Below are positions 1 through 64,000 of a stretch of 64,000 nt of DNA, one piece after another. Under the pieces are notes generated by a model. That model saw only the letters and a list, made by a program, of their open reading frames with translations, had not been told where the DNA came from and made no database searches. How positions within the stretch are numbered: the first letter of the stretch is position 1; every line of letters begins with the position of its first letter. Origin of the DNA: Methanosphaerula palustris E1-9c (GTDB lineage: Archaea > Halobacteriota > Methanomicrobia > Methanomicrobiales > Methanospirillaceae); NCBI RefSeq assembly GCF_000021965.1, contig NC_011832.1, positions 1,736,001 through 1,800,000 of the forward strand, in the 5' to 3' direction. A program made the translations under genes and the position numbers.

Positions 1-1
1 A

Positions 2-268
2 TTAGAGATAATCCATCCGGAGTTTGGAAAGATGATACCGAAGTGAGGTTTCACACGGACTCTTCTCCAGAAGCGAACTGATCGAATGGATTGACTGTCG
101 CTCCACGGCCGTCCCAACGAGTGTACGATAGATAGTTCTTTGGGTCAGGGATCCATGAATCGGAATATTCACATGACCGCTTAGAGCGGCTACAGCCAGA
201 TCACAACTTTCTTTCGGACGAACGTAAGAAACATCAGTGCAGGGTCTGCTCCCGGTTTGTAGGACCAT
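2..268 (-). pseudogene. Transposase N-terminal fragment (ISH3/IS4-like)
   Basis: An 88-residue reading frame resembles the N-terminal region of DDE transposases common in methanogens (ISH3/IS4-like); the best-looking stretch is around SIHSISSLLEK and the following CETSLRYHLSKLRMD. It ends at a TAA at the extreme left edge (positions 2-4), far short of a full transposase of several hundred residues, and no DDE catalytic region is present. It sits beside an IS256 remnant, which suggests a site of repeated insertion and decay. The family is assigned from memory of related proteins and is uncertain; that this is a transposase piece is more secure than the exact family. Confidence 0.45.
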
Positions 269-368
269 AGGGGGTAGCCTGCAAAGTATAAAGATCTTCC
301 TATTTTATCGATAAATTAATGATCAACTGCATATTTGAACGCTTTACAAAATTAGCGAACTACTGGTT

Positions 369-524
369 ATGGAAAGGATCAACAAGGAATTTAAAAGGAG
401 AAACAGAATTGTGGGTGCGTTCCCCAACGATGATTCACTCCTCAAGCTTGCAGGAGCGATCCTCATGGACATCAACAAAGAATGGGTGATTGGCAGGAAG
501 TATTTGACAATGGAGGAGAGATGA
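369..524 (+). pseudogene. IS256-family (mutator-type) transposase C-terminal remnant
   Basis: The 51-residue frame starting MERINKEFKRRNRIVGAFPN and ending with IGRKYLTMEER is the characteristic C-terminus of IS256/mutator transposases (the E-R-x-N-K-E-x-K-R-R motif followed by V-G-x-F-P). In-frame codons upstream of the ATG (L-L-V) match the usual N-x-L-E-R context, so the ATG is internal and not a start. The catalytic DDE core and the N-terminal two thirds are missing. No terminal inverted repeat could be delimited. Confidence 0.75.
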
Positions 525-702
525 TCTTTCGCAGATATAGGGTTTGTTGAAATTACAGCACATATGGCACGTACCCAATCAGAGATGATATCATCACAGA
601 TTGGGGATGCCAGTCGACAGAGAACATCCTTATAAGGAAAAGAGACGATCGTCTGAATCATGAAAGGCCATAAGTTGATAAGAGATGTCAGAGTAAAGAG
701 AA

Positions 703-921
703 TTAATGAGCCAAATTTATTGAGTTCTCCTCCTCATAAATGAACATATCTTCTATATTCACCCCAAAATATCGTGCAATTTTAAAGGCAAGATCGAGAG
801 ATGGAACATATTTTCCCTTTTCAATAGCAAGAATAGTCTGACGATTGACCCCAATAGCCACCCCAAGGTTTTCCTGCGTGAGATCGTTCATCGCCCGAAA
901 AACCTTGATCTTATTCTTCAT
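703..921 (-). CDS. XRE/Cro-C1-type small transcriptional regulator
   Basis: A 72-residue helix-turn-helix protein: MKNKIKVFRAMNDLTQENLG begins the fold, TQENLGVAIGVNRQTILAIEKGKYVPS is the HTH with its recognition helix, and FGVNIEDMFIYEEE is the usual C-terminal end of this short family. The start was placed at the ATG beginning MKNK because homologues begin there and because it overlaps the end of the upstream gene by 11 nt (ATGAAGAATAA); the longer frame would add 17 unlike residues. It is the second gene of a two-gene unit with a small membrane protein, an arrangement common in archaea in which the regulator probably controls its own operon. A near-perfect palindrome upstream of the first gene is a candidate operator. 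Confidence 0.85.
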   Translation of the reverse strand: MKNKIKVFRAMNDLTQENLGVAIGVNRQTILAIEKGKYVPSLDLAFKIARYFGVNIEDMFIYEEENSINLAH

Positions 922-1357
922 CAGTCTCCCAACCCCCATATTTCCGGGCATAGTATAACCTGAACCCGACATACAGAAAGATCATCAGAACGAGAAGCCA
1001 GAGTTGGAGATATCCAAGCATCCTGGGTGAAAATGGAATCAAGGCAGGTGGGGGAACGGAATGCGGAGCAAACGATGGAACATGAAATAAATCCATAATC
1101 CCACCGATCGAAACTGCACCGAAAACAACCCAGAACACCTGCATTGTCCGCCCCATTGCCTGCTCTGCAATTTTTATATCTCTTTCATCCTCAGTGAAAT
1201 CAGTACACTTCACCTTCACATAATAGACAATGGCCACTGCCACAATGAATGATAACTCCATGAGCAGAGCCGTATTGTGCTCCACCGAGTACCAGAAGAT
1301 GCCGACCAGGGCTATGGCGATAATCCCAAGTAAAAGATAGAATCCATTCTTCCTCAT
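911..1357 (-). CDS. Small membrane protein (DUF2178-like)
   Basis: A 148-residue protein with about four hydrophobic segments (roughly residues 6-24, 30-48, 72-95 and 112-135). Between the second and third lies a charged loop containing FTEDERDIKIAEQAMGRT; the DERD-x-I/x-I-x-x-x-A pattern is typical of DUF2178-type proteins encoded next to short XRE regulators. The function of this family is unknown; guesses about stress or signal sensing would be inference only. It is first in an operon with the downstream XRE gene (11-nt overlap). The start ATG follows the TATA-like and palindromic sequence directly, so the transcript leader would be short. Confidence 0.7.
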   Translation of the reverse strand: MRKNGFYLLLGIIAIALVGIFWYSVEHNTALLMELSFIVAVAIVYYVKVKCTDFTEDERDIKIAEQAMGRTMQVFWVVFGAVSIGGIMDLFHVPSFAPHSVPPPALIPFSPRMLGYLQLWLLVLMIFLYVGFRLYYARKYGGWETDEE

Positions 1358-1367
1358 GGTGTACCTA

Positions 1368-1400
1368 TGTATAGTATATTATACATTTTGTCGTATAAAT
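1368..1400 (-). promoter_or_regulatory. Promoter and candidate operator of the membrane protein/XRE operon
   Basis: On the minus strand a TATA-like TTTATACG (1392-1399) lies about 25 nt upstream of an 18-bp near-perfect palindrome at 1368-1385 (TGTATAGTATATTATACA, 16 of 18 positions self-complementary), which ends about 10 nt before the start codon. The palindrome covers the expected transcription start, a good position for a repressor. Binding by the XRE protein is inference. Confidence 0.55.
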
Positions 1401-1595
1401 ATACCTAATGTGTCTTCCTAAATTTTTAACTGAAACCCTCCTCCGCTGCCAACCTATTGTGTTGTTGTACCATTCTGTCGACAGAGCACCGTTGAAAAGA
1501 CTATAACGGTCACCACCATTGATACCCATGGATCAGAAAGCGGATTCTCCTCTGTTTCCACAAGAAAAAATGAAATTTCGTGTGTCGCTCCCTAT

Positions 1596-2195
1596 TCAGA
1601 ACAGGATCTCTTCTTTTGAAAATCTTACCTTTGGCATCGCCTTGTCAGCTGCATATCCAACCGGACAGAGCATGACCGGAACCAGTGGTGCCGGAATGTT
1701 CAGAATCCGTGAAAATTCAGCAGGATTAAAACCCCCCATTGGACATGAATCAAAACCAAGTGATTTAGCACCGTTTACTGCATTCCCCAGGGCAAGATAG
1801 GTCTGTGCCTGTGACCAGGCCAGTTGTTGCTCCCTGGTCATCGCACCAGCAGACTGAGACGCCATCCCTACGATCATCGTCTGTACCTCCTCCGGGATGT
1901 TGTTGTCTTTCAGCAGTTTCTCAAGTTTTTTTATCAGACCCGAATAATCCGGATCCGCGCAGAAAACAAGCAGGTGAGAACAGGTAGTGATCTGTTCCTG
2001 GTTGAAAGCCGCCGGTTTCAACAGTTCCTTGATGTTCTGATCAGTGATGATCCTGATCCTCCAGGGTTGAAGATTTAGTGCTGAAGGGGCGAACCGAATC
2101 AATTCCACCAAGTCGTCGATCTTCTCATCTGGGATCTTCTTACCGTCAAATTTTTTGGTTGCATAGCGCTCCAATACGATATCCTTGAATTGCAT
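1596..2195 (-). CDS. Nitroreductase-family FMN oxidoreductase
   Basis: A roughly 199-residue NfsB/NfnB-like nitroreductase. N-terminal ERYATKKFDGKKIPDEKIDDLVELIRFAPSALNLQPWR carries the typical FMN-phosphate-binding Arg/Lys and the conserved PSALNLQPW segment; C-terminal LGFDSCPMGGFNP and VPVMLCPVGYAAD are the standard end of the fold. These enzymes are dimeric and use NAD(P)H to reduce nitro- or quinone-type compounds; the real substrate here is unknown. I prefer the ATG beginning MQFKD over the GTG four codons upstream because GGTGAGG lies at the right distance from the ATG. It is separated from the divergent rubrerythrin gene by about 190 bp, and both would suit an anaerobe coping with oxidants. 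Confidence 0.85.
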   Translation of the reverse strand: MQFKDIVLERYATKKFDGKKIPDEKIDDLVELIRFAPSALNLQPWRIRIITDQNIKELLKPAAFNQEQITTCSHLLVFCADPDYSGLIKKLEKLLKDNNIPEEVQTMIVGMASQSAGAMTREQQLAWSQAQTYLALGNAVNGAKSLGFDSCPMGGFNPAEFSRILNIPAPLVPVMLCPVGYAADKAMPKVRFSKEEILF

Positions 2196-2389
2196 TCGTT
2201 TCCTCACCAGTGATTAGATACTGGTCGTGAGATTAATAATTTGCGTCAGATCAAACAGTCTGCTCTCTGTCAACGCCACAACTCAGCACGGGCACATCGC
2301 TGATAAACAAATGATCTGACAAAACTTAACAATAATAATGAATCAAGTAAGGATCTGACAGATTTTATCCAAATAACAGGAGAAATTAA

Positions 2390-2956
2390 ATGAAAGGTTC
2401 ACAGACAGAAAAAAATTTACTTGCAGCATTTGCAGGTGAATCCCAGGCTAGAATGAGATATACCTTTTTTTCGAGCATCGCAGCCAAAGAAGGTTACGAA
2501 CAGATCGCAGCAATATTCCTCGAAACTGCGGAGAACGAAAAAGAACATGCAAAGATATTCTTCAAGCTGCTTGAAGGAGGAACTGCGGAGATCACCGCCG
2601 GATATCCAGCAGGCGTGCTCAGGTCGACAGCGGAAAATCTCTTGGCAGCAGCGGATGGTGAGAAGATGGAATGGACTACCCTCTATCCCAACTTTGGTGA
2701 TGTTGCAGAGCAGGAGGGCTTCATTGAAGCTGCAGCAACCTTCAGAAAAATCGCAACAGTGGAGTCGTCCCATGAGCGGCGTTACAGAAAACTGTTTACA
2801 AATATTGAACAACATGCCGTCTTTAAAAAAGATGTCCCAACCAGTTGGAAATGCAGGAATTGTGGTTATGTTCTGAATGCAGGAGATGCTCCCGAAAAAT
2901 GCCCAGTCTGTGATCACCCCCAGAAATATTTTGAGGTCTGGTGCGAGAACTACTGA
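2390..2956 (+). CDS. rbr: Rubrerythrin
   Basis: An 188-residue rubrerythrin. The four-helix ferritin-like domain (1-140) shows diiron ligands E17 in AGESQA, E50-x-x-H53 and E125-x-x-H128. The C-terminal rubredoxin-type domain has C155-x-x-C158 and C171-x-x-C174 binding a single iron. The protein reduces hydrogen peroxide with electrons from rubredoxin or NAD(P)H systems in anaerobes. The start is supported by AGGAG nine nt before the ATG. The gene appears monocistronic, with its own AT-rich upstream region and the next gene on the opposite strand. Full length and intact. Confidence 0.95.
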
Positions 2957-3103
2957 AATTTAGGGGAAGATATCCAATATTTTTGGTCAGTTCGGGTACC
3001 TATAGATCTCCCAACTCGATCATCCAAGCATCTCCACTTGGACGACTTGAACCTTCTGTCTATCTGAGATAAAAATAGGGTTCAATCCATCATTAGGTCA
3101 ACC

Positions 3104-3111
3104 AAAAAAAA
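3104..3111 (-). terminator. T-run terminator after the aminotransferase gene
   Basis: Eight consecutive A on the plus strand (T8 on the transcribed minus-strand message) about 20 nt past the aminotransferase stop fit the oligo-T terminators of archaea. Confidence 0.5.
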
Positions 3112-3130
3112 TCCTGCGTATTAATAATTA

Positions 3131-4336
3131 TCAGTTATTTTCAGCGATCCTGCCGGTTTGCATATACTGATGAAGCACACTTCCGAGCCTAGCAATCCCT
3201 TCCCAGATCCGCTCATCACTGGCATTTGAAAAGTTCAAACGCATAGTGGACTCCCCGCCTCCGTCGGTATAGAAAGGAACACCAGGTAGGATGGCAACAT
3301 TCTCTGCCAATGCTCTGTTGAAGAGTTCAGTTGAGGAGAATCCATCCGGCAATGTAGCCCAGAGGAACATCCCCCCGTCAGGACTCGTACACGTGACTTC
3401 TTTGGGAAAATGCTCATTTATAGCCGCAAGCATACAATCCCGCTGGTGCGCATAAGCATCGGTGATCGCTCTGATATGCTCGTCAATAGAGTAATCAGCC
3501 AGGAACCGAGATATAATCCGCTGACTCAAGATGTTTGAATGGAGATCGGTTCCCTGCTTGGCGGTGACGATCTGTTCCATAATCTCATACGGGGCACAGA
3601 CCCAACCCATCCGCATCCCCGGAGCGATGATCTTTGAGAACGAACCGGTCATCACGGTTTTATCAGGCAGGAAGGACCGCATCGCAGGCATCTGATCCCC
3701 GCAAAACCTGAGTTCACCATATGCATCATCCTCAACCAGGATTGTCTCTGATCGCTGTATTATTTTGGCGACTCTGCACCTATTCTCAAGAGACCAGGTG
3801 ATTCCCGAAGGGTTCTGCGAGTTAGGGACTCCATAGAAGATACGTGGATTCCCCTCAGAAAGAACAGAGTTGAGGACAGTCGGATCAGGACCCTCTGAAG
3901 TAAGTGGAACATTCATGAACTCTGGCTCATAGAGCGAAAAGGCCTGGATTGCCCCAAGATAGCCAGGTCGTTCGATTGCAACCCGGGAACCCGGGTCAAT
4001 GAAGACCTTTCCGATAAGATCCAGACATTGCTGTGAACCGTTAGTGATCAGGATCTCATCAGGGGATACATCCATACCAAGCCGAATTTTGTACCGTTCA
4101 GCGATCCATTCGCGCAGAGGAAGATATCCTTCAGTGGTGGCATATTGAAGAGCAGCCGATCCCTCACCCGTGATAACCGCCCTTGCAGACTCAGCCAGCC
4201 TCTCAACAGGGAACAAAGCCGGATTTGGGAGTCCCCCAGCAAATGAAATGACCTCGGGACGTTCTGTCACTTTAAGGATCTCCCTGATGAATGACCGGGG
4301 GGTCTTTCCCATTCTGGAGGCGAAAGTGTACTGCAT
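3131..4336 (-). CDS. PLP-dependent class I/II aminotransferase (2-aminoadipate/aromatic type)
   Basis: A 401-residue fold-type I aminotransferase. Visible are the N-terminal [13 protein letters not shown] segment, NPSGITWS, the cofactor Asp/Tyr in VEDDAYGEL (about 203-206), the Schiff-base Lys235 in [16 protein letters not shown] and a C-terminal substrate Arg in MRLNFSNAS. This pattern matches the LysN/kynurenine aminotransferase/MocR-like group, so the substrate may be an aromatic or branched amino acid or 2-aminoadipate; it cannot be fixed from sequence. No Shine-Dalgarno is seen before the ATG, but a TATA-like box lies about 30 nt upstream, so the message may be leaderless. A complete IS element is inserted 45 bp upstream of the start, leaving the gene intact but separating it from older upstream DNA. 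Confidence 0.85.
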
Positions 4337-4365
4337 AGAAATTCAAATACACATCGGTTCTGTTT

Positions 4366-4373
4366 CTATTTAC
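4366..4373 (-). promoter_or_regulatory. TATA-like box of the aminotransferase gene
   Basis: GTAAATAG on the minus strand lies about 30 nt before the start codon and only 9 nt inside the IS end. If used, transcription would start almost at the ATG, which would explain the missing ribosome binding site. The position next to the IS means the upstream BRE may be altered by the insertion. Confidence 0.35.
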
Positions 4374-4381
4374 GGTTCCCG
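4374..4381. repeat. Left copy of 8-bp target-site duplication
   Basis: GGTTCCCG directly flanks the left IS end and recurs exactly at 5391-5398 beyond the right end. Eight-base duplications are known for the ISH1 group of the IS5 family. Confidence 0.75.
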
Positions 4382-5390
4382 GGCTCTGTTGAAATGCTTC
4401 AACTATGATGACAATCACGACTGATTGAATCACCTTCGTGAGGTTATGGAGGATCATTTTGACCATGATCTCCTTGACCTGGTACCAATATTTTCGTGCC
4501 TTGAGGTCCTCTCCGAATCTTCTTTTGATGACTGAAAACGCTGTTTCAACTTTGTTCCTCTCGCGATATCGTTCTGAATCAAAGTTGTTATTCATCTCTT
4601 GTCTGTATTTCCCCGAATAGATCTTTCCTTTCCAGGTTCTGACAGGTATCACCGAATCAGCACCCATCTCTTCCCTGATCTGTCGATGAAGTTCCTCGGA
4701 ATCGTACCCTTTATCCATCACATAACACCCGGTTTTTCTGGTCTTCTGGCACTGCCTGAGAAGTGGTTCAGTGTGTTTAATGTCGTGAACTGGTTTCAGC
4801 GAGATTTTGGAGAAGAGAATCACCTGCTTGCGTGTATCTACTGCAATCGACGTTTTCACAATGTTTTTTCGCATTTTTCCCGTACGCCAGGAGTAATAAT
4901 GACTGGCGTACGAACTGGTGAATCCCGTAGAATCGATGGCAGTTGTTGGAACAATTTCACCCCAGGAATAAAACAATTTGAGAGTTTTATTCAGGAATAT
5001 CGAGAATATTGCAGAAGGAGTTCGAGCCATGAACTTATGGATGGTCGAGTAGTGGGGAACCTGGTTCAACTAGAGGATGTCTTTGATCCGACCCATCAGA
5101 CTGATGAGTTCAACCACATCCCGATAGTCAGTACCAAGGGCTTCACGAAAGAGAAGAATAGCCATGAGCTGATGCTGAGTATACGTTCTCTTGGAATATT
5201 TGCAGGAATAAAGAGGGAAATGGGAGGATCGTAGTACTGAACAGATGTATCTGATAAGTTTGATATACCAGTTCGTTGACATTATCTCTGCTCCTTGTTG
5301 TTGGTTTTGCCATTGACTCAAGGAGCAACGATTCTTATTAGATATTTGCCTTATTGTGGGATCATAGTACTAGAGGATTTCAACAGAGCT
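4382..5390 (-). mobile_element. IS5-family insertion sequence (ISH1-like ends)
   Basis: The element is 1,009 bp long. Its ends are inverted repeats: GGCTCTGTTGAAAT from 4382 and AGCTCTGTTGAAAT read inward from 5390, 13 of 14 bases identical. It is flanked by the 8-bp direct repeat GGTTCCCG. It contains one transposase frame on the minus strand, broken by an in-frame TAG. The intact ends and exact duplication indicate fairly recent insertion, between the aminotransferase gene and its old upstream DNA. Assignment to the ISH1-like group rests on the 8-bp duplication and the transposase type and was not checked against an IS collection. Confidence 0.8.
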
Positions 5391-5398
5391 GGTTCCCG
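5391..5398. repeat. Right copy of 8-bp target-site duplication
   Basis: GGTTCCCG, identical to the sequence at 4374-4381; together they mark the insertion boundaries. Confidence 0.75.
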
Positions 5399-5733
5399 AA
5401 GGATCAGAAGATCTGTTCAAAAACGTGCTCGATCCTGATCCCCTGAATCAAAAACCATTTCCTGTTCCTTCAAGGGGATATCGACGGGGAGACACTATCA
5501 AAATCCCATCTTCTGGTAACAAATTTCAGAAGCACCTGAAGTACTGACCCTTTACAATATAGTTACATCTACAATAATCTCTTACAAAGGGATCCGGATA
5601 TACCTTACCTTCTGCTTCAGTTCAACCATCAACCCAATTATTAGAATATATTCATCCAATCGTGCCGATAACACGATCTCCCTGTTTGAAAAAATTTCAC
5701 GAGAGTGTCTACTCTAAGATTCGAAGAAACAGA
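5399..5733. other. Intergenic DNA, no gene seen
   Basis: About 335 bp between the IS and the permease stop. Before insertion this was the region immediately upstream of the aminotransferase gene. It has AT-rich patches near 5550-5590 (CTTTACAATATAG) but no convincing reading frame on either strand. A possible role as the former distal regulatory region of the aminotransferase is inference. Confidence 0.4.
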
Positions 5734-7029
5734 TCAGGGATACCCAGACCCAGGTTCTTCACATCCCCTTTCATCAGTTCTTCTTCGGTACATCATGAAC
5801 CCTCCCCAGACAAGGGTGATGATGACAGGATAAATGACCGTCCATCCAACAAAGAGAAAAACCACCGCTGTCATTACAAGCGAGATCACACTGAACTGCA
5901 CCCCAAACTTCCGGTCTTTCAGCAGTACCACCCCGGCAGCACACCCACCCAGATAGGTCAGAATGAATGTGGCATTGGGGAGCTGGATCAAGGTCGACAG
6001 GGAGAGTGCTCCGCTGCTGAAGATCCAGAGCATGATGGTGAAACAGATGCCCAGGAACCAGAGTCCCCCAATAGGAGTATGGAACCGATCCGACAGACAG
6101 GAGAGGAACTTCGGTGCATATCCGGTGATTGAGAGTGAGTATGCGAGCCTGCAGGCCGCTCCAATATAGGCTATTACGGGTGCGATACAGATGAACAGGG
6201 CAGCAAGGCCAGCGAAGACCACACCGTACTGACCAAACGAGACTTTGATCAGCTGGATCAACGATATATCTGATATGCCTGGACCGTAACTGTGGGTTCC
6301 AATAACAACAAACGCCGTCCCGATGTACAGGATCCCAATCACCAGTGCTGCGATGATTGTCCCTTTCACAACATCACGTTCAGGGTTTTCAAACTCTTCG
6401 GATATGTGAGATACCGCCTCCCATCCAAGAAATGACCAGAATATCAAGGTTCCAGCATGTCCGACACTCTCCCATCCATATGGCATAAAGGGGGAGAAGT
6501 CATTCAGATCGACAGTGAAAACACTGCCGGCGAACGCACATACCAGAATGACGATGGTGGTCATAACGACTGCCATCTGAATCTGACTGGTCATCTTCAT
6601 CCCAATATAATTGGTCAGGATCGCTGTAAGCAGGATAAATACAGCGAGGACGAGCCGGCTTGAGCCTCCAAGCCCCACTGCAGCACAGGCATACCCGGCA
6701 CCGACCAGAGCAATCACCGGTGCGCCGACCACGACGGAGAGGAGAAAGAACCAGCCAATCAGCGACCCGGCATCCGGATTGAACGCTTTAGAGACGAAGT
6801 GGGAGACCCCACCCGAGTTGGGGTATTTGATCGATAAAAGTCCCATTGTCAGTGCCATGGGAATGACAAGGATGCTCATCAATATCCATGCAAGTAATGA
6901 TGCCGGCCCTGCAGATTCTGCGACCACCCCTGGTAGCATCAGAATGCCAGATCCCAAGACTGCTCCGATATAGAGAGCGATGAGCTGCGGTAATCCAAGG
7001 CTGGCTGGAAAAATATTTGAATGCTTCAC
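5734..7029 (-). CDS. APC-superfamily amino acid permease
   Basis: A 431-residue integral membrane protein with about 12 hydrophobic segments. The N-terminus QLIALYIGAVLGSGILMLPG holds the glycine-rich unwound first helix typical of the APC superfamily, and FWSFLGWEAVSHISEEFENPERDVVKG is the conserved sixth helix and loop (E-x-x-x-P-x-R-x-x). It is most like the YjeH/YfnA type of amino acid transporters; substrate and direction (uptake or efflux) cannot be read. The C-terminus is short, charged and ends after the last helix. It is a single gene on the minus strand with its own upstream region; the neighbours show no pathway link. Confidence 0.85.
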   Translation of the reverse strand: MKHSNIFPASLGLPQLIALYIGAVLGSGILMLPGVVAESAGPASLLAWILMSILVIPMALTMGLLSIKYPNSGGVSHFVSKAFNPDAGSLIGWFFLLSVVVGAPVIALVGAGYACAAVGLGGSSRLVLAVFILLTAILTNYIGMKMTSQIQMAVVMTTIVILVCAFAGSVFTVDLNDFSPFMPYGWESVGHAGTLIFWSFLGWEAVSHISEEFENPERDVVKGTIIAALVIGILYIGTAFVVIGTHSYGPGISDISLIQLIKVSFGQYGVVFAGLAALFICIAPVIAYIGAACRLAYSLSITGYAPKFLSCLSDRFHTPIGGLWFLGICFTIMLWIFSSGALSLSTLIQLPNATFILTYLGGCAAGVVLLKDRKFGVQFSVISLVMTAVVFLFVGWTVIYPVIITLVWGGFMMYRRRTDERGCEEPGSGYP

Positions 7030-7262
7030 ATTTCGCTCCGAAGTGATCCGGACTTTTCTCCGGAACGATCCTCGCCCACAAGACTCTCATTTCAGAAATA
7101 AGAGAGAAACCTGATGGATGGAGATTCTTCTATATATTTCATCCCCTCCCGATATATAGAGGATCACTGATTCAAAGATTCAAGTAAAGGGGATGAGAGA
7201 TAAATTGATGAGTGGTGTGATTTCAAAGCAGAAAACCACGCTGCCAAGGCTCCGTCAACAAT

Positions 7263-7973
7263 TCATCCGCGCTTCATCGCTTCTTTTCTTCGTTTCAGGG
7301 GCATCAGTTCGATGGCGTACCGAAGCGCTGTTCGCGGCATCGTGCTTCTGTTCTTTAGCACATAGAGATAGACCTCGTCCTGATGATGACGACTCGCCTC
7401 CTTGAGTAACCACCCATATCCTTTCTGCACCAGATCCTCCCGATCAGTCAGTAAACGATCAGCGATCTCAAAGATGTCGTCAAGGAATTCCCCCTGTTTT
7501 GCCGGGAGGATCAATGACACGGCTGCTGCCCTCTTCAGCCATCGATTATCAGACTGAGTCCATTTTTTTAACTTTTCAATGCACTCAGGATACATCATAA
7601 TAAATGTGCCGAGGGTATGGTTACAGAACCCATCGCACTTTGCCCAGTTGTTGATATATTTTTCGATCCAGACCTGAAATACGGCGAGATCAGTAATCTC
7701 GTATCTATCAGCCAGGTTTGGAACCCAATTGGAGACGATAAAAGCCTCTTCAGTGTAATCAGAGCGGTAGAGTTCATCACAGAGGTTGAATATCTCCTGC
7801 TTATTCTGGGATTTTATTTCACTCCAGTATCTTTTTGCAATTTTGCCAACAGTCGGGGTCTTGACCCCATAATAACGAACCTCCTCTTTGAAGAATCGTT
7901 GAAAGTTCTTTTGTGTTGTGGGATCACAGCTATTCTTCAGGTCTGTTCTGATCCTCTCAAGAACTGTTTCCAT
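7263..7973 (-). CDS. AlkD-type DNA glycosylase (HEAT-like repeats)
   Basis: About 236 residues of alpha-helical HEAT-like repeats of the DNA alkylation repair (AlkD) family, which removes bulky or positively charged alkylated bases such as N7-methylguanine and N3-methyladenine without base flipping. Counting from the upstream ATG, the DNA-facing residues known in Bacillus cereus AlkD (W109, D113, W187) match W113 and D117 in NNWAKCDGFCN and W191 in KGYGWLLKEASRH with a constant offset of four, so the enzyme looks active. Two ATGs three codons apart (MRSMETV) are possible; the inner one is given. Monocistronic, with no damage-response partner next to it, although an O6-alkylguanine methyltransferase is encoded 15 kb away. 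Confidence 0.9.
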   Translation of the reverse strand: METVLERIRTDLKNSCDPTTQKNFQRFFKEEVRYYGVKTPTVGKIAKRYWSEIKSQNKQEIFNLCDELYRSDYTEEAFIVSNWVPNLADRYEITDLAVFQVWIEKYINNWAKCDGFCNHTLGTFIMMYPECIEKLKKWTQSDNRWLKRAAAVSLILPAKQGEFLDDIFEIADRLLTDREDLVQKGYGWLLKEASRHHQDEVYLYVLKNRSTMPRTALRYAIELMPLKRRKEAMKRG

Positions 7974-8169
7974 AGATCTCAATGGGATTATTCAGGGTAA
8001 AACCTTACAGATCCAAAACTTATCAATCTAAGACCTGCCTGAGACCAAAGGGGATACGACCTGCAGAGATAAACTCGAGGGAATCTCATCAGGATAGAGA
8101 AGATAATAAGTATCCCATAACTATCAGGAGGAGAAACTCTATGCAGAAATAATACTATAACAGAGACGG

Positions 8170-8561
8170 AGGGTATCTCAAAATGGTTCACGGTTCTCTT
8201 CATAGATATCCTTCTTGCGGCTATTGATGGAGGAGTTGATGGAGGAGTTCCCCCCATCACCAGTACTCTACCACCACAAAATCCAGCTCCAAGTGTGATG
8301 ATTGATATTGGTCCAATCATCCCCAGTCCTAGTGATAGAGCTAACAGCCTCAGTTAGGATCTGGAAACCTCCCGGTTTGCTGACTACGGACTCGCCCTCG
8401 CCAAGGTCGAGGAGCAAAACAAGGGGGCAAATGAGATCCACCTGGACGTACAGGGCGATATGCCCACACAATGCTATCACTGGCGTCGAATTATTTTACC
8501 CAAACCAGAAGACCTGCAGGCCGGCATCGAAGATCTCCATCCGATTTCAGACCGCACCTGA
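8170..8561 (+). pseudogene. Possible decayed secreted-protein gene
   Basis: One frame runs from a hydrophobic stretch (WFTVLFIDILLAAI) through a proline-rich part (PPITSTLPPQNPAPS) and SVMIDIGPII, then an in-frame TAG at about 8356-8358, then a coding-like stretch DLETSRFADYGLALAKVEEQ to a TGA at 8559-8561. The start resembles a signal peptide followed by a linker, as in archaeal surface proteins, but no ATG or family match is evident. It may be a decayed gene or chance; the same-frame continuity across the stop is the only real argument. Confidence 0.25.
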
Positions 8562-8742
8562 CAGGATCCCCAGAAAGAAGTATCCACCGACTGACCTTCG
8601 TCCGGAATCAGATAGGGATCGCACCAGTTGCGAACACTAGTGGAGAGAGCGCCGCGAACTCATTCAACCAACCCCCAACCCCCTCTGAAAGGTCAAGACC
8701 ACCACGATTCTTTGAAGCAGGTCTCTCTTAGGTACGAAAATG

Positions 8743-8886
8743 TCAATCCCTGCGACCAGAAGGGTTCCCTGCCGAGGTGACAAATGTGGCAGCAACCGAG
8801 CTTGCATCCAGAAATCCATTGATAAAGGTGAAAGCGAACGTAAGCAGCACAGTGATGATAGTTAGGACAGACCTTCTGATGAACTG
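8743..8886 (-). pseudogene. PiT-family phosphate transporter N-terminal fragment
   Basis: The 47-codon open stretch encodes QFIRRSVLTIITVLLTFAFT followed by FINGFLDASSVAATFVTSAG. The FxNGFxDA-x-x-x-(V/I)A pattern is the signature of the first helix of PiT-type inorganic phosphate transporters. No ATG precedes it, a TGA ends it after about 47 residues, and the rest of the transporter (several hundred residues) is absent from neighbouring frames. It is therefore a remnant in a decayed 1-kb region. Confidence 0.6.
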
Positions 8887-9034
8887 ACTGGAACGAGATA
8901 GGATACTGCCAGAAAAAAAAGATTCGATCCAGATGCCATGGGAATTGAAGAGAACTTATCCGAACCCGGAATAATCCTCGGAAACATTTCAGTTAAGTAT
9001 TTAGGTGTCCTGTTCAAGTACAGACGTAAGAATC

Positions 9035-9553
9035 ATGTCTGGTCGAATACTTATCGCATATATATCGCGGAAAGGCTCGACAGCCGAGATCGCCCGGGCT
9101 GTCGGAAAGGAGCTTGAGGCAGCAGGATACGCCGTTGATGTCGCTGATATGAAGACAGTCACCTCCCTCACCGGCTATGATGCCGTTATAATCGGAGCCC
9201 CCCTGTACATGGGACGAATGGTCCGAGATGTCGGAAAATTTGTTGGACATCATCGGGAACAGTTGGTAGCATTACCAGTAGCAGCATTCGCCGTTGGGAT
9301 AGCCCCCGTCTCAAAAGAAGCCGGATCGGTTGAATATGGAATGAAGAAACTTCATAGTTCTCTAACACCCCTGAAGCCAGTGGCCACGACCCTCTTTGCC
9401 GGCAGGCTGGACCCGACACAGATGTCGTTCATCTCGAGAAAGATGATGGAGATGGCGAAGATTCCATCAGGGGACTTTCGGGATTGGAATGCAATAGCGT
9501 CCTGGGCACAAACACTCCCCGGGTTGTTAAGGGTTGGAAGTATCACCGGTTGA
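9035..9553 (+). CDS. Flavodoxin-domain protein (HemG-like)
   Basis: About 172 residues from the ATG that begins MSGRILIAYISRKGSTAEIA. The FMN phosphate loop is S-R-K-G-S-T-A-E; VIIGAPLYMGRM is the second flavin-contact loop of the flavodoxin_5/HemG type; the end (WNAIASWAQTLPGLL) is a typical amphipathic C-terminal helix. HemG-like proteins oxidise protoporphyrinogen in some bacteria; in a methanogen with the siroheme-based haem route this is unlikely, and a general electron-transfer or quinone-reducing role is more probable (inference). The upstream in-frame start 10 codons earlier adds residues not expected in the fold. A T-run follows the stop. Confidence 0.8.
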   Translation: MSGRILIAYISRKGSTAEIARAVGKELEAAGYAVDVADMKTVTSLTGYDAVIIGAPLYMGRMVRDVGKFVGHHREQLVALPVAAFAVGIAPVSKEAGSVEYGMKKLHSSLTPLKPVATTLFAGRLDPTQMSFISRKMMEMAKIPSGDFRDWNAIASWAQTLPGLLRVGSITG

Positions 9554-9564
9554 GGGGGATGATA

Positions 9565-9577
9565 CTCTCTTTTTTTC
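9565..9577 (+). terminator. T-run terminator
   Basis: CTCTCTTTTTTTC beginning 12 nt after the flavodoxin stop, with T7 at 9570-9576, as expected for an archaeal terminator. Confidence 0.45.
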
Positions 9578-9865
9578 AAAACCCTGCCCTTTTAAAACCA
9601 AACCCATTTTTCATAGTTTAAGGATCAATTCTCTTTTGGGTGAGTAGCTGAACAATAATATAACTACTCCCCAATTGCTCCCAAGAACTGGATATGAGAA
9701 GATGATCTCCCCTGTCGCGATAGGAATTCTGTGCTCTGTCCCCTTCCTCCAACCCACCAGGTTAAAGGTTGAAGGGGCAGGAGATCATTGACCTCAAAAC
9801 CATGGCGACAGAGGTTGGACCAGAAGGATTAATCTATTAACAGACAGGGTAATGGATGTTCGATC
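9578..9865. other. Intergenic region upstream of the protease gene
   Basis: About 290 bp with no reading frame of note. It contains a GAGTAG/CTACTC inverted repeat around an AT-rich loop near 9641-9670 (AACAATAATATAA) that could include a TATA box, but its distance to the protease ATG (about 200 nt) makes that uncertain. Confidence 0.3.
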
Positions 9866-12800
9866 ATGCGTCATTCCCTCCTGTTATCAGGCACCATCAT
9901 TCTCCTGTTCTGCCTGATCATAATCCCAACAGAAGCGCTCGTCCAGTCTGAATCTGCAGTACGGCCGACTATGTTCGCCTGGGAGGAGAAGATGAGTTCT
10001 GATCTCCTGCCCCTGGTCGATGAGCGGTTTCTTTCACCAGGAGAGACTCAGGGGGAGGCCGCAAAGGGAACAGTTCGACAGACTGGAATCAATGGGACTC
10101 TCAACGATGAGGTCTTCATCTATATCAGGGTTACAGAGACCATATCAGTAAAGGATCTCGATCGCTGGTGCGTCGAGATCACTGACCGCGATGATGGGGA
10201 GCATCGTGTGGCAGCCTGGGTCAGAGTCAGTGACCTTCCCAGTCTCGCCTCATTGGAATGGATCAGGTCAATCCAGACAGTACTTCCACCAATTGTCAAT
10301 ACCGGCTCAGTAGACACACAGGGAGATCAGATTATCAGGGCAGATCAGATCCGGAGAACCACGGGGTCCTCGGGCCAGGGTGTAAAGGTCGGTGTGATCT
10401 CCACAGGAGTTGACCACTGGCGAGACGCTGCAGCAACCGGAGACCTGCCCTCGACCCTCCACGTTCTCTCAAACTCATTTGGCGGTGATGAGGGAACGGC
10501 CATGCTTGAGATCATTCATGACATTGCACCAGATGCTGACCTATATTTCTATGATACCGGTACAAACACAATCGCGTTCAATCGAGCTGTGGACGCATTG
10601 ACAGAGGCCGGCTGTTCGGTGATCGTCGACGACATCTCCTGGTTGGGTGAACCATTCTTTGAAGACGGTTCGGTCGCGACACATATCCAGGAGAAGATCC
10701 AGAATGGGAACCTCGTTTATGTCACCTCTGCCGGCAACTACGCACAGAAACATTATCAGGGGACCTATTTCAATGACGGAAGCGGGTGGCATGACTTCAG
10801 TGCAGGAAGTTCATCCAGAAAAAAGATCTACCTGAGCATCCCGCCAGGCGGAAGCGTCAGAGCTGTTCTACAGTGGGATGATCCCTTCGGCACTTCAGCG
10901 AACGACTACGATCTGTACCTGAACGAACAATATCCATATTCTGGAATCACCTTAAAAAAAAGCACGAATGCCCAGACCGGAAGCGCGGACCCGATTGAGT
11001 GGATCACCTATACCAACAGCAACTCCTACACGATCAACGCCGAGCTCGACGTCAACAACTACATGAACCTCGCGGAGGAACGAACCCTTGAACTACAGAT
11101 GTACATCAGTTCGGGAACCACGATCAGTCCAGATAATCTGGTCTCTGCTGATTCTATCAGTGGTCAGGCTGCTGTACCCGAGGTCCTGACCATTGGTGCA
11201 CTTGGCGCAACCACACCCAATCAACTGGAACCGTTCTCCTCCCAAGGCCCTGTCACGATCGTATATCCACACCGCGAGACACGTCAGAAGCCCGATCTAT
11301 GCGGGATCGATGGGGTCGCCGTGACCGGGGCGGGAGGGTTTCCCACTCGGTTCTATGGGACCAGTGCCGCAGCTCCGCATATCGCAGGGGTTGCAGCACT
11401 TCTCTGGAGTCTGAACCCATCCCTCACTCCTGACCAGATCCGAACAGTGCTTATTGAAGGCGCGGTCGACCTTGGTGATCCTGGATGGGACACGCTCTAT
11501 GGATCTGGCCGAGCCGACGCACTTGCCTCAAAGGATTTGATCAGAACTGATGGGAAGATCACGGTATCGGGGCCGGTAGTGATCGATAAACCAGGCACCT
11601 ATGTACTCGACCGTGACATCATAGATTGCCAGAATACGGTAGGAATTGAGATAAAGGCGTCAAATGTCGTCTTCGACGGTCAGGGTCATCTGATCAGCGG
11701 ACAGAATAGAGGTGGATCGGCAGGGATCTTTGTCTCGAAGGATCCAGATAATCCACTGACTGGCGTTATCATAAAAAATGTGGATGTGGACCACTGGGAC
11801 TATGGGATCTATTACCTGAATGCTATCGAGGGAATGATCCAGACGATCAGAACTACAGGGAATGATAAATATGGGATTGTTCTCTACGCGGGGAGCAGTG
11901 GGAATACAGTCGCTGACAGCACGCTCACCGATAATGGAGACGGTATCTACCTAACCGCCTCAAGCGACAGGAATACAATCCAAAACACGTCGATCAGAGA
12001 GAACCGGAACCATGGAATCTCTATCTATGACTCAACCAGCAACCTACTGGAGGGTAACAGCATCACTGGCGCAACCGCAGTTGGGGTCCAGTTCTTCACC
12101 ACGAATAACAACACCCTGACCAGCAGCACGATTACCGGGGACACCCTGTATGGTGTCCAGATTTACCATTCTGATGGCAACATTCTGAAGAATAACACCA
12201 TCACCGGCAGCACCAGTGCCGGAGTATACCTCAACCAATCCCAGGAGAACAGTATCTACAACAATTACTTCAACAATCCAAATAATGCCCTTGTTGAAGG
12301 AACGACGAGCCAAAACACCTGGAACCACGATCCAATGCTTGGAACCAACATCGTCAGAGGTCCATCGATTGGAGGAAATTATTGGGCGACTCCATCGAGA
12401 AATGGTTTTTCAGAGACTCATCCGGACAACAACCGTGATGGGTTCTGTGACGAGGGATATATCATCACATCTGAACAGAAGGGAAAAAACATCGACGAGG
12501 CCCCCCTCATATTACCGCAATCGTCCAATATGACCAGACCGACCGCAGGTTTTTGGGCAATCCCAACCAAGGGGACTGCCCCGCTCTCTGTCCAGTTCAC
12601 TGACACCTCAACTGGTATCCCAGCACGGTGGACCTGGGACTTCGGAGATGGTCAGAATTCAACAGATCAAATGACAGAGGTTGTTAACAGGACAATACAG
12701 AACCCGGTACATTCCTATACACAACCAGGTACCTACTCTGTCACCCTGACTGTCTCAAATCCACTGGGTGACGACTCTATGGAAAGAACCGGATATATCA

Positions 12801-13036
12801 TCGTCTCTGGATCAGTCATTCCAATACAATCTACGAACGTAATTCCAAAAGATCTGAACGGCGACGGGAAGTACGAAGATCTCAACGGGAATGGTAGACC
12901 TGACTTTGAAGACGTGGTGCTGTTCTTCGATCAGATGGACTGGATTGAACAATATGAACCAATCGATGCGTTTGACTTCAACAATAACAATGCGATCGAC
13001 TTCAACGACATCGTCGTCCTCTTCAACCAGTTATGA
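9866..13036 (+). CDS. Secreted subtilisin-like (S8) protease with beta-helix, PKD and dockerin-like modules
   Basis: A 1,056-residue exported protein. Residues 1-25 form a signal peptide (hydrophobic core IILLFCLIIIP, then TEA). The peptidase S8 domain spans about 165-555: VGVISTGVDHW (176-185), GDEGTAMLEIIHDIAPDA with the probable His (about 207-224), TSAGNYA with oxyanion N291, and the catalytic Ser500 in YGTSAAAPH. The usual catalytic Asp position in this subfamily (S-D-x-x-D) is Thr180 here, so activity needs testing. Residues about 565-830 are a NosD-like right-handed beta-helix with repeated N-T-(I/L)-x-x-x-x-I units. A PKD domain (about 890-985, WDFGDGQNS) follows, and the last 55 residues contain two Ca-binding EF-hand-like loops, DLNGDGKYEDLNGNGRPDFEDV and DFNNNNAIDFNDI, as in dockerins. 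A cell-surface or extracellular role is likely. Confidence 0.88.
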   Translation: MRHSLLLSGTIILLFCLIIIPTEALVQSESAVRPTMFAWEEKMSSDLLPLVDERFLSPGETQGEAAKGTVRQTGINGTLNDEVFIYIRVTETISVKDLDRWCVEITDRDDGEHRVAAWVRVSDLPSLASLEWIRSIQTVLPPIVNTGSVDTQGDQIIRADQIRRTTGSSGQGVKVGVISTGVDHWRDAAATGDLPSTLHVLSNSFGGDEGTAMLEIIHDIAPDADLYFYDTGTNTIAFNRAVDALTEAGCSVIVDDISWLGEPFFEDGSVATHIQEKIQNGNLVYVTSAGNYAQKHYQGTYFNDGSGWHDFSAGSSSRKKIYLSIPPGGSVRAVLQWDDPFGTSANDYDLYLNEQYPYSGITLKKSTNAQTGSADPIEWITYTNSNSYTINAELDVNNYMNLAEERTLELQMYISSGTTISPDNLVSADSISGQAAVPEVLTIGALGATTPNQLEPFSSQGPVTIVYPHRETRQKPDLCGIDGVAVTGAGGFPTRFYGTSAAAPHIAGVAALLWSLNPSLTPDQIRTVLIEGAVDLGDPGWDTLYGSGRADALASKDLIRTDGKITVSGPVVIDKPGTYVLDRDIIDCQNTVGIEIKASNVVFDGQGHLISGQNRGGSAGIFVSKDPDNPLTGVIIKNVDVDHWDYGIYYLNAIEGMIQTIRTTGNDKYGIVLYAGSSGNTVADSTLTDNGDGIYLTASSDRNTIQNTSIRENRNHGISIYDSTSNLLEGNSITGATAVGVQFFTTNNNTLTSSTITGDTLYGVQIYHSDGNILKNNTITGSTSAGVYLNQSQENSIYNNYFNNPNNALVEGTTSQNTWNHDPMLGTNIVRGPSIGGNYWATPSRNGFSETHPDNNRDGFCDEGYIITSEQKGKNIDEAPLILPQSSNMTRPTAGFWAIPTKGTAPLSVQFTDTSTGIPARWTWDFGDGQNSTDQMTEVVNRTIQNPVHSYTQPGTYSVTLTVSNPLGDDSMERTGYIIVSGSVIPIQSTNVIPKDLNGDGKYEDLNGNGRPDFEDVVLFFDQMDWIEQYEPIDAFDFNNNNAIDFNDIVVLFNQL

Positions 13037-13112
13037 GAACTGCGGGGGGTCTTTTGTCTTGGTGATCCTGATTAAAATGGTCAGGTGACAGAGGGGACGA
13101 TAAACCGGAACC

Positions 13113-14384
13113 TCAACGGTCATAATCCAGAGAAAATCTATAAGCGTTAGCCGGCACCAGAATCTCAAATCTGGCACCCATTCCTTCAACACCGGTCTCT
13201 GAAATGGTGATCCCAGTAATCGAGAGGATCTCCCTAACCAGGAATAAACCAAGGGCTGATTCCTTTCCAAACCCACGTTCAAAGAGCATACTCTTTTTCT
13301 CTAGGGGAATGCCTATCCCGTTATCCTCGATGATCAGCACGAGATCATCCGCTCTTTTCTGATATTTGAGAGTGACTTCAGTTACCGTTTCTCCATGCTG
13401 GATCACATTGTCCATAAGATTGAAAAGAACCTTCTCTAGCAGAGGGTCAGCATAGATATCCAGTCCTTCGAGGTCGACATGCCTAGATATCTGGAGAAAA
13501 TCCAGGTGCGAGATTGCATACAGAAAAACATGATTGACACGCTGCCACCGGGGCGGTTTCATCCCCATATCCTGGTAATCTCGTCCAAATTTTATCGAAT
13601 TCGCTATTACCTGGATTAATGAGACTTCTTTCTCCAGGTATGAGATAGCCTTTTCATCAGTAAGTGCGTTCTTTGTCAGTTCCAGATAGGCTGATAAGGT
13701 GAAAATGGCGCTCTGAATATCCTGAAAGGTTACGGTATTCAACAGATTCAATTTTTTACGGGCCAACTCCAGTATTTTTTCGTCCTGTTTTCGATCGGAG
13801 ATGTCACGACACAGGGAAAGGATTCTCATTCCCGGTCCCATCCTTACACAGGTTGAGTTGATCTCGATGGGAATGAGATTGCCGGATGAGTCCACATAGT
13901 CGACCTCCAGGTTACGGATGAACCCATCCCTGACACAGCGCCGGATTGCCAGAATATTTTTTTCTTTATCATGTGCAGCAGTCCATTCGACGGGATTCCG
14001 GTTTAGGATCTCTGCAAGATCTTGATGACCGGTCTGATGAACATACTTTGTATTGGCATCAAAAACCTGGCCTTCGTCATCAGTGACAACAAAACCGGTG
14101 TCGGTCGTTTCAATGATGGTTCGATACCGCTCCTCGCTCTCGCGCAGTTTCCGTTCACTCTCACTGAGTTTCTCATAATTTGCAGTTAACTCTTCATTTA
14201 TTGCCGTGAGTTCCTCATACGCTGCCAGGAGTTCCTCGTTCTTTTTGAGCAGTTCGGTATGCTGTTCCTGGAGTTCAGGATAGTAACTCTTACGTATTGA
14301 TGATTCGCCAAGACCGATAATCTGCATCCGCTGGTTATTCCAGTCAGGGGTATCATCAGAGTGCTGCTTCATAGACCTGTTCAA
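13113..14384 (-). CDS. PAS-domain sensor histidine kinase with Gln in the H-box
   Basis: A 423-residue soluble kinase-like protein: a Glu-rich coiled coil (about 36-86), one PAS domain (about 87-200), a dimerisation region (about 205-265) and a HATPase domain (about 310-412) with N-box N326 (NLMDNVIQHG), G1 EDNGIGI (353-359), F-box FERGFG and G2 ALGLFLVREI. In related methanogen kinases the phosphoacceptor lies in an R-H-D-I motif; here the corresponding sequence is F220-Q221-D222-I223, so the His is replaced. Its start overlaps the stop of the ErcA-like gene (ATGA), so the two were cotranscribed. It resembles the ErcS-type kinase encoded next to ErcA in bacteria. Whether Gln is a subfamily feature or loss of function cannot be told here. 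Confidence 0.8.
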   Translation of the reverse strand: MNRSMKQHSDDTPDWNNQRMQIIGLGESSIRKSYYPELQEQHTELLKKNEELLAAYEELTAINEELTANYEKLSESERKLRESEERYRTIIETTDTGFVVTDDEGQVFDANTKYVHQTGHQDLAEILNRNPVEWTAAHDKEKNILAIRRCVRDGFIRNLEVDYVDSSGNLIPIEINSTCVRMGPGMRILSLCRDISDRKQDEKILELARKKLNLLNTVTFQDIQSAIFTLSAYLELTKNALTDEKAISYLEKEVSLIQVIANSIKFGRDYQDMGMKPPRWQRVNHVFLYAISHLDFLQISRHVDLEGLDIYADPLLEKVLFNLMDNVIQHGETVTEVTLKYQKRADDLVLIIEDNGIGIPLEKKSMLFERGFGKESALGLFLVREILSITGITISETGVEGMGARFEILVPANAYRFSLDYDR

Positions 14385-15386
14385 TATCCTTGATTGTTGG
14401 CTGTCGTGGCATTGGTTGCCATGTAGGGGTCATGCATTGCTTTCTTCGCCAGATCTGGAATATCCATCCTGGTAATTCCCAGATCTCCAAGGGTTTCAGT
14501 CATTCCCATTTTTCTCTTGAACGTCTTCACAGCTGCAATGATCTTCATCTTTCTATCAGTATCATTCAATCTGGAAAGTTCAACCCCCATAATCTCCGCG
14601 TGCGTATCATAACGCCGTGGACATGCCAGATAATTATACGTCACCACATGCTCAAGCAGCACAAGCATTACATGCCCCATGAGGGAGATCAGAGAATCCC
14701 TCTAGACTGTGTGCCATCGCATGGACGACACCAGGATTCGAATTGGAGAATGCGAATCCGGCCAGGAGGCCCCCCAACATAGTCTTGTACCTGAACTCAA
14801 TCGTATCAGGTTCATCCAGTGCAGGAAGCAGATCGGTAGTCATCAACCGGATAGACTCCAGCGCTTGTACATCGGTGACTGGAGAACTTACATTTTTCAC
14901 CTTTCGCTCTGTATCGTTGATGATAACAAACTGTGAAACATCCGCCCCAGATCCTGCAGTCGTTGGTATACAGATTAGGGGTGGCAGCGGTAGTACTACA
15001 TTGTCAACGCCCTCAAATTTCAGTATGTGCTTCTTGTTCGAAACGACAATCCCGATCCCTTTAGCACGGTTTATCAGGCTGCCACCTCCAACTGCCACAA
15101 TGCAGTCACACCCTGAACGCTGGTACAGGTCTGCACCATCCACCACCAGGTAGTCCCGAGGGTTTGGAGTTACATCAGAAAATAATGTGTATCGTATACC
15201 TTCTGCTCGAAGACTATCAGTCACATCCGTGACCCATCCTGCAGCGATAAAATTCGAAGCAGTGACAACGAGCACATGCCATGAATCAAAATTTTTGGCA
15301 TATCTGCCGGCCAGTAAGCGTGCATCGACGCCTATAACAAACTCTGGTGCAACAAATTTTCTCAACTCGAAATTGGATTCATCCAT
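14381..15386 (-). pseudogene. ErcA-like iron-containing alcohol dehydrogenase, frameshifted and internally deleted
   Basis: Group III Fe-ADH family. The start MDESNFELRKFVAPEFVIGV, the NAD-binding VAVGGGSLINRAKG, CIPTTAGSGAD and the iron-ligand His residues in VVHAMAHSLEGFSDLPHGACN are all visible. Two lesions are seen. First, one extra base near 14663 shifts the frame after PHGACNA; the fold resumes in the next frame as VLLEHVVTYNYLA. Second, about 50 residues that normally lie between the T-x-R-K-V region and S-x-x-x-P-x-T-D (junction near 14880-14895) are missing, including the Asp iron ligand in the G-M-D-A-x-x-H segment. Summed length is about 335 residues instead of about 385. The downstream kinase overlaps its end, matching ErcA/ErcS pairs. 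A longer in-frame start at 15530 exists but adds an unrelated N-terminus. Confidence 0.75.
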
Positions 15387-15595
15387 CCGATTTCCACCAC
15401 CCACGCACAATTTTCGTCCAATCAATAAAGGGGAATCAATTATTAAATATTTGGTATTTCCAAGACTCCATTCCCTTAGAGATTTGTTCATCTGATCATT
15501 AGGACCATGAGAACGATTTATGTTCATCATCCTTTCCTGATGTTAGGCATCCTGGGGAGAGCTCCATGAACACAAACAGTATAGCATCATATGGT

Positions 15596-16474
15596 TTATG
15601 TGTTCACATCATCCTGCTTTGAGAGCGGGAAGTAGGTCCGATAGACACCCTGACGCTCATCGAGGTCGGTATGAAGGTATATCTCAGTCGTCTTGATGGA
15701 AGAATGACCGAGGTTCTCCTGTACGACCCGAAGATTCTTGGATCGTTTGTACAACTCACTGGCATAACTATGCCGGATTGTATGGGGAGTAACCCCGGGG
15801 GGTGCATAGACCTCAAAGAGGTGTTGCACAGTTCGAGGGGAAAGAGGATGTCCCTGTTGCCCGACAAAGAACGGACCGAAGATCCGATCGCCGGCATAAA
15901 TCTCCATCAAACGGCAGGTCTCCTCGTCGATGAAAACAGTCCGGATCTTATCTCCTTTCCCCCGGATCCTGATGGTGAGGTCATCAAAATCGATATGTTC
16001 GATGGAAATTCCACAGAGTTCAGAGACTCGGACACCAGTCGCATAGATCATCCGCACGACTAGCTGGTCCCTGACACTCGGCATCGATTCGATCAATTTC
16101 AGGACCTGCCGATGCTTCAGGTACCGCAGTTCCTGACGTTTGATCTTCGGCCTATCGATCCCAGTCACGGGATTCACGGCAACAGCCCCCTGAGCATATA
16201 AAAATCGATAAAACGAACTGAGCGTTGAGATGATTCGATGCAGAGTTTTTGCAGAATAACCATGTTCCTGTGAGAGGGCCGAGAGATATCCAGTGATCAA
16301 CCGTCGATCGTCAGCACCACCGACCTGATCAAAAGTAGCTCCTCGATCGATCAGGTAGGCACCAAACAAACGGACCACCCGGATATAACTCTGGATCGTC
16401 TTCTCAGAATAGTTTCGCATCTGCATGTACGAGTGGTACCGATCGATCCACTCGACAAAGGAAGACTTATCCAT
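15596..16474 (-). CDS. xerA: Tyrosine recombinase, archaeal XerA/XerC-D type
   Basis: About 292 residues. An N-terminal SAM-like core-binding domain (to about 115) is followed by a catalytic domain with the full set of active-site residues: R154 in ATGVRVSEL, K178 in RGKGDK, H236-x-x-R239 in HTIRHSYA, H262 in LGHSS and the nucleophile Y271 in TTEIYLH (numbering from a TTG five codons before the ATG used here). Archaeal XerA acts at dif-like sites to resolve chromosome dimers. No adjacent att or dif site or phage-type cargo was found, so a housekeeping role is more likely than an integrated-element integrase, but this is inference. Confidence 0.85.
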   Translation of the reverse strand: MDKSSFVEWIDRYHSYMQMRNYSEKTIQSYIRVVRLFGAYLIDRGATFDQVGGADDRRLITGYLSALSQEHGYSAKTLHRIISTLSSFYRFLYAQGAVAVNPVTGIDRPKIKRQELRYLKHRQVLKLIESMPSVRDQLVVRMIYATGVRVSELCGISIEHIDFDDLTIRIRGKGDKIRTVFIDEETCRLMEIYAGDRIFGPFFVGQQGHPLSPRTVQHLFEVYAPPGVTPHTIRHSYASELYKRSKNLRVVQENLGHSSIKTTEIYLHTDLDERQGVYRTYFPLSKQDDVNT

Positions 16475-16597
16475 ATAGTATCTGTTCAATGCAGGATGAG
16501 AAATAAGTTTGCGCAGAATTTCCAGGGGATATCAATCATGCATTGAAACAGAGATCAATCGATATTCTTATCAGGTTATCAAAAGAGACATTCTGAT

Positions 16598-17194
16598 GTG
16601 ATTCAGTCAAAAACGGATTATCTGTTCTACTGTGAGGCAGATCGAGTTGCACTGAATATCAAAACTACATTTCCACAGATCTTCATACACGAGGTCTGGC
16701 GCTTTGAGCGAATGCTCAGGAAGGTGGAATATTACAAAAACTGCAAGAGTTCATGGATCAATAAGCCATATTATCTCTTCCTGTACCTGCGATTCCGACG
16801 TATGAGTGTGAAGATGGGCTTCCATATCCCACTGAATGTCTTTGGCCCAGGCCTCTCAATCGCCCACCCAGGCACCTTAATTGTGAACGACGGGGCGCAG
16901 GTCGGTGAGAACTGTAGAATCCATAACTGCGTTCACATCGGCACTCAGGCAGGTTTCATAGACGCTGCGCCGAAGATTGGGAACAACGTATTCATCGGCC
17001 CGGGTGTAGTGCTATTTGGAGATATTGAGATAGCCGATGATATCGCGATCGGAGCCAATGCAGTGGTGAACAGATCCTTTACTGAGAACGGAATCACCAT
17101 CGCAGGCGTACCGGCTCGGAAGGTCAGTGACAAAGGGTTTGACCGATGCTATAAGAAATCCACCGACATAGTCCGTAGAAGAAACCAATCCTGA
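16598..17194 (+). CDS. Serine O-acetyltransferase-like hexapeptide-repeat protein
   Basis: A 198-residue protein with an alpha-helical N-terminus (1-75) and a left-handed beta-helix of hexapeptide repeats (about 80-180): ISIAHPGTLIVNDGAQVGEN-type turns and the SAT-like GNNVFIGPGVVLFGDIEIAD, IGANAVVNRSF and AGVPARKV. The conserved catalytic His lies in the SIAHPG turn. The shape fits the CysE/WcaB branch; the shortened N-terminal domain is closer to sugar-modifying acetyltransferases (colanic-acid type) than to classical CysE, so the acceptor is uncertain. The start is GTG, since no ATG occurs before the conserved N-terminal helices. Single gene, followed by a T-run at about 17237-17242. Confidence 0.75.
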   Translation: MIQSKTDYLFYCEADRVALNIKTTFPQIFIHEVWRFERMLRKVEYYKNCKSSWINKPYYLFLYLRFRRMSVKMGFHIPLNVFGPGLSIAHPGTLIVNDGAQVGENCRIHNCVHIGTQAGFIDAAPKIGNNVFIGPGVVLFGDIEIADDIAIGANAVVNRSFTENGITIAGVPARKVSDKGFDRCYKKSTDIVRRRNQS

Positions 17195-17594
17195 TTCCGG
17201 AGGATGAGATATATTCTGCCATTCTATAAAAATCTCTTTTTTAAAAATAAGGATTATAATTGTAATTGCGTAGAATAGACATTCTACGCATGTTGGATTA
17301 TGCCACCCACACCCACTTCAAAGAGGGCACAATCAAAGATTGGACCAGGACCACCCCCTACCAAACCAGGGGAGCATACAACAGGCGATTCGAATCATTC
17401 GGAAAAAGAAAAAACTGATCCCCAGAGGGAGGCAGGATTGCAAAAAACACAAAAAAACGATCAAAAAAAATATCCGGTTTCCAAAGAGTACAGACGGTAT
17501 TCAATACCATTTTAGACAACAGCCAATAGGAAACACCAACCATTCAGAAAACACCAAATAAACATACAGATGAGTGGAGAAATAGAGATCAACT
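17195..17594. other. AT-rich intergenic region with two hairpins
   Basis: About 400 bp without a convincing gene; a proline- and lysine-rich frame here has no family look or usable start. It contains a T-run after the acetyltransferase gene, a perfect 10-bp hairpin (17267-17290) and a perfect 6-1-6 hairpin GGTATTCAATACC (17496-17508). Confidence 0.4.
17267..17290. repeat. Perfect 10-bp inverted repeat, 4-nt loop
   Basis: TGCGTAGAAT and ATTCTACGCA are exact reverse complements around AGAC. No T-run follows on the plus strand, so a simple terminator is not obvious. It could be an operator, an RNA hairpin or the end of a small element. Confidence 0.5.
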
Positions 17595-18224
17595 TCAAAC
17601 AGATTTTTTTGCTTCAAGAATTATGGATTTTAGACCCGAAGTTGCCTTGGAGATATCGGGCTGACTGACCACGGCAGAGATGACTGCCACCCCCGCTGCC
17701 CCGGCACGGATTACTTGAGACACATTGGAAGCATTGATCCCCCCGATGGCCAGAACCGGGACAGTCAGATCATCACAGAGCGCCGCGAGCAGATCAAACC
17801 CACGTCCCGCGCCAGCATCGATCTTGGAGGGTGTTGAGAAGAGGGGACTGAGTGCGACATAATCAGCACCATCAACCACAGCCCGCCGCCCCTCTTCCAC
17901 TGAACCAACCGAAACACCGATGATTAGATCCGGAGCGACTTTTCGGGCGGCCCGGACTGGGAGATCGTCCTGGCCGAGATGGACGCCGTCAGCGCCCGAA
18001 GCGAGAGCGATATCGAGCCGATCATTAACAATGAAGAGCGCCCCGGCCGAGGTGGTGATCGTACGGATCAACTCTGCTGCAGCGAACAGATCACGACCAG
18101 AGGCAGATTTGTCGCGGAGCTGGATCACATCCGCACCACCAGCAACAGCAAGGGCAGCGACTTCAGCATGCGATCGACCCAGTGAGAGATCAGGGTCAGT
18201 GACCACATAAAGGGAGTACGGCAT
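17595..18224 (-). CDS. thiE: Thiamine-phosphate synthase ThiE
   Basis: A 209-residue TIM barrel that joins HMP-pyrophosphate and thiazole phosphate to form thiamine phosphate. Conserved segments are VIQLRDKSASGRDL, the metal/pyrophosphate-binding FIVNDRLDIALASGADGVHLGQDDLP, the ALSPLFSTPSK loop and VLAIGGINASNV, ending GAAGVAVISAV. Usual length for the family. It follows thiM by 6 nt and is probably cotranscribed with it, giving a thiazole-salvage pair. No TPP riboswitch could be recognised upstream of thiM. Confidence 0.95.
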   Translation of the reverse strand: MPYSLYVVTDPDLSLGRSHAEVAALAVAGGADVIQLRDKSASGRDLFAAAELIRTITTSAGALFIVNDRLDIALASGADGVHLGQDDLPVRAARKVAPDLIIGVSVGSVEEGRRAVVDGADYVALSPLFSTPSKIDAGAGRGFDLLAALCDDLTVPVLAIGGINASNVSQVIRAGAAGVAVISAVVSQPDISKATSGLKSIILEAKKSV

Positions 18225-18230
18225 TTGATA

Positions 18231-19028
18231 TCAGAGGATCCGGATCTTCGCACCCGCAGAGAGCACAGGCGGCGTCAGGGCTGCGACCTCGTCCATAAGC
18301 GCCACCTTGAATGACGATGGCCCAAAGGCTCGTTTGGCTGCTTTTTCACCAGCCAGACCAAAAGCAGCCAGTGCAGCTGCAGTCGAGCAGACCTGATCCC
18401 GCGACCCTGCTGCAAACGCCCCAGTCAGAGACGAAGCCATACACCCAGTCCCAGAAACAACCCCCATCCGAGGATCCCCATTGTCGATCAATACCACCCG
18501 ATCGCCATCAGTCACGATATCAGTCGCACCACTCATCGCCACAGTACAGGAGTACGCATTCACCAGAGATTTACAGACCGCCACCGGATCCCCGTCAAGC
18601 CCGGCTGAATCCACCCCTCGGACCCTGCCGGCTGCACCGGCCAGCAGACCGATCTCGCCGGCATTCCCCTTGACCACCGCCACCTGAAGTTCAGTCAGCA
18701 ACCGTCGGGCACTCTCCGTCCGAAGCATTGTAGCCCCCGCACCAACAGGATCGAGGATCACAGGCACCTCAAGATCATTGGCCGCTCTTCCTGCTATCAG
18801 CATCGCAGATATCTGGGATTTCGAAAGCGTACCGATGTTCAGCACCAGGGCACCAGCCATAGCGACCATCTCGGCCACTTCCTCAGGAGCCTCGGCCATC
18901 ACCGGGGCAGCACCGATGCAGAGCGTGATATTGGCACAGTCATTGATGGTGACAGCGTTGGTTATGTGATGGACAAGAGGTTTCTTCGTTTGAAGATCGT
19001 TCAGAGCGGATGCCAGATCGAGAGTCAT
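18231..19028 (-). CDS. thiM: Hydroxyethylthiazole kinase ThiM
   Basis: About 265 residues of the ribokinase-like ThiM family, which phosphorylates 4-methyl-5-(2-hydroxyethyl)thiazole for thiamine salvage. Visible are [21 protein letters not shown] at the N-terminus, the [11 protein letters not shown] motif, VKGNAGEI and the anion-hole/catalytic [12 protein letters not shown]. The ATG at MTLDLASAL is chosen over a GTG nine codons upstream because the conserved region begins immediately after it. First gene of a two-gene unit with thiE. Confidence 0.93.
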
Positions 19029-19474
19029 AGATTTCAACACCACAGGCAAACCCACCTCAGGCCGGCCTGAATCATATGATTGTACCTGTTCGATCCGAAC
19101 ATTAATCTAAGTATGGGAAATGCTACCAAAAAACAGCATGAAGGTTCAGATTTACCAGAAACCGGAACCTACCCCTACAGATCTCCACTTTCACCATACA
19201 CCCAACAATTACCTGGATTGAGATTCCACAATAAAAATCCTCCCTGACAGTTCACTCACCATCCACATTTTTATCCATAAGATTGTGATCGTTCCCTCGA
19301 CTGGGCTATGACCCCAGGGAACCAGGGCAATTGTGCTGATCGTCACAGGATATCCACGAGAAGAAGATGGAACCACCCGATTAACGAGATGATCCATCAT
19401 CAGTATCAAGATCATAAACCGTATGATGCTATATACTAAATATAGAACGTGATGACAAAAATGATGGGAAAAAT
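19029..19474. other. Intergenic region, no gene seen
   Basis: About 445 bp between the EcfT stop and thiM, both on the minus strand, so it holds both the end of the ecf message and the thiM promoter. I looked for TPP-aptamer consensus pieces (CTGAGA, ACCTGATCTGG) on the minus strand and did not find them. A 68-codon minus-strand frame at 19209-19415 has no recognisable family. Confidence 0.4.
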
Positions 19475-20272
19475 TCAGGGGATCTGCATGAAGACCGTCG
19501 TAGCGAGAAAACCTCCCGCTGCGATCAACATCACCACGATCGCCAGGTAGTCAACCCTCCGAAGACTCCGGTCACGGAGCGAGGTCTTCTTCGGATTTCG
19601 GTACCCACGAAGATCGATCGTCAGCCCGAGCACATTCGCCTTGGCCAGCGCATTGGAGACCAGTGGAATGATGATCGGAGTCAGGGTTCGCATCGCACCC
19701 CGAAACCCACGACCAGGGTTGTAAGCCCGTGCCAACTGCGCTTCATGTATCCGCTGCCCCTCAAGCTGCAGACTTGGGATGAAACGAAGCGCGATCAGAA
19801 ACATCAGTGCATAATCTGCCGGCATGTGCATCTTCAACATGGCGTGGACCAGGTCGTGCGGCTGCGTGGAGACAACCAGCAACTGGAATCCAAAGAGCAT
19901 CGCAAAGAACCGAAGGGAGAGGAGCAGGCCGAACTGGACCGCACCGATCGTAATCGGAACCATTCCACCGATCAGAGGCACCCCTGCAGGTATCAGCGTT
20001 CCCATCACTGGACCGGCCTGCATCGTCAGAACCGTCAGCAGCACCAGCGAGATCGTCAGCGAGACGAGTAGCGGCACCTGCCTGAGGAGTTCTTTATGTA
20101 ACCCCGATGCCAGCGCAATCAGAAAGAGCACAATCACCAGCGCCGATACAGATACAATACTGGACGAGGTGATCGCCAGGATCGCAACCAGCACCACCAG
20201 CACCAGTTTGGTGATCGGATTCAGTCGGTGAAGGAAACTGTCTATGCTGACGTATTGCATAATCTGCTGCAT
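19475..20272 (-). CDS. ecfT: ECF transporter transmembrane protein EcfT
   Basis: A 265-residue membrane protein of the CbiQ/EcfT family. It has about five to six hydrophobic helices and the two cytoplasmic coupling motifs with Ala-Arg-Gly type pattern: EAQLARAYNPGRGFRGAMRTL and the preceding RFIPSLQLEGQRI region. It couples the ATPases to the substrate-binding S component. It overlaps the ecfA stop by about 30 nt, ending an S-AA-T operon. The substrate is set by the S component. Confidence 0.88.
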   Translation of the reverse strand: MQQIMQYVSIDSFLHRLNPITKLVLVVLVAILAITSSSIVSVSALVIVLFLIALASGLHKELLRQVPLLVSLTISLVLLTVLTMQAGPVMGTLIPAGVPLIGGMVPITIGAVQFGLLLSLRFFAMLFGFQLLVVSTQPHDLVHAMLKMHMPADYALMFLIALRFIPSLQLEGQRIHEAQLARAYNPGRGFRGAMRTLTPIIIPLVSNALAKANVLGLTIDLRGYRNPKKTSLRDRSLRRVDYLAIVVMLIAAGGFLATTVFMQIP

Positions 20273-21735
20273 ATCACACCTCCGCCACCATACTGCGTAT
20301 CTGCAATGATCATTCCTTTCTCAAGCAGGACAATCCGATCTGCGTAGTCCTGTACAATCTGCATATTATGCGTGACCATCACGATCGTATGTCCCTGCTG
20401 TTGCAGTGCCAGAGCAATCTCCATCACCCGGGTCGACTCTCTGGCGTCGAGCCCGGTGGTCGGCTCATCGAGGACGATCACAGCCGGTTGCATCGCAATG
20501 ATACAGGCGACGGCAAGTCGCTGTCGTTCACCCCGCGAAAGCGAACGGGGATAGACTGTCTGCATCCCGCTGAGGCCGACCTGGTCGAGCACAGCAGAGA
20601 CCCGTTGATCGATATCATCGACCCCCAGATTCTTCAACCCAAACGCAATCTCCCGCTCGACACTCTCCTCAAAGAGCATCGTATCTGGGTTCTGGAAGAC
20701 CAATCCAACAATCCTGGCCAGTTCGGTGATCTGTTGTGAAGCAGTGTCGACCCCCTTGATCATGATCGTTCCTTCAGTTGGCCGGAGAAGACCGTTCAGG
20801 TGCTTGATCAGCGAGGTCTTTCCAGACCCGTTGTCACCGATGAGCGCAACGAACGATCCAGCGCTGATCGAAAGATCGATCCCTTTCAGGGCTTCGAACT
20901 GATCATATCGATGAACCAGCCCACGAATCTCAATCACCGGCGGGTCGGTCATTGTATCGACCCGATATTCAGTCTGCCTGCAACAGGTCGACTCGTCGAC
21001 GATCAGATGGTCACGGTGGAGCACCTTTCGGATCTTTTCGTCTTTAAGCAGGTCTTCAGGTGATCCTTCTGCCACGATCGCCCCCTCGTCGAGAAAGATC
21101 ATCCGGTCAGCAAGCGTGATCAGAGCGTCGAGTTTGTGCTCGACCAGCAGTACCGTCTTTCCTTCATTCTTCAGATCTGAAAGGATATGGAAGAGCATCT
21201 GCGATCCCTCCTCATCCAGTTCTGAGGTTGGCTCGTCAAGGATCAGAATATCAGTCCCGAGGGCGAGGGTGGCAGCGATTGCGACCCGTTGCTTCTGTCC
21301 TCCTGAAAGAGTGTATGGGGCACGGTCCCGAAGTTCTTCTGTTCCCGTAATCGCAAGGACATGCTCCATCCGCCTGATCAGTTCCTCACGGGGCAGATCC
21401 AGATTTTCAAGACCCGAGGCGATCTCTTCTTCAACAGTTGTGAAGATCAACTGCGCATCGGCATCATCAAAGACAATCCCAATGTGCTGACCCAGTTCCT
21501 CGACACCACTGAACGCTGACACATCCTTTCCAAGGATTGCGACCTCACCAGTGGCTTTTCCACCATAATCATGGTGAAGAATACCTGAAGCAGCCAGGGT
21601 GAGCGTGGTCTTTCCGGCACCAGTTGGCCCGGTCACGATCACGACCTCACCCTTTTTGACAGAGAAAGAGAGATCATGAAGAGCAGGGGTGCTCACCCCC
21701 GGATAGGTGTAGGAATAATGAGAGAGGGAGATCAT
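20242..21735 (-). CDS. ecfA: Duplicated ECF ATPase (EcfA-EcfA' fusion)
   Basis: A 497-residue protein with two ABC ATPase domains in tandem. Domain 1 (about 1-235) has Walker A GPTGAGKT, signature LSGGQKQR and Walker B LILDEPTSELD. Domain 2 (about 262-490) has GDNGSGKT, a slightly variant signature LSRGERQR and VIVLDEPTTGLD. Fusing both ATPases removes the need for two genes (EcfA and EcfA'). The first codons overlap the S-component stop (ATGA) and the end overlaps ecfT, so all three are translationally coupled. Confidence 0.92.
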   Translation of the reverse strand: MISLSHYSYTYPGVSTPALHDLSFSVKKGEVVIVTGPTGAGKTTLTLAASGILHHDYGGKATGEVAILGKDVSAFSGVEELGQHIGIVFDDADAQLIFTTVEEEIASGLENLDLPREELIRRMEHVLAITGTEELRDRAPYTLSGGQKQRVAIAATLALGTDILILDEPTSELDEEGSQMLFHILSDLKNEGKTVLLVEHKLDALITLADRMIFLDEGAIVAEGSPEDLLKDEKIRKVLHRDHLIVDESTCCRQTEYRVDTMTDPPVIEIRGLVHRYDQFEALKGIDLSISAGSFVALIGDNGSGKTSLIKHLNGLLRPTEGTIMIKGVDTASQQITELARIVGLVFQNPDTMLFEESVEREIAFGLKNLGVDDIDQRVSAVLDQVGLSGMQTVYPRSLSRGERQRLAVACIIAMQPAVIVLDEPTTGLDARESTRVMEIALALQQQGHTIVMVTHNMQIVQDYADRIVLLEKGMIIADTQYGGGGVICSRLCNTSA

Positions 21736-22256
21736 TCCCTGCCCCTCAGGACAATCCGTGCAGACGGGAAGTACAGGAGCTGCACAATTATTGCATTGGC
21801 AAGTGCAGCCAGAGTCACGATCGGAACGATCACCACAATATAGGCACCGAGGGTCGCATAGGTACTCAGGATCTTAGGCGCCATCATCACCATCGAGATG
21901 ATCACGAATGTTAAACCGCTGGCAATCGTTGCCAGAAATGTCGTGAGACCCGGACCAAAGGACGGCCGGCTCTTCAATACGCGGTACAAACCCAGGCAGA
22001 CCAGGGCACCGATCGGCTCACTGATCAGGTTACCCGGTGGAAAGATCGAATGGCTGATCAGAGCACTGATGATCCCGGCAACCAGCCCAATCCCCAGGGC
22101 TTCTGTTACCGTCGGCAGGATCAGGATGACCGCCAGACAGTAGAACGCGATCACCAGGTTGGCCACAATAGGTCCTGGGATGATCAGCGACAGATACCTG
22201 ACGATCGCCCCGATGGCGAGCAGAATACCAGCGATCGCAATGTCACGCGACTTCAT
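21732..22256 (-). CDS. ECF transporter substrate-binding (S) component, substrate unknown
   Basis: A 174-residue very hydrophobic protein with five to six helices, starting MKSRDIAIAGILLAIGAIVR, with conserved-looking IISALISHSIFPPGNLISEPIG and ending ARIVLRGRE. Size, topology and position at the head of an ecfA-ecfT operon identify it as an S component. It does not clearly match ThiT, BioY, RibU or CbiM types. The nearby thiM-thiE pair hints at a thiamine precursor and the upstream mobA-like gene at something else; neither is strong. GGAG lies 10 nt before the ATG. Confidence 0.7.
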   Translation of the reverse strand: MKSRDIAIAGILLAIGAIVRYLSLIIPGPIVANLVIAFYCLAVILILPTVTEALGIGLVAGIISALISHSIFPPGNLISEPIGALVCLGLYRVLKSRPSFGPGLTTFLATIASGLTFVIISMVMMAPKILSTYATLGAYIVVIVPIVTLAALANAIIVQLLYFPSARIVLRGRE

Positions 22257-22337
22257 GCTGAATCAACTCCGAGCAGGGCATTCAATCGGCTAAGCATTAT
22301 TGTAGAGATCGTCATTATACACATAATAATACCTCGA

Positions 22338-22353
22338 TGTATAGTATTGTACA
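22338..22353. promoter_or_regulatory. Imperfect palindrome upstream of the ECF operon
   Basis: TGTATAGTATTGTACA (12 of 16 positions self-complementary) lies about 85 nt upstream of the S-component start within an AT-rich patch. Its left half, TGTATAGTAT, is identical to that of the palindrome at 1368-1385. It may be an operator; this is inference. Confidence 0.35.
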
Positions 22354-22430
22354 TTCAAGCATAATAATATATCGACAATACACACAATTTTCAAAATTTG
22401 AAATCCAGATAAAGAGAGATCGATCGCAGT

Positions 22431-23018
22431 TCAACGGGTGTTAATCGCGTCGAGGTCTTCAATCTTATTGATATTGGTGAAAGTCTTCAGAGTGGGATCG
22501 ATTCCGCGCAGTTCGTCAACAGGCAGATATAAAGCGTCAAGGCTCCGAATCATGGCCCTCAGAGAGAGAGATTCGTGGGAAGCCAGGTATGAGAGAAGCG
22601 ATTCACGGCGGTAGACCGCATGGAGCGGTTCGAGCATATCATTATTCCATGATGGGATCACGGCATCATATCCGTCGATTGCATTGAAGAGATAATCGAC
22701 GACTCCCCCGTGAATACAGGGCATATCACAGGCAGAGACAAATATCAGATCCCCCGATGCCGCAAGAACTCCAGCATGCAACCCACCGATCGGTCCAATG
22801 CCCTGCCTGACATCTTTCGTGCACAGGATCGATGGAAAAGCAGAGAATCTGGAACATTGCTCCTCATTTCTGGCGACAACCACGATCTCGTCAACCACCT
22901 GACGAAGCGTGTTCAGCAAACGCTCGATAAATGTTGTCCCATCATATGAAAAGAAATACTTCTCCCGCCCCTCTGCACGACGGGCCTCACCGCCCACCAG
23001 GATTATCGCGGATCGCAC
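22431..23018 (-). CDS. mobA: MobA-like molybdopterin nucleotidyltransferase
   Basis: About 195 residues of the NTP-transferase fold: ILVGGEARRAEGREKYFFSY is the nucleotide-binding loop with its Arg and Lys, GPIGGLHAGVLAASGDLIFVSACDMPC carries the metal-binding Asp, and EPLHAVYRRE is the usual downstream motif. MobA attaches GMP to molybdopterin to form the guanine dinucleotide cofactor used by formate and formylmethanofuran dehydrogenases. A longer frame begins 28 codons upstream, but the GTG before RSAIILVGG has GGTGA at a good distance and gives the standard N-terminus. Confidence 0.8.
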   Translation of the reverse strand: MRSAIILVGGEARRAEGREKYFFSYDGTTFIERLLNTLRQVVDEIVVVARNEEQCSRFSAFPSILCTKDVRQGIGPIGGLHAGVLAASGDLIFVSACDMPCIHGGVVDYLFNAIDGYDAVIPSWNNDMLEPLHAVYRRESLLSYLASHESLSLRAMIRSLDALYLPVDELRGIDPTLKTFTNINKIEDLDAINTR

Positions 23019-23248
23019 GCTCAGGTCACCAGTCGGGGAGAGGATTCTGAAAACCAGATCTGGTTCATAAAACCGGCATGGGTAGACGCTTCGATCTGAC
23101 AACGGGTCCTAATCGCGACCACGGTCCCAGCCCAGAGAACCAACACATTCATCTTCATCGCTCCATTTCACAGCACAGGGATCGTTGGAAATGCATTTTA
23201 TCCGGCCCCCCCGATCAGCAGTTCTTATCTTATTCTCCATAAACTCAC

Positions 23249-23695
23249 TTATACCTCACGGCACGAAAGGCGTTGCTCCATCGCCAGGAGAGCCAGTTTG
23301 ATCGAGATATCTGGCGTATATCCCCCAGGACCATGAGCAGCCACGATCCGATGGCAGGGGATCAGCAGCGGAGTTCTATTCTGCTTCATCGCCTGACCGA
23401 CGACCCGAGGTCCAGTGCCGACAGAATAGGCGATCGAGCCATAGGTGGCGGTTGAACCATAGGGCACCTGCCTGACAGCCCGGTAAATCCGAGCATTGAG
23501 ACTGTCACCGTCTGTTCCGGGAACAGAGAGAGGGTTCAGGTCGACAGATTCGCCGTGAAGGTACCGGGAGAGAAGGGGAGGGATCTCGCCTGATGGTTCT
23601 TCATCAGAGAACCAGATCCGGTAGACTGATCCTTCCTCCCAGACCACATGGACGGACCAGTCCTGAAATCGATCAACACCCTCCTTCAACGCCAT
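23249..23695 (-). CDS. ogt: Methylated-DNA-[protein]-cysteine S-methyltransferase
   Basis: A 148-residue O6-alkylguanine-DNA alkyltransferase. The C-terminal domain has VPYGSTATYGSIAYSVG (HTH region), the Arg finger in PRVVGQAMKQNRTPLLI and the acceptor C114 in IPCHRIV. It transfers alkyl groups from guanine O6 to its own cysteine. Its start overlaps the end of the XPD-like helicase gene by 10 nt, so the two repair proteins are coupled. Confidence 0.93.
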   Translation of the reverse strand: MALKEGVDRFQDWSVHVVWEEGSVYRIWFSDEEPSGEIPPLLSRYLHGESVDLNPLSVPGTDGDSLNARIYRAVRQVPYGSTATYGSIAYSVGTGPRVVGQAMKQNRTPLLIPCHRIVAAHGPGGYTPDISIKLALLAMEQRLSCREV

Positions 23696-25698
23696 CTCTT
23701 GAGTGCCTCTCGAAATGTTGAAGCATCGCAGGGTTTCATCTCCTGCTGCATCCAGGGAGAAAGACCGCTTTTTACCCGCTCCTCCCAGAACCGTTTCTCG
23801 CCGAGCACCAGTACCCCGCGATCCTCAGGTGTCCTCAATACCCTACCGAGGGCCTGGGTGGCCCGATTGATGGCAGGGAGCGTGTACGAGATGAACTCTC
23901 CCTCCTCACCGAACTTGTGCCTGAAGTAGTCGATCACCATCTTTCGAACCTTGTTGAACGGCGCCAGTGGGAGCCCGATGACGAGTGCCCCGCTCAGCAT
24001 CTCCCCACGGTAATCGAGCCCTTCACTCCATTTGCCACCACAGACCGCAAACATCATACCAGAAGCCCCATGTCGGGGAAGGTCCATAAAGGTCTTCAGC
24101 GCGGCCCCGGCATCGGCCGAGTCCTTGGGCTCGATGAAGAGCGTTCTACCCGAGACCTTGCGCCGGCACCGCTCGGCAAAGGTCTCAAGCAGTTGATAGG
24201 AGGGGAAGTAGACAGCGATGTTCCCTTTGACCGTCGCAAATGCAGCGATATAGTCATCGATAGCTGCGAGATTTCCACTGCTCTGACGCATACTATACGC
24301 GGTGGTGATATCGGTGCTGCAGAGGATCAGCCTGTTCTTCGACGGGAACGCGTTCGGCAGCGAGATCGTTGTCACCGGCAGATCCCCGAAGTAATACCGC
24401 CGGTAACTCTCCACTGGTGAAAGGGTTCCACTGATCAGGATGCAACAGGCGTGAGCCCGGGCAATGGTCTGTAACTGATCGGCAGGGTCAATGTTCCGAA
24501 CCTCGAGTGTTATCCGTTCCTCTTCCAGCCGTCGGAAGACGGTCAGGAATGCGGGGTCTGCAGATGAACGATAGATCCGATAGAGGAAATCGGCCAGTTG
24601 TTCGACCGCGGTCTCCTTGTATTCGCCGGCCTTGGTGTTCTTCTCCCGAACAAATTCGGTTATTGTCTGCAGGTCTTCGACCACCTCTTCGATCTGGCGG
24701 TACAGCGATCCCCGAATAACCATCCGATTGAAGATCGATGGATCAAACCAGTCCTCTATCTCGGTGGACCGTTTCAAGGCCTGCATAAAGTTGGAGATCT
24801 GCGGCAGCACCTGTTCCACCGGCTCCACACAGTTCAGATGCTTCCGGAGTGCAGCCAGTTCATGCGAGGCCAGTTCGAGAGATTGGTCATCGAGCGAAAC
24901 GCTCTGGATGCTCTGTACAGTGTCACCGCAGTTATGCGCCTCATCGATCAGCAGCAGCACATCGCCAGGCGATTCGATCCCAAGGGATGTATACAGCTGG
25001 TCACGGATCTCATCGGTGAACAGGTGGTAATAGTTCAATACAACGACATCGGCATGTCTGGCTGCGTGGAGCATCGCCTCGTACGGGCAGATATCCCCAC
25101 AGAGTTCATGAAGCTGCCGGGGGGCGACTGCTTCTGCTCCAATCCGGTCTGCCCGGGAACGGAGTTGCCCGGAAGGGACCATCTTCAGAGAGAGATCCTC
25201 GCTCTGGACAAAGATCCTGCTGTTGATATAATACGGACAGATGATTGGATGCTCCTTGTCCATACGCCGAATCTGGTTCCGGATCTGAGGATCCTTCGCC
25301 GGATTGAGCATTCCCTTCTGGGCCTGCTCGCGCATCAATGCCGAGGAGAAGGCCTTGACCCCCTCGCACCGTCGATAGACATCCCCTTCCCCACCGAGCG
25401 GACACATCGACCCCTTACCAACCAGATAGGCAAATTTCAGGGAGCGTTGTTTCTTTCGGATCAGTTGGAGTTCCCGGATGAAGGTGTTCAACTGGCTGAC
25501 AGTCCGGACAGCGACGATCACCTTCCTCCCCCTGCTCTCACTGAGCAGCGCCGCAATCACACTGGACTTCCCGCTCCCGGTGGGTGCGTCGATCATCGCA
25601 ATCCCCCCCTGCGCCGCTATAGCAGCAGAGGTCTCGAGCATCTCCCGCTGATAGGGCCTGTACGCGCTGTACGGGAACCAGTCGTCAAGTGCAGTCAT
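23686..25698 (-). CDS. XPD/Rad3-like superfamily 2 helicase with Fe-S cysteines
   Basis: A 670-residue DinG/XPD-type 5'-3' DNA helicase. Walker A is DAPTGSGKS (38-45). The Fe-S region has C99 (GSMCPLGG), C111 (RRCEG), C200 and C204 (LCGDICPYEAM), followed by VVLNYYHLF. The Walker B box is VLLLIDEAHNCGD, and the C-terminal motifs include LISGTLSP, VCGGKWSEGLDY and QALGRVLRTPEDRG. Archaeal homologues open DNA in repair. It is followed directly by ogt. Length matches the family and no lesion is seen. Confidence 0.9.
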   Translation of the reverse strand: MTALDDWFPYSAYRPYQREMLETSAAIAAQGGIAMIDAPTGSGKSSVIAALLSESRGRKVIVAVRTVSQLNTFIRELQLIRKKQRSLKFAYLVGKGSMCPLGGEGDVYRRCEGVKAFSSALMREQAQKGMLNPAKDPQIRNQIRRMDKEHPIICPYYINSRIFVQSEDLSLKMVPSGQLRSRADRIGAEAVAPRQLHELCGDICPYEAMLHAARHADVVVLNYYHLFTDEIRDQLYTSLGIESPGDVLLLIDEAHNCGDTVQSIQSVSLDDQSLELASHELAALRKHLNCVEPVEQVLPQISNFMQALKRSTEIEDWFDPSIFNRMVIRGSLYRQIEEVVEDLQTITEFVREKNTKAGEYKETAVEQLADFLYRIYRSSADPAFLTVFRRLEEERITLEVRNIDPADQLQTIARAHACCILISGTLSPVESYRRYYFGDLPVTTISLPNAFPSKNRLILCSTDITTAYSMRQSSGNLAAIDDYIAAFATVKGNIAVYFPSYQLLETFAERCRRKVSGRTLFIEPKDSADAGAALKTFMDLPRHGASGMMFAVCGGKWSEGLDYRGEMLSGALVIGLPLAPFNKVRKMVIDYFRHKFGEEGEFISYTLPAINRATQALGRVLRTPEDRGVLVLGEKRFWEERVKSGLSPWMQQEMKPCDASTFREALKRWR

Positions 25699-25826
25699 AC
25701 TGTATACCTATCTGCGCACAACGCCTTTTTTACTATCTGATGAAGTCCCCCTTCTGCTGCGGAGGTGATGAAAGAAAAATGAAATTTTCTGAAGAGACCG
25801 AGGCGATCGCCACGTGTAGTGAAGTT

Positions 25827-26945
25827 CTAGGGGATGATCTCACAGCCATTGAACTTGTGATGACAGAAGTCAGTCAGCGTGATGAGTCCCTCCTGAATCA
25901 TCTCCCGGACTTCAGGAAGCGCTGCTGCCAGCGTGGTGTAAAGATGGTGAACCGTGTCACAGACCACCGCTCTCCCTTCCTCCGGCCATGGAGCAATGAT
26001 ATTAGAATACAAACACCGTCCGCCACAGAATTCTGAGATTGAACAGTCTCCGCAGGAACCACCGACCATCACCTGTTTCAAACCTTTTGGGTCGACGGTC
26101 GCAATATTCCCGAGGTAATACTGTTTCATCCCGATCATCACCGGACAGGGAACGATCGATCCATCAGTCAGGATCGTGTAATTCGCATACCCCGATCCGC
26201 ACCGAAGAAGACTTGCCCGCCCAAGAAGCAGGTCTTCCATCGTGTCGAGGAACGGATACCACCTGAGCACCTGCCCCTGCTCACGCATCATCCTGATCCA
26301 GTACGCAACCAGTCTGCTGATCCCAGGGTTGTACGAAGACTCGACCCAGCGGACAAAATCCCGATCCTGATAGTCGTGCGAGAAATTGGCATCGAGTTGC
26401 CAGTGGAGCGAGGTGAATGGATAGCCGGAATTCTCTGCAAGTCCCCTGACCGCGGCATAGATATCTGTCTGCTCGTCGACGGTCATCCGCCCGATCAATT
26501 CGCCGGTAAATCCAGATGCAGAGAGTCCCTGTACTGCAGATATCACCTTATCGAAGGTTCCCTCGCCCCGATGCAGGTCGGTCAGAGGTTTCGGACCATC
26601 GATCGAGACCAGGATCGTATCAAGGTCAGCCACCACTCCCGGGTTCAACTGGCTCAACAGTACACCATTGGTATGCAGCAGGAACTTCGACACCGGGGCA
26701 TGGTGCACTATCTCCTCGATGAGATCGCTCCTGAGCAGTGGTTCACCCCCATAGAAGGTCAGGGCCGCCTCTGGATCCCGGGCCAGAAACGAATAGAGTT
26801 TATCAAGGTCGATGTCCAGTTCAACAGGGAGCGCACAATCTATCTCTCCAAACTCATCCTCACCCTCAAGGCTTTCAAACGCCTTTCCTCTACAGTACGA
26901 GCAGCAGAGATTGCAGTTGTCGGTCAAGATCAGATGGTAATACAA
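25827..26945 (-). CDS. Radical SAM/SPASM enzyme, putative peptide-modifying type
   Basis: A 372-residue protein. C11-x3-C15-x2-C18 (CNLCCSYC) binds the SAM-reducing 4Fe-4S cluster; TFYGGEPLL is the SAM-binding Gly motif. The C-terminal SPASM region has LRCGSGYANY, IVPCPVMI and CGDCSISEFCGGRCLYSN with the late VVCDTV, enough cysteines for one or two auxiliary clusters. Such methanogen proteins are generally annotated as putative peptide-modifying enzymes; the substrate is unknown and no short precursor gene was recognised nearby. The start codon is TTG (AGGA 7 nt upstream); homologues begin with the same M-Y-H-x-I-L-T pattern. It is divergent from purB. Confidence 0.82.
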   Translation of the reverse strand: MYYHLILTDNCNLCCSYCRGKAFESLEGEDEFGEIDCALPVELDIDLDKLYSFLARDPEAALTFYGGEPLLRSDLIEEIVHHAPVSKFLLHTNGVLLSQLNPGVVADLDTILVSIDGPKPLTDLHRGEGTFDKVISAVQGLSASGFTGELIGRMTVDEQTDIYAAVRGLAENSGYPFTSLHWQLDANFSHDYQDRDFVRWVESSYNPGISRLVAYWIRMMREQGQVLRWYPFLDTMEDLLLGRASLLRCGSGYANYTILTDGSIVPCPVMIGMKQYYLGNIATVDPKGLKQVMVGGSCGDCSISEFCGGRCLYSNIIAPWPEEGRAVVCDTVHHLYTTLAAALPEVREMIQEGLITLTDFCHHKFNGCEIIP

Positions 26946-27044
26946 AAGAATCCTTTATACTTCGGTTAAGAACATAAATAATCGTTTTCCTGGATTTGGA
27001 TCTGCATCCCTTTTTTATGGATACCCACGCAATGATCCAGTAGT

Positions 27045-28382
27045 ATGGCGATCCATCCGATTGAGTTCAGGTACGGGACATCAGCGATGCGCGAGATCTG
27101 GGGCGAGGAGCACCGGTTCAGATGCATCGTTGCAGCAGAGGTCGGACTTGCAAAGGCCGAAGCTGCCTGCGGGATGATCCCTGGAGAAGCAGCCGAGACG
27201 ATCGAGCAGAAAGCAGAAACAGCAAGTCTGGAACGGGCCAAGGAGATCGAGGCTGAGATCAGCCATGACATGATGGCTATCGTTAAAGCGCTGGCAGAGG
27301 TCTGTGGCGAAGCAGGGGCCTGGGTCCACTTCGGGGCTACATCCAATGATATGCTCGACACGGCAACCGGTCTCCAGGTAAAGGCGAGCCTGAAATTGAT
27401 CGAGGATGGGCTCAAAGAACTCCTCTCAGTTCTGTTGAAACGAGCTGAAGAGACCAGGACACTGGTCTGTGCCGGCAGGACGCATGGACAGATCGGTGTA
27501 CCGACCACATACGGTCTCCGGTTTGCGATCTGGGCAAGCGAAGTGGGACGGCATATCGAGCGGTTGCAGCAACTCCGCCCACGGGTCGAGGTGGGGCAGT
27601 TGACCGGTGCGGTCGGAACCCAGGCCGCGATCGGACCGAAAGGGATCGAGGTGATGGAGAAGATGATGGCCTATCTCGACCTTGGGGCGGTCGACGTCTC
27701 CAACCAGGTGATCTCGCGAGACCGGTATGCCGAGTACTTCCTGTTCCTGGCAAATATAGCGACGACCCTCGACAAGATAGGGATCGAGATCAGATCCTTA
27801 CAGCGGACTGAGATTGCAGAGGTCGAGGAGGCCTTTGGGAAGAACCAGGTCGGGTCGAGCACCATGCCGCACAAGCGAAACCCGATCAAGAGTGAGCAGG
27901 TCTGCGGACTGGCCAGGGTAGTACGGGCTGCGGTCGAGCCGGCCCTTGGGAACAATACGCTCTGGGATGAACGCGACCTGACCAACTCTTCATGTGAGCG
28001 GGTGATCTTTCCGGAGGCCTCGGTGCTGGCAGATCATATCATCCATGTGATGACCAGGGTTCTTGAAGGCCTGAAGATCAACAGGGACCAGATCAGGCGG
28101 AACCTGGATCTTCTGCATGGAGTGAACATGGCAGAGGCCGTGATGATCACCCTGACCGAACGGGGTATGGACCGGCAGGTCGCCCACGAACTGATGCGCG
28201 AGGCATCGATGCAGGCCCGGGCCGAGCAGCGACACCTGGCCGAGGTGCTGAAAGAGAAGTCCGAAGTCTCGTCGCTGATCGAACCTGATGACGTAGTGGC
28301 TCTGCTGAACCCTGATAATTATATTGGAACCTCTGTGGAGCAGGTCGAACGGGTTGTTAAAAAACTCTCGTTGCTCTGCTGA
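27045..28382 (+). CDS. purB: Adenylosuccinate lyase
   Basis: A 445-residue fumarase/aspartase-superfamily lyase catalysing the fumarate-releasing steps that form AICAR and AMP in purine synthesis. Key segments are FRYGTSAMREIWGEE at the N-terminus, the catalytic-His TNDMLDTATG and GRTHGQIGVPTTYG regions, and the signature loop GSSTMPHKRNPIKSE. Full length and intact. Monocistronic, with a divergent promoter region shared with the radical SAM gene. Confidence 0.96.
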   Translation: MAIHPIEFRYGTSAMREIWGEEHRFRCIVAAEVGLAKAEAACGMIPGEAAETIEQKAETASLERAKEIEAEISHDMMAIVKALAEVCGEAGAWVHFGATSNDMLDTATGLQVKASLKLIEDGLKELLSVLLKRAEETRTLVCAGRTHGQIGVPTTYGLRFAIWASEVGRHIERLQQLRPRVEVGQLTGAVGTQAAIGPKGIEVMEKMMAYLDLGAVDVSNQVISRDRYAEYFLFLANIATTLDKIGIEIRSLQRTEIAEVEEAFGKNQVGSSTMPHKRNPIKSEQVCGLARVVRAAVEPALGNNTLWDERDLTNSSCERVIFPEASVLADHIIHVMTRVLEGLKINRDQIRRNLDLLHGVNMAEAVMITLTERGMDRQVAHELMREASMQARAEQRHLAEVLKEKSEVSSLIEPDDVVALLNPDNYIGTSVEQVERVVKKLSLLC

Positions 28383-28480
28383 TCATACCCCAACTCTTTT
28401 GAGGACTGATCGCGTGATAACCGCTCTGATGGGATTTCTATTCAAATATGAATAATGGATGGTTCTGGAAATACCCATGT

Positions 28481-28510
28481 TTTATTTAATTAGATCAAGA
28501 ATACTTGTAT
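28481..28510 (+). promoter_or_regulatory. Promoter region of cbiMNQO
   Basis: TATA-like TTTATTTAAT (28481-28490) lies about 35 nt before the cbiM ATG. A short palindrome ATACTTGTAT (28501-28510) sits at the expected start of transcription, a possible site for a metal-responsive repressor. GAGG nine nt before the ATG is the ribosome binding site. Confidence 0.5.
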
Positions 28511-28521
28511 GAGGAACTGAA

Positions 28522-29217
28522 ATGCATATTATGGAAGGGTTTCTTCCGCTTCAATGGTGCCTGTTCTGGTTTGCAGTCTCTGCACCGTTCATTGCTTATG
28601 GGATCTACCAGCTCAATCGACTCGTAAAAGAGAACAGGAGTACCCTCCCGTTGCTAGCAGTCTGCGGCGCCTTCATCTTCGTCCTCTCATCCCTGAAGAT
28701 GCCGTCGGTCACCGGAAGCTGCTCTCACCCAACAGGGACAGGACTTGGTGCCATCATGTTCGGACCGTTCATCACTTCGGTTCTCAGTATCATCGTCCTG
28801 GTCTACCAGGCGCTCTTCCTTGCACACGGCGGGCTCACAACACTCGGCGCAAACGTGTTTTCCATGGGAATCTGCGGACCTCTTCTGGGTTACTGGGTCT
28901 ACCAGGGAGGAAAGGCGATCAATCTGAATTCGATCGTGAACGTCTTCCTGGCATCAGCCCTTGCAGATATCTTCACCTACGTAATCACGTCAATCCAGCT
29001 GTCGCTCGCGTTCCCGGCAGCTGCCGGCGGGTATATGACCTCGTTCATCACGTTTGCCGGGATCTTTGCCGTGACACAGGTGCCGCTCGCCATCATCGAA
29101 GGGATCTTCCTCACGCTCACCTTCAAGTACATCAACCAGATAAGGCCGGACATTCTCATTCATCTCGGTGTCATCAGTCCGGCGCAGTCAAAGCAGATCC
29201 TAGAGGCGTACTCATGA
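28522..29217 (+). CDS. cbiM: Cobalt ECF transporter S component CbiM
   Basis: A 231-residue membrane protein beginning M-H-I-M-E-G-F-L-P. The N-terminal Met and His2 form the Co/Ni-binding site together with His residues in the first loop (GSCSHPTGTGLGAIMFGP, LFLAHGGLTTLGANVFSMG). About seven helices. It is the metal-binding component of the cobalt importer. The stop overlaps the cbiN start (ATGA). Nickel (NikM) rather than cobalt is possible from CbiM alone, but the following CbiN and the corrin genes in the same window favour cobalt. Confidence 0.93.
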   Translation: MHIMEGFLPLQWCLFWFAVSAPFIAYGIYQLNRLVKENRSTLPLLAVCGAFIFVLSSLKMPSVTGSCSHPTGTGLGAIMFGPFITSVLSIIVLVYQALFLAHGGLTTLGANVFSMGICGPLLGYWVYQGGKAINLNSIVNVFLASALADIFTYVITSIQLSLAFPAAAGGYMTSFITFAGIFAVTQVPLAIIEGIFLTLTFKYINQIRPDILIHLGVISPAQSKQILEAYS

Positions 29218-29540
29218 AGTACACCCTTGAGATCATCGCTATCATGGCTGTTGTGATCTTCGCCGGGATCTTCGTGGTGGTGAACGCCCATATGGCAGGC
29301 ACTCTGGCACCCGGAGAAGTGGCATGGGGTGGATCTGACGATGGTGCGACCAAGATCATCGAATCAACAGGTTACACACCCTGGTTCAGTCCGATCTACA
29401 CACCACCAAGCAGCGAGATCGAGACACTCTTCTTCTGCCTGCAGTCAGCCGCAGGAGCACTGGTGATCGGTTATTTTTTCGGATATTACCGTGGCAGACA
29501 GGAACGAAAGAACATTGAACAGACCAAAAAACAGGTGTGA
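29214..29540 (+). CDS. cbiN: Cobalt transporter auxiliary protein CbiN
   Basis: 108 residues with two hydrophobic helices, near residues 5-25 and 75-95, flanking an extracytoplasmic part with the typical WGGSDDGATKIIESTGYTPWFSPIY and PPSSEIETLFFCLQSAAGA. CbiN is needed for metal insertion into CbiM and is diagnostic for cobalt systems. ATGA overlap with cbiM decides the start. Confidence 0.93.
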   Translation: MKYTLEIIAIMAVVIFAGIFVVVNAHMAGTLAPGEVAWGGSDDGATKIIESTGYTPWFSPIYTPPSSEIETLFFCLQSAAGALVIGYFFGYYRGRQERKNIEQTKKQV

Positions 29541-29588
29541 ATAGTGAGAAGAACGGGCCGGGTAGAGAGTTAGGATTGGATAGTACTC

Positions 29589-30377
29589 ATGATGGAGCAC
29601 CTCCTCGATGAATATACCCAGTGCAACGCACTGAGCGACCAGGATGCCAGACTCAAGTTGGGCCTTGGCATCGGGGCGATCCTGATCTGTACATCGTCGA
29701 CAACGCTGTTTTCACCTATCTTCATCGCGGTGAGCATGGCCGCGATCACAGTGGGTATCGCAAAGATTCCAATGCGACTCTATCTTGCGCTGCTCACCAT
29801 CCCAATCTCATTCTCACTCACCAGCGGAATCGTCATCCTCTTCACCGGCGGTGGCGGAGCAGCACTCGTTTCACTTCCTATCCCTCCTGGAATCACCCTT
29901 ACGGTGACCACGGGGTCCGCGAACCTTGCAATCCTGCTGATCGCGAGGACCTTCGGGGGGATGTGCGCACTCTATTTCATCGCCCTGACGACTCCGATCA
30001 CCGAGATCTTCTCTATCATGCATTCCCTTCGTCTGCCCTCCAGTCTGATCGATCTCTCGATGCTGATCTATCACTTCATCTTTGTGCTGATTGGTGAAGC
30101 GATCTCAATCCATACGGCACAGGTGCTGAGGCATGGATACGATACCTTTCGGAATAAACTCCAGTCCCTCGGCATGCTTGCAGCGATGCTTTTTATCCGA
30201 GCCTGGCAGCAGGGAGAGGATCTGCTGACCGTGATGGACGCCCGCTGTTACGATGGGAGACTGGACCTCGGCGAAGACCATGCCCGGCCGGGAATTCTGG
30301 CCGTCACATTGGTTCTCGTCTACCTGTCTGTCTGCATTGGAATCGCATATCTCACCGCATCTATGAGAATCTTCTAA
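29589..30377 (+). CDS. cbiQ: Cobalt ECF transporter T component CbiQ
   Basis: A 262-residue membrane protein. The N-terminus has a soluble piece with D-x-R-x-K (SDQDARLKLG), followed by about five helices, and the cytoplasmic coupling motifs include LRHGYDTFRNKLQSLG and VMDARCYDGRLDL. It links CbiM/N to the CbiO ATPase. Tightly spaced between cbiN and cbiO. Confidence 0.9.
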   Translation: MMEHLLDEYTQCNALSDQDARLKLGLGIGAILICTSSTTLFSPIFIAVSMAAITVGIAKIPMRLYLALLTIPISFSLTSGIVILFTGGGGAALVSLPIPPGITLTVTTGSANLAILLIARTFGGMCALYFIALTTPITEIFSIMHSLRLPSSLIDLSMLIYHFIFVLIGEAISIHTAQVLRHGYDTFRNKLQSLGMLAAMLFIRAWQQGEDLLTVMDARCYDGRLDLGEDHARPGILAVTLVLVYLSVCIGIAYLTASMRIF

Positions 30378-30390
30378 GAGGTAATTAGTC

Positions 30391-31626
30391 ATGTCCACCA
30401 TCCTTGAATTCAGAGACGTTCATTACGCATACCCGAACTGTCAGGAATCCCTAAGGGGCGTGAACTTCTCCATATCAGAGGGGGCGAAAGTCGCCCTCGT
30501 CGGCCCGAACGGGGCAGGAAAGACGACCCTCATCCTCTCCTGCAATGGAATTTTGAGACCCACCAGCGGGGAGGTGCTCTTTCATAACAGTCCGCTCAGG
30601 TACGACCGATCGAGTCTGCGTGACTTACGGAAGAAGATCGGCCTGGTCTTTCAGAACTCGGATGCCCAACTCTTCGCCCCGACCGTCTACCAGGACGTCG
30701 CCTTCGGTCCGGTGAATCTTGGTATCGCAAAGGATCAGGTCAAGGCACTGGTCCAGAGGGGACTCTCCGCGGTGGGACTGATTGGATATGAACGACGCCC
30801 ACCACACCTGCTCAGCGGCGGCGAGAAGAAGAAGGCCGCGATCGCCGGCGTGCTGGTCATGGAACCGGATGTTCTGATCTTCGACGAGCCGACCAGTTCC
30901 CTGGACCCGGCTGGGGCTGCCGATCTGATGGAACTGCTCGATGAGTTGAATGTGCAGGGGAAGACGATCATCATCTCGACCCATGACATCGAACTCGCAT
31001 ACCAGTGGGCTGATGATATCATCCTGATGAACAGTGGGCTCGTAATTCACCAGGGGCCTCCAGAAAAGGTCTTTATGGATCCTGCCCTGATCGCAGCCAC
31101 AAACCTGCGCACCCCGGCGGTCCTTGAGACCTTTACAGAACTGGTCGCACGGAAGATCCTTTCAGGGCCGAAGGCTCCGCGGTCGGTCCTTCATCTCGTG
31201 AACTGCCTGGAACAGAGTCTTAACCGGCAGCGTGACGCAAAAGAGTATGGTTCAATCTCGGTCTGCAATGTTGATACGGTGCCGGCAGAAATGATTCATT
31301 GCTGGGTACAGACCCATCCTAACCACCGGAAGGGTGCGATGGGAACCCGGGCAAAGCACCTGGCGACAGTTGAAGAGATCGTCCTCGATTACACCTATGA
31401 TGTGATCGACAAATGCATTCTACGCGCACTCATCGGGGAGTCATCCCTGATTCTAACGAGCACAGGGATGGTCCAACGAGTCGAACGGCGGGTGTTTGCC
31501 TTTGACGAGGAGAGCGGGATTCGGATTGCAGTGGATCTGACTGCACTGGATAGGGAGGTACCACAGGCACCACACTCCCTCCTGCAAGGAGACCACAGGG
31601 AGTGCCAATCTGGTCCACAAAAATAG
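30391..31626 (+). CDS. cbiO: Cobalt ECF ATPase CbiO with unusual C-terminal extension
   Basis: A 411-residue protein. Residues 1-250 are a complete ABC ATPase: Walker A GPNGAGKT (38-45), Q-loop Q88, signature LSGGEKK (141-147), Walker B VLIFDEP (161-167) and H-loop H198. Ordinary CbiO proteins end near residue 270-280. Here another 150 residues follow, with recognisable structure but no family I can name: SISVCNVDTVPAEMIHCWVQ, a HPNHRKGAMGTRAKHL segment, DYTYDVIDKCILRALIG, and SLILTSTGMVQRVERRV. The extension has charged, soluble character, contains Cys292, Cys304, His303, His309, His312 and Cys342, and could bind metal or regulate transport (inference). It completes the cbiMNQO operon. Confidence 0.9.
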   Translation: MSTILEFRDVHYAYPNCQESLRGVNFSISEGAKVALVGPNGAGKTTLILSCNGILRPTSGEVLFHNSPLRYDRSSLRDLRKKIGLVFQNSDAQLFAPTVYQDVAFGPVNLGIAKDQVKALVQRGLSAVGLIGYERRPPHLLSGGEKKKAAIAGVLVMEPDVLIFDEPTSSLDPAGAADLMELLDELNVQGKTIIISTHDIELAYQWADDIILMNSGLVIHQGPPEKVFMDPALIAATNLRTPAVLETFTELVARKILSGPKAPRSVLHLVNCLEQSLNRQRDAKEYGSISVCNVDTVPAEMIHCWVQTHPNHRKGAMGTRAKHLATVEEIVLDYTYDVIDKCILRALIGESSLILTSTGMVQRVERRVFAFDEESGIRIAVDLTALDREVPQAPHSLLQGDHRECQSGPQK

Positions 31627-31662
31627 TGGTGTGCCATGCTTCCAACCGTTCTGCACCTTCAA

Positions 31663-31907
31663 AGGTTAATAATTGTATTCTGATCATACCAGACACCAGA
31701 GATACATCCCCTGATTAAGTCATTAAAGAATCTGCCTATCACACCCCAATCCAAAACAGGAATGAAGTGATCGATCCAGTTCTTTCCAACCATCTCCTCT
31801 TCGGGGTATCCAAACAAGGTACACTCACACGTCTGTTACTTATCTGCACGACATTCCCAATCACCACCAGCAGAGAACCCACGAGATCGAAATACAGCCT
31901 CGCCCTC
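31663..31907 (-). pseudogene. Decayed PAS-domain remnant downstream of the HTH-PAS gene
   Basis: Beyond the stop of the upstream PAS protein the PAS fold continues in shifted frames: first FDLVGSLLVVIGNVVQISNR, then in another frame CTLFGYPEEEMVGKNWIDHF, then FFNDLIRGCISGVWYDQNTI to a TGA at about 31663. The GYPEEEMVGKNW string is a textbook PAS motif. At least two frameshifts separate it from the intact gene, so the parent protein was once longer and probably had a further PAS domain. Confidence 0.7.
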
Positions 31908-33725
31908 TTACGCTCCCAGACGAATTTCATCCTCCCCATTTTTTCTGTTCGATATGTCACGACCTATCCCTTCAAGCGCAGTGATGCAACCCTGATCATC
32001 TCTGATGAATACAACAGAGACCTCAAGCCATCCCCAACTCTTATCTTTTCGTCGGAACCTGACCGTTGTTGGACCCTCAAAAATCCGGGGATCATCTAAA
32101 TATGAGAGGAAAGCCCTGTAATTCTGCTCATTCAAGACCTGGGTGACCAACACCGGATTGGCATAGAACTGATCCTGAGAAAAACCGGTCAGCAGTTCAA
32201 TAGAGGGACTGAGGTAGTCGATATTGAACTCCGGTTGTATGGATATTCGAAAGATTACATCACGAGCATTTTCAATCAGGAGATGGTACTTCTCCTCTGC
32301 CCCCTGGAGAGCAGTTTCATACCCCTTCCGTTCACTGATATCCCTGACAAAGAAGCATGAATATTCCCTCCCTCCAAACAAGAGGTGATTGATCATCATC
32401 TCAACCGGGAACCAGGTGCTATCCACTCTCAGGATCATCCGTTCTATCTTGAACGGACCATCTTCAACCAGCAATTCCCAGAGTTCCTGCCACTGAGTAC
32501 GCTCCGGATAGTTTCTTTCGATGTAGGTCATCAAGGATTCACCAATATCTAACCCGAGCACCTCCTTGCCTCGCCTGTTGATCAACGTGACAATTCCATA
32601 CTGATCCGTCCAGAGGATCATCTCTGCTGCATTGTCGACACCATACTTTGTGAGGCGGAGTTGCTGCTCCGCTGCCTCCCGATGACTGACTTCCTGAAAC
32701 AGTTGTCGGTTTATCTCACGAAGTTCATCCGTTCTTTTCTGGATAACCTCTTCGAAATGAGTATGTAAATGCTCAAGACGATCTTCTGTGTTTTTCTGAT
32801 CGGTGATATCAAGACCTGTACACAAATATTCGGTAAGACTACCAACCCAGGAGAATAGCCCCCGGTATGTCCATCTCACCCATCTAATATGGCCATCACC
32901 CGTGAGAACGCGATGTTCAAGGAGGATCATGGGGCTCTGAGGAGTCAGAGTTAACAACCTCCCGGAGGTTCTGGCCCAGTCCTCTTCAGGCACCATCAGC
33001 CTGAACCGAAATCCAATCAGTTCATCATGGCAGTGTCCACTCATACGACAGAAAGCCAGGTTCACTTCGATGATAGACAGATCCAGAGAGAGACGACAGT
33101 AGACCTCCTCCATCTGATCGAGCAGCATCCTCTCAAAATCCGAACCACTTCCCCCCAGTCCCATACCACCTTTTTCTTCGCAGAGGCCCTTGAGGATCAC
33201 AGCCGCTCCAGGTCGACCACTGGAAAAAACAATGGGAAGCAGGTGTAACTGCAGTTCATGCGTCAGAGGTCCCCATCTCGGGACGATACTGATTGCACCC
33301 TCCTTTCCTCTCACCGCTGCAGTGGCCAGTGTCAGGATCTTATCGCATGCCTTGAGCGGATACAGCAGGTCATTGAGAGTGGTGCCGGTGATAGCACCAG
33401 ATACTGATTCCAGATAATCAGATAACCGGTTATTACAGGAGACTATCATCAGTTCATGGTTCAGAATGAGGAGACCATCAGTGCAGAGACGCTGGAGCGT
33501 TCTAACCGGGTAGCGGGAGGCCGTCAGGTAGATCTTGGAATTCCCCATCTTCCTGAGATCGACGGATCCCTGTATCTGCAGGATCTCCAGATACTTGGCA
33601 ACCGAATTCCGGTTTGCCCCCATGATCTCAGCAATCTCCTGGATAGAGAGACCCCGGGGGTTCAGATTGAGGATGGTTCTGATCTCATCAAATTCCGACT
33701 GACCTTGCTCTTTACCCCTTCTCAT
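31908..33725 (-). CDS. HTH/multi-PAS regulatory protein, C-terminally truncated
   Basis: A 605-residue soluble protein. The N-terminal winged-helix HTH (about 10-70: NPRGLSIQEIAEIMGANRNSVAKYLEIL) is of the type found in methanogen PAS proteins. It is followed by a PAS-like domain (about 78-180), a PAS with PAC (about 200-325, ending YLCTGLDITDQK), a coiled coil (325-355), a PAS (about 360-470, ending CFFVRDISERKG) and a final PAS (about 480-600, ending LEGIGRDISNRK). There is no kinase, so it is either a ligand-responsive DNA-binding regulator or the surviving part of a longer sensor; the PAS remnant just downstream supports truncation. It is divergent from the first chemoreceptor gene. Confidence 0.8.
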   Translation of the reverse strand: MRRGKEQGQSEFDEIRTILNLNPRGLSIQEIAEIMGANRNSVAKYLEILQIQGSVDLRKMGNSKIYLTASRYPVRTLQRLCTDGLLILNHELMIVSCNNRLSDYLESVSGAITGTTLNDLLYPLKACDKILTLATAAVRGKEGAISIVPRWGPLTHELQLHLLPIVFSSGRPGAAVILKGLCEEKGGMGLGGSGSDFERMLLDQMEEVYCRLSLDLSIIEVNLAFCRMSGHCHDELIGFRFRLMVPEEDWARTSGRLLTLTPQSPMILLEHRVLTGDGHIRWVRWTYRGLFSWVGSLTEYLCTGLDITDQKNTEDRLEHLHTHFEEVIQKRTDELREINRQLFQEVSHREAAEQQLRLTKYGVDNAAEMILWTDQYGIVTLINRRGKEVLGLDIGESLMTYIERNYPERTQWQELWELLVEDGPFKIERMILRVDSTWFPVEMMINHLLFGGREYSCFFVRDISERKGYETALQGAEEKYHLLIENARDVIFRISIQPEFNIDYLSPSIELLTGFSQDQFYANPVLVTQVLNEQNYRAFLSYLDDPRIFEGPTTVRFRRKDKSWGWLEVSVVFIRDDQGCITALEGIGRDISNRKNGEDEIRLGA

Positions 33726-33892
33726 TCACTTATACCTGCTCCGATCCTAAGAAGAGGTATTGAAATATAATTCTCCACCTATGCTTGGCATTAGCGACAA
33801 TTTATCTAAGTAATCCTCAAATTTTCAGTACATCTCCACCCTGTTCAAGGAAGAGGTGCTTTTCATAAGGCATATCAAACGGAGAAGAAACG

Positions 33893-33970
33893 ATGCGCCG
33901 ATCCGACACACACTCCGATCAGGAGACTCAAGGAATGGGAACGGAATCAGTGCAGGTCATGAGGCAATAA
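33893..33970 (+). CDS. Short upstream ORF before the first chemoreceptor
   Basis: A 25-codon ORF (starts [10 protein letters not shown]) with GGAG nine nt before its ATG; its TAA ends 2 nt before the receptor ATG. Its last codons contain the receptor's own GAGG. A similar arrangement precedes the second receptor. It could couple or attenuate receptor translation; no peptide function is claimed. Confidence 0.35.
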
Positions 33971-33972
33971 GT

Positions 33973-36900
33973 ATGGATCCTAACGAAAATACAAAGGAAC
34001 TTGAAATAACAAAGGAAAAGGCGCAGCAGTTTGAGTTACTCTCCGCCGGACAGAAGAAAGCAGTCACTGATATTCTTTTCATCGCAGAGAAGGCGAAGGG
34101 CGGAGATCTCTCTGCACGGATTGACCTTGCCAACCACACCGGAGACTTCAAGATGATCGCCGAAGGGATCAACACCCTCCTCGACGTCTTCACCGAGAAG
34201 AACTCCTGGTATAAGGCGATCATCGATGCGGTGCCATTCCCGATCCATGTCACCGACCTGGACATGAAATGGACGCTGATGAATGCGGCCTTTGAGAAGA
34301 CGCTGATCGAGCAGGGAGCAATTAAGAACCGTGACACCTCCATGGGACTGCCCTGTTCCACAGCCAACGCGACGATCTGCAACACCGAGGGATGCGGGAT
34401 CCGGCAGCTGCACAAAGGGGTCACCGAGAGTTACTTCGTCTGGGGTGAGATGAATGGCAAACAGACCACCTCGTCCCTCCGCGACCAGAAAGGGAACCAA
34501 ATTGGATATGTTGAAGTCGTACAGGACCTCACTTCAGTCATTGCGGTCCGTGACTTCACCAAGGCCGAGGTGGACCGAATGGCAACAAATCTCGCCCTGC
34601 TCGCAAAAGGAAACCTTAACTTCGACCTGACCGTCAAGCCGGCTAACAAATTCACCCAGGCAGAGCATGATGACTTTGTGAAGATGAACGAGAACCTGCA
34701 GGAGGCGCAGCTGGCGATCAGTGGCCTCATCAACGATGCGGAGATGCTTGCCAATGCAGCCGTCGAAGGCAAACTCTCGATAAGAGCGGATGCAACAAAA
34801 CATCAAGGCGATTACGAGAAGATTATCGAGGGATTCAACCAGACGCTCGATGCGGTCATCGGACCATTAAATATCGCTGCTGACTTTGTCGCCAAGATCA
34901 GCGCAGGGATAGCACCAGAAAAGATCACAGCGGATTATCAGGGTGACTTCAATGTTCTGATGCATAACCTGAATCAGCAGATCGATGTGATTGTGATGCG
35001 GAATACTGAACTTGATATGCTGATAGAGGCTGCAATCGAGGGTAAACTCGCAACACGCGCCGATCCTTCCAAGTTCCAGGGTGGTAACAAAAAGATGATG
35101 GTGGGTCTCAATGCGATGCTCGATGCCATCATCGCTCCGTTAAATGTTGCCATAGATTATTATAATAAAATCGGTATTGGCGACATTCCAGAAAAGAGAA
35201 CCAACAAGGTGAACGGCGATATCATCGCGATGCAGAAAAGCATCAACAACTGTATCGACAACATCAATGCACTCGTTGCTGATGCCAATATGCTCTCGGT
35301 AGCAGCAGTCGAAGGAAAACTCGCGACTAGGGCGGACGCAACCAAACATCAGGGTGATTACCGGAAGATCATCGAAGGGGTCAACCAGACCCTCGATGCT
35401 GTTATCACACCATTGAATCTGGCTGCAGAATGCATTGATCGGATCAGTAAAGGTGATATTCCTGATAAGACAAACCGCCAGCTCAATGGTGACTTCAACA
35501 CACTTCATATCAACCTGAACAACCTCATCGACAACATCAATGCACTCGTCACCGATGCTAATCTGCTCGCAGAAGGCGCCATAGAAGGAAAACTCGCCAA
35601 CAGAGCGGATACAACCAGACACCAGGGTGATTATCGGGAGGTTATCGAGGGATTCAACAGAACGCTCGATGCCATCATCGCTCCGTTAAATGTTGCCATA
35701 AATGGTTATGATAAGATCGGGAAAGGCGATATCCCCGAGAAGAGAACCAACAAGGTGACTGGGGATATCATCGGGATGCAGAAGAGCATGAACGCCTGTA
35801 TTGACAACATCAATGCACTCGTCACCGATGCTAATTTGCTCGCAGAAGCCGCCATCGAAGGAAAACTCGCCAACAGAGCGGACGCAACCAGACACCAGGG
35901 CGACTACAGGAAGATCATCGAGGGATTCAATAAGACGCTCGACGCCGTGATCGAGCCGGTCGATGAAGCGATGCGGGTTGCACATGAGTTCTCCGAGTAT
36001 AATTATCAGGCCAGGATGGACAAGAACCTCAGAGTTGCCGGAGACTTTGTCAAATTCAGGGATGCCCTGGACAATATCGGGATCTCGGTCTCAGCCGCAA
36101 TAGGAGACATCAATAATCATGTCACCGACCTCGCAGCCTCGGCAGAGGAGGCGAACGCAAGCATTGAGGAGGTGGTTTCCGGGGCACAGCAGGTCGCTGA
36201 AAGTGCCGGCAAGGTCAGTTCCAACGCTGAGAAAGGGAACCAGGGTCTCGAACAGGTACTCAAGGCGATGGAGGACCTCTCTGCCGCCGTTGAGGAGGTG
36301 ACCGCCAGCAGCGAGTCTGTAGCTAACCTTGCAAACAGTGCAAACACCCTCTCCAAGGACGGGGCCGAACTCGCACGGAAGGCCGAACAGGGGATGGTCG
36401 GGATCACCCGATCCACCACGGAGGTGGACCAGATCATCGGCGAGATCAAGTCAGAGATGCAGAAGATCGGAAAGATCGTCGGCCTGATCTCGGACCTGGC
36501 CAACCAGACCAACCTGCTCGCCCTGAACGCGGCCATCGAGGCCGCCCGAGCCGGCGATGCCGGCCGTGGGTTCGCCGTGGTCGCCGCGGAGGTGAAGTCC
36601 CTCGCCCAGGAGTCGAGGACCTCTGCTGAGTCGATCGCCGAGATGATCGGCGGTCTCCAGCACAAGTCAGAACTGGCCGCACAGGCGACCGCATCCGCCT
36701 CAAAAGAGGTCGGTGAGGGGTCAGCGGTCCTCTCTGAGACTCTGAACGTCTTCAACCGGATCGTTGCCGATGTCGAGAAGATCACCCGCTCGGTCGAAGA
36801 GGTTGCAAGCGCCTCCGAAGAGCAGGCAGCCACCGTCGAGGAGATCACGGCCAGTGTTCATGAGGTGAGTTCCCTGGTGGACGGAACGGCCAGCGACGCA

Positions 36901-37023
36901 GGGGATGCCGCAGCAGCCAGCGAGGAGTCCTCGGCGGCGATCGATGAAGTCGGAAAGATCATCGAGAATGTAAACGTGATTGTCGACTCAGTCTCCAGTG
37001 GGATCAATAAATTCAGGGTCTGA
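33973..37023 (+). CDS. Cytoplasmic poly-HAMP/PAS methyl-accepting chemotaxis protein
   Basis: About 1,016 residues with no transmembrane segment. Order: HAMP-like unit (about 40-75, [17 protein letters not shown]); a PAS domain (about 79-190) with C128, C136 and C141; then about ten alternating HAMP-like units of the two types E-G-K-L-x-x-R-A-D-x-x-x-x-x-G-D-Y and G-D-I-P-E-K-x-x-x-x-x-x-G-D; then the signalling domain (about 720-1016) with the hairpin tip [40 protein letters not shown]. The start is the ATG at MDPNENTKE with GAGG 8 nt upstream; a longer frame has no such support. It is followed by cheW, and the pair would feed a CheA encoded elsewhere. The tail is nearly identical in DNA to the second receptor. 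Confidence 0.9.
36121..37023 (+). repeat. Receptor signalling-domain repeat, copy 1
   Basis: About 900 bp encoding the receptor signalling domain, highly similar in nucleotide sequence to 43758-44660 (long exact runs interrupted mainly by third-codon changes). It marks the duplicated chemosensory module. Confidence 0.8.
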
Positions 37024-37037
37024 ATGGTGTGGTTTCG

Positions 37038-37583
37038 ATGACTGACTCCATTCAAGAGGATCAACCAGAATCCGGGAGAGGAAATACACGAGGAGAATTG
37101 AAGGCCAGTGCTGCGGAGAGCGTCCAGGTGGTGGAGTTCCTGCTCGGAAGAGAACACTTCGCCATCGATCTCTTCGATGTCCGGGAGGTGGTGGAATATA
37201 CCACCATCACCAAACTCCCCAACACCCCTTCCTACATCAAGGGGATCATCGATCTCCGGGGTGAGATCACCACGATCATCGATCTGAAACAGCAGATGAA
37301 CATCCCGGAAGACACGGATGTGCATGAGGAGGACTGCAGGGTCATCGTCCTCGATGATCGAATCACCAAATCAAAGATCGGGATCATGGTCGATGACGTA
37401 TCATCGGTCTCCACCTTCTCCCTGACCCAGGTCGATAAAACTGCCATCGCAGAGACCAGCGCAGACACTCATATCATCGGCATCATCAAGAAGCAGACCC
37501 GGATTAAAGAGAGGGATATCACAGAACTGATCATCTGGATCGATATCCGTCATCTACTTGAGACCATCAACCACACGGTCTGA
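37038..37583 (+). CDS. cheW: Chemotaxis coupling protein CheW
   Basis: A 181-residue CheW: VQVVEFLLGREHFAIDLFDV, VREVVEYTTITKLPNTPSYIKGIIDLRGEITTIIDL (the most conserved CheW segment), CRVIVLDDRITKSKIGIMVDDVSSV, and DITELIIWIDIRHLL at the C-terminus. It bridges receptors and CheA. The ATG is used rather than a GTG three codons upstream. It lies 14 nt after the receptor stop and 3 nt before the next gene's ATG, so all three form one operon. Confidence 0.95.
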   Translation: MTDSIQEDQPESGRGNTRGELKASAAESVQVVEFLLGREHFAIDLFDVREVVEYTTITKLPNTPSYIKGIIDLRGEITTIIDLKQQMNIPEDTDVHEEDCRVIVLDDRITKSKIGIMVDDVSSVSTFSLTQVDKTAIAETSADTHIIGIIKKQTRIKERDITELIIWIDIRHLLETINHTV

Positions 37584-37586
37584 TCT

Positions 37587-39641
37587 ATGGGATCCCTTCC
37601 AGTTTTTTTTTCAAAGGAGAATAAGAGAGAGATGGTTGTTAAAGCCGGACCAGGTTCTTCTAGGGTGGCAGAACCCCCACCACAGATCACAGAGCCTAGC
37701 ATACGGATCCTCTATGTTGATGATGAACCTGAACTGCTTGAGATCGGAACATGGTTTCTGGAAAAGACAGGGATCTTCACAGTGACCGTCAGTTCGTCTG
37801 TTAAAGAGGGACTCAAGATCATCGACAGTCATTCATTCGATGCGATCGTTTCTGATTATCTGATGCCCGAAATGGACGGCATCGCTTTTCTCAAAGAGTT
37901 ACGGCACCGTGGTGATCAGACCCCATTCATCCTCTTCACAGGCCAGGGAAGAGAACAGATCGCCATCGAGGCCTACGAACAGGGGGCAGACCATTATGTA
38001 CAGAAAGGAGGCGACCCCCGCACACAATTTGTTGACCTTGCTCACAAGATCAGAGCCAGTGTTGAGAAACGTCTGATCGAAGAGAAGAACAGAGCTCTGA
38101 CCAGACGTCTCGATTTCATGAGCCGAATCAACAAAGCACTTGCCCGGAGTCGGGACCGTGATGAACTGCTCGTAGAAATCTCCGACCTTGCGATCCAATT
38201 CTGGAATTTTGAACTCTGCTGGACTGGGTTCATCGACCCGGAACAGAGCATGGTGTTTCCCTATATCGCCCGCAGCAGTGATGGACAGGTGCCAGATATC
38301 CCCGGGATCACCCTATCAGATCCAAAAGAGGGAGAAGGGGATGACCCCTGTGGGGATGCATTGATTCGGGGATACCCTTATACCTGTAATGATATCAGTC
38401 ATCTTCAGGTGATCCCCCAATGGGGTGAATGGGCAATGACCCAGGGCTACAACTCACTTTGTTCAGTGCCGCTCAAATTATATGGAGATCTGATCGGTGC
38501 AATTGTGTTCATATCTCGACAGAGAGATGTCTTTGATGGGGATCGGATAGAGATGTTCTCTGAGATTGGAGACGATATCTCATTTATTTTCAGTACCCTT
38601 GAGAGAGAGGAACGTTCTCATAGCACAGAGAATACTATCACCGCGAGTGAACCTCAAAACCAATCTCCAGACAAGGACCAACTGCTCAACCTGATCGATC
38701 AAACCACTGATGGGATCCTTCTGACCGACGAAGAAGGGATGATACTCATCTGGAATCAGAGCATGGAGCGGATCACCGGCATTTTAAAAACTCAGGCACA
38801 GGGAATGCCTCTCGGGGCGATATATGCCTTGCTCAACGCAGAAAATGACCCGGAAGAATATCAGCAGATAGATCTAATGCTCAAAGCAGGCCCTACACCA
38901 TGGCCAGATATACCATGGAAGAGTACACTGATCACTTCCGGCAGAGAGAAAAAAGAGATTGAGACGTTCTGGTCTGTTGTTCAGACCAGTTGCGGGTTTA
39001 GAATACAGAGTATTGTCCGTGAAATTTTCAGGCAGTCATCAAAAAACTCACATCATATCCCAATGAACTCGTATCTCCCGACACTGATCGATGATCTCCT
39101 TGAGGTGATCTATACTGTGGATAAACACGGGATCGTCACTAGGATCGGTTCTGCGATCGAACGGCTCTCATCATATTCTGCACGGGAACTTATCGGTAAA
39201 GATCTCTGTGAACTGGCTTATCAAAAAGATAGACTCGTCCTGAAGGCCATGATAATGGCAGCCATACAGAAGGATGAATCACCAGATCTGACCTTTAGGA
39301 TTCAGGACAGAGATGGCACGCTCCATCACATGAAGGGTTCGCACCACCCGCTGAACAGAACCGGGAAGGACAGCGGGTTAATCGGGATACTCTCAGAAGT
39401 GACCACACAGACAAAGACCTGCACTACCCTGCAGAGAACAACCCAAAAAGAGGATCAACTCTTTGAAGTCATCCACCATTCCCTCCTCAATCAAATCACT
39501 GCCCTGAACTGCTACATTGAACTGCTCGTCGAAGATAGCAGAGGGAAAAATCCGACGGATCATTATCTGGGAAAGATCAGAGAGATCGCATTGGCGATCC
39601 AGAATCAGGTCTTCCAGATCAGGGATAGCCGTGAGATATAG
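37587..39641 (+). CDS. Response regulator/GAF/PAS signalling protein with truncated kinase
   Basis: A 684-residue soluble protein. Receiver domain (about 38-155): acidic pair D45-D46, phosphoacceptor D90 in VSDYLMPEMDG, T118 and K140. GAF-like domain (about 175-345) with CWTGFIDPEQ and YNSLCSVPL. PAS domains at about 360-480 and 505-620. The last 65 residues look like a kinase dimerisation helix pair, FEVIHHSLLNQITALNCYIELL, carrying the H-box. The protein stops at IQNQVFQIRDSREI, where related kinases continue into the ATPase; the downstream DNA shows no ATPase motifs. It may accept phosphate from another kinase or work only as a receiver-linked sensor. Third gene of the receptor-cheW operon. 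Confidence 0.8.
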   Translation: MGSLPVFFSKENKREMVVKAGPGSSRVAEPPPQITEPSIRILYVDDEPELLEIGTWFLEKTGIFTVTVSSSVKEGLKIIDSHSFDAIVSDYLMPEMDGIAFLKELRHRGDQTPFILFTGQGREQIAIEAYEQGADHYVQKGGDPRTQFVDLAHKIRASVEKRLIEEKNRALTRRLDFMSRINKALARSRDRDELLVEISDLAIQFWNFELCWTGFIDPEQSMVFPYIARSSDGQVPDIPGITLSDPKEGEGDDPCGDALIRGYPYTCNDISHLQVIPQWGEWAMTQGYNSLCSVPLKLYGDLIGAIVFISRQRDVFDGDRIEMFSEIGDDISFIFSTLEREERSHSTENTITASEPQNQSPDKDQLLNLIDQTTDGILLTDEEGMILIWNQSMERITGILKTQAQGMPLGAIYALLNAENDPEEYQQIDLMLKAGPTPWPDIPWKSTLITSGREKKEIETFWSVVQTSCGFRIQSIVREIFRQSSKNSHHIPMNSYLPTLIDDLLEVIYTVDKHGIVTRIGSAIERLSSYSARELIGKDLCELAYQKDRLVLKAMIMAAIQKDESPDLTFRIQDRDGTLHHMKGSHHPLNRTGKDSGLIGILSEVTTQTKTCTTLQRTTQKEDQLFEVIHHSLLNQITALNCYIELLVEDSRGKNPTDHYLGKIREIALAIQNQVFQIRDSREI

Positions 39642-40109
39642 GTGGAACTTTCCTATATTTGTAATTTCTATCAGTAACAGATACACAGTACGAGCATCCG
39701 TATATCCTATAAAACTCCCCATTATTCACGATGTTACTGCTGTTTGATTAGATTTGCGACGTGTTTCCGGGATTGATTTTGAAAAAGTCAATCCCAGCCT
39801 TCCAGCCCATTATGAGATACATGATACTCTTTTTTCCTCACGATGAATAGATCACCTGCCAAATCATTTCATCATAGAAGAGAGGAGAGGAGACTTATTT
39901 GACTGGTCAATCATTTGAAGGAGAGCAGAGAGATCCCATCGAGGTACAATATACGGTGAATGATCTGATCGAGGAAACTGATGGTCAGACGTGCAGTTAA
40001 TAGTTGTGGTTTTATCTCTTGCCAATGGATCTTCAGTTCCATTGGTGAACACAAATCATATTTGAGACAGAGACGAGCATCGTTACGGCACCCGATCGAA
40101 TGGAAAGAG
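39642..40109. other. Intergenic, decayed DNA
   Basis: About 470 bp without a supported gene. A minus-strand frame of 62 codons (39864-40052) follows the HTH remnant and may be further decay of the same gene, but no motif confirms this. Confidence 0.35.
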
Positions 40110-40296
40110 AAAGTAGACCTTTACCGCAACGAAGAATTTCACCTCAACATAATCTAATACCATCGGCATGTTGACACATCTTGCCACAGAATTCCAGTTC
40201 AGGTCCAGTTCCCGTGAGATATTAGTTATAGAAAGTCCACGCGGGTCCTATTCAGGACTTCCTTGATGGATGTCAGGTCCGGTTTTGCCAGGATCA
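40110..40296 (-). pseudogene. Frameshifted remnant of an HTH-PAS protein N-terminus
   Basis: On the minus strand an ATG begins MILAKPDLTSIKEVLNRT; after a one-base frame change the sequence continues RGLSITNISRELDLNWNSVA, then VLDYVEVKFFVAVKVYF. Joined, this is the winged-helix N-terminus typical of methanogen HTH-PAS proteins and parallels the intact gene at 31908-33725 (NPRGLSIQEIAEIMGANRNS). No PAS part survives. Confidence 0.7.
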
Positions 40297-40397
40297 TGCC
40301 AACATCCTATCCTGCCGCCCTCCAGGCAATGTAGATTGAATATGATCTGTCTCCAATTTTTTGCCATGCATAAGTGCTGGAGCCTTCACAATTAGAT

Positions 40398-40410
40398 ATA
40401 TTTAAATAAT
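40398..40410 (+). promoter_or_regulatory. TATA-like box upstream of the second chemoreceptor
   Basis: ATATTTAAATAAT is a strong archaeal TATA match. Transcription from it would start near 40435, giving a leader of about 160 nt before the receptor ATG that contains a short ORF. Confidence 0.5.
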
Positions 40411-40477
40411 AATTCTGGTACTCAGAACGAAGATCCAATCCGTATCAATAGAGCAGGTCTACTACAGGAGAATTACC

Positions 40478-40591
40478 ATGAGATCGTTTAGAATAAGACA
40501 TTCCCGGATCGATGAAATCGTTCCAGGTTTGAACAGGTGGAATGCAGGAACATCCGGAGTGCAGTCGGACCATCTCAACAGGGGCGTCTGA
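40478..40591 (+). CDS. Short upstream ORF before the second chemoreceptor
   Basis: A 37-codon ORF (starts [12 protein letters not shown]) with a strong AGGAG 8 nt before its ATG; its TGA ends one base before the receptor ATG. The receptor itself has only a weak ribosome binding site (GGGG), so reinitiation after this ORF is plausible (inference). Confidence 0.4.
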
Positions 40592-40592
40592 A

Positions 40593-43500
40593 ATGTCTGC
40601 TGATAAAGAGGACAGTCCATCAGGGTCTCTGGCACCTGACCCGACAACGATAGCACTCCTCATTCAAGGACTTGATCAGCTCCCGATCCCGATGCATGTG
40701 ATCAGCAAAGACCACAGGATTCTCTACACCAATGAGGCTGCTGCATCACTGGTTGGAGAGAAACGAGAAGATATGATCGGTAAAAAATGCTATGATATCT
40801 TCAAATCCCCAAACTGCAAAACCCCCAACTGCACGTGCGAGATCGCGATGGAAAAGAAGATCCTCTATAGTGTCGATGTTCCCATCGGGGACAGGGTGAT
40901 CTACGTAACCAGTGCACCCCTGATGGACAGTACCGGCACCGTGATCGGTGCGATAGAGTACTTCCCTGATGTGACCGGACAGAAGAAGGCAATCGCCGAT
41001 ATAATCACAATCACAGAAGAGGCGAAGAGCGGGGATCTTTCGGCACGTACAGATCTTACCCTCCATACCGGGGACTTCAAGAAGATGGCCGAGGGAATCA
41101 ACAATCTCCTCGACATCTTCGTCGAGAAGAACAGTTCGGTCAGGGATTTCACCAAGGCTGAGGTTGAACGGATGGCTGCAAACCTCTCCCTGCTCGCAGA
41201 GGGAGACCTCAACTTCGACCTGACCGTCAGGCCGGCCGACGAGTTCACTCAGGCAGAATACGCCGATTTTTTGAAGATGAACGAAAGTCTGCACCAGGTG
41301 CAGCTTGCGGTCTGTGCAGTGATCAACGATGGTGCTCTGCTCACTGAATCTATAGGAAAGGGGAAACTTTCAGTGCGTGCTGACACCTCCCGGCACAAAG
41401 GAGACTTCAGGCAGATCATGGCAGGGTTCAACCAGACGCTCGATGACCTAATTCGCAGGCTCCGTATTGTATCGGTTGCAGTCAGCAAGATCGGAATGGG
41501 AGTTATTCCAGAGAAGATCACAACCGAAACGTATGGAGAGTTCATTGATCTTAGGGACAACTTAAATGCCTGCATTGACGGGCTTGGCGGGCTGGTCGAG
41601 GCAAATCAAATCCTAGAACGGATGGCGAATAACGACTACAGTAAAGGGATTGAAGGGAACTACCTTGGCCTCTTTGAAGAGGTCAAGATCCATGTCAACA
41701 CGGTCAAGGATCGGGTCAACACACTGGCCACCTCGATAGAGAAGATCGGCGATGGCGATCTCAGCGAGTGGAAGGAATATGTTGCCATAGAAAAGAGATC
41801 AGAGCAGGACCGGTTGATCCCGGGATTCATTCGAACACTTAAACATCTGCATGCTTTGACCGAAGATACGGGGAAACTCGCCAGATCAGCCATCGAAGGA
41901 AGACTTGAAACACGAGCTGATGCCTCGGCCCATGAGGGGGAATACCGAAAGATCATTGAGGGGATTAACCAGACGCTCGATGCCGTCATTGGACCATTGA
42001 ACATCGCTGCTGACTATGTCGATCAAGTCAGCACAGGGATCATGCCTGAGAAGATCACGGCAGAGTATAAAGGTGATTTCAACGTCCTGATGGGAAATTT
42101 CAACCACCTGATCGATGTAATGAGGATGCGGAATGATGAGATCGAAATGCTGATCGAGGCTGCGATCGATGGAAAACTTGAAACTCGCGCTGATCCGTCA
42201 AAATTCGAGGGTGGTAACAAGAAGATGATGGAGGGAATCAATGCAATGCTCGACGCAGTCATCGGGCCCTTGCATGTCGCTGCCGACTATGTCGACAAGA
42301 TCAGTTCCGGGGAAATTCCCCAGAAGATCACCGATCAGTATTACGGCGACTTCAACACCATCAAAAACAATCTGAACAACTGCATCGATGCGATTGTCGA
42401 ACAGGCGAATACCGCACAGAAGATTGCAGAAGGCGACCTGTCGGTGAAGGTGAACGTACGATCTGATAACGATCTTGTTGCAAAGAGCCTGGTCGATGTC
42501 ATTAATGTTCTCGCAAATCTACAGGAAGAACTGCTCCGGTTGACCGAAGCTTCCAGTCAGGGGAAACTGACTGAACGTGGAAGGGCGGATCAGTTCAATG
42601 GCGCATATGCCGATGTGATCCACGGCGTAAATCATATGCTTGATGAGATCATTCTTCCAATTGAGGCAGGCAACAAGATTCTGCGCCAGATCCGGGGTGG
42701 TGATCTGAGCGAACGTGTGGAGATCGAGTGCTATGGCGACCATCAAAAGATGAAAGATGCGATCAACGGCGTCCACGCGTGGTTGAATGACCTGATCACT
42801 TTTATTACAAAAATTGCCAATGGCGATCTCACCGCTGATATGGAGAAGGCATCCGAACGTGACCAGATCCATGAGTGGCTGATACTGCTCAAGAATAACA
42901 TCAATGCACTCGTTGTTGATGCAGAATTGCTCTCAGCGGCAGCAGTCGAGGGTAAGCTTGAGACCCGGGCGGATACAACCAAACTCCAGGGGAACTACAG
43001 AAAGATCATTGAAGGGTTCAATCAGACGCTCGATGCCGTCATCGGGCCTTTGAATATTGCGATTGAAAATGTTGAAAAGATCGCCATAGGGGTCGCACCG
43101 GATAAGATCACGGCAGAATATAAGGGGGATTTCAACCACCTGATGATAAATCTGAACCACCTTGTCGATGTTATGACGATACGAAACGCTGAGATCGAGA
43201 TGCTGATCGAGGCTGCAATCAATGGAAAACTCGCAACACGCGCTGATCCGTCAAAATTCGAGGGTGGTAACCGGAAGATGATGGAGGGTGTCAATGCGAT
43301 GCTTGAAGCCGTCATCGGGCCTCTAAATGTCGCAGCAGATTATGTCGACAAGATCAGTTCCGGGGCGATCCCCCTGAAGATCACCGACCAGTACAACGGG
43401 GACTTCAACACCATCAAAAACAATCTGAACACCTGCATCGATCACATCAACGCACTCGTCGCAGATGCCAATATGCTCTCGATGGCAGCAGTCGAAGGCA

Positions 43501-44660
43501 GACTCGCAACCAGGGCAGATGCAACCAAACACCAGGGTGACTACAGGAAGATCGTTGAAGGGGTCAACCAGACACTCGACTCCGTTATCGGACCTGTCAT
43601 TGAGGCGACGCGGGTCGCAAAAGAATTCTCCCAGTACAACTACGCGGCCAGGATCGACAAGAACCTCATATTGGCTGGAGACTTTATCACGGTCAAGGAG
43701 GCCATGGATAATATCGGAATCGCGGTCTCGGCTGCAATCGGAGATATTGGCGTGCAGGTGACCGACCTCGCAGCCTCGGCAGAGGAGGCGAACGCAAGTG
43801 TAGAGGAGGTGGTCTCAGGGGCACAGCAGGTCGCTGAAAGCGCCGGTAAGGTCAGTTCCAACGCTGAGAAAGGGAACCAGGGTCTCGAACAGGTGCTCAA
43901 AGCGATGGAGGATCTCTCCGCCGCCGTCGAAGAGGTGACTGCCAACACCGAGGCAGTAGCCACCCTTGCAAATGGTGCGAACACTCTCTCTAAGGACGGG
44001 GCCGAACTCGCTCGGAAGGCTGAACTGGGGATGGTTGGAATCACCCGATCCACCACCGAAGTGGACCAGATCATCGGCGAGATCAAGGTCGAGATGCAGA
44101 AGATCGGGAAGATCGTCGGCCTGATCTCGGACCTGGCCAGCCAGACCAACCTGCTCGCCCTGAACGCGGCAATCGAGGCCGCACGGGCTGGCGATGCCGG
44201 CCGCGGGTTCGCCGTGGTCGCAGCAGAGGTGAAGTCTCTTGCCCAGGAGTCGAGAACCTCAGCAGAATCGATCGCCGAGATGATCGGGGGACTTCAGCAA
44301 AAATCCGAACTGGCAGCGGTAGCCACAGCCTCAGCATCAAAGGAGGTCGGCGAAGGGTCGGCAGTTCTCTCCGAGACCCTGAATGTCTTCAACCGGATCG
44401 TTGGTGATATCGAGAAGATCACCCGTTCGGTCGAAGAGGTTGCAAGCGCCTCTGAAGAGCAGGCAGCCACCGTAGAGGAGATCACGGCCAGTGTCCATGA
44501 GGTGAGTTCCCTGATAGGCGAGACAGCCAGCGACGCAGGGGATGCAGCCGCTGCTAGTGAGGAGTCCTCGGCGGCGATCGACGAGGTCGGAAAGATCATC
44601 GAGAATGTGAATGTAGTCGTCGATAAAGTCTCCATGGGGATAGGAAAGTTCAGAGTCTGA
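40593..44660 (+). CDS. Very long cytoplasmic poly-HAMP/PAS methyl-accepting chemotaxis protein
   Basis: About 1,355 residues with no membrane segment. An N-terminal PAS domain (about 18-135) contains C66, C75, C80 and C82 ([20 protein letters not shown]). It is followed by roughly 19-20 HAMP-like units, about twice as many as in the first receptor, including units of the G-K-L/R-A-D type, the P-E-K-I-T type and divergent ones ([29 protein letters not shown]). The signalling domain (last 300 residues) has the same hairpin tip [20 protein letters not shown]. The ATG at MSADKEDS is chosen; an in-frame start 17 codons upstream overlaps the short leader ORF. It heads the second, decaying copy of the chemosensory operon. 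Confidence 0.9.
43758..44660 (+). repeat. Receptor signalling-domain repeat, copy 2
   Basis: Direct-repeat partner of 36121-37023. The same orientation makes deletion or gene conversion between the copies possible. Confidence 0.8.
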
Positions 44661-44674
44661 ACAGTGAGGTTGTA

Positions 44675-45224
44675 ATGACTGAATCCATTCATGAAGATCG
44701 GCCTGAAACTGGGAGAAGATATATTAGAGGAGAACTGAAGGCCACTGCCGCAGAGAGCGTCCAGGTGGTTGAGTTTCTCCTCGGCAAAGAGCATTTTGCC
44801 ATCGATCTCATCGATGTCAGAGAGGTGGTGGAATACACCACTATCACAAAACTTCCCAACACACCCACCTATATCAAGGGGATCATCGATCTTCGAGGTG
44901 AGATCACCACGATCATCGATCTGAAACAACAGATGAACATCCCGGAAGAGACCGAAGTGCATGAGGAAGACTGCAGAGTCATCGTCCTCGATGATAAATA
45001 AGATCACAAAGTCTAAGATCGGGATCATGGTCGATGACGTCTCATCAGTCTCCACTTTCTCCCTGACCCAGGTCGATAAGACTGCCATCGGAGAGACCAA
45101 CGCGGACACCCATATCATTGGCATCATCAAGAAACAGACCTGGATAAAAGAGAAAGATATCACTGAACTGATCATCTGGATCGATATCCGGCATCTGCTC
45201 GGAACCATCAACCACACGGTCAGA
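44675..45224 (+). pseudogene. cheW: cheW second copy, frameshifted and stop-less
   Basis: A near-identical relative of the first cheW. Residues 1-107 read normally to VIVLDD; then the tandem ATAA-ATAA at 44994-45001 (one extra 4-base unit) brings a stop at 44999-45001. Removing one unit restores VIVLDDKITKSKIGIMVDDV and the rest of CheW. At the end the TGA stop of copy 1 is AGA here (45222-45224), so the second half would run on into the following regulator remnant. The product would lack the C-terminal subdomain needed for CheA contact. A sequencing error could mimic the 4-base change, but the lost stop and the decayed next gene favour true decay. Confidence 0.85.
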
Positions 45225-45227
45225 TCT

Positions 45228-45445
45228 ATGGGATCCCTTTCCCTTTTTTCCAAGAAGAACGGGAGGTATATGATGAAAGCCAAAACCAGGTCTTTTAATG
45301 GTGGCAGAACCCTCTACAAATAATAAAGACCTGCAACTCCATGGTGGAAAACCCAAAAAAAGATTTACTCTCTGATATCACCCCTCATATCTTCTCAATC
45401 CAATGACCACTCTGAACTACTCATCGAAGAGAACATAGAATCGAT
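45228..45445 (+). pseudogene. Internally deleted remnant of the response regulator/PAS gene
   Basis: After cheW copy 2 the sequence starts MGSLSLFSKKNGRYMMKAKT, matching the start of the first module's regulator (MGSLPVFFSKENKREMVVKA). It then jumps to DNA resembling that gene's end: ACAACCCAAAAAGAGGATCA of copy 1 corresponds to AAACCCAAAAAAAGATTTAC here, and TGAACTGCTCGTCGAAGATA to TGAACTACTCATCGAAGAGA. About 1.7 kb between the two ends is gone and the frame is broken. Confidence 0.75.
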
Positions 45446-45759
45446 CAGATGAGAAAATCCCCAGAGATGAAGACCAGTGGTATGCCGATATAATAAAAGA
45501 TATGTGCATTCAAATCTAAATTCATCAGGTATTATCCGCCAATATATAAATTTAATAGAGATCTGGTCCTCCAGAGAGAGATCCGGAACTTGAGAAGAAT
45601 CCTCTTGATTCTTCGAAGATCTGGTTCATCTCTTTGGGAAAATGAGACAACGATATTATTTCTGGAGAGAAGAACAAGGAACCAGTACTATAAACCTGTC
45701 TCCATCAAGATCTAAGATACGATTTCATAAGATCGGAACTGTAGAGTTAAGGAGCATAC
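45446..45759. other. Intergenic region upstream of the flippase-like gene
   Basis: About 310 bp with AT-rich patches (TATAATAAAAG near 45490 and TATATAAATTTAAT near 45543-45556) that could hold a TATA box; no gene is seen. AGGAG lies just before the next ATG. Confidence 0.35.
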
Positions 45760-46818
45760 ATGGAGCGGTCGCAGATAAAGTGGGTCTGGATTTCAATCGC
45801 ATTCAGTTTACTGGTGCTGGTCGGGGTTATGATCACCACCTACGACAAGAATACCCTCAATTACCTGCTCCATTTTAATCCATATTACCTTCTGTTAGCG
45901 ATCGGCCTCCGAACCAGCTCGCTGGTATTCTGGGCATTACGTATCCAGAAGATGGCAAAATCACTGGGATATAAGATTCCATTTTTCTATTCACTCAACC
46001 TGGTGATGGCCAACCTGCTCGCCGGCGCGATCACACCAGGACAGGCAGGCGGGGAACCGGTCAGGGTTCATGAACTCTATCGGGCCGATGTCAAGGTCGG
46101 CGACGCCACCGCGATTGTGATCATGGAGAGAGTACTGGATGGCGTCGTCCTGACTCTGATGGGAATCATCGCGATGCTGACGCTCGGTGGGATCTGGCAA
46201 TCTCTCTCAATTGAAGTGATCATCGCAATGATGGTCGCCTGGACGTTCATGATCGGGATTGTTATCCTGCTGATCTTTGCAGCACGAAAACCAGAACGGG
46301 CAAAGAAACTGATACTCAGAGTGTTATCCTGGGCAGAGCGCAAGACCCCGGTAGAACGACTGAAGAAGTCGATAGTATTTGCCAACCAGGAGATCGATAA
46401 CTTCTTCGCGGCCCTCAACTTTTTTACGAGTAGAGGCCGGCGTGGACTCTTCGAAGGGACTGTCTTCACCATCCTCTTCTGGTCATCAGAGTTCTTCGTT
46501 GCGTCGCTGCTGTTGGTCGCGCTCGGGCAACACCCGTTCATCGCCGAATCGTTCCTGTTCCAGTTGATCATAGCCGTCGTGATGATGGTCCCGCTGACCC
46601 CAGGATCATCAGGGATCGCTGAACTCTCGGCGACATCCCTGTACGTCCTGATCATACCATCGTCGATCGTCGGTGTTTTTGTGCTGCTCTGGAGAGCCCT
46701 GCTCTACTACTTCAACATTATCGTCGGGCTGGTTGCAAGTCTGATCATCGTCCGACGCGAGATGAAGAGGACTGGGTCTGATAAAAGCATGACATCTATA
46801 GAAGAACAGACCAAATAG
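45760..46818 (+). CDS. UPF0104/AglD-type membrane protein (LPG synthase-like TM domain)
   Basis: A 352-residue protein with about eight hydrophobic helices. Motifs of the lysylphosphatidylglycerol synthase/AglD family are visible: LRTSSLVFWALRIQKMAKSLGYK, LVMANLLAGAITPGQAGGEPVRVHELYRA (the conserved P-G-x-x-G-G-E-P-x-R-x segment), and MMVPLTPGSSGIAELS. Members work as lipid- or glycolipid-handling membrane proteins; in haloarchaea AglD is linked to dolichol sugar transfer. The precise role here is unknown. AGGAG before the ATG fixes the start. Confidence 0.82.
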   Translation: MERSQIKWVWISIAFSLLVLVGVMITTYDKNTLNYLLHFNPYYLLLAIGLRTSSLVFWALRIQKMAKSLGYKIPFFYSLNLVMANLLAGAITPGQAGGEPVRVHELYRADVKVGDATAIVIMERVLDGVVLTLMGIIAMLTLGGIWQSLSIEVIIAMMVAWTFMIGIVILLIFAARKPERAKKLILRVLSWAERKTPVERLKKSIVFANQEIDNFFAALNFFTSRGRRGLFEGTVFTILFWSSEFFVASLLLVALGQHPFIAESFLFQLIIAVVMMVPLTPGSSGIAELSATSLYVLIIPSSIVGVFVLLWRALLYYFNIIVGLVASLIIVRREMKRTGSDKSMTSIEEQTK

Positions 46819-46965
46819 TTCCCTGTGCGTGCTTCCAGCACAACAAAAGCGCTATCTATTTTTATTACGCAACCAATATCTGTTGTCTCACAGAGCATCG
46901 TTACATGATTTGTAGCAGATACCCTATCCAAAAAAAGGGAGTGGGAATTTAATCGAGAGGTTACT

Positions 46966-49017
46966 ATGTATGTCCAGTTGATTATTACCGCTACAGCCGG
47001 CCTGATTGCGCTGGCTGTCGCAGCATTATTCGCATTTGAGGTGATGAAAGCTGATACAGGGACTGCGGGGATGCAGTCTGTGGCAGCGGCGATCAAAGAG
47101 GGGGCAATCGCCTTTATCAAGAGGCAGTACTCGACGATCGCAGTTCTAGCTCTCCTAGTTGCGGTGTTGATCTTTGCGGTCTTCAGTTTCACCGGGAATA
47201 CGGAACTGGCCTGGCACACGGCCGTGGCGTTTCTGTTCGGAGCATTCTTCAGTGGTCTCGCAGGGATCATCGGCATGTGGGTATCGGTCCACGCCAACCT
47301 TCGCTCGGCCGCTGCAGCACGGACAAGCCTTGGAAAGGCTGTGAAGATTGCACTTCGCGGTGGAGCGGTATCAGGTCTGACGATCGTATCGCTTTCACTT
47401 CTCGGTGTCGCTATCATCTTCACACTGCTTGGAGCAAACCCGCAGGAGACCCCCTTTGTCATCGTCGGGTTCGGGTTTGGAGCTTCATTCATCGCGCTCT
47501 TCGCCCAGCTCGGTGGTGGGATCTACACCAAGGCGGCAGATGTCGGTGCTGATCTGGTCGGCAAGGTCGAGGCAGGGATCCCTGAAGACGATCCACGCAA
47601 CCCGGCCGTCATCGCAGATCTCGTCGGGGATAACGTCGGGGACTGCGCCGGTCGTGGTGCAGACCTGTTCGAATCCACTGTTGCAGAGAATATCGGGGCT
47701 ATGATCCTCGGTGTCGCGCTCTTCCCGATCTTTGGGGTGAATGGCGTCCTCTTCCCACTGGTGGCCGGCTCGTTCGGGCTGCTGGCGACGATCATCGGGA
47801 TTCTCTCAGTCACTGAGAAGGACGGCAACAATCCCGATCCAATGCGGGGACTCAACAAGGGATATTATGTGACTGCGTTCATCTCCATGATTCTCTTCTA
47901 CGTGGCGGTCACCTGGTTCCTTGGAAATATATGGTTCTTCTATGCTGGTCTTGTCGGCGTTGGACTCTCGCTGGTCTTCGTCTATATCACCCAGTATTAC
48001 ACAGACTCAAAATACAGGCCAGTTCAGTCTATCGCAAAAGCTTCGGTGACCGGAGCCGCGACCAACATCATCACAGGACTTTCAGTTGCGTTTGAGACCA
48101 CCGGTGTCTCAGCAATTGCCATCAGCATTGCTCTGCTCCTCTCATACAAACTCGGAGAGATGAGCGGTGTCGCAAACGGTGGACTGTATGGTACCGCAAT
48201 GGCTACGATGGGAATGCTTGCACCCTGTGCATATATTCTCGCAATGGATACCTTCGGACCGATCGTCGACAATGCCGGTGGCATCGTCGAGATGAGTGGC
48301 CAGAACGAGGAGACAAACAGGCGGATTGCAATCCTTGACTCGGCCGGAAACACCACCAAGGCTCTGACCAAGGGATACGCAGTCGGCAGTGCGGCACTCT
48401 CTGCGTTCCTACTCTTCAACGCATATATGACCGATATCACAAAGTTGACAGGGAAAGCATTCGAAGTTGTCAACCTTGCACAGATCCCAGTCTTCGTCGG
48501 TGCCCTGCTCGGTGCAATGCTCGTCTTCCTCTTCACATCGCTCGCAATCCGGGCAGTCGGAGAGACAGCCCAGTACATCATCACCGAGGTCAGACTCCAG
48601 TTCAAGAACCCAGGAATCCTGAAAGGGACTGTCAAGCCCGACTATGCCAGGTGTGTCGACATCACCACCAAGGGGGCCCTCAAAAACATGATCCTCCCAG
48701 GAACACTGGTGGTACTCTTCCCTATCATCATCGGATACCTGCTCAAATATGAAGCGATGGCCGCTTTCCTGATGGTCGCAACCATCGTTGGACTGCTCCT
48801 CGCATTGGTGCTCAACAACGGTGGTGGCGCATGGGATAATGTCAAGAAATTCATCGAGAGCGGTGAATACGGTGGTAAAGGAAGTGAGGCTCATAAAGCC
48901 GCAGTTGTCGGTGACACCGTCGGTGACCCCTTCAAGGACACCGCAGGGCCATCACTCCACGTGCTGGTGAAACTGCTCGCAACGATCACGCTGGTCTTTG
49001 CCGCACTCTACATCTAA
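46966..49017 (+). CDS. hppA: Membrane-bound proton-translocating pyrophosphatase, K+-independent type
   Basis: A 683-residue integral membrane protein with 15-16 helices that couples pyrophosphate hydrolysis to ion pumping. GIYTKAADVGADLVGKVEAGIPEDDPRNPAVIADLVGDNVGDCAG is the substrate-binding signature, and VVGDTVGDPFKDTAGPS near the C-terminus is the second Mg-pyrophosphate site. At the K+-dependence position the sequence is GNTTKALTKG with K465 and T468; Lys and Thr here identify K+-independent enzymes, which pump protons. The start has GAGAGGT before it, with a TATA-like box near 46850-46862. A T-run terminator follows. Monocistronic. Confidence 0.95.
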   Translation: MYVQLIITATAGLIALAVAALFAFEVMKADTGTAGMQSVAAAIKEGAIAFIKRQYSTIAVLALLVAVLIFAVFSFTGNTELAWHTAVAFLFGAFFSGLAGIIGMWVSVHANLRSAAAARTSLGKAVKIALRGGAVSGLTIVSLSLLGVAIIFTLLGANPQETPFVIVGFGFGASFIALFAQLGGGIYTKAADVGADLVGKVEAGIPEDDPRNPAVIADLVGDNVGDCAGRGADLFESTVAENIGAMILGVALFPIFGVNGVLFPLVAGSFGLLATIIGILSVTEKDGNNPDPMRGLNKGYYVTAFISMILFYVAVTWFLGNIWFFYAGLVGVGLSLVFVYITQYYTDSKYRPVQSIAKASVTGAATNIITGLSVAFETTGVSAIAISIALLLSYKLGEMSGVANGGLYGTAMATMGMLAPCAYILAMDTFGPIVDNAGGIVEMSGQNEETNRRIAILDSAGNTTKALTKGYAVGSAALSAFLLFNAYMTDITKLTGKAFEVVNLAQIPVFVGALLGAMLVFLFTSLAIRAVGETAQYIITEVRLQFKNPGILKGTVKPDYARCVDITTKGALKNMILPGTLVVLFPIIIGYLLKYEAMAAFLMVATIVGLLLALVLNNGGGAWDNVKKFIESGEYGGKGSEAHKAAVVGDTVGDPFKDTAGPSLHVLVKLLATITLVFAALYI

Positions 49018-49028
49018 ACCAAACACTC

Positions 49029-49044
49029 AATTTTTCTTTTTTTC
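49029..49044 (+). terminator. T-run terminator after hppA
   Basis: CAATTTTTCTTTTTTTC 12 nt after the stop, followed by an ATTCCC/GGGAAT hairpin; a clear archaeal-type terminator. Confidence 0.6.
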
Positions 49045-49075
49045 ATAATTCCCAGTGACAGGGAATAGTGCCTAG

Positions 49076-49240
49076 GATGACCAGTTGGGAAATTGTAATG
49101 AACCCGGGAAGGAAGAGCAGATAATCTTCAATCAGGACTCTGAAAAAATCGTCTTTAAACGGCTGAAAGAAGAAGATATATTCAATGACTGGGATCAGGT
49201 GGCATTGGAGTCCGGATACCAGGTGCAAGTTCTGTACTGA
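49076..49240 (+). other. Coding-like 54-codon stretch without start
   Basis: Between TAG (49073-49075) and TGA (49238-49240) one frame reads like real protein, e.g. EEQIIFNQDSEKIVFKRLKE and DIFNDWDQVALESGYQVQVL, with balanced charged and hydrophobic residues. There is no ATG; TTG is the only possible start. I do not recognise the family. Probably the tail of a decayed gene. Confidence 0.3.
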
Positions 49241-49302
49241 TGACGCCCACTAATATTTCTATCCGAACAGACCCATATGGGTGATTTTTCGACAGATAAA
49301 CG

Positions 49303-49446
49303 GTGAATAACTGGAAAGCGAAGGCAGTTGAGGCCAAAGGGCTTCGGATCATCGCGAACATCGAAACAGGCCCAGGGAATGATCCACCAAATGTGGCTGG
49401 CGAGGTGCTGCACATCAAAAAAGATGGCTATAAATGCAGCAGATGA
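49303..49446 (+). other. Coding-like small ORF (GTG start)
   Basis: A 47-codon ORF beginning with GTG (then NNWKAKAVEAKGLRIIANIE) and ending YKCSR. Composition is protein-like and it follows another coding-like stretch in the same direction, but no ribosome binding site or family is evident. It may be part of the same decayed gene. Confidence 0.25.
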
Positions 49447-49652
49447 AATTTTGACTCATATCGAGGGGAAATGAAAGAAATTCAAAACATAATCTGTTGC
49501 ATACCCTACACAGATAAGGTAGAACTACCACCGGTGATGCACTTTTTTCAGATCAGCGATCACCCATACGGACTTTAATATCATCATTCCCAATAATAAT
49601 CGAAGAGATCGAAACCACCAAACGGCAGAAGATCTCCAAAGGATACGACGAG

Positions 49653-51479
49653 ATGTCTGAAGAGCATGGTAATAGTGAGCAGGGTATAGGTGGGATCATC
49701 AAAGCGATGGGTCTCGTCTTCGGGGATATTGGAACCAGTCCGATCTACACTCTCTCAGCGATATTCCTGCTGACAAAACCAACGGTTGAGAATGTGCTCG
49801 GGATCATCTCGCTGATCATCTGGACTCTGATTCTGCTGATCACCATCCAATACGCCTGGCTTGCAATGAGCCTTGGACGGAAAGGTGAAGGGGGAACCAT
49901 TGTACTCCGCGAACTGCTGGTTCCACTGCTCAAGAAGGGACGTGCCATCACCGTTGTGACGATGATGACCATTATTGGAATCTCGCTCTTCATTGGCGAT
50001 GGTGTGATCACCCCAGCCATCAGTATCCTGAGCGCTGTCGAAGGGCTAGCCCTGATCCCTGGTCTTGAAATGATCGATCAGAATATACTGATCCTGATCG
50101 CAGCCGTGATCGCCATCATGCTCTTCTCATTTCAGAAGCGTGGAACCGAACGGGTAGCCTGGACATTTGGACCGATCATGGTCATCTGGTTTTCAGTTCT
50201 GACACTAACAGGCATTATCTCGCTGATTAAGATTCCATCCATCATCTTCGCTATCAACCCAATCCTGGGCTGGCAATTTTTGACAGGAAACGGGATCTCA
50301 GGCTTTTTAATCCTCTCTTCAGTGATCCTCTGTGCAACGGGCGGCGAAGCCCTCTATGCTGATATGGGGCACCTGGGGAGAGAACCAATCAGAAAAGCCT
50401 GGTATTTTATCTTCTTTGCTCTGATTTTGAATTATCTGGGGCAGGGGTCATTCATTCTCCAGAATCCCGGAGCAAAGAGCATCCTCTTTGACATGGTCTT
50501 TGCTCAATCCCACCTGTTATACATCCCATTCCTGCTACTCAGCATTGCAGCAACGGTGATCGCCTCACAGGCGATGATCAGCGGGATCTTCTCGATCGTA
50601 TACCAGGGAATCAATACCCATATCCTTCCAATAATGAAGATCGACTACACCTCCAGCGAGTTGAGATCGCAGATCTATATCGATGTGATCAATTGGTTGT
50701 TGCTGTTCTCGATCCTGTTTGTGATGGTTATCTTCCGATCTTCATCCAACCTGACTGCAGCATACGGACTCGCGGTAAATGGTACAATGATGCTAACAGG
50801 GATCATGATTACGAGTATCTTCTTCCTGCGTGGATCGTACCTGAAGTCAACGATCGCCTGGTTTGTGACGATCATCGATATCGCATTTTTAATCGCAAAC
50901 ATCCATAAGATTCCAAGCGGTGCCTACTGGTCACTGATCATTGCGATGGTTCCGTTTATGATCATCATGATCTACATGCAGGGTCAGAAAAATCTGTACA
51001 AGGCATTAAAACCGATCCCACTCACGGTTTTCTTGCATCAGTACAATGAGATCTACCACACCATGAATAAGATCAGCGGGACCGCCCTCTTCTTTGCCCG
51101 GGATTTCCACAATATTCCGCCATACATGGCACTGACGATCTTCAAGAACAATATTATCTACCAGGATAACATCATCATCTCGATCGTTACCGGGGACTAT
51201 CCCTTCGGTATAGAAGGGGCCTTCAAGAAGAACCTGGCCGATGGGCTCAGGGTCTATGAGATCAGAATGGGGTATATTCAGGTCGTGGACGTGGTCAAAC
51301 TCTTCAAAGAGGCTAAAATAGATGAGAAGACCATTTTCTATGGGATCGAGGATATCGTCCCGAGCAACCTGATCTGGAAGATCTTTGCGATCATCAAGCG
51401 TCTGACCCCGTCATTCGTCCAGTTCTACAAACTCCCGGCAGATAAGATCCATGGCGTCGTCACCAGGATCGAGATGTGA
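49653..51479 (+). CDS. kup: Kup-type potassium transporter
   Basis: A 608-residue K+ uptake protein: GLVFGDIGTSPIYTL near residue 22 is the Kup signature, then GEGGTIVLRELLVPLL, GDGVITPAISILSAVEGL, ATGGEALYADMGHLGREPIRKAW and GQGSFILQNPG. It has about 12 helices and a cytoplasmic C-terminal domain from about 450 (QYNEIYHTMNKISGTALFFARD and later). It imports K+ probably with protons. The gene follows hppA on the same strand, separated by 635 bp and a terminator, so it is not in its operon. Confidence 0.94.
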   Translation: MSEEHGNSEQGIGGIIKAMGLVFGDIGTSPIYTLSAIFLLTKPTVENVLGIISLIIWTLILLITIQYAWLAMSLGRKGEGGTIVLRELLVPLLKKGRAITVVTMMTIIGISLFIGDGVITPAISILSAVEGLALIPGLEMIDQNILILIAAVIAIMLFSFQKRGTERVAWTFGPIMVIWFSVLTLTGIISLIKIPSIIFAINPILGWQFLTGNGISGFLILSSVILCATGGEALYADMGHLGREPIRKAWYFIFFALILNYLGQGSFILQNPGAKSILFDMVFAQSHLLYIPFLLLSIAATVIASQAMISGIFSIVYQGINTHILPIMKIDYTSSELRSQIYIDVINWLLLFSILFVMVIFRSSSNLTAAYGLAVNGTMMLTGIMITSIFFLRGSYLKSTIAWFVTIIDIAFLIANIHKIPSGAYWSLIIAMVPFMIIMIYMQGQKNLYKALKPIPLTVFLHQYNEIYHTMNKISGTALFFARDFHNIPPYMALTIFKNNIIYQDNIIISIVTGDYPFGIEGAFKKNLADGLRVYEIRMGYIQVVDVVKLFKEAKIDEKTIFYGIEDIVPSNLIWKIFAIIKRLTPSFVQFYKLPADKIHGVVTRIEM

Positions 51480-51490
51480 AGGTTTGGAAC

Positions 51491-51497
51491 TTTTTTT
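51491..51497 (+). terminator. T-run terminator after kup
   Basis: T7 about 12 nt after the stop codon. Confidence 0.45.
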
Positions 51498-51551
51498 GAC
51501 GAAAGACTCTTATTATCCAAGTAACGTATCATTGCAGAACGTGAGATGGCA

Positions 51552-52526
51552 ATGATCTATACTGTGACACTGAATCCGGCTCTTGACCGGACGATCGAGG
51601 TCGACCAGATCCGCTGTGATGTCGCAAACCGGATCATTGAGGAGCATTGGTACCCCGGTGGAAAGGGGGTCGACGTATCGAGGGTGTTGACCACCCTCGG
51701 TGCTGATACACTGGCCTTTGGATTTATCGGAGGTTTTCGGGGAGACCAGCTCGAAGCCGGCCTGATCACCGCAGGGATCGGCTGCGACTTTATCCGGATT
51801 GCCGGTGAAACCAGGTCGAACCTAGTGATCCATGAACAATTGATCGATACACAGGTGCTCCTCAACTCCAGGGGGCCGGAGGTCGAACCCAGTGCAATGA
51901 TGGCACTGCTTCGTAAGATCCGGAATCTGCAGAACCCGGGACTGCTGACTATCGGCGGGAGTCTTCCCCCAAATCTGAATCCTTCAATCTACAGGACGAT
52001 CATTGAGATCGCACAGGAACGTGGTGGTACGGTCCTCTTCGATGCAGATGGAGCTGCCCTGAAGGCGGGGATCGAGGGGAAGCCCTATGCGATCAAACCG
52101 AACCTCCATGAACTTTCAGAACTGGTCGACAGACCGCTGAACTCTCTGGAAGAGATCCTCTCTGCAGCACAGGAACCACTTGAAGCGGGCGTGAAGGTGG
52201 TACTCGCCTCACTCGGCCCGGATGGAATTCTACTGGTCTCAAAGGATCTGATCCTCCATGGGATACCACCAAAGGTCAAGGTAAAGAACACCATCGGAGC
52301 GGGGGACTCGGCAGTCGCCGGGTTTGTCTATGCCCTCGCCGAAGGGAAGGATGTTCAGGAAGCACTGATCTATGCTGTGGCAGCAGGAACCGCGACCACG
52401 ATGCGGTCAGGTACGGCATTAGGAAAAAGAGAGGATATCATGGCACTGATACCACAAGTGCAGGTGAAGAACATCCCCCTGCCGGACAGAAGTCCAGGTC
52501 AGAACAATCCTGCAAAGAGGACATAG
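51552..52526 (+). CDS. PfkB-family sugar-phosphate kinase (1-phosphofructokinase-like)
   Basis: About 324 residues. MIYTVTLNPALDRTIEVDQI is the typical beginning of the 1-phosphofructokinase/tagatose-6-phosphate kinase branch; YPGGKGVDVSRVLTTLG follows, and the catalytic-base motif is NTIGAGDSAVAGF. A role in phosphofructose or related sugar-phosphate phosphorylation is likely, substrate not certain. The inner ATG (MIYT) is preferred because GTGAG lies 6 nt upstream; an ATG two codons earlier is possible. Its 3' end overlaps convergently with cbiE by about 28 nt. Confidence 0.85.
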   Translation: MIYTVTLNPALDRTIEVDQIRCDVANRIIEEHWYPGGKGVDVSRVLTTLGADTLAFGFIGGFRGDQLEAGLITAGIGCDFIRIAGETRSNLVIHEQLIDTQVLLNSRGPEVEPSAMMALLRKIRNLQNPGLLTIGGSLPPNLNPSIYRTIIEIAQERGGTVLFDADGAALKAGIEGKPYAIKPNLHELSELVDRPLNSLEEILSAAQEPLEAGVKVVLASLGPDGILLVSKDLILHGIPPKVKVKNTIGAGDSAVAGFVYALAEGKDVQEALIYAVAAGTATTMRSGTALGKREDIMALIPQVQVKNIPLPDRSPGQNNPAKRT

Positions 52527-53080
52527 AGTCCTGAACTGACTGAGGGAGGATTACCCGTATCCCCACTGCTGATCTCCTCTTCAGGGTACCCGAGGTCGGC
52601 ACAGACAACCAGCCGGCAGGAGAACAATGCAGCCTCCAGTGCCCCGGCAAGAGCCGGGATGGAGAAGGCTGGGTCTGCAATCAAAAAAGCGATCCTGCCA
52701 TGGTGCACCACACTTACCACCTCCTCGATTGCATGGAGATGGTCCTTTCCATGAGCATTCACGATCATAACCCTGGTCAGCGGAATGCCAATTCGGGCTG
52801 CAGCCAGTTGGAGCGAAGAGATCCCGGGGATAACCTCGCCGCCGAGGTAGCCGAGGCCGGCCAGCATCGGGTCGCCTGTGGAGAGAACGACCGTCGTCGG
52901 TGGGAGCGTCCGGAGGGCTTTGTAATCCTCGATCTCATGAACTGGACAGTCCTTCCTGATACAGTATGCAGCCAGCGCTATCGCACGTGGTGAGCCATAG
53001 ATGCTGCCAGCCCGGGTGATCGCATCAGCAGCTGCCCGGGTCAGCATCCCCGGGCCGCAGCCGACCCCGACCACCTTCAT
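52499..53080 (-). CDS. cbiE: Cobalt-precorrin-7 C5-methyltransferase CbiE
   Basis: A 193-residue SAM-dependent tetrapyrrole methylase: VVGVGCGPGMLTRAAADAI at the start (GxGxGxxxxLT), VVLSTGDPMLAGLGYLG (GDP loop) and PGISSLQLAAARIGIP. CbiE adds the C5 methyl, working with CbiT at C15. Start and upstream cbiD stop overlap (ATGA). It is the last gene of the cobalamin run and its end overlaps the convergent PfkB gene. Confidence 0.9.
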   Translation of the reverse strand: MKVVGVGCGPGMLTRAAADAITRAGSIYGSPRAIALAAYCIRKDCPVHEIEDYKALRTLPPTTVVLSTGDPMLAGLGYLGGEVIPGISSLQLAAARIGIPLTRVMIVNAHGKDHLHAIEEVVSVVHHGRIAFLIADPAFSIPALAGALEAALFSCRLVVCADLGYPEEEISSGDTGNPPSVSSGLYVLFAGLF

Positions 53081-54099
53081 CGCTCCCCTCCAATCGTACT
53101 CCCGTCCCGCTCGATCAGCACCACCTGAACATTTGGGTGCTGCTCGGTGAACTGTTTGAGTGCAGCCTCCATCCGTGGTACAAAATTATCAGTTCCCCGC
53201 AGTTCTTCGACCGTAACACAGCCGGTCCCTTCCAGAATTGAGGGATCGATATACCTCAGGATCAGCCCTGGGAGCCCGCAGAGGATCACCTCGCCATGCG
53301 CAACATCCAGCGCCTCCCGAATCTTGCCACCGATCAACACCACCTCATGATCAGGAAAGAGAAGCCGGGAATACCGGAGTCCGATCCTGCCGGTGGTCAG
53401 CACCACCCGGTCTGCTCCGCTGACCCGGTCCATGATGGTGGAGGTGAGGTGATCGTCCCAGGGCTCGACGAGCCCGGTGGTCCCGAGCAGAGAGATCCCG
53501 CCGATGATCCCGAGCTGCGGATTTAGAGTCAGGGATGCAACAGCAACCCCGTCAGGAACCGAGAGTTTCACCGAGGCCCCTTTACAACTATCACCCAGGG
53601 CTGTTATGCCATCCCTGATCGCCTGAAGAATACAGGCCTCTGCAGAGGTACTGATAGCCGGTTCTCCAACCATCCAGCGGGCGGTGCCCCGGGAATACCG
53701 ACCGATCCCTTCGCCGGCAGAGAGATTCGTCTGGTCGGCAGGCATTGCTTCAGCACGGATCGCCAGTCCGGATGTTACATCAGAGGGGTAATCACCGGAG
53801 TATTTACGGCAGACTGCAACACCGGCATGGAGCGTCGTGACCGGCAACGTTGCGGTGAGGCCGCACGGCAGCCGGATCTGTACTGACGCCACCGGTCCAT
53901 CCAGCGAGAGGACAGCAGCCATAGCCGCTGCAGCAGCCGTAGTCCCGGTGGTGAACCCACGCTTCAGCACCGTACCGGCAGAGGTGAGAACCGCAAAGCC
54001 AGTTGAGACTGCGTTGAGACCGGCCGGATCGGCGCACCGGACCACCCAGTCAGCAGGATATATGAACCCACTGACCGGATCGATGATCCCTTCATTCAT
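53077..54099 (-). CDS. cbiD: Cobalt-precorrin-5B C1-methyltransferase CbiD
   Basis: About 340 residues. The start at MNEGIIDPVSGFIYP gives the family N-terminus; the longer frame upstream is an arginine-rich shadow of cbiC. Conserved parts are LKRGFTTGTTAAAAAMAAVL, GEGIGRY, QLGIIGGISLLGTTGLVEPWD and VLIGGKIREALDVAHGEVILCGLPGLI. CbiD methylates C1 in the anaerobic route and is not related to the other methylases. It overlaps cbiC by 8 nt and cbiE by 4 nt. Confidence 0.93.
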   Translation of the reverse strand: MNEGIIDPVSGFIYPADWVVRCADPAGLNAVSTGFAVLTSAGTVLKRGFTTGTTAAAAAMAAVLSLDGPVASVQIRLPCGLTATLPVTTLHAGVAVCRKYSGDYPSDVTSGLAIRAEAMPADQTNLSAGEGIGRYSRGTARWMVGEPAISTSAEACILQAIRDGITALGDSCKGASVKLSVPDGVAVASLTLNPQLGIIGGISLLGTTGLVEPWDDHLTSTIMDRVSGADRVVLTTGRIGLRYSRLLFPDHEVVLIGGKIREALDVAHGEVILCGLPGLILRYIDPSILEGTGCVTVEELRGTDNFVPRMEAALKQFTEQHPNVQVVLIERDGSTIGGER

Positions 54100-54745
54100 T
54101 GATGATCGTGATGATCTCGTTGATCGCCGCGACCGCGACCGGCGTGCCTCCGCGGGTCCCCTCTGTTGATATCGAGGGAATATCCACCGTTCTGAGCAGC
54201 ACCTTCGACTCGGCCGCATTCACAAACCCGACTGGCGCTCCGATCACCAGCGCAGGCCTCACTCCCTGTTTGATCAGGTCGCAGAGCGTCAGCAGCGCCG
54301 ACGGAGCGTTCCCGATCGCCACGATGGAGCCGGGGAGTCTCTCCCGAAGAGCGAGAAAACCAGCCGAGGTCCGGGTGATTCCCTTCTCCTGAGCTGTCGT
54401 CAGACCATGATCGAGGGCGCAGATTACCTCGCTTTGATGCCCCTTCTTCTGGATTCCAACCTGGACCATCCTGATGTCGGTGATGATCGGAGCCCCTGCC
54501 TTCAGTGCTTGTATTCCAGCCGGAACCGGATCGTTCATAAATCGGAGAAGGTCAGCCATCTCAAAGTCTCCGACGGCCACCGAGCACCGCTGCCGGACCC
54601 GATCTTCATCAGACTCGTTCCCGATCACCGATCTGGCCAGTGTTCTGCTCTTCGCCGATATCGCAAAGGCCTCGGGCGTGACCGCTCCGAGGTCAATATA
54701 CGTATTTTCTGTGGTACCCGCGTGGGGTGATGATTCCTTCGCCAT
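54092..54745 (-). CDS. cbiC: Cobalt-precorrin-8 methylmutase CbiC
   Basis: A 217-residue protein: YIDLGAVTPEAFAISAKSRTLARSVIG, VAVGDFEMADLLRFMNDPV, AGAPIITDIRMVQVGI and RPALVIGAPVGFVNAAESK, all typical of CbiC/CobH, which moves the methyl from C11 to C12 to form cobyrinate. The region where bacterial CobH has its catalytic His reads QRCSVAVGD, which I take to be the archaeal form. Its 5' end overlaps the cbiH 3' end by about 53 nt, unusually long for this cluster. Confidence 0.9.
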   Translation of the reverse strand: MAKESSPHAGTTENTYIDLGAVTPEAFAISAKSRTLARSVIGNESDEDRVRQRCSVAVGDFEMADLLRFMNDPVPAGIQALKAGAPIITDIRMVQVGIQKKGHQSEVICALDHGLTTAQEKGITRTSAGFLALRERLPGSIVAIGNAPSALLTLCDLIKQGVRPALVIGAPVGFVNAAESKVLLRTVDIPSISTEGTRGGTPVAVAAINEIITIINE

Positions 54746-55490
54746 GATCGTCCCTCAAAAAGATTCTGCTCTCCTCTCCACCGAGGATCACAATCGAGTG
54801 CATATCCACCTGGTCCTCGATCGTCCCGACATCCCCGAGCGTGGTGACCAGCACCCGCTCCCCATCCCGGTACGCATTCTGCACCACACCGACCGGAGTC
54901 TCTGCCGGACGATAGCGGGCCGCAATCTCCATCGCCTGGGCAAAGTTATGTGGGCGACCCCGGCTCTTCGGGTTGTACAGCGCGACCGGCACTCCCATCT
55001 GGAAGGCCAGCGAGAGCCGATGTTCGATCACCTCCAGCGGTGTCAGGAGGTCCGACAGACTCAACGTCACAAAATCCCCGGAGAGGGGGGAACCGAGCAG
55101 CGCTGCAGCTGCGTTCGCCGCGGTCACACCCGGGATCACCACGAACGGCACCTTGACCTCTGCATGGTCGAGCACCTCGAGCACAATACTGGCCATCCCA
55201 TAGACACCGGCGTCACCGCCGCTGATCATCGCGACCGTCCGATTCTGAGCAAGAGCGATCGAGCGTTTGGCACGCTCGACCTCCTGCCCCATCGAACTCC
55301 TGATCACCTCTTTACCGGCCAGCAGCGGCTGGAGCGCATCCAGGTAACTCTGGTTTCCAATGACACAGTCAGAGGCAGCGATGGCCCAGACCGCCTCTCC
55401 GGTCATCTGTTCAATTCCGCCGGGTCCGGACCCGACGATATAGAGCCGGCCTCTGGTTTCAGCGTGCAATGGCAATCGTAACTCTCCCAT
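54693..55490 (-). CDS. cbiH: Cobalt-factor III C17-methyltransferase CbiH
   Basis: A 265-residue tetrapyrrole methylase: GRLYIVGSGPGGIEQMTGEA, VAMISGGDAGVYGMASIVLE, FVVIPGVTAANAAAALLGSPL and VALYNPKSRGRP. It performs C17 methylation with ring contraction. Overlaps cbiG upstream by about 30 nt and cbiC downstream. Confidence 0.92.
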   Translation of the reverse strand: MGELRLPLHAETRGRLYIVGSGPGGIEQMTGEAVWAIAASDCVIGNQSYLDALQPLLAGKEVIRSSMGQEVERAKRSIALAQNRTVAMISGGDAGVYGMASIVLEVLDHAEVKVPFVVIPGVTAANAAAALLGSPLSGDFVTLSLSDLLTPLEVIEHRLSLAFQMGVPVALYNPKSRGRPHNFAQAMEIAARYRPAETPVGVVQNAYRDGERVLVTTLGDVGTIEDQVDMHSIVILGGEESRIFLRDDHGEGIITPRGYHRKYVY

Positions 55491-56331
55491 ACACTTTCTT
55501 CTCCATGATCATCTCTCTCTTCGTTGATAATGCCAGCGCAGCAGGCTCTGCGACCCCGACAAGCCCGATCCTGTCAGCCCCGGACCTGCTCGGGGGAGAC
55601 TCGGCATTGATCGTCTGGTCATCCAGAAAGATCAGATCGCCACCCATGGCGAAGACCCCATCGATCAGTCCTGCCTCGTCTCTCTTCTGGACGGTCGTGG
55701 CATAACAACGGACGTCATCAACTGCTATCCCAGCCGCTGACAGGGCCTCTTCAACACTCTGCTGCACCTCCAGGGGCGTAACCCCCCGCCGGCATCCGAT
55801 CCCGACCACATACTCGCCTGAAGCGACCAGAAACGAGACCGCTGGTCCCGCAATCACGATCGCAGGTCCATCGATACGATAGACCGGGACATCACGTTCA
55901 AGGATCGCCGCATTGACGGTCCTGGTCGAAGGACGGTTCACGACATCGCATTGTCGGGCTGTAGCGATCCCCTCGACCGACGGAAGGCCGAGGGACTCGG
56001 TCGCGGTCGTCAGTACCGGCAGAAGGCCGGCTTTTGAAAGTTTCTTGGCAAGGTCGTTGGCACCGTGATGCCCTCCGACCAGGGGAATTGCATACCGAAG
56101 GTCTGGGCTGACCACGACCACCGCTGGGTCCTGCCACTTGTCCTTGAGGAGGGGGGCCACCTGCCTGACCACGATCCCGGCGGACATCACCGCCACGATC
56201 CGGTTGTAAACTCCCCAGACCTCTGCAAAGACGCCGGCAACGTAGTCACGGTGGTCTGCATCGAGAAACCTGGCGATCATCGCCGCCTCTCCGCTGAAGC
56301 GGGGGAGCGCGATCACCACGGTCCTGGTCAT
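55459..56331 (-). CDS. cbiG: Cobalt-precorrin-5A hydrolase CbiG
   Basis: A 290-residue protein with an N-terminal CbiG domain (about 1-115; ALPRFSGEAAMIARFLDAD, MSAGIVVRQVAPLLKDKWQDPAVVVV, IPLVGGHHGANDLAKKL) and the C-terminal CobE/CbiG domain (about 160-280; VGIGCRRGVTPLEVQQSVEEAL, TVQKRDEAGLI). It opens the ring-A acetate lactone and releases acetaldehyde. Coupled to cbiF by an ATGA overlap. Confidence 0.92.
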   Translation of the reverse strand: MTRTVVIALPRFSGEAAMIARFLDADHRDYVAGVFAEVWGVYNRIVAVMSAGIVVRQVAPLLKDKWQDPAVVVVSPDLRYAIPLVGGHHGANDLAKKLSKAGLLPVLTTATESLGLPSVEGIATARQCDVVNRPSTRTVNAAILERDVPVYRIDGPAIVIAGPAVSFLVASGEYVVGIGCRRGVTPLEVQQSVEEALSAAGIAVDDVRCYATTVQKRDEAGLIDGVFAMGGDLIFLDDQTINAESPPSRSGADRIGLVGVAEPAALALSTKREMIMEKKVYGRVTIAIAR

Positions 56332-57050
56332 GAGTACAGCACCGAATGCTGGTACCCGGTCTGTTCGGGGTCCACAACCCCACCGATCAGGATCAGCGCA
56401 GTCTTTGTAATCCCGGCCTCCCGAGCTTTCCCTGCAATATCCCGAATCATCCCGCGGACGATGATCTGGTCTGGCCAGGTCGCATGATAGACAACTGCCA
56501 CGGGCGTGTTCTCCGGTCGGTCGAGCTTGGCCAGCACCTCCTCAAGGTGTTCGGTTCCGAGAAAGACGACCAAAGTCGTCCCGAGCGCAGAGAGAGCAGT
56601 GATCTTATCCTCTTCGAGGGTAGCCCCTGCCGGCCGGGTGACGATCAGCGAGTCTGATACCCCCCGGAGGGTCAGCTGCGTTCCAAGGGCCGCCGCCGCA
56701 CCGAACATCGAGGAGACACCCGGCACGATCTCAACAGAAACCCCCTGCTCTGATAGCGCACGGATCTGTTCGACGATGGCCCCATACAGGGAAGGGTCCC
56801 CGCTGTGCAGTCGCACAACTTTTTTACCCTCCCTAACCGCCGAAACCATCGCCTCGACCAGTTCGGCGAGGCTCATTCCCCAGCTGTCCAGTTTCACCGC
56901 TGCCCTGCTCGCACTGACCAGGGCAGGGTTCACCAGGGAACCGGCATAGATCAGCACCTCGGCCTCCCGAAGGAGATCCATCCCCTTCACCGTGATCAGC
57001 CCGGGATCGCCTGGGCCGGCTCCGACGATAAAGACCTTACCGAGGGTCAT
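56328..57050 (-). CDS. cbiF: Cobalt-precorrin-4 C11-methyltransferase CbiF
   Basis: A 240-residue methylase: VFIVGAGPGDPGLITVKGMDLL, VVRLHSGDPSLYGAIVEQI, VEIVPGVSSMFGAAAALGTQLTLRGVSDS and VVFLGTEHLEEV. It places the C11 methyl. ATGA overlaps on both sides. Confidence 0.93.
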   Translation of the reverse strand: MTLGKVFIVGAGPGDPGLITVKGMDLLREAEVLIYAGSLVNPALVSASRAAVKLDSWGMSLAELVEAMVSAVREGKKVVRLHSGDPSLYGAIVEQIRALSEQGVSVEIVPGVSSMFGAAAALGTQLTLRGVSDSLIVTRPAGATLEEDKITALSALGTTLVVFLGTEHLEEVLAKLDRPENTPVAVVYHATWPDQIIVRGMIRDIAGKAREAGITKTALILIGGVVDPEQTGYQHSVLYS

Positions 57051-57655
57051 GAGCGCCTCGCAAACATGACGCTGAAGTAGTTGCTGGTCTGTTGCAGTTC
57101 CTCGTTCCGGTAGATCTTCATCTCGTCCATGAACATCCGCTCGACCAGCACAAAATCTGAGAAGCCCTCCTGCATCAACTGGTCGCGGGTTGCCTGTGGT
57201 TTCTTCACCTTCAGCAAAATTTGAGACGAAGGGACTGCTCCATCAGAGACGATGAACCCACCTGACAAGGATACATCGGCCACCGATGCAAATGCCGTGA
57301 TCGACGAAATCCCGGGCTCGGTCGAACAGATGATTGCAGGATACCGCTCCTTTATGACCGCACAAAGACGGGAGAAGGTCGAGTAGAAGTTCGGGTCACC
57401 CAGGATCCCGAGCACGACGAGCCCGTCCTTGGCGGTCGCTGCGATCTGATCGGCGTTCTGTTCCATCGATCGCTTGATCTGATCCTGATCCTCGATCATC
57501 GGAAAGTCAAGTATCTCGGCCTCCCGGTATGGAGAGACCAGCGCCTGTGCGATCTGGCCCGGCACATAGACGGCATCTGCCTCGGTCAGCAGCCTGACCG
57601 CTCGAAGGGTCAGCAGTTCCGGGTCTCCTGGGCCGAGACCGAGACCGACCAGCAT
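57047..57655 (-). CDS. cbiL: Cobalt-factor II C20-methyltransferase CbiL
   Basis: A 202-residue methylase starting LVGLGLGPGDPELLTLRAVR (the CbiL/CobI N-terminus), with VVLGILGDPNFYSTFSRLCAVI and STEPGISSITAFASVADVSL. It adds the C20 methyl, the first corrin-specific methylation after cobalt insertion. Slightly shorter than typical CbiL (220-240). Its start overlaps the cbiT stop. Confidence 0.9.
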   Translation of the reverse strand: MLVGLGLGPGDPELLTLRAVRLLTEADAVYVPGQIAQALVSPYREAEILDFPMIEDQDQIKRSMEQNADQIAATAKDGLVVLGILGDPNFYSTFSRLCAVIKERYPAIICSTEPGISSITAFASVADVSLSGGFIVSDGAVPSSQILLKVKKPQATRDQLMQEGFSDFVLVERMFMDEMKIYRNEELQQTSNYFSVMFARRS

Positions 57656-58179
57656 CAGGCCACCCTCCCGGTCACAATAAAGACCGGATCGATCGGTCGG
57701 AAGATCAAACTTTTCCCCAGCGGATATGACCGCGCCACCTGCACCTGCACTACCTCTTCAAAGATATCCAGTTTTTTCATCACCCGCACCGCCTCATATA
57801 CCGTGTCGAGAAGGACCGCATTCACCACGATCGTCCTCTTCACCCGCTCTGCAAGCAGGTCAAGGACCGTCTCAAGCGACTGCGATCCCCCGAGGAAGGC
57901 ACAGTCCAGCGAAGGAATTTGCCTGAGCAGATCCGTCGCCTCTCCACAGTGAAATTCTATATTTGAGGTCCCTGCCTCGAGAGCAGCCTGTTCTGCGACA
58001 GCGATTGCTTCCTCCCGCCGGTCCACGGCGATCACCGATCCGGCATCTGCAGCCATTGCAATCGCCACCTTTCCGGTGCCACAGCCAATATCTGCGACAG
58101 TATCCCCGCTCTGCACTCCGAGCTTAAAGAGTGAGATCGCCATGACCTCATCCTGTGTCGGTCCGCCCTTCAGCACCAT
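57655..58179 (-). CDS. cbiT: Cobalt-precorrin-6B C15-methyltransferase (decarboxylating) CbiT
   Basis: A 174-residue Rossmann-fold methyltransferase: GGPTQDEVMAISLFKLGVQ, VADIGCGTGKVAIAMA (SAM motif I), VIAVDRREEAI and DCAFLGGSQSLETVLDLL. It methylates C15 and decarboxylates the ring-C acetate. It is the first gene after a 56-bp gap in an otherwise overlapped cluster, so a promoter may lie before it. Confidence 0.93.
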   Translation of the reverse strand: MVLKGGPTQDEVMAISLFKLGVQSGDTVADIGCGTGKVAIAMAADAGSVIAVDRREEAIAVAEQAALEAGTSNIEFHCGEATDLLRQIPSLDCAFLGGSQSLETVLDLLAERVKRTIVVNAVLLDTVYEAVRVMKKLDIFEEVVQVQVARSYPLGKSLIFRPIDPVFIVTGRVA

Positions 58180-58185
58180 AATCTT

Positions 58186-58217
58186 AGTAAAATAAAGTTA
58201 CCTTAACAGAAGAATAT
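58186..58217 (-). promoter_or_regulatory. Candidate internal promoter before cbiT
   Basis: The only real gap in the tetrapyrrole cluster contains AT-rich boxes on the minus strand (CAAATATTC near 58210 and CTTTATTTTAC near 58190-58199). Spacing would give a nearly leaderless cbiT message. It could allow cobalamin genes to be expressed apart from the hem genes; this is inference. Confidence 0.3.
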
Positions 58218-58235
58218 TTGTCCAGAAAGGGGAGA

Positions 58236-58988
58236 TCAGAAGGGGATCAATGGTGGATAAGCCGGATCATAGAGTGTGACCACGTCACCGATCACAATCA
58301 CTGCCGGCGGTTTCACACCTGCCACGACCGCCTTCTCCCCGATATCTTCGAGTGTCCCCACCGTGACCCGCTGGTCAGCCCTGAATCCCCGCTCGATGAT
58401 CGCAACCGGTGTCGTCCCGCTCCGGCCGTTCTTCACCAGCAGCCCGGTTATTTTGGACAGGTTCTTCACCCCCATCAGGATCACGATCGTCCCCCGCGAA
58501 CGGGCAAGCAGTGACCAATCGAGTGCAGACTCCGGCTTGGTCGGATCTTCATGACCGGTCATGATCGTGACCTGCGAGGCGAACCGTCGATGCGTCAACG
58601 GAATCCCGACCGAGGCCGGCACCGCGATGGCACTGGTGATACCGGGGACCAGTTCGGCCTCGATCCCAGCCTGCCGGATCGTCTCCAGTTCCTCGCCACC
58701 GCGCCCGAACATGAAGGGATCGCCCCCTTTAAGCCTGACGACCTGCTTCCCGACCCTGGCACGGTCGACGATCAGCGCCTCGATCTCGTCCTGCTCGAGG
58801 GTGTGATTCCCCCCATACTTCCCACAGTCGATCAGTTCTGCATCCTCAGGGAGCGAAGAGAGGATCTCCTCACCAGGGAGCTGGTCATACAGGACCACCT
58901 CAGCAGCATCGATCACCTCCCGCGCGCGCTGGGTCAGCATCCCTTCACTTCCCGGACCTGAGCCCACGATGAATACCTTACCGTTCAT
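58236..58988 (-). CDS. cobA: Uroporphyrinogen-III C-methyltransferase
   Basis: A 250-residue SAM methylase (SUMT): VFIVGSGPGSEGMLTQRAREV, VVRLKGGDPFMFGRGGEELE, LVPGITSAIAVPASVGIPLTHR and the late IVILMGVKNL. It methylates C2 and C7 of uroporphyrinogen III to precorrin-2, the branch point to cobalamin, siroheme and F430. Start overlaps the hemC stop (ATGA). Confidence 0.94.
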   Translation of the reverse strand: MNGKVFIVGSGPGSEGMLTQRAREVIDAAEVVLYDQLPGEEILSSLPEDAELIDCGKYGGNHTLEQDEIEALIVDRARVGKQVVRLKGGDPFMFGRGGEELETIRQAGIEAELVPGITSAIAVPASVGIPLTHRRFASQVTIMTGHEDPTKPESALDWSLLARSRGTIVILMGVKNLSKITGLLVKNGRSGTTPVAIIERGFRADQRVTVGTLEDIGEKAVVAGVKPPAVIVIGDVVTLYDPAYPPLIPF

Positions 58989-59869
58989 TCTTCCAACCCC
59001 AGTGTTCTGACCGCGTCGCTGATCAGATCAGCCGCCTGTACCTTCAATCTTCTTCCGATCTCACGCGCCTCTCTGACATCGGACGGATCAGCCTCGATCC
59101 GTTGATAACGCGAACCGTCCAGTGCCAGCACCTCGGCGATCAGGTGGCCGTCCCTGCAATAGACCCCTTCCGGAACGAAACAGCCGCCACCGAGTTCCTC
59201 CATCACAGCCCGCTCGAAGACCACATCCTGCCGTGTCCCCTCATGATCGAGGGCACAGGCCAGGGTCTCGATCAGGGACGGATCCTCTCTGCAGACCACA
59301 GCCACCGTGCCCTGATTGGGGGATGGAACAAACTCATCGACTGGCAGCCGCTTTCCTTTGAGCGAGAGACCAAGCCGTTGAAGGCCTGCTTCGGCGAGGA
59401 CGATCCCATCATATTCACCAGCCTTCAGTTTTCGAATCCTGGTGTCGACATTGCCGCGGAGCTGCTTCACCTCCAGGGATGGATCATGCCGAAGGAGTTG
59501 TGCACGCCTGCGAGTGCTTGAAGACCCGATGATCTGTGGATTCTCCACCGCATCGACCGCAAGAAAATCAGCCGGGGAGTTCCGCTTGAGCACGGCACAG
59601 GTGAGTACACCTGGCGGACGAAGAGCGGGGACGTCCTTGAGACTATGGACTGCACAGTCAATCTCCTGCGCCTCGATGGCGTCGTCAAGCGCCCGTACAA
59701 AGACACCCTGCCCCCCAATCTCATGGAGGGGAACGCCGGTGACGGCATCACCATGAGTGGTGATCACCACAGTCTCAGTCTCGATGCCCCGTGAGGCCAG
59801 CATGGAGCAGACCTTCTCGGTCTGGACCCGTGCCAGCGCACTGCCTCTGGTTCCTACTCGTATCGACAT
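58985..59869 (-). CDS. hemC: Hydroxymethylbilane synthase HemC
   Basis: A 294-residue porphobilinogen deaminase: [57 protein letters not shown], and the dipyrromethane-attaching Cys in [11 protein letters not shown]. It polymerises four porphobilinogens. hemD (uroporphyrinogen-III synthase), the expected next enzyme, is not in the window. Overlaps hemL by 16 nt. Confidence 0.95.
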
Positions 59870-61116
59870 GATCGGTATGCTGCGCTGATCGCTTCTATCT
59901 GCTGCTCGGTGTGTGCTGTTGAGAGGAAGTTGGTCTCAAACTGCGAGGGTGGGAGGAAGATCCCTGATTGCAGGGTCTGATCCCAGAATTCTTTAAATGC
60001 GGTGGTATCACTCTGTTTGGCCTCGATGTAGTCCCGTGGCGGCGATGACCTGAAGAATAATTTGAAGAGAGAGCCCAGCCTGACAAACGAACCATGGGCG
60101 CCGGCCGGCGAGTCTATCACCGCCTCTTCGATAGCCCGGGTCTCATCATCCAAGTGGTGATAAATCTCCTGGTGGGCCGACAGCCAGGCCAGCGTTGCCG
60201 TTCCGGCTGTCATCGAGAGTGGGTTGCCATTGAAGGTCCCGGCCTGGTACACCGGGCCTGCAGGCGCGATCAGCTTCATGATCTCAGCCCTACCGCCAAA
60301 CGCCCCAATAGGCAATCCACCACCGATGATCTTGCCAAGCGTCGTCAGATCCGGCGTGACCCCGTAGCAGACCTGTGCCCCGCCGATTCCGAGCCGGTAC
60401 CCGGTGATCACCTCATCGAAGATCAGCAGCACGTCATGGGCTGTAGTGATCGATCGGACCTCGCGAAGATAGTTCTCCTCCGGCAGAATCGGACCGATGT
60501 TCCCCATCACCGGCTCGATGATCAGGGCCGCGACATCACTATGCTTTGAGAGGAGCATTTCGAGGGCTTCAGGGTCATTGTACGGTACCTGCAGCGTATG
60601 CCTGACCAGATCGGGAAGAACCCCGGCTGAGTCGGGCACCCCAAGGGTGGTAGCCCCCGAGCCGGCCTTCACCAGCACCGCGTCATGGGCGCCATGGAAC
60701 CCGCCCTCGACCTTGACGATATCAGACTTTCCGGTATATCCCCGTGCCAGGCGTATCGCCGCCATCGTGGCCTCCGACCCGCTGGAGACGAACCTGACCA
60801 TCTCGATCGAGGGGTGATCCCTGATCACCTGCTCCGCAAGCCTGACCTCATGAAGGGACGGGGTGCCATACAGCCAGCCGTCCTGCAGTTGTTCGGCGAT
60901 CGCCTCCTGTACTGCAGGGAAGGCATGACCGAGGATCAGCGGCCCATAGGCCAGGCAGCAATCGATCAGATCGGTTCCGTCGATCGTCGTGAGGACGGCG
61001 CCGGACCCCCGTGCCGTATAAAATGGGTACGGAGCGATGGCACGGACTGGACTCGATACCCCGCCAGGCATCAGACCCCGCGCCTTTTGATAGAGATCCT
61101 CACTCACAGTCTTCAT
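59854..61116 (-). CDS. hemL: Glutamate-1-semialdehyde 2,1-aminomutase HemL
   Basis: A 420-residue PLP enzyme: [12 protein letters not shown] at the N-terminus, [20 protein letters not shown], the [13 protein letters not shown] cofactor Asp segment and the Schiff-base K262 in [17 protein letters not shown]. It converts glutamate semialdehyde to 5-aminolevulinate. Overlaps hemB by 17 nt. Confidence 0.96.
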
Positions 61117-62071
61117 CGAGCCACCCCGCTACGTCCTCGGCAAAGTAGGTGATGATCAGGTCGGCACCCGCCCGTTTGATTGCGATCAAACTCTCCATGG
61201 CCACTGCCTTCTTATTAATCCAGCCATTCTCAGCAGCTGCCATGATCAAAGCATATTCACCACTGACCTGATAAGCCGCAACCGGCAGACCGAAATCGGT
61301 GATCGATGCGAGCACATCAAGGTAGAACCCGGCCGGCTTCACCATCAGCATGTCAGCCCCCTCATCGACATCGAGCCTAGACTCCATGTACCCTTCGCGA
61401 CCATTGGCAGGGTTGATCTGGTAGGAGGTCCGGTCACCGCAGAAACAGCTCGAATCAGCGGCGTCCCGGAAGGGGCCGTACAGCGCCGAAGCGAACTTGG
61501 TCGAGTACGAGAGGATCAGCACGTCCTGGAAACCGGCCTGATCGAGTGCATGCCGTATCGTGATTACCATCCCATCGAGCATGCACGACGGGGCTACGAT
61601 ATCGGCCCCGGCCTCAGCATGACTGACTGCAATATCAGCCATCAATGCAAGCGAAGGATCGTTCAACAGGTCGACCTCCCCGCACCGGTTCGGTCCGCCG
61701 ATCCCACAGATGCCGCTCGAGGTGTACTCACAGGCACATACATCGGTGAGGACGACCATCGCCGGCACCGCCTGTTTTACGGCCCGGACGGCCTGTTGTA
61801 TGACCCCATTGGGATCAAACGCCCCGCTGGCCTCCGGATCCTTCACTTCTGGCACCCCAAAGAGAAGCAGTGCCCAGATTCCTTTCCGGAACAGGCGTGT
61901 TGCAACCTCCCCAACCGCAGATACAGGATACCGATTCTGCCCCGGCATCGTCTCGATCGGGCGTGGAACCGTGATCGTCTGGTCGACAAAGATCGGCGCA
62001 ATCAGGTCTTTCTTATTCAGGTGATGTTCAGTCAGTAGTGGAAGCAGATGCCTGCCCCGCAGCCGTCTCAT
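61100..62071 (-). CDS. hemB: Porphobilinogen synthase HemB
   Basis: About 323 residues. The zinc-binding Cys region is [15 protein letters not shown], and the two active-site lysines are in [19 protein letters not shown] and [12 protein letters not shown]. It condenses two aminolevulinates. The ATG at [13 protein letters not shown] is used; a 26-codon in-frame extension would overlap hemA deeply and is not conserved. ATGA overlap with hemA. Confidence 0.95.
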
Positions 62072-63345
62072 TCTTTTTTCTGGATACACAATTTCTCCCC
62101 CTGGGTGATCGCATGGACGAGCGAAGCCGCAGCCTCCATCTCTCCACACTCCGCGCTGGCACGAATTGAGAACGTGGCATCAGTCAGCAGTTTCTTGACC
62201 AGCACCCTGGTCAGATCGTCGACGACAGCGACCGCCCTCTGATCCTCTGACCCGAGCCGGGCCAGCGCACGGTCGCGCTCCCTGACCCTGATCTGTTCGG
62301 CCCACGAATGAAGCATCGAAAGATGGTCGTCGGCCGCCTTCCGGTTGATCAACTGGACGAACTGGTTCAGTTCCTCCTCAATATAGGTCTGCGCCCGTGA
62401 AGCTTCGCTCTTTCGGTAATCGAGATTATTCTGACTGATGGTGCGCAGGTTGTCGATGGTACAGAGGTGAACCCCGTCGATCTGATCGGCCCCCACCTCG
62501 ACATCGCGCGGTTGGGCGATATCGATCAGGATCAACGGCCGCGGGTGTCCCTCGAGCGGCCAGCATCGTCCCTTCATCACCTCTTTGAGTTCCTCGCATC
62601 GGATGATCGGATGCGGGGCGGAGGTGCAGGAGATCACCACATCCGAGAGAACCAGGTACCGGTGCATTTCAGCCATCGTTACCGCCTTTCCACCGATCTT
62701 CGATGCTAGTTGCACGGCACGGGCGTATGTCCTGTTGGCCACATAGATCGCAGTCAGATCCTTAGCCGCCAGGGCCTGGGTCACCAGCATCCCAATCTCC
62801 CCGCCCCCGACCACCAGGATATGCCGGCCGGTCAGGGTTCCGAGCAGTTCCTCTGCGAGTGTCACCGCGGCGGATCCGATCGAGACAGCACCCCGGTTGA
62901 TCTCGGTCCGCCGCCTGACCTCAACCCCGACATGTACCGCCTTGTTTACACACTGCTCGATGAGCGGGCTGCAGGCTCCGGCCGTCTGTGCAGCGGCCAG
63001 CGCCTTCTTCAACTGACCGAGGATCTGGTCTTCCCCGACGATCATCGAATCGATCCCGCATGCCACTTCGAGCAGGTGCCGGATCGCATCCAGATCCTCA
63101 CGGACCTCAAAGGAAGCCCTCCCCAGTTCATGGAGGTATTCGGTGAGCCCGGCTCCGGTCCCCTGTACCAGTATCTCAACCCGGTTACAGGTCTGAAGGA
63201 GGATCGCACCCTTGAAATGAACCTGAATATCAGCAAGGAACTGTTCCTCATCGCCAAACCGGAACTGCTCCAGCATATCCATATCTGCCGTATGGTGGTT
63301 CATCCCTCCGATCGCAATATGAGCAAAGAGCGGATCAACAGCCAT
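62068..63345 (-). CDS. hemA: Glutamyl-tRNA reductase HemA
   Basis: About 425 residues. The catalytic Cys is in LLQTCNRVEIL, followed by GIDSMIVGEDQILGQLKKA; the NADPH-binding site is ILVVGGGEIGMLV with YVANRTYARA, and a dimerisation helix bundle forms the C-terminus. It makes glutamate-1-semialdehyde from Glu-tRNA. The start at MAVDPLFAHIAIGG is used; the 19-codon extension (MSTRPLQWCG...) overlaps sirC. As placed, it overlaps sirC by 11 nt. Confidence 0.94.
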   Translation of the reverse strand: MAVDPLFAHIAIGGMNHHTADMDMLEQFRFGDEEQFLADIQVHFKGAILLQTCNRVEILVQGTGAGLTEYLHELGRASFEVREDLDAIRHLLEVACGIDSMIVGEDQILGQLKKALAAAQTAGACSPLIEQCVNKAVHVGVEVRRRTEINRGAVSIGSAAVTLAEELLGTLTGRHILVVGGGEIGMLVTQALAAKDLTAIYVANRTYARAVQLASKIGGKAVTMAEMHRYLVLSDVVISCTSAPHPIIRCEELKEVMKGRCWPLEGHPRPLILIDIAQPRDVEVGADQIDGVHLCTIDNLRTISQNNLDYRKSEASRAQTYIEEELNQFVQLINRKAADDHLSMLHSWAEQIRVRERDRALARLGSEDQRAVAVVDDLTRVLVKKLLTDATFSIRASAECGEMEAAASLVHAITQGEKLCIQKKE

Positions 63346-63979
63346 CCGGAGACCTCCCCTGCAGGTATCGTGTCCACACCACTGCAACGGCCTGGTCGAC
63401 ACCGGTGTTCAGGGCACTGTTCACTGCAGAATCACGGAGGATCGCTGAAAGGATACGTCGCCGCTCGTCTGAAGAGAGGGGCAACTGTTTGAGTGCTCCA
63501 CGGACTTCACGCTGAAGCAGAATCATCCGATCAAGACAGGGCACCTCGCGTTCAATCGTCTCCCTGATATAACGGGCCACCGCCGGGCTGCTCCCACCGG
63601 TAGAAACCGCAATCAGGTACTGCTCACCTCTGGCCACCGCCGGTAACTGAAGATCGCCCTGTTCACCATCTGCATTGTTGAAGAGCACACCCAGGTCCCT
63701 GCAGATCCTGCCGATCCGATTGTTCTGATCGGGGGAAGATGTCGCTGCGACTACCAGAAATGCCCCCTTGATCAGGTCACCAAGGGTCTGATCATCGAGC
63801 AGTTCAACATCGAGAACCTGTGATGTCACCGGCAGGGAAGAGAAACGGGAAGAGAATGAACGACTGAAGATCTGCACTGCCGCCTCGTCTGCAAAGAAGG
63901 CCGCCTTCCGTGCTCCAACCTCCCCCCCCCCAAAGATCCGTACACTCCGGCCGGAGAGGTCAAGCATCAGAGGTATCAT
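63335..63979 (-). CDS. sirC: Precorrin-2 dehydrogenase (siroheme synthase N-terminal type)
   Basis: A 214-residue single-function homologue of the CysG N-terminal domain (Met8p/SirC): LDLSGRSVRIFGGGEVGARKAAFF is the NAD-binding loop, LVVAATSSPDQNNRI and LFNNADGEQGDLQLPAVARG follow, and ISTGGSSPAVARYIRE is the conserved tail. It oxidises precorrin-2 to sirohydrochlorin and may chelate metal. The start overlaps an upstream stop by ATGA. Confidence 0.92.
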   Translation of the reverse strand: MIPLMLDLSGRSVRIFGGGEVGARKAAFFADEAAVQIFSRSFSSRFSSLPVTSQVLDVELLDDQTLGDLIKGAFLVVAATSSPDQNNRIGRICRDLGVLFNNADGEQGDLQLPAVARGEQYLIAVSTGGSSPAVARYIRETIEREVPCLDRMILLQREVRGALKQLPLSSDERRRILSAILRDSAVNSALNTGVDQAVAVVWTRYLQGRSPDGC

Positions 63980-64000
63980 TGATCAAGGTCTTGTTCTTCA
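63976..64000 (-). CDS. End of an upstream gene (partial)
   Basis: Read on the minus strand, the last bases of the window give codons for EEQDLDQ and a TGA whose last bases overlap the sirC ATG, the same ATGA coupling used throughout the cluster. Only seven codons are visible, so the product is unknown. Confidence 0.3.

Follow-up and report, generated by a model that had tools for sequence, protein, structure and literature searches.

A conserved DUF7839-like domain fused to the CbiO ATPase of a putative CbiMNQO cobalt transporter in Methanosphaerula palustris and its relatives

Results

A putative cobalt transporter operon with an extended ATPase

The window analysed here, a stretch of 64,000 nucleotides from the genome of Methanosphaerula palustris E1-9c (one contig of 2,922,917 bases), carries on its forward strand the genes of an energy-coupling factor (ECF) transporter: cbiM (28522..29217, substrate-specific membrane subunit), cbiN (29214..29540, cobalt-type small subunit, whose ATG overlaps the cbiM stop), cbiQ (29589..30377, transmembrane coupling subunit) and cbiO (30391..31626). 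The last of these is a single unbroken open reading frame of 411 codons, encoding a protein of 411 amino acids in which the ATPase is continued by an extra domain. The products of the first three genes score far above the respective Pfam cut-offs (PF01891, 206 bits against 23.1; PF02553, 69 bits against 25; PF02361, 132 bits against 25), while CbiO reaches 245.4 bits with TIGR01166, whose curated cut-off is 211.8, in a match that covers residues 1-245 and beyond. It also scores 105 bits with ABC_tran, and its ABC motifs are intact (Walker A GPNGAGKTT, signature LSGGEKK, Walker B VLIFDEP, H-loop STHD). With CbiM, CbiN and CbiQ encoded beside CbiO, the transporter can be assigned from its sequence as a putative CbiMNQO cobalt transporter with Co(II) as the predicted substrate, in line with the cobalt operon named in a preliminary description of this DNA. 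CbiN has been described as specific for cobalt uptake, and NikN for nickel (PMC2667541).

The same description had placed corrin genes 21 kb away, and a corrin-ring biosynthesis cluster (cbiD, cbiG, cbiT and four tetrapyrrole methylases; 53080..59027, reverse strand), given here as context only, indeed lies at 53.1-59.0 kb, about 21.5 kb from cbiO. Another ECF transporter of the same general type, consisting of a CbiQ-like gene and a 543-codon double-ATPase open reading frame, occupies 19478-21873 on the reverse strand; searches found no extra domain in it. An Rfam scan of the window found no riboswitch, neither a cobalamin riboswitch nor another known RNA element.

The ATPase had been thought complete by residue 250. 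Homology to solved ECF ATPases (CbiO and EcfA2) extends to residue 274-278, however, so that the ATPase is not finished at that point, and residues of about 241-280 are, judging by these alignments, the ordinary ECF C-terminal helical segment. The ATPase part thus corresponds to residues 1 to about 280 (30391..31230, forward strand, helical segment included). The solved CbiO of CbiMQO (5x3x/5x41) and CbiO1 (3gfo), of about 275-280 residues, are homologous to it nearly end to end and match this part alone; none of the PDB chains matches the extra domain.

Extent and conserved residues of the extra domain

Alignments, together with hhalign comparison to DUF7839 regulators, delimit a DUF7839-like domain at about residues 287-380 (31249..31530, forward strand). 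The extra domain of 150 residues proposed earlier is real, but it resolves into a conserved core of about 95 residues and a variable tail (residues 381-411; 31531..31623, forward strand) that is unmatched in relatives, the last 25-30 residues (about 386-411) having no counterpart there. AlphaFold2 single-sequence models of the domain alone, made with two boundaries, had pLDDT of 38-39, too low for a fold search. The architecture varies between lineages. In CbiOs from other families of the phylum (L076-L081, about 433-465 residues), an extra beta-rich stretch, which the window protein does not have, stands between the ATPase and the DUF7839-like domain, whereas in those of family f9 (L091, L094-L098, L100 and L101) the domain is shortened, its first strand and helix being missing, perhaps as a vestige or as a minimal version.

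The GAMGTRAK motif, already recognized in the preliminary description, spans residues 315-322 and is kept in aligned relatives in the form GAMG[TS]xAK. In a diverse alignment of 26 sequences, G318, A346 and G349 are invariant in all 26, and M317, M360 and K322 are nearly so.

Distribution and age of the fusion

A protein search detected the domain in 192 of the 232 genomes of the order Methanomicrobiales, including 123 out of 135 high-quality genomes. The remaining one fifth or so of the order's genomes had no match; many of these, but not all, are incomplete (12 of the 135 high-quality genomes are among them). Across the phylum Halobacteriota, an alignment-based search found it in 174 of 393 sampled genomes. 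In every open reading frame read, the domain lies C-terminal to a CbiO ATPase, the exceptions being draft contigs in which the frame is cut off or interrupted; L009, L228 and L229 are such broken fusions. In L228 (2182-3339), from one draft genome, a single in-frame stop falls in cbiO exactly between ATPase and domain, probably because of an error or recent damage to the gene.

Free copies of the domain beside other cbi genes, which had been suggested as something to look for, did not turn up. Among the open frames checked, the shortest (G042 and G043) proved to be broken fusions, and the only free relatives are the helix-turn-helix (HTH) regulators described below. Scans of viral and plasmid sequences gave no match to the domain, and two bacterial matches from a single-sequence contig scan were judged spurious.

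The genome of M. palustris itself encodes a second domain-bearing CbiO, at 2478 kb, which is anciently separate from that of the window, and a third CbiO, at 1074 kb, without the domain. The second belongs to another cbiMNQO operon (L135 6229-10415, about 2477-2481 kb), directly 3' of which, on the same strand, lies a gene for a His-rich cation-efflux (CDF-like) protein. Similar genes (cluster c24) are also found 3' of cbiO in L137 and L138, so metal uptake and export may be encoded together.

On a tree of 55 sequences built from the ATPase part only, the presence or absence of the domain requires 2 changes, compared with a mean of 17 when labels are shuffled; this tree is unrooted, so that gain and loss of the domain look the same on it, and several of its deep branches are weak. 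The fusion is real, old and conserved, and the best explanation is that the domain joined CbiO early in the history of the methanogenic and related archaea of the Halobacteriota.

Association with the cobalt-type transporter

In the 54 cbiO contexts that we read, CbiN was encoded in the operon of 27 out of 33 domain-bearing CbiOs and in none of 21 domain-less ones. The raw count for the latter was 1 of 21, due to L185 (1624-7929), and became 0 after subunits were assigned by strand; in this locus a domain-bearing CbiMNQO operon and a domain-less PDGLE-type operon stand side by side in divergent orientation. A Fisher test on the uncorrected table (1/21) gave 1.5e-8, a value that overstates the strength of the association because related genomes were counted as independent and the genomes were chosen, not drawn at random. 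Among the 21 domain-less cbiO contexts, a PDGLE small subunit, presumably the nickel-type partner, was nearby in 13, and neither PDGLE nor CbiN in 8. As for the six domain-bearing cbiO genes with no detected CbiN, three accompany a cobalt-type CbiM, and for the other three the operon, as far as it was read, contains no CbiM of that type. In about 8 of 19 contexts, genes of corrin biosynthesis (cbi) lie beside the domain-bearing cbiO. Among the sampled contexts, then, the domain goes with the cobalt-type transporter and not with the paralogous PDGLE (inferred nickel-type) one.

Homology to DUF7839

Searches with the window domain itself returned no match in Pfam (E<=10), NCBIfam or PDB sequences, and it gave no hit at the gathering cut-off of 27 bits of PF25211 (DUF7839), with which the paralogue at 2478 kb scores 19.8 bits. 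Weak matches to this family were obtained for 14 out of 24 close relatives, and CbiOs of distant archaea (G504, G390, G539 and G253) score 43-62 bits, above the cut-off. When a profile of window-type domains was compared by hhalign with the C-terminal part of DUF7839 HTH regulators, the E-value was 6.7e-6 (probability 85%), compared with 0.0078 or worse for 11 control families. Adding intermediates to the profile lowered it to 3.4e-11, a figure that is partly circular because the intermediates resemble both families. PBP_like (PF12727), which the sequence pattern had led us to suspect, reached an hhalign probability of only 0.1-0.3%. On these profile comparisons, the extra domain is homologous to DUF7839.

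DUF7839 otherwise occurs as the C-terminal domain of a protein of ~265 residues with an N-terminal winged helix, a euryarchaeal regulator of the HTH_24/MarR type. Homology between the two proteins spans about 95 residues. In the regulator the domain is fused to a DNA-binding domain, whereas in the window CbiO, which has no N-terminal winged helix, it is fused to an ABC ATPase; the regulators also do not have GAMGTRAK, but carry a G-x-E-A motif at that place. By eye, four CbiOs (L084, L087, L089 and L093) resemble the regulator also in the beta-rich stretch on the N-terminal side of DUF7839.

The regulator was found in 27 out of 28 Halobacteriota genomes checked and, among control genomes, in Methanocaldococcus jannaschii, Haloferax volcanii and Methanosarcina acetivorans; at E 0.001 the DUF7839 family matched none of the other 11 control genomes, and the domain's absence from bacteria is stated for these control genomes only. 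Its neighbours include an ArsR-type gene (PF09824), HypF and an SF2 helicase, the last two named by eye, and cobalt genes were not found in the neighbourhoods read. The ArsR-type gene adjoins the regulator in most of L156-L173, where HypF and the SF2 helicase are frequent, and in the M. palustris genome (L102 477-1824, about 212-214 kb) the regulator overlaps the end of the upstream ArsR-type gene. Together, the regulator and its neighbours make up a conserved regulatory cluster of methanogens that is apparently uncharacterised. In the open-access literature we found no paper that describes either the CbiO-fused domain or the DUF7839 regulator family.

Discussion

Methanogens need cobalt for corrinoids. 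We propose, with a probability of roughly one half, that the window encodes the ATPase of a CbiMNQO transporter to which a DUF7839-like domain became fused early, and that this domain is a sensor of a small ligand that causes trans-inhibition. It would act as a cytoplasmic sensor on CbiO, binding a small ligand that signals a sufficient supply of cobalt or corrin, and in the ligand-bound state it would hold the two ATPases in a conformation unable to complete their cycle. A regulatory, feedback-gating role is our best guess and one that we hold with moderate confidence, mainly by analogy: in MetN and in ModC from M. acetivorans, the C-terminal domain binds the imported substrate and halts ATPase cycling (PMC10710835), which makes a feedback sensor probable here as well. 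Like the window CbiO, M. acetivorans ModC and Escherichia coli MetN carry a cytoplasmic domain C-terminal to the nucleotide-binding domain and serve importers of scarce nutrients. However, they are not ECF transporters, Pfam searches found no sequence kinship between their domains and that of the window, and ligand-dependent inhibition is a feature of these two proteins that for the window CbiO we propose from sequence and analogy. In particular, the window C-terminus gave no Pfam match to NIL (MetN) or to MOP/TOBE (ModC/MalK), nor was NIL or TOBE found in its relatives, so that no known ABC C-terminal domain accounts for it.

The idea that the domain senses something and gates the transporter had been raised before, and it gains plausibility from the domain's homology to the C-terminal part of a winged-helix regulator. 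The nature of the ligand is a separate matter, and for a corrinoid or a nucleotide, both suggested earlier, the evidence gives neither support nor contradiction. Conservation of Lys, Asp, Ser/Thr and Gly in the domain makes a small ligand, organic or anionic, more likely than a metal site made of Cys and His, and because the neighbours of the regulators have no cobalt link, the domains of CbiO and regulator may well bind different ligands.

The main rival to a sensor is a docking or assembly domain, which would anchor a partner, for example a cobaltochelatase receiving Co(II), or stabilise the ATPase dimer, and would sense nothing. Its place after the ECF C-terminal helical segment is compatible with this, as is its association with the CbiN-containing transporter and with cbi genes, but kinship with the C-terminal domain of a DNA-binding regulator suits ligand binding better and the length and insert of the domain differ widely among lineages; we consider docking possible, though rather unlikely. 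It is improbable, in our view, that the domain is a degenerate enzyme with a fold of the MptE/thiamin-pyrophosphokinase type, binding a pterin- or nucleotide-like ligand. One relative shows a weak MptE-like match (E 0.006), MptE scores best of all control families in hhalign (E 0.0017-0.008) and the strand order is similar by eye, yet the hhalign probability of 5-16% lies under any accepted threshold.

Sensing of Co(II) itself through Cys and His ligands has in its favour the several Cys and His residues of the window sequence, which had been noted correctly, and the presence of Cys 292 and Cys 342 in 21 of 24 sequences of the order. Within the order, however, Phe, Tyr, Ser or Gly can stand in their place, and beyond it neither Cys is conserved (Cys 292 in 9 out of 18 sequences, Cys 342 in 7 out of 26); the His residues of the domain are poorly conserved, and across the diverse alignment of 26 sequences no Cys or His is conserved, several being private to the window protein. 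The argument for metal sensing fails for this reason, and a direct Co(II) sensor is very improbable. Finally, an annotation or frame-fusion artefact, to which the stop at the junction or broken frame in a few draft genomes (L228 and L229) might point, can be dismissed because the fusion recurs throughout the order and phylum and in the paralogous CbiO of the same genome, with a continuous frame in most matched genomes of several families, single-contig genomes included.

If the sensor reading holds, a broader, tentative and on balance doubtful extension would be that the CbiMNQO of methanogens is an allosterically gated ECF transporter, whose ATPase carries a sensor domain akin to that of a widespread euryarchaeal transcription factor, so that transport and transcription may respond to related small-molecule signals of cofactor status. 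More immediately, a conserved domain that sits on a cobalt pump and is missing from its presumed nickel-type sister, encoded in the same genomes, gives a concrete candidate through which cobalt uptake could be controlled post-translationally, and the CbiO domain may offer a handle on the ligand of the widespread and apparently uncharacterised family of archaeal DUF7839 regulators.
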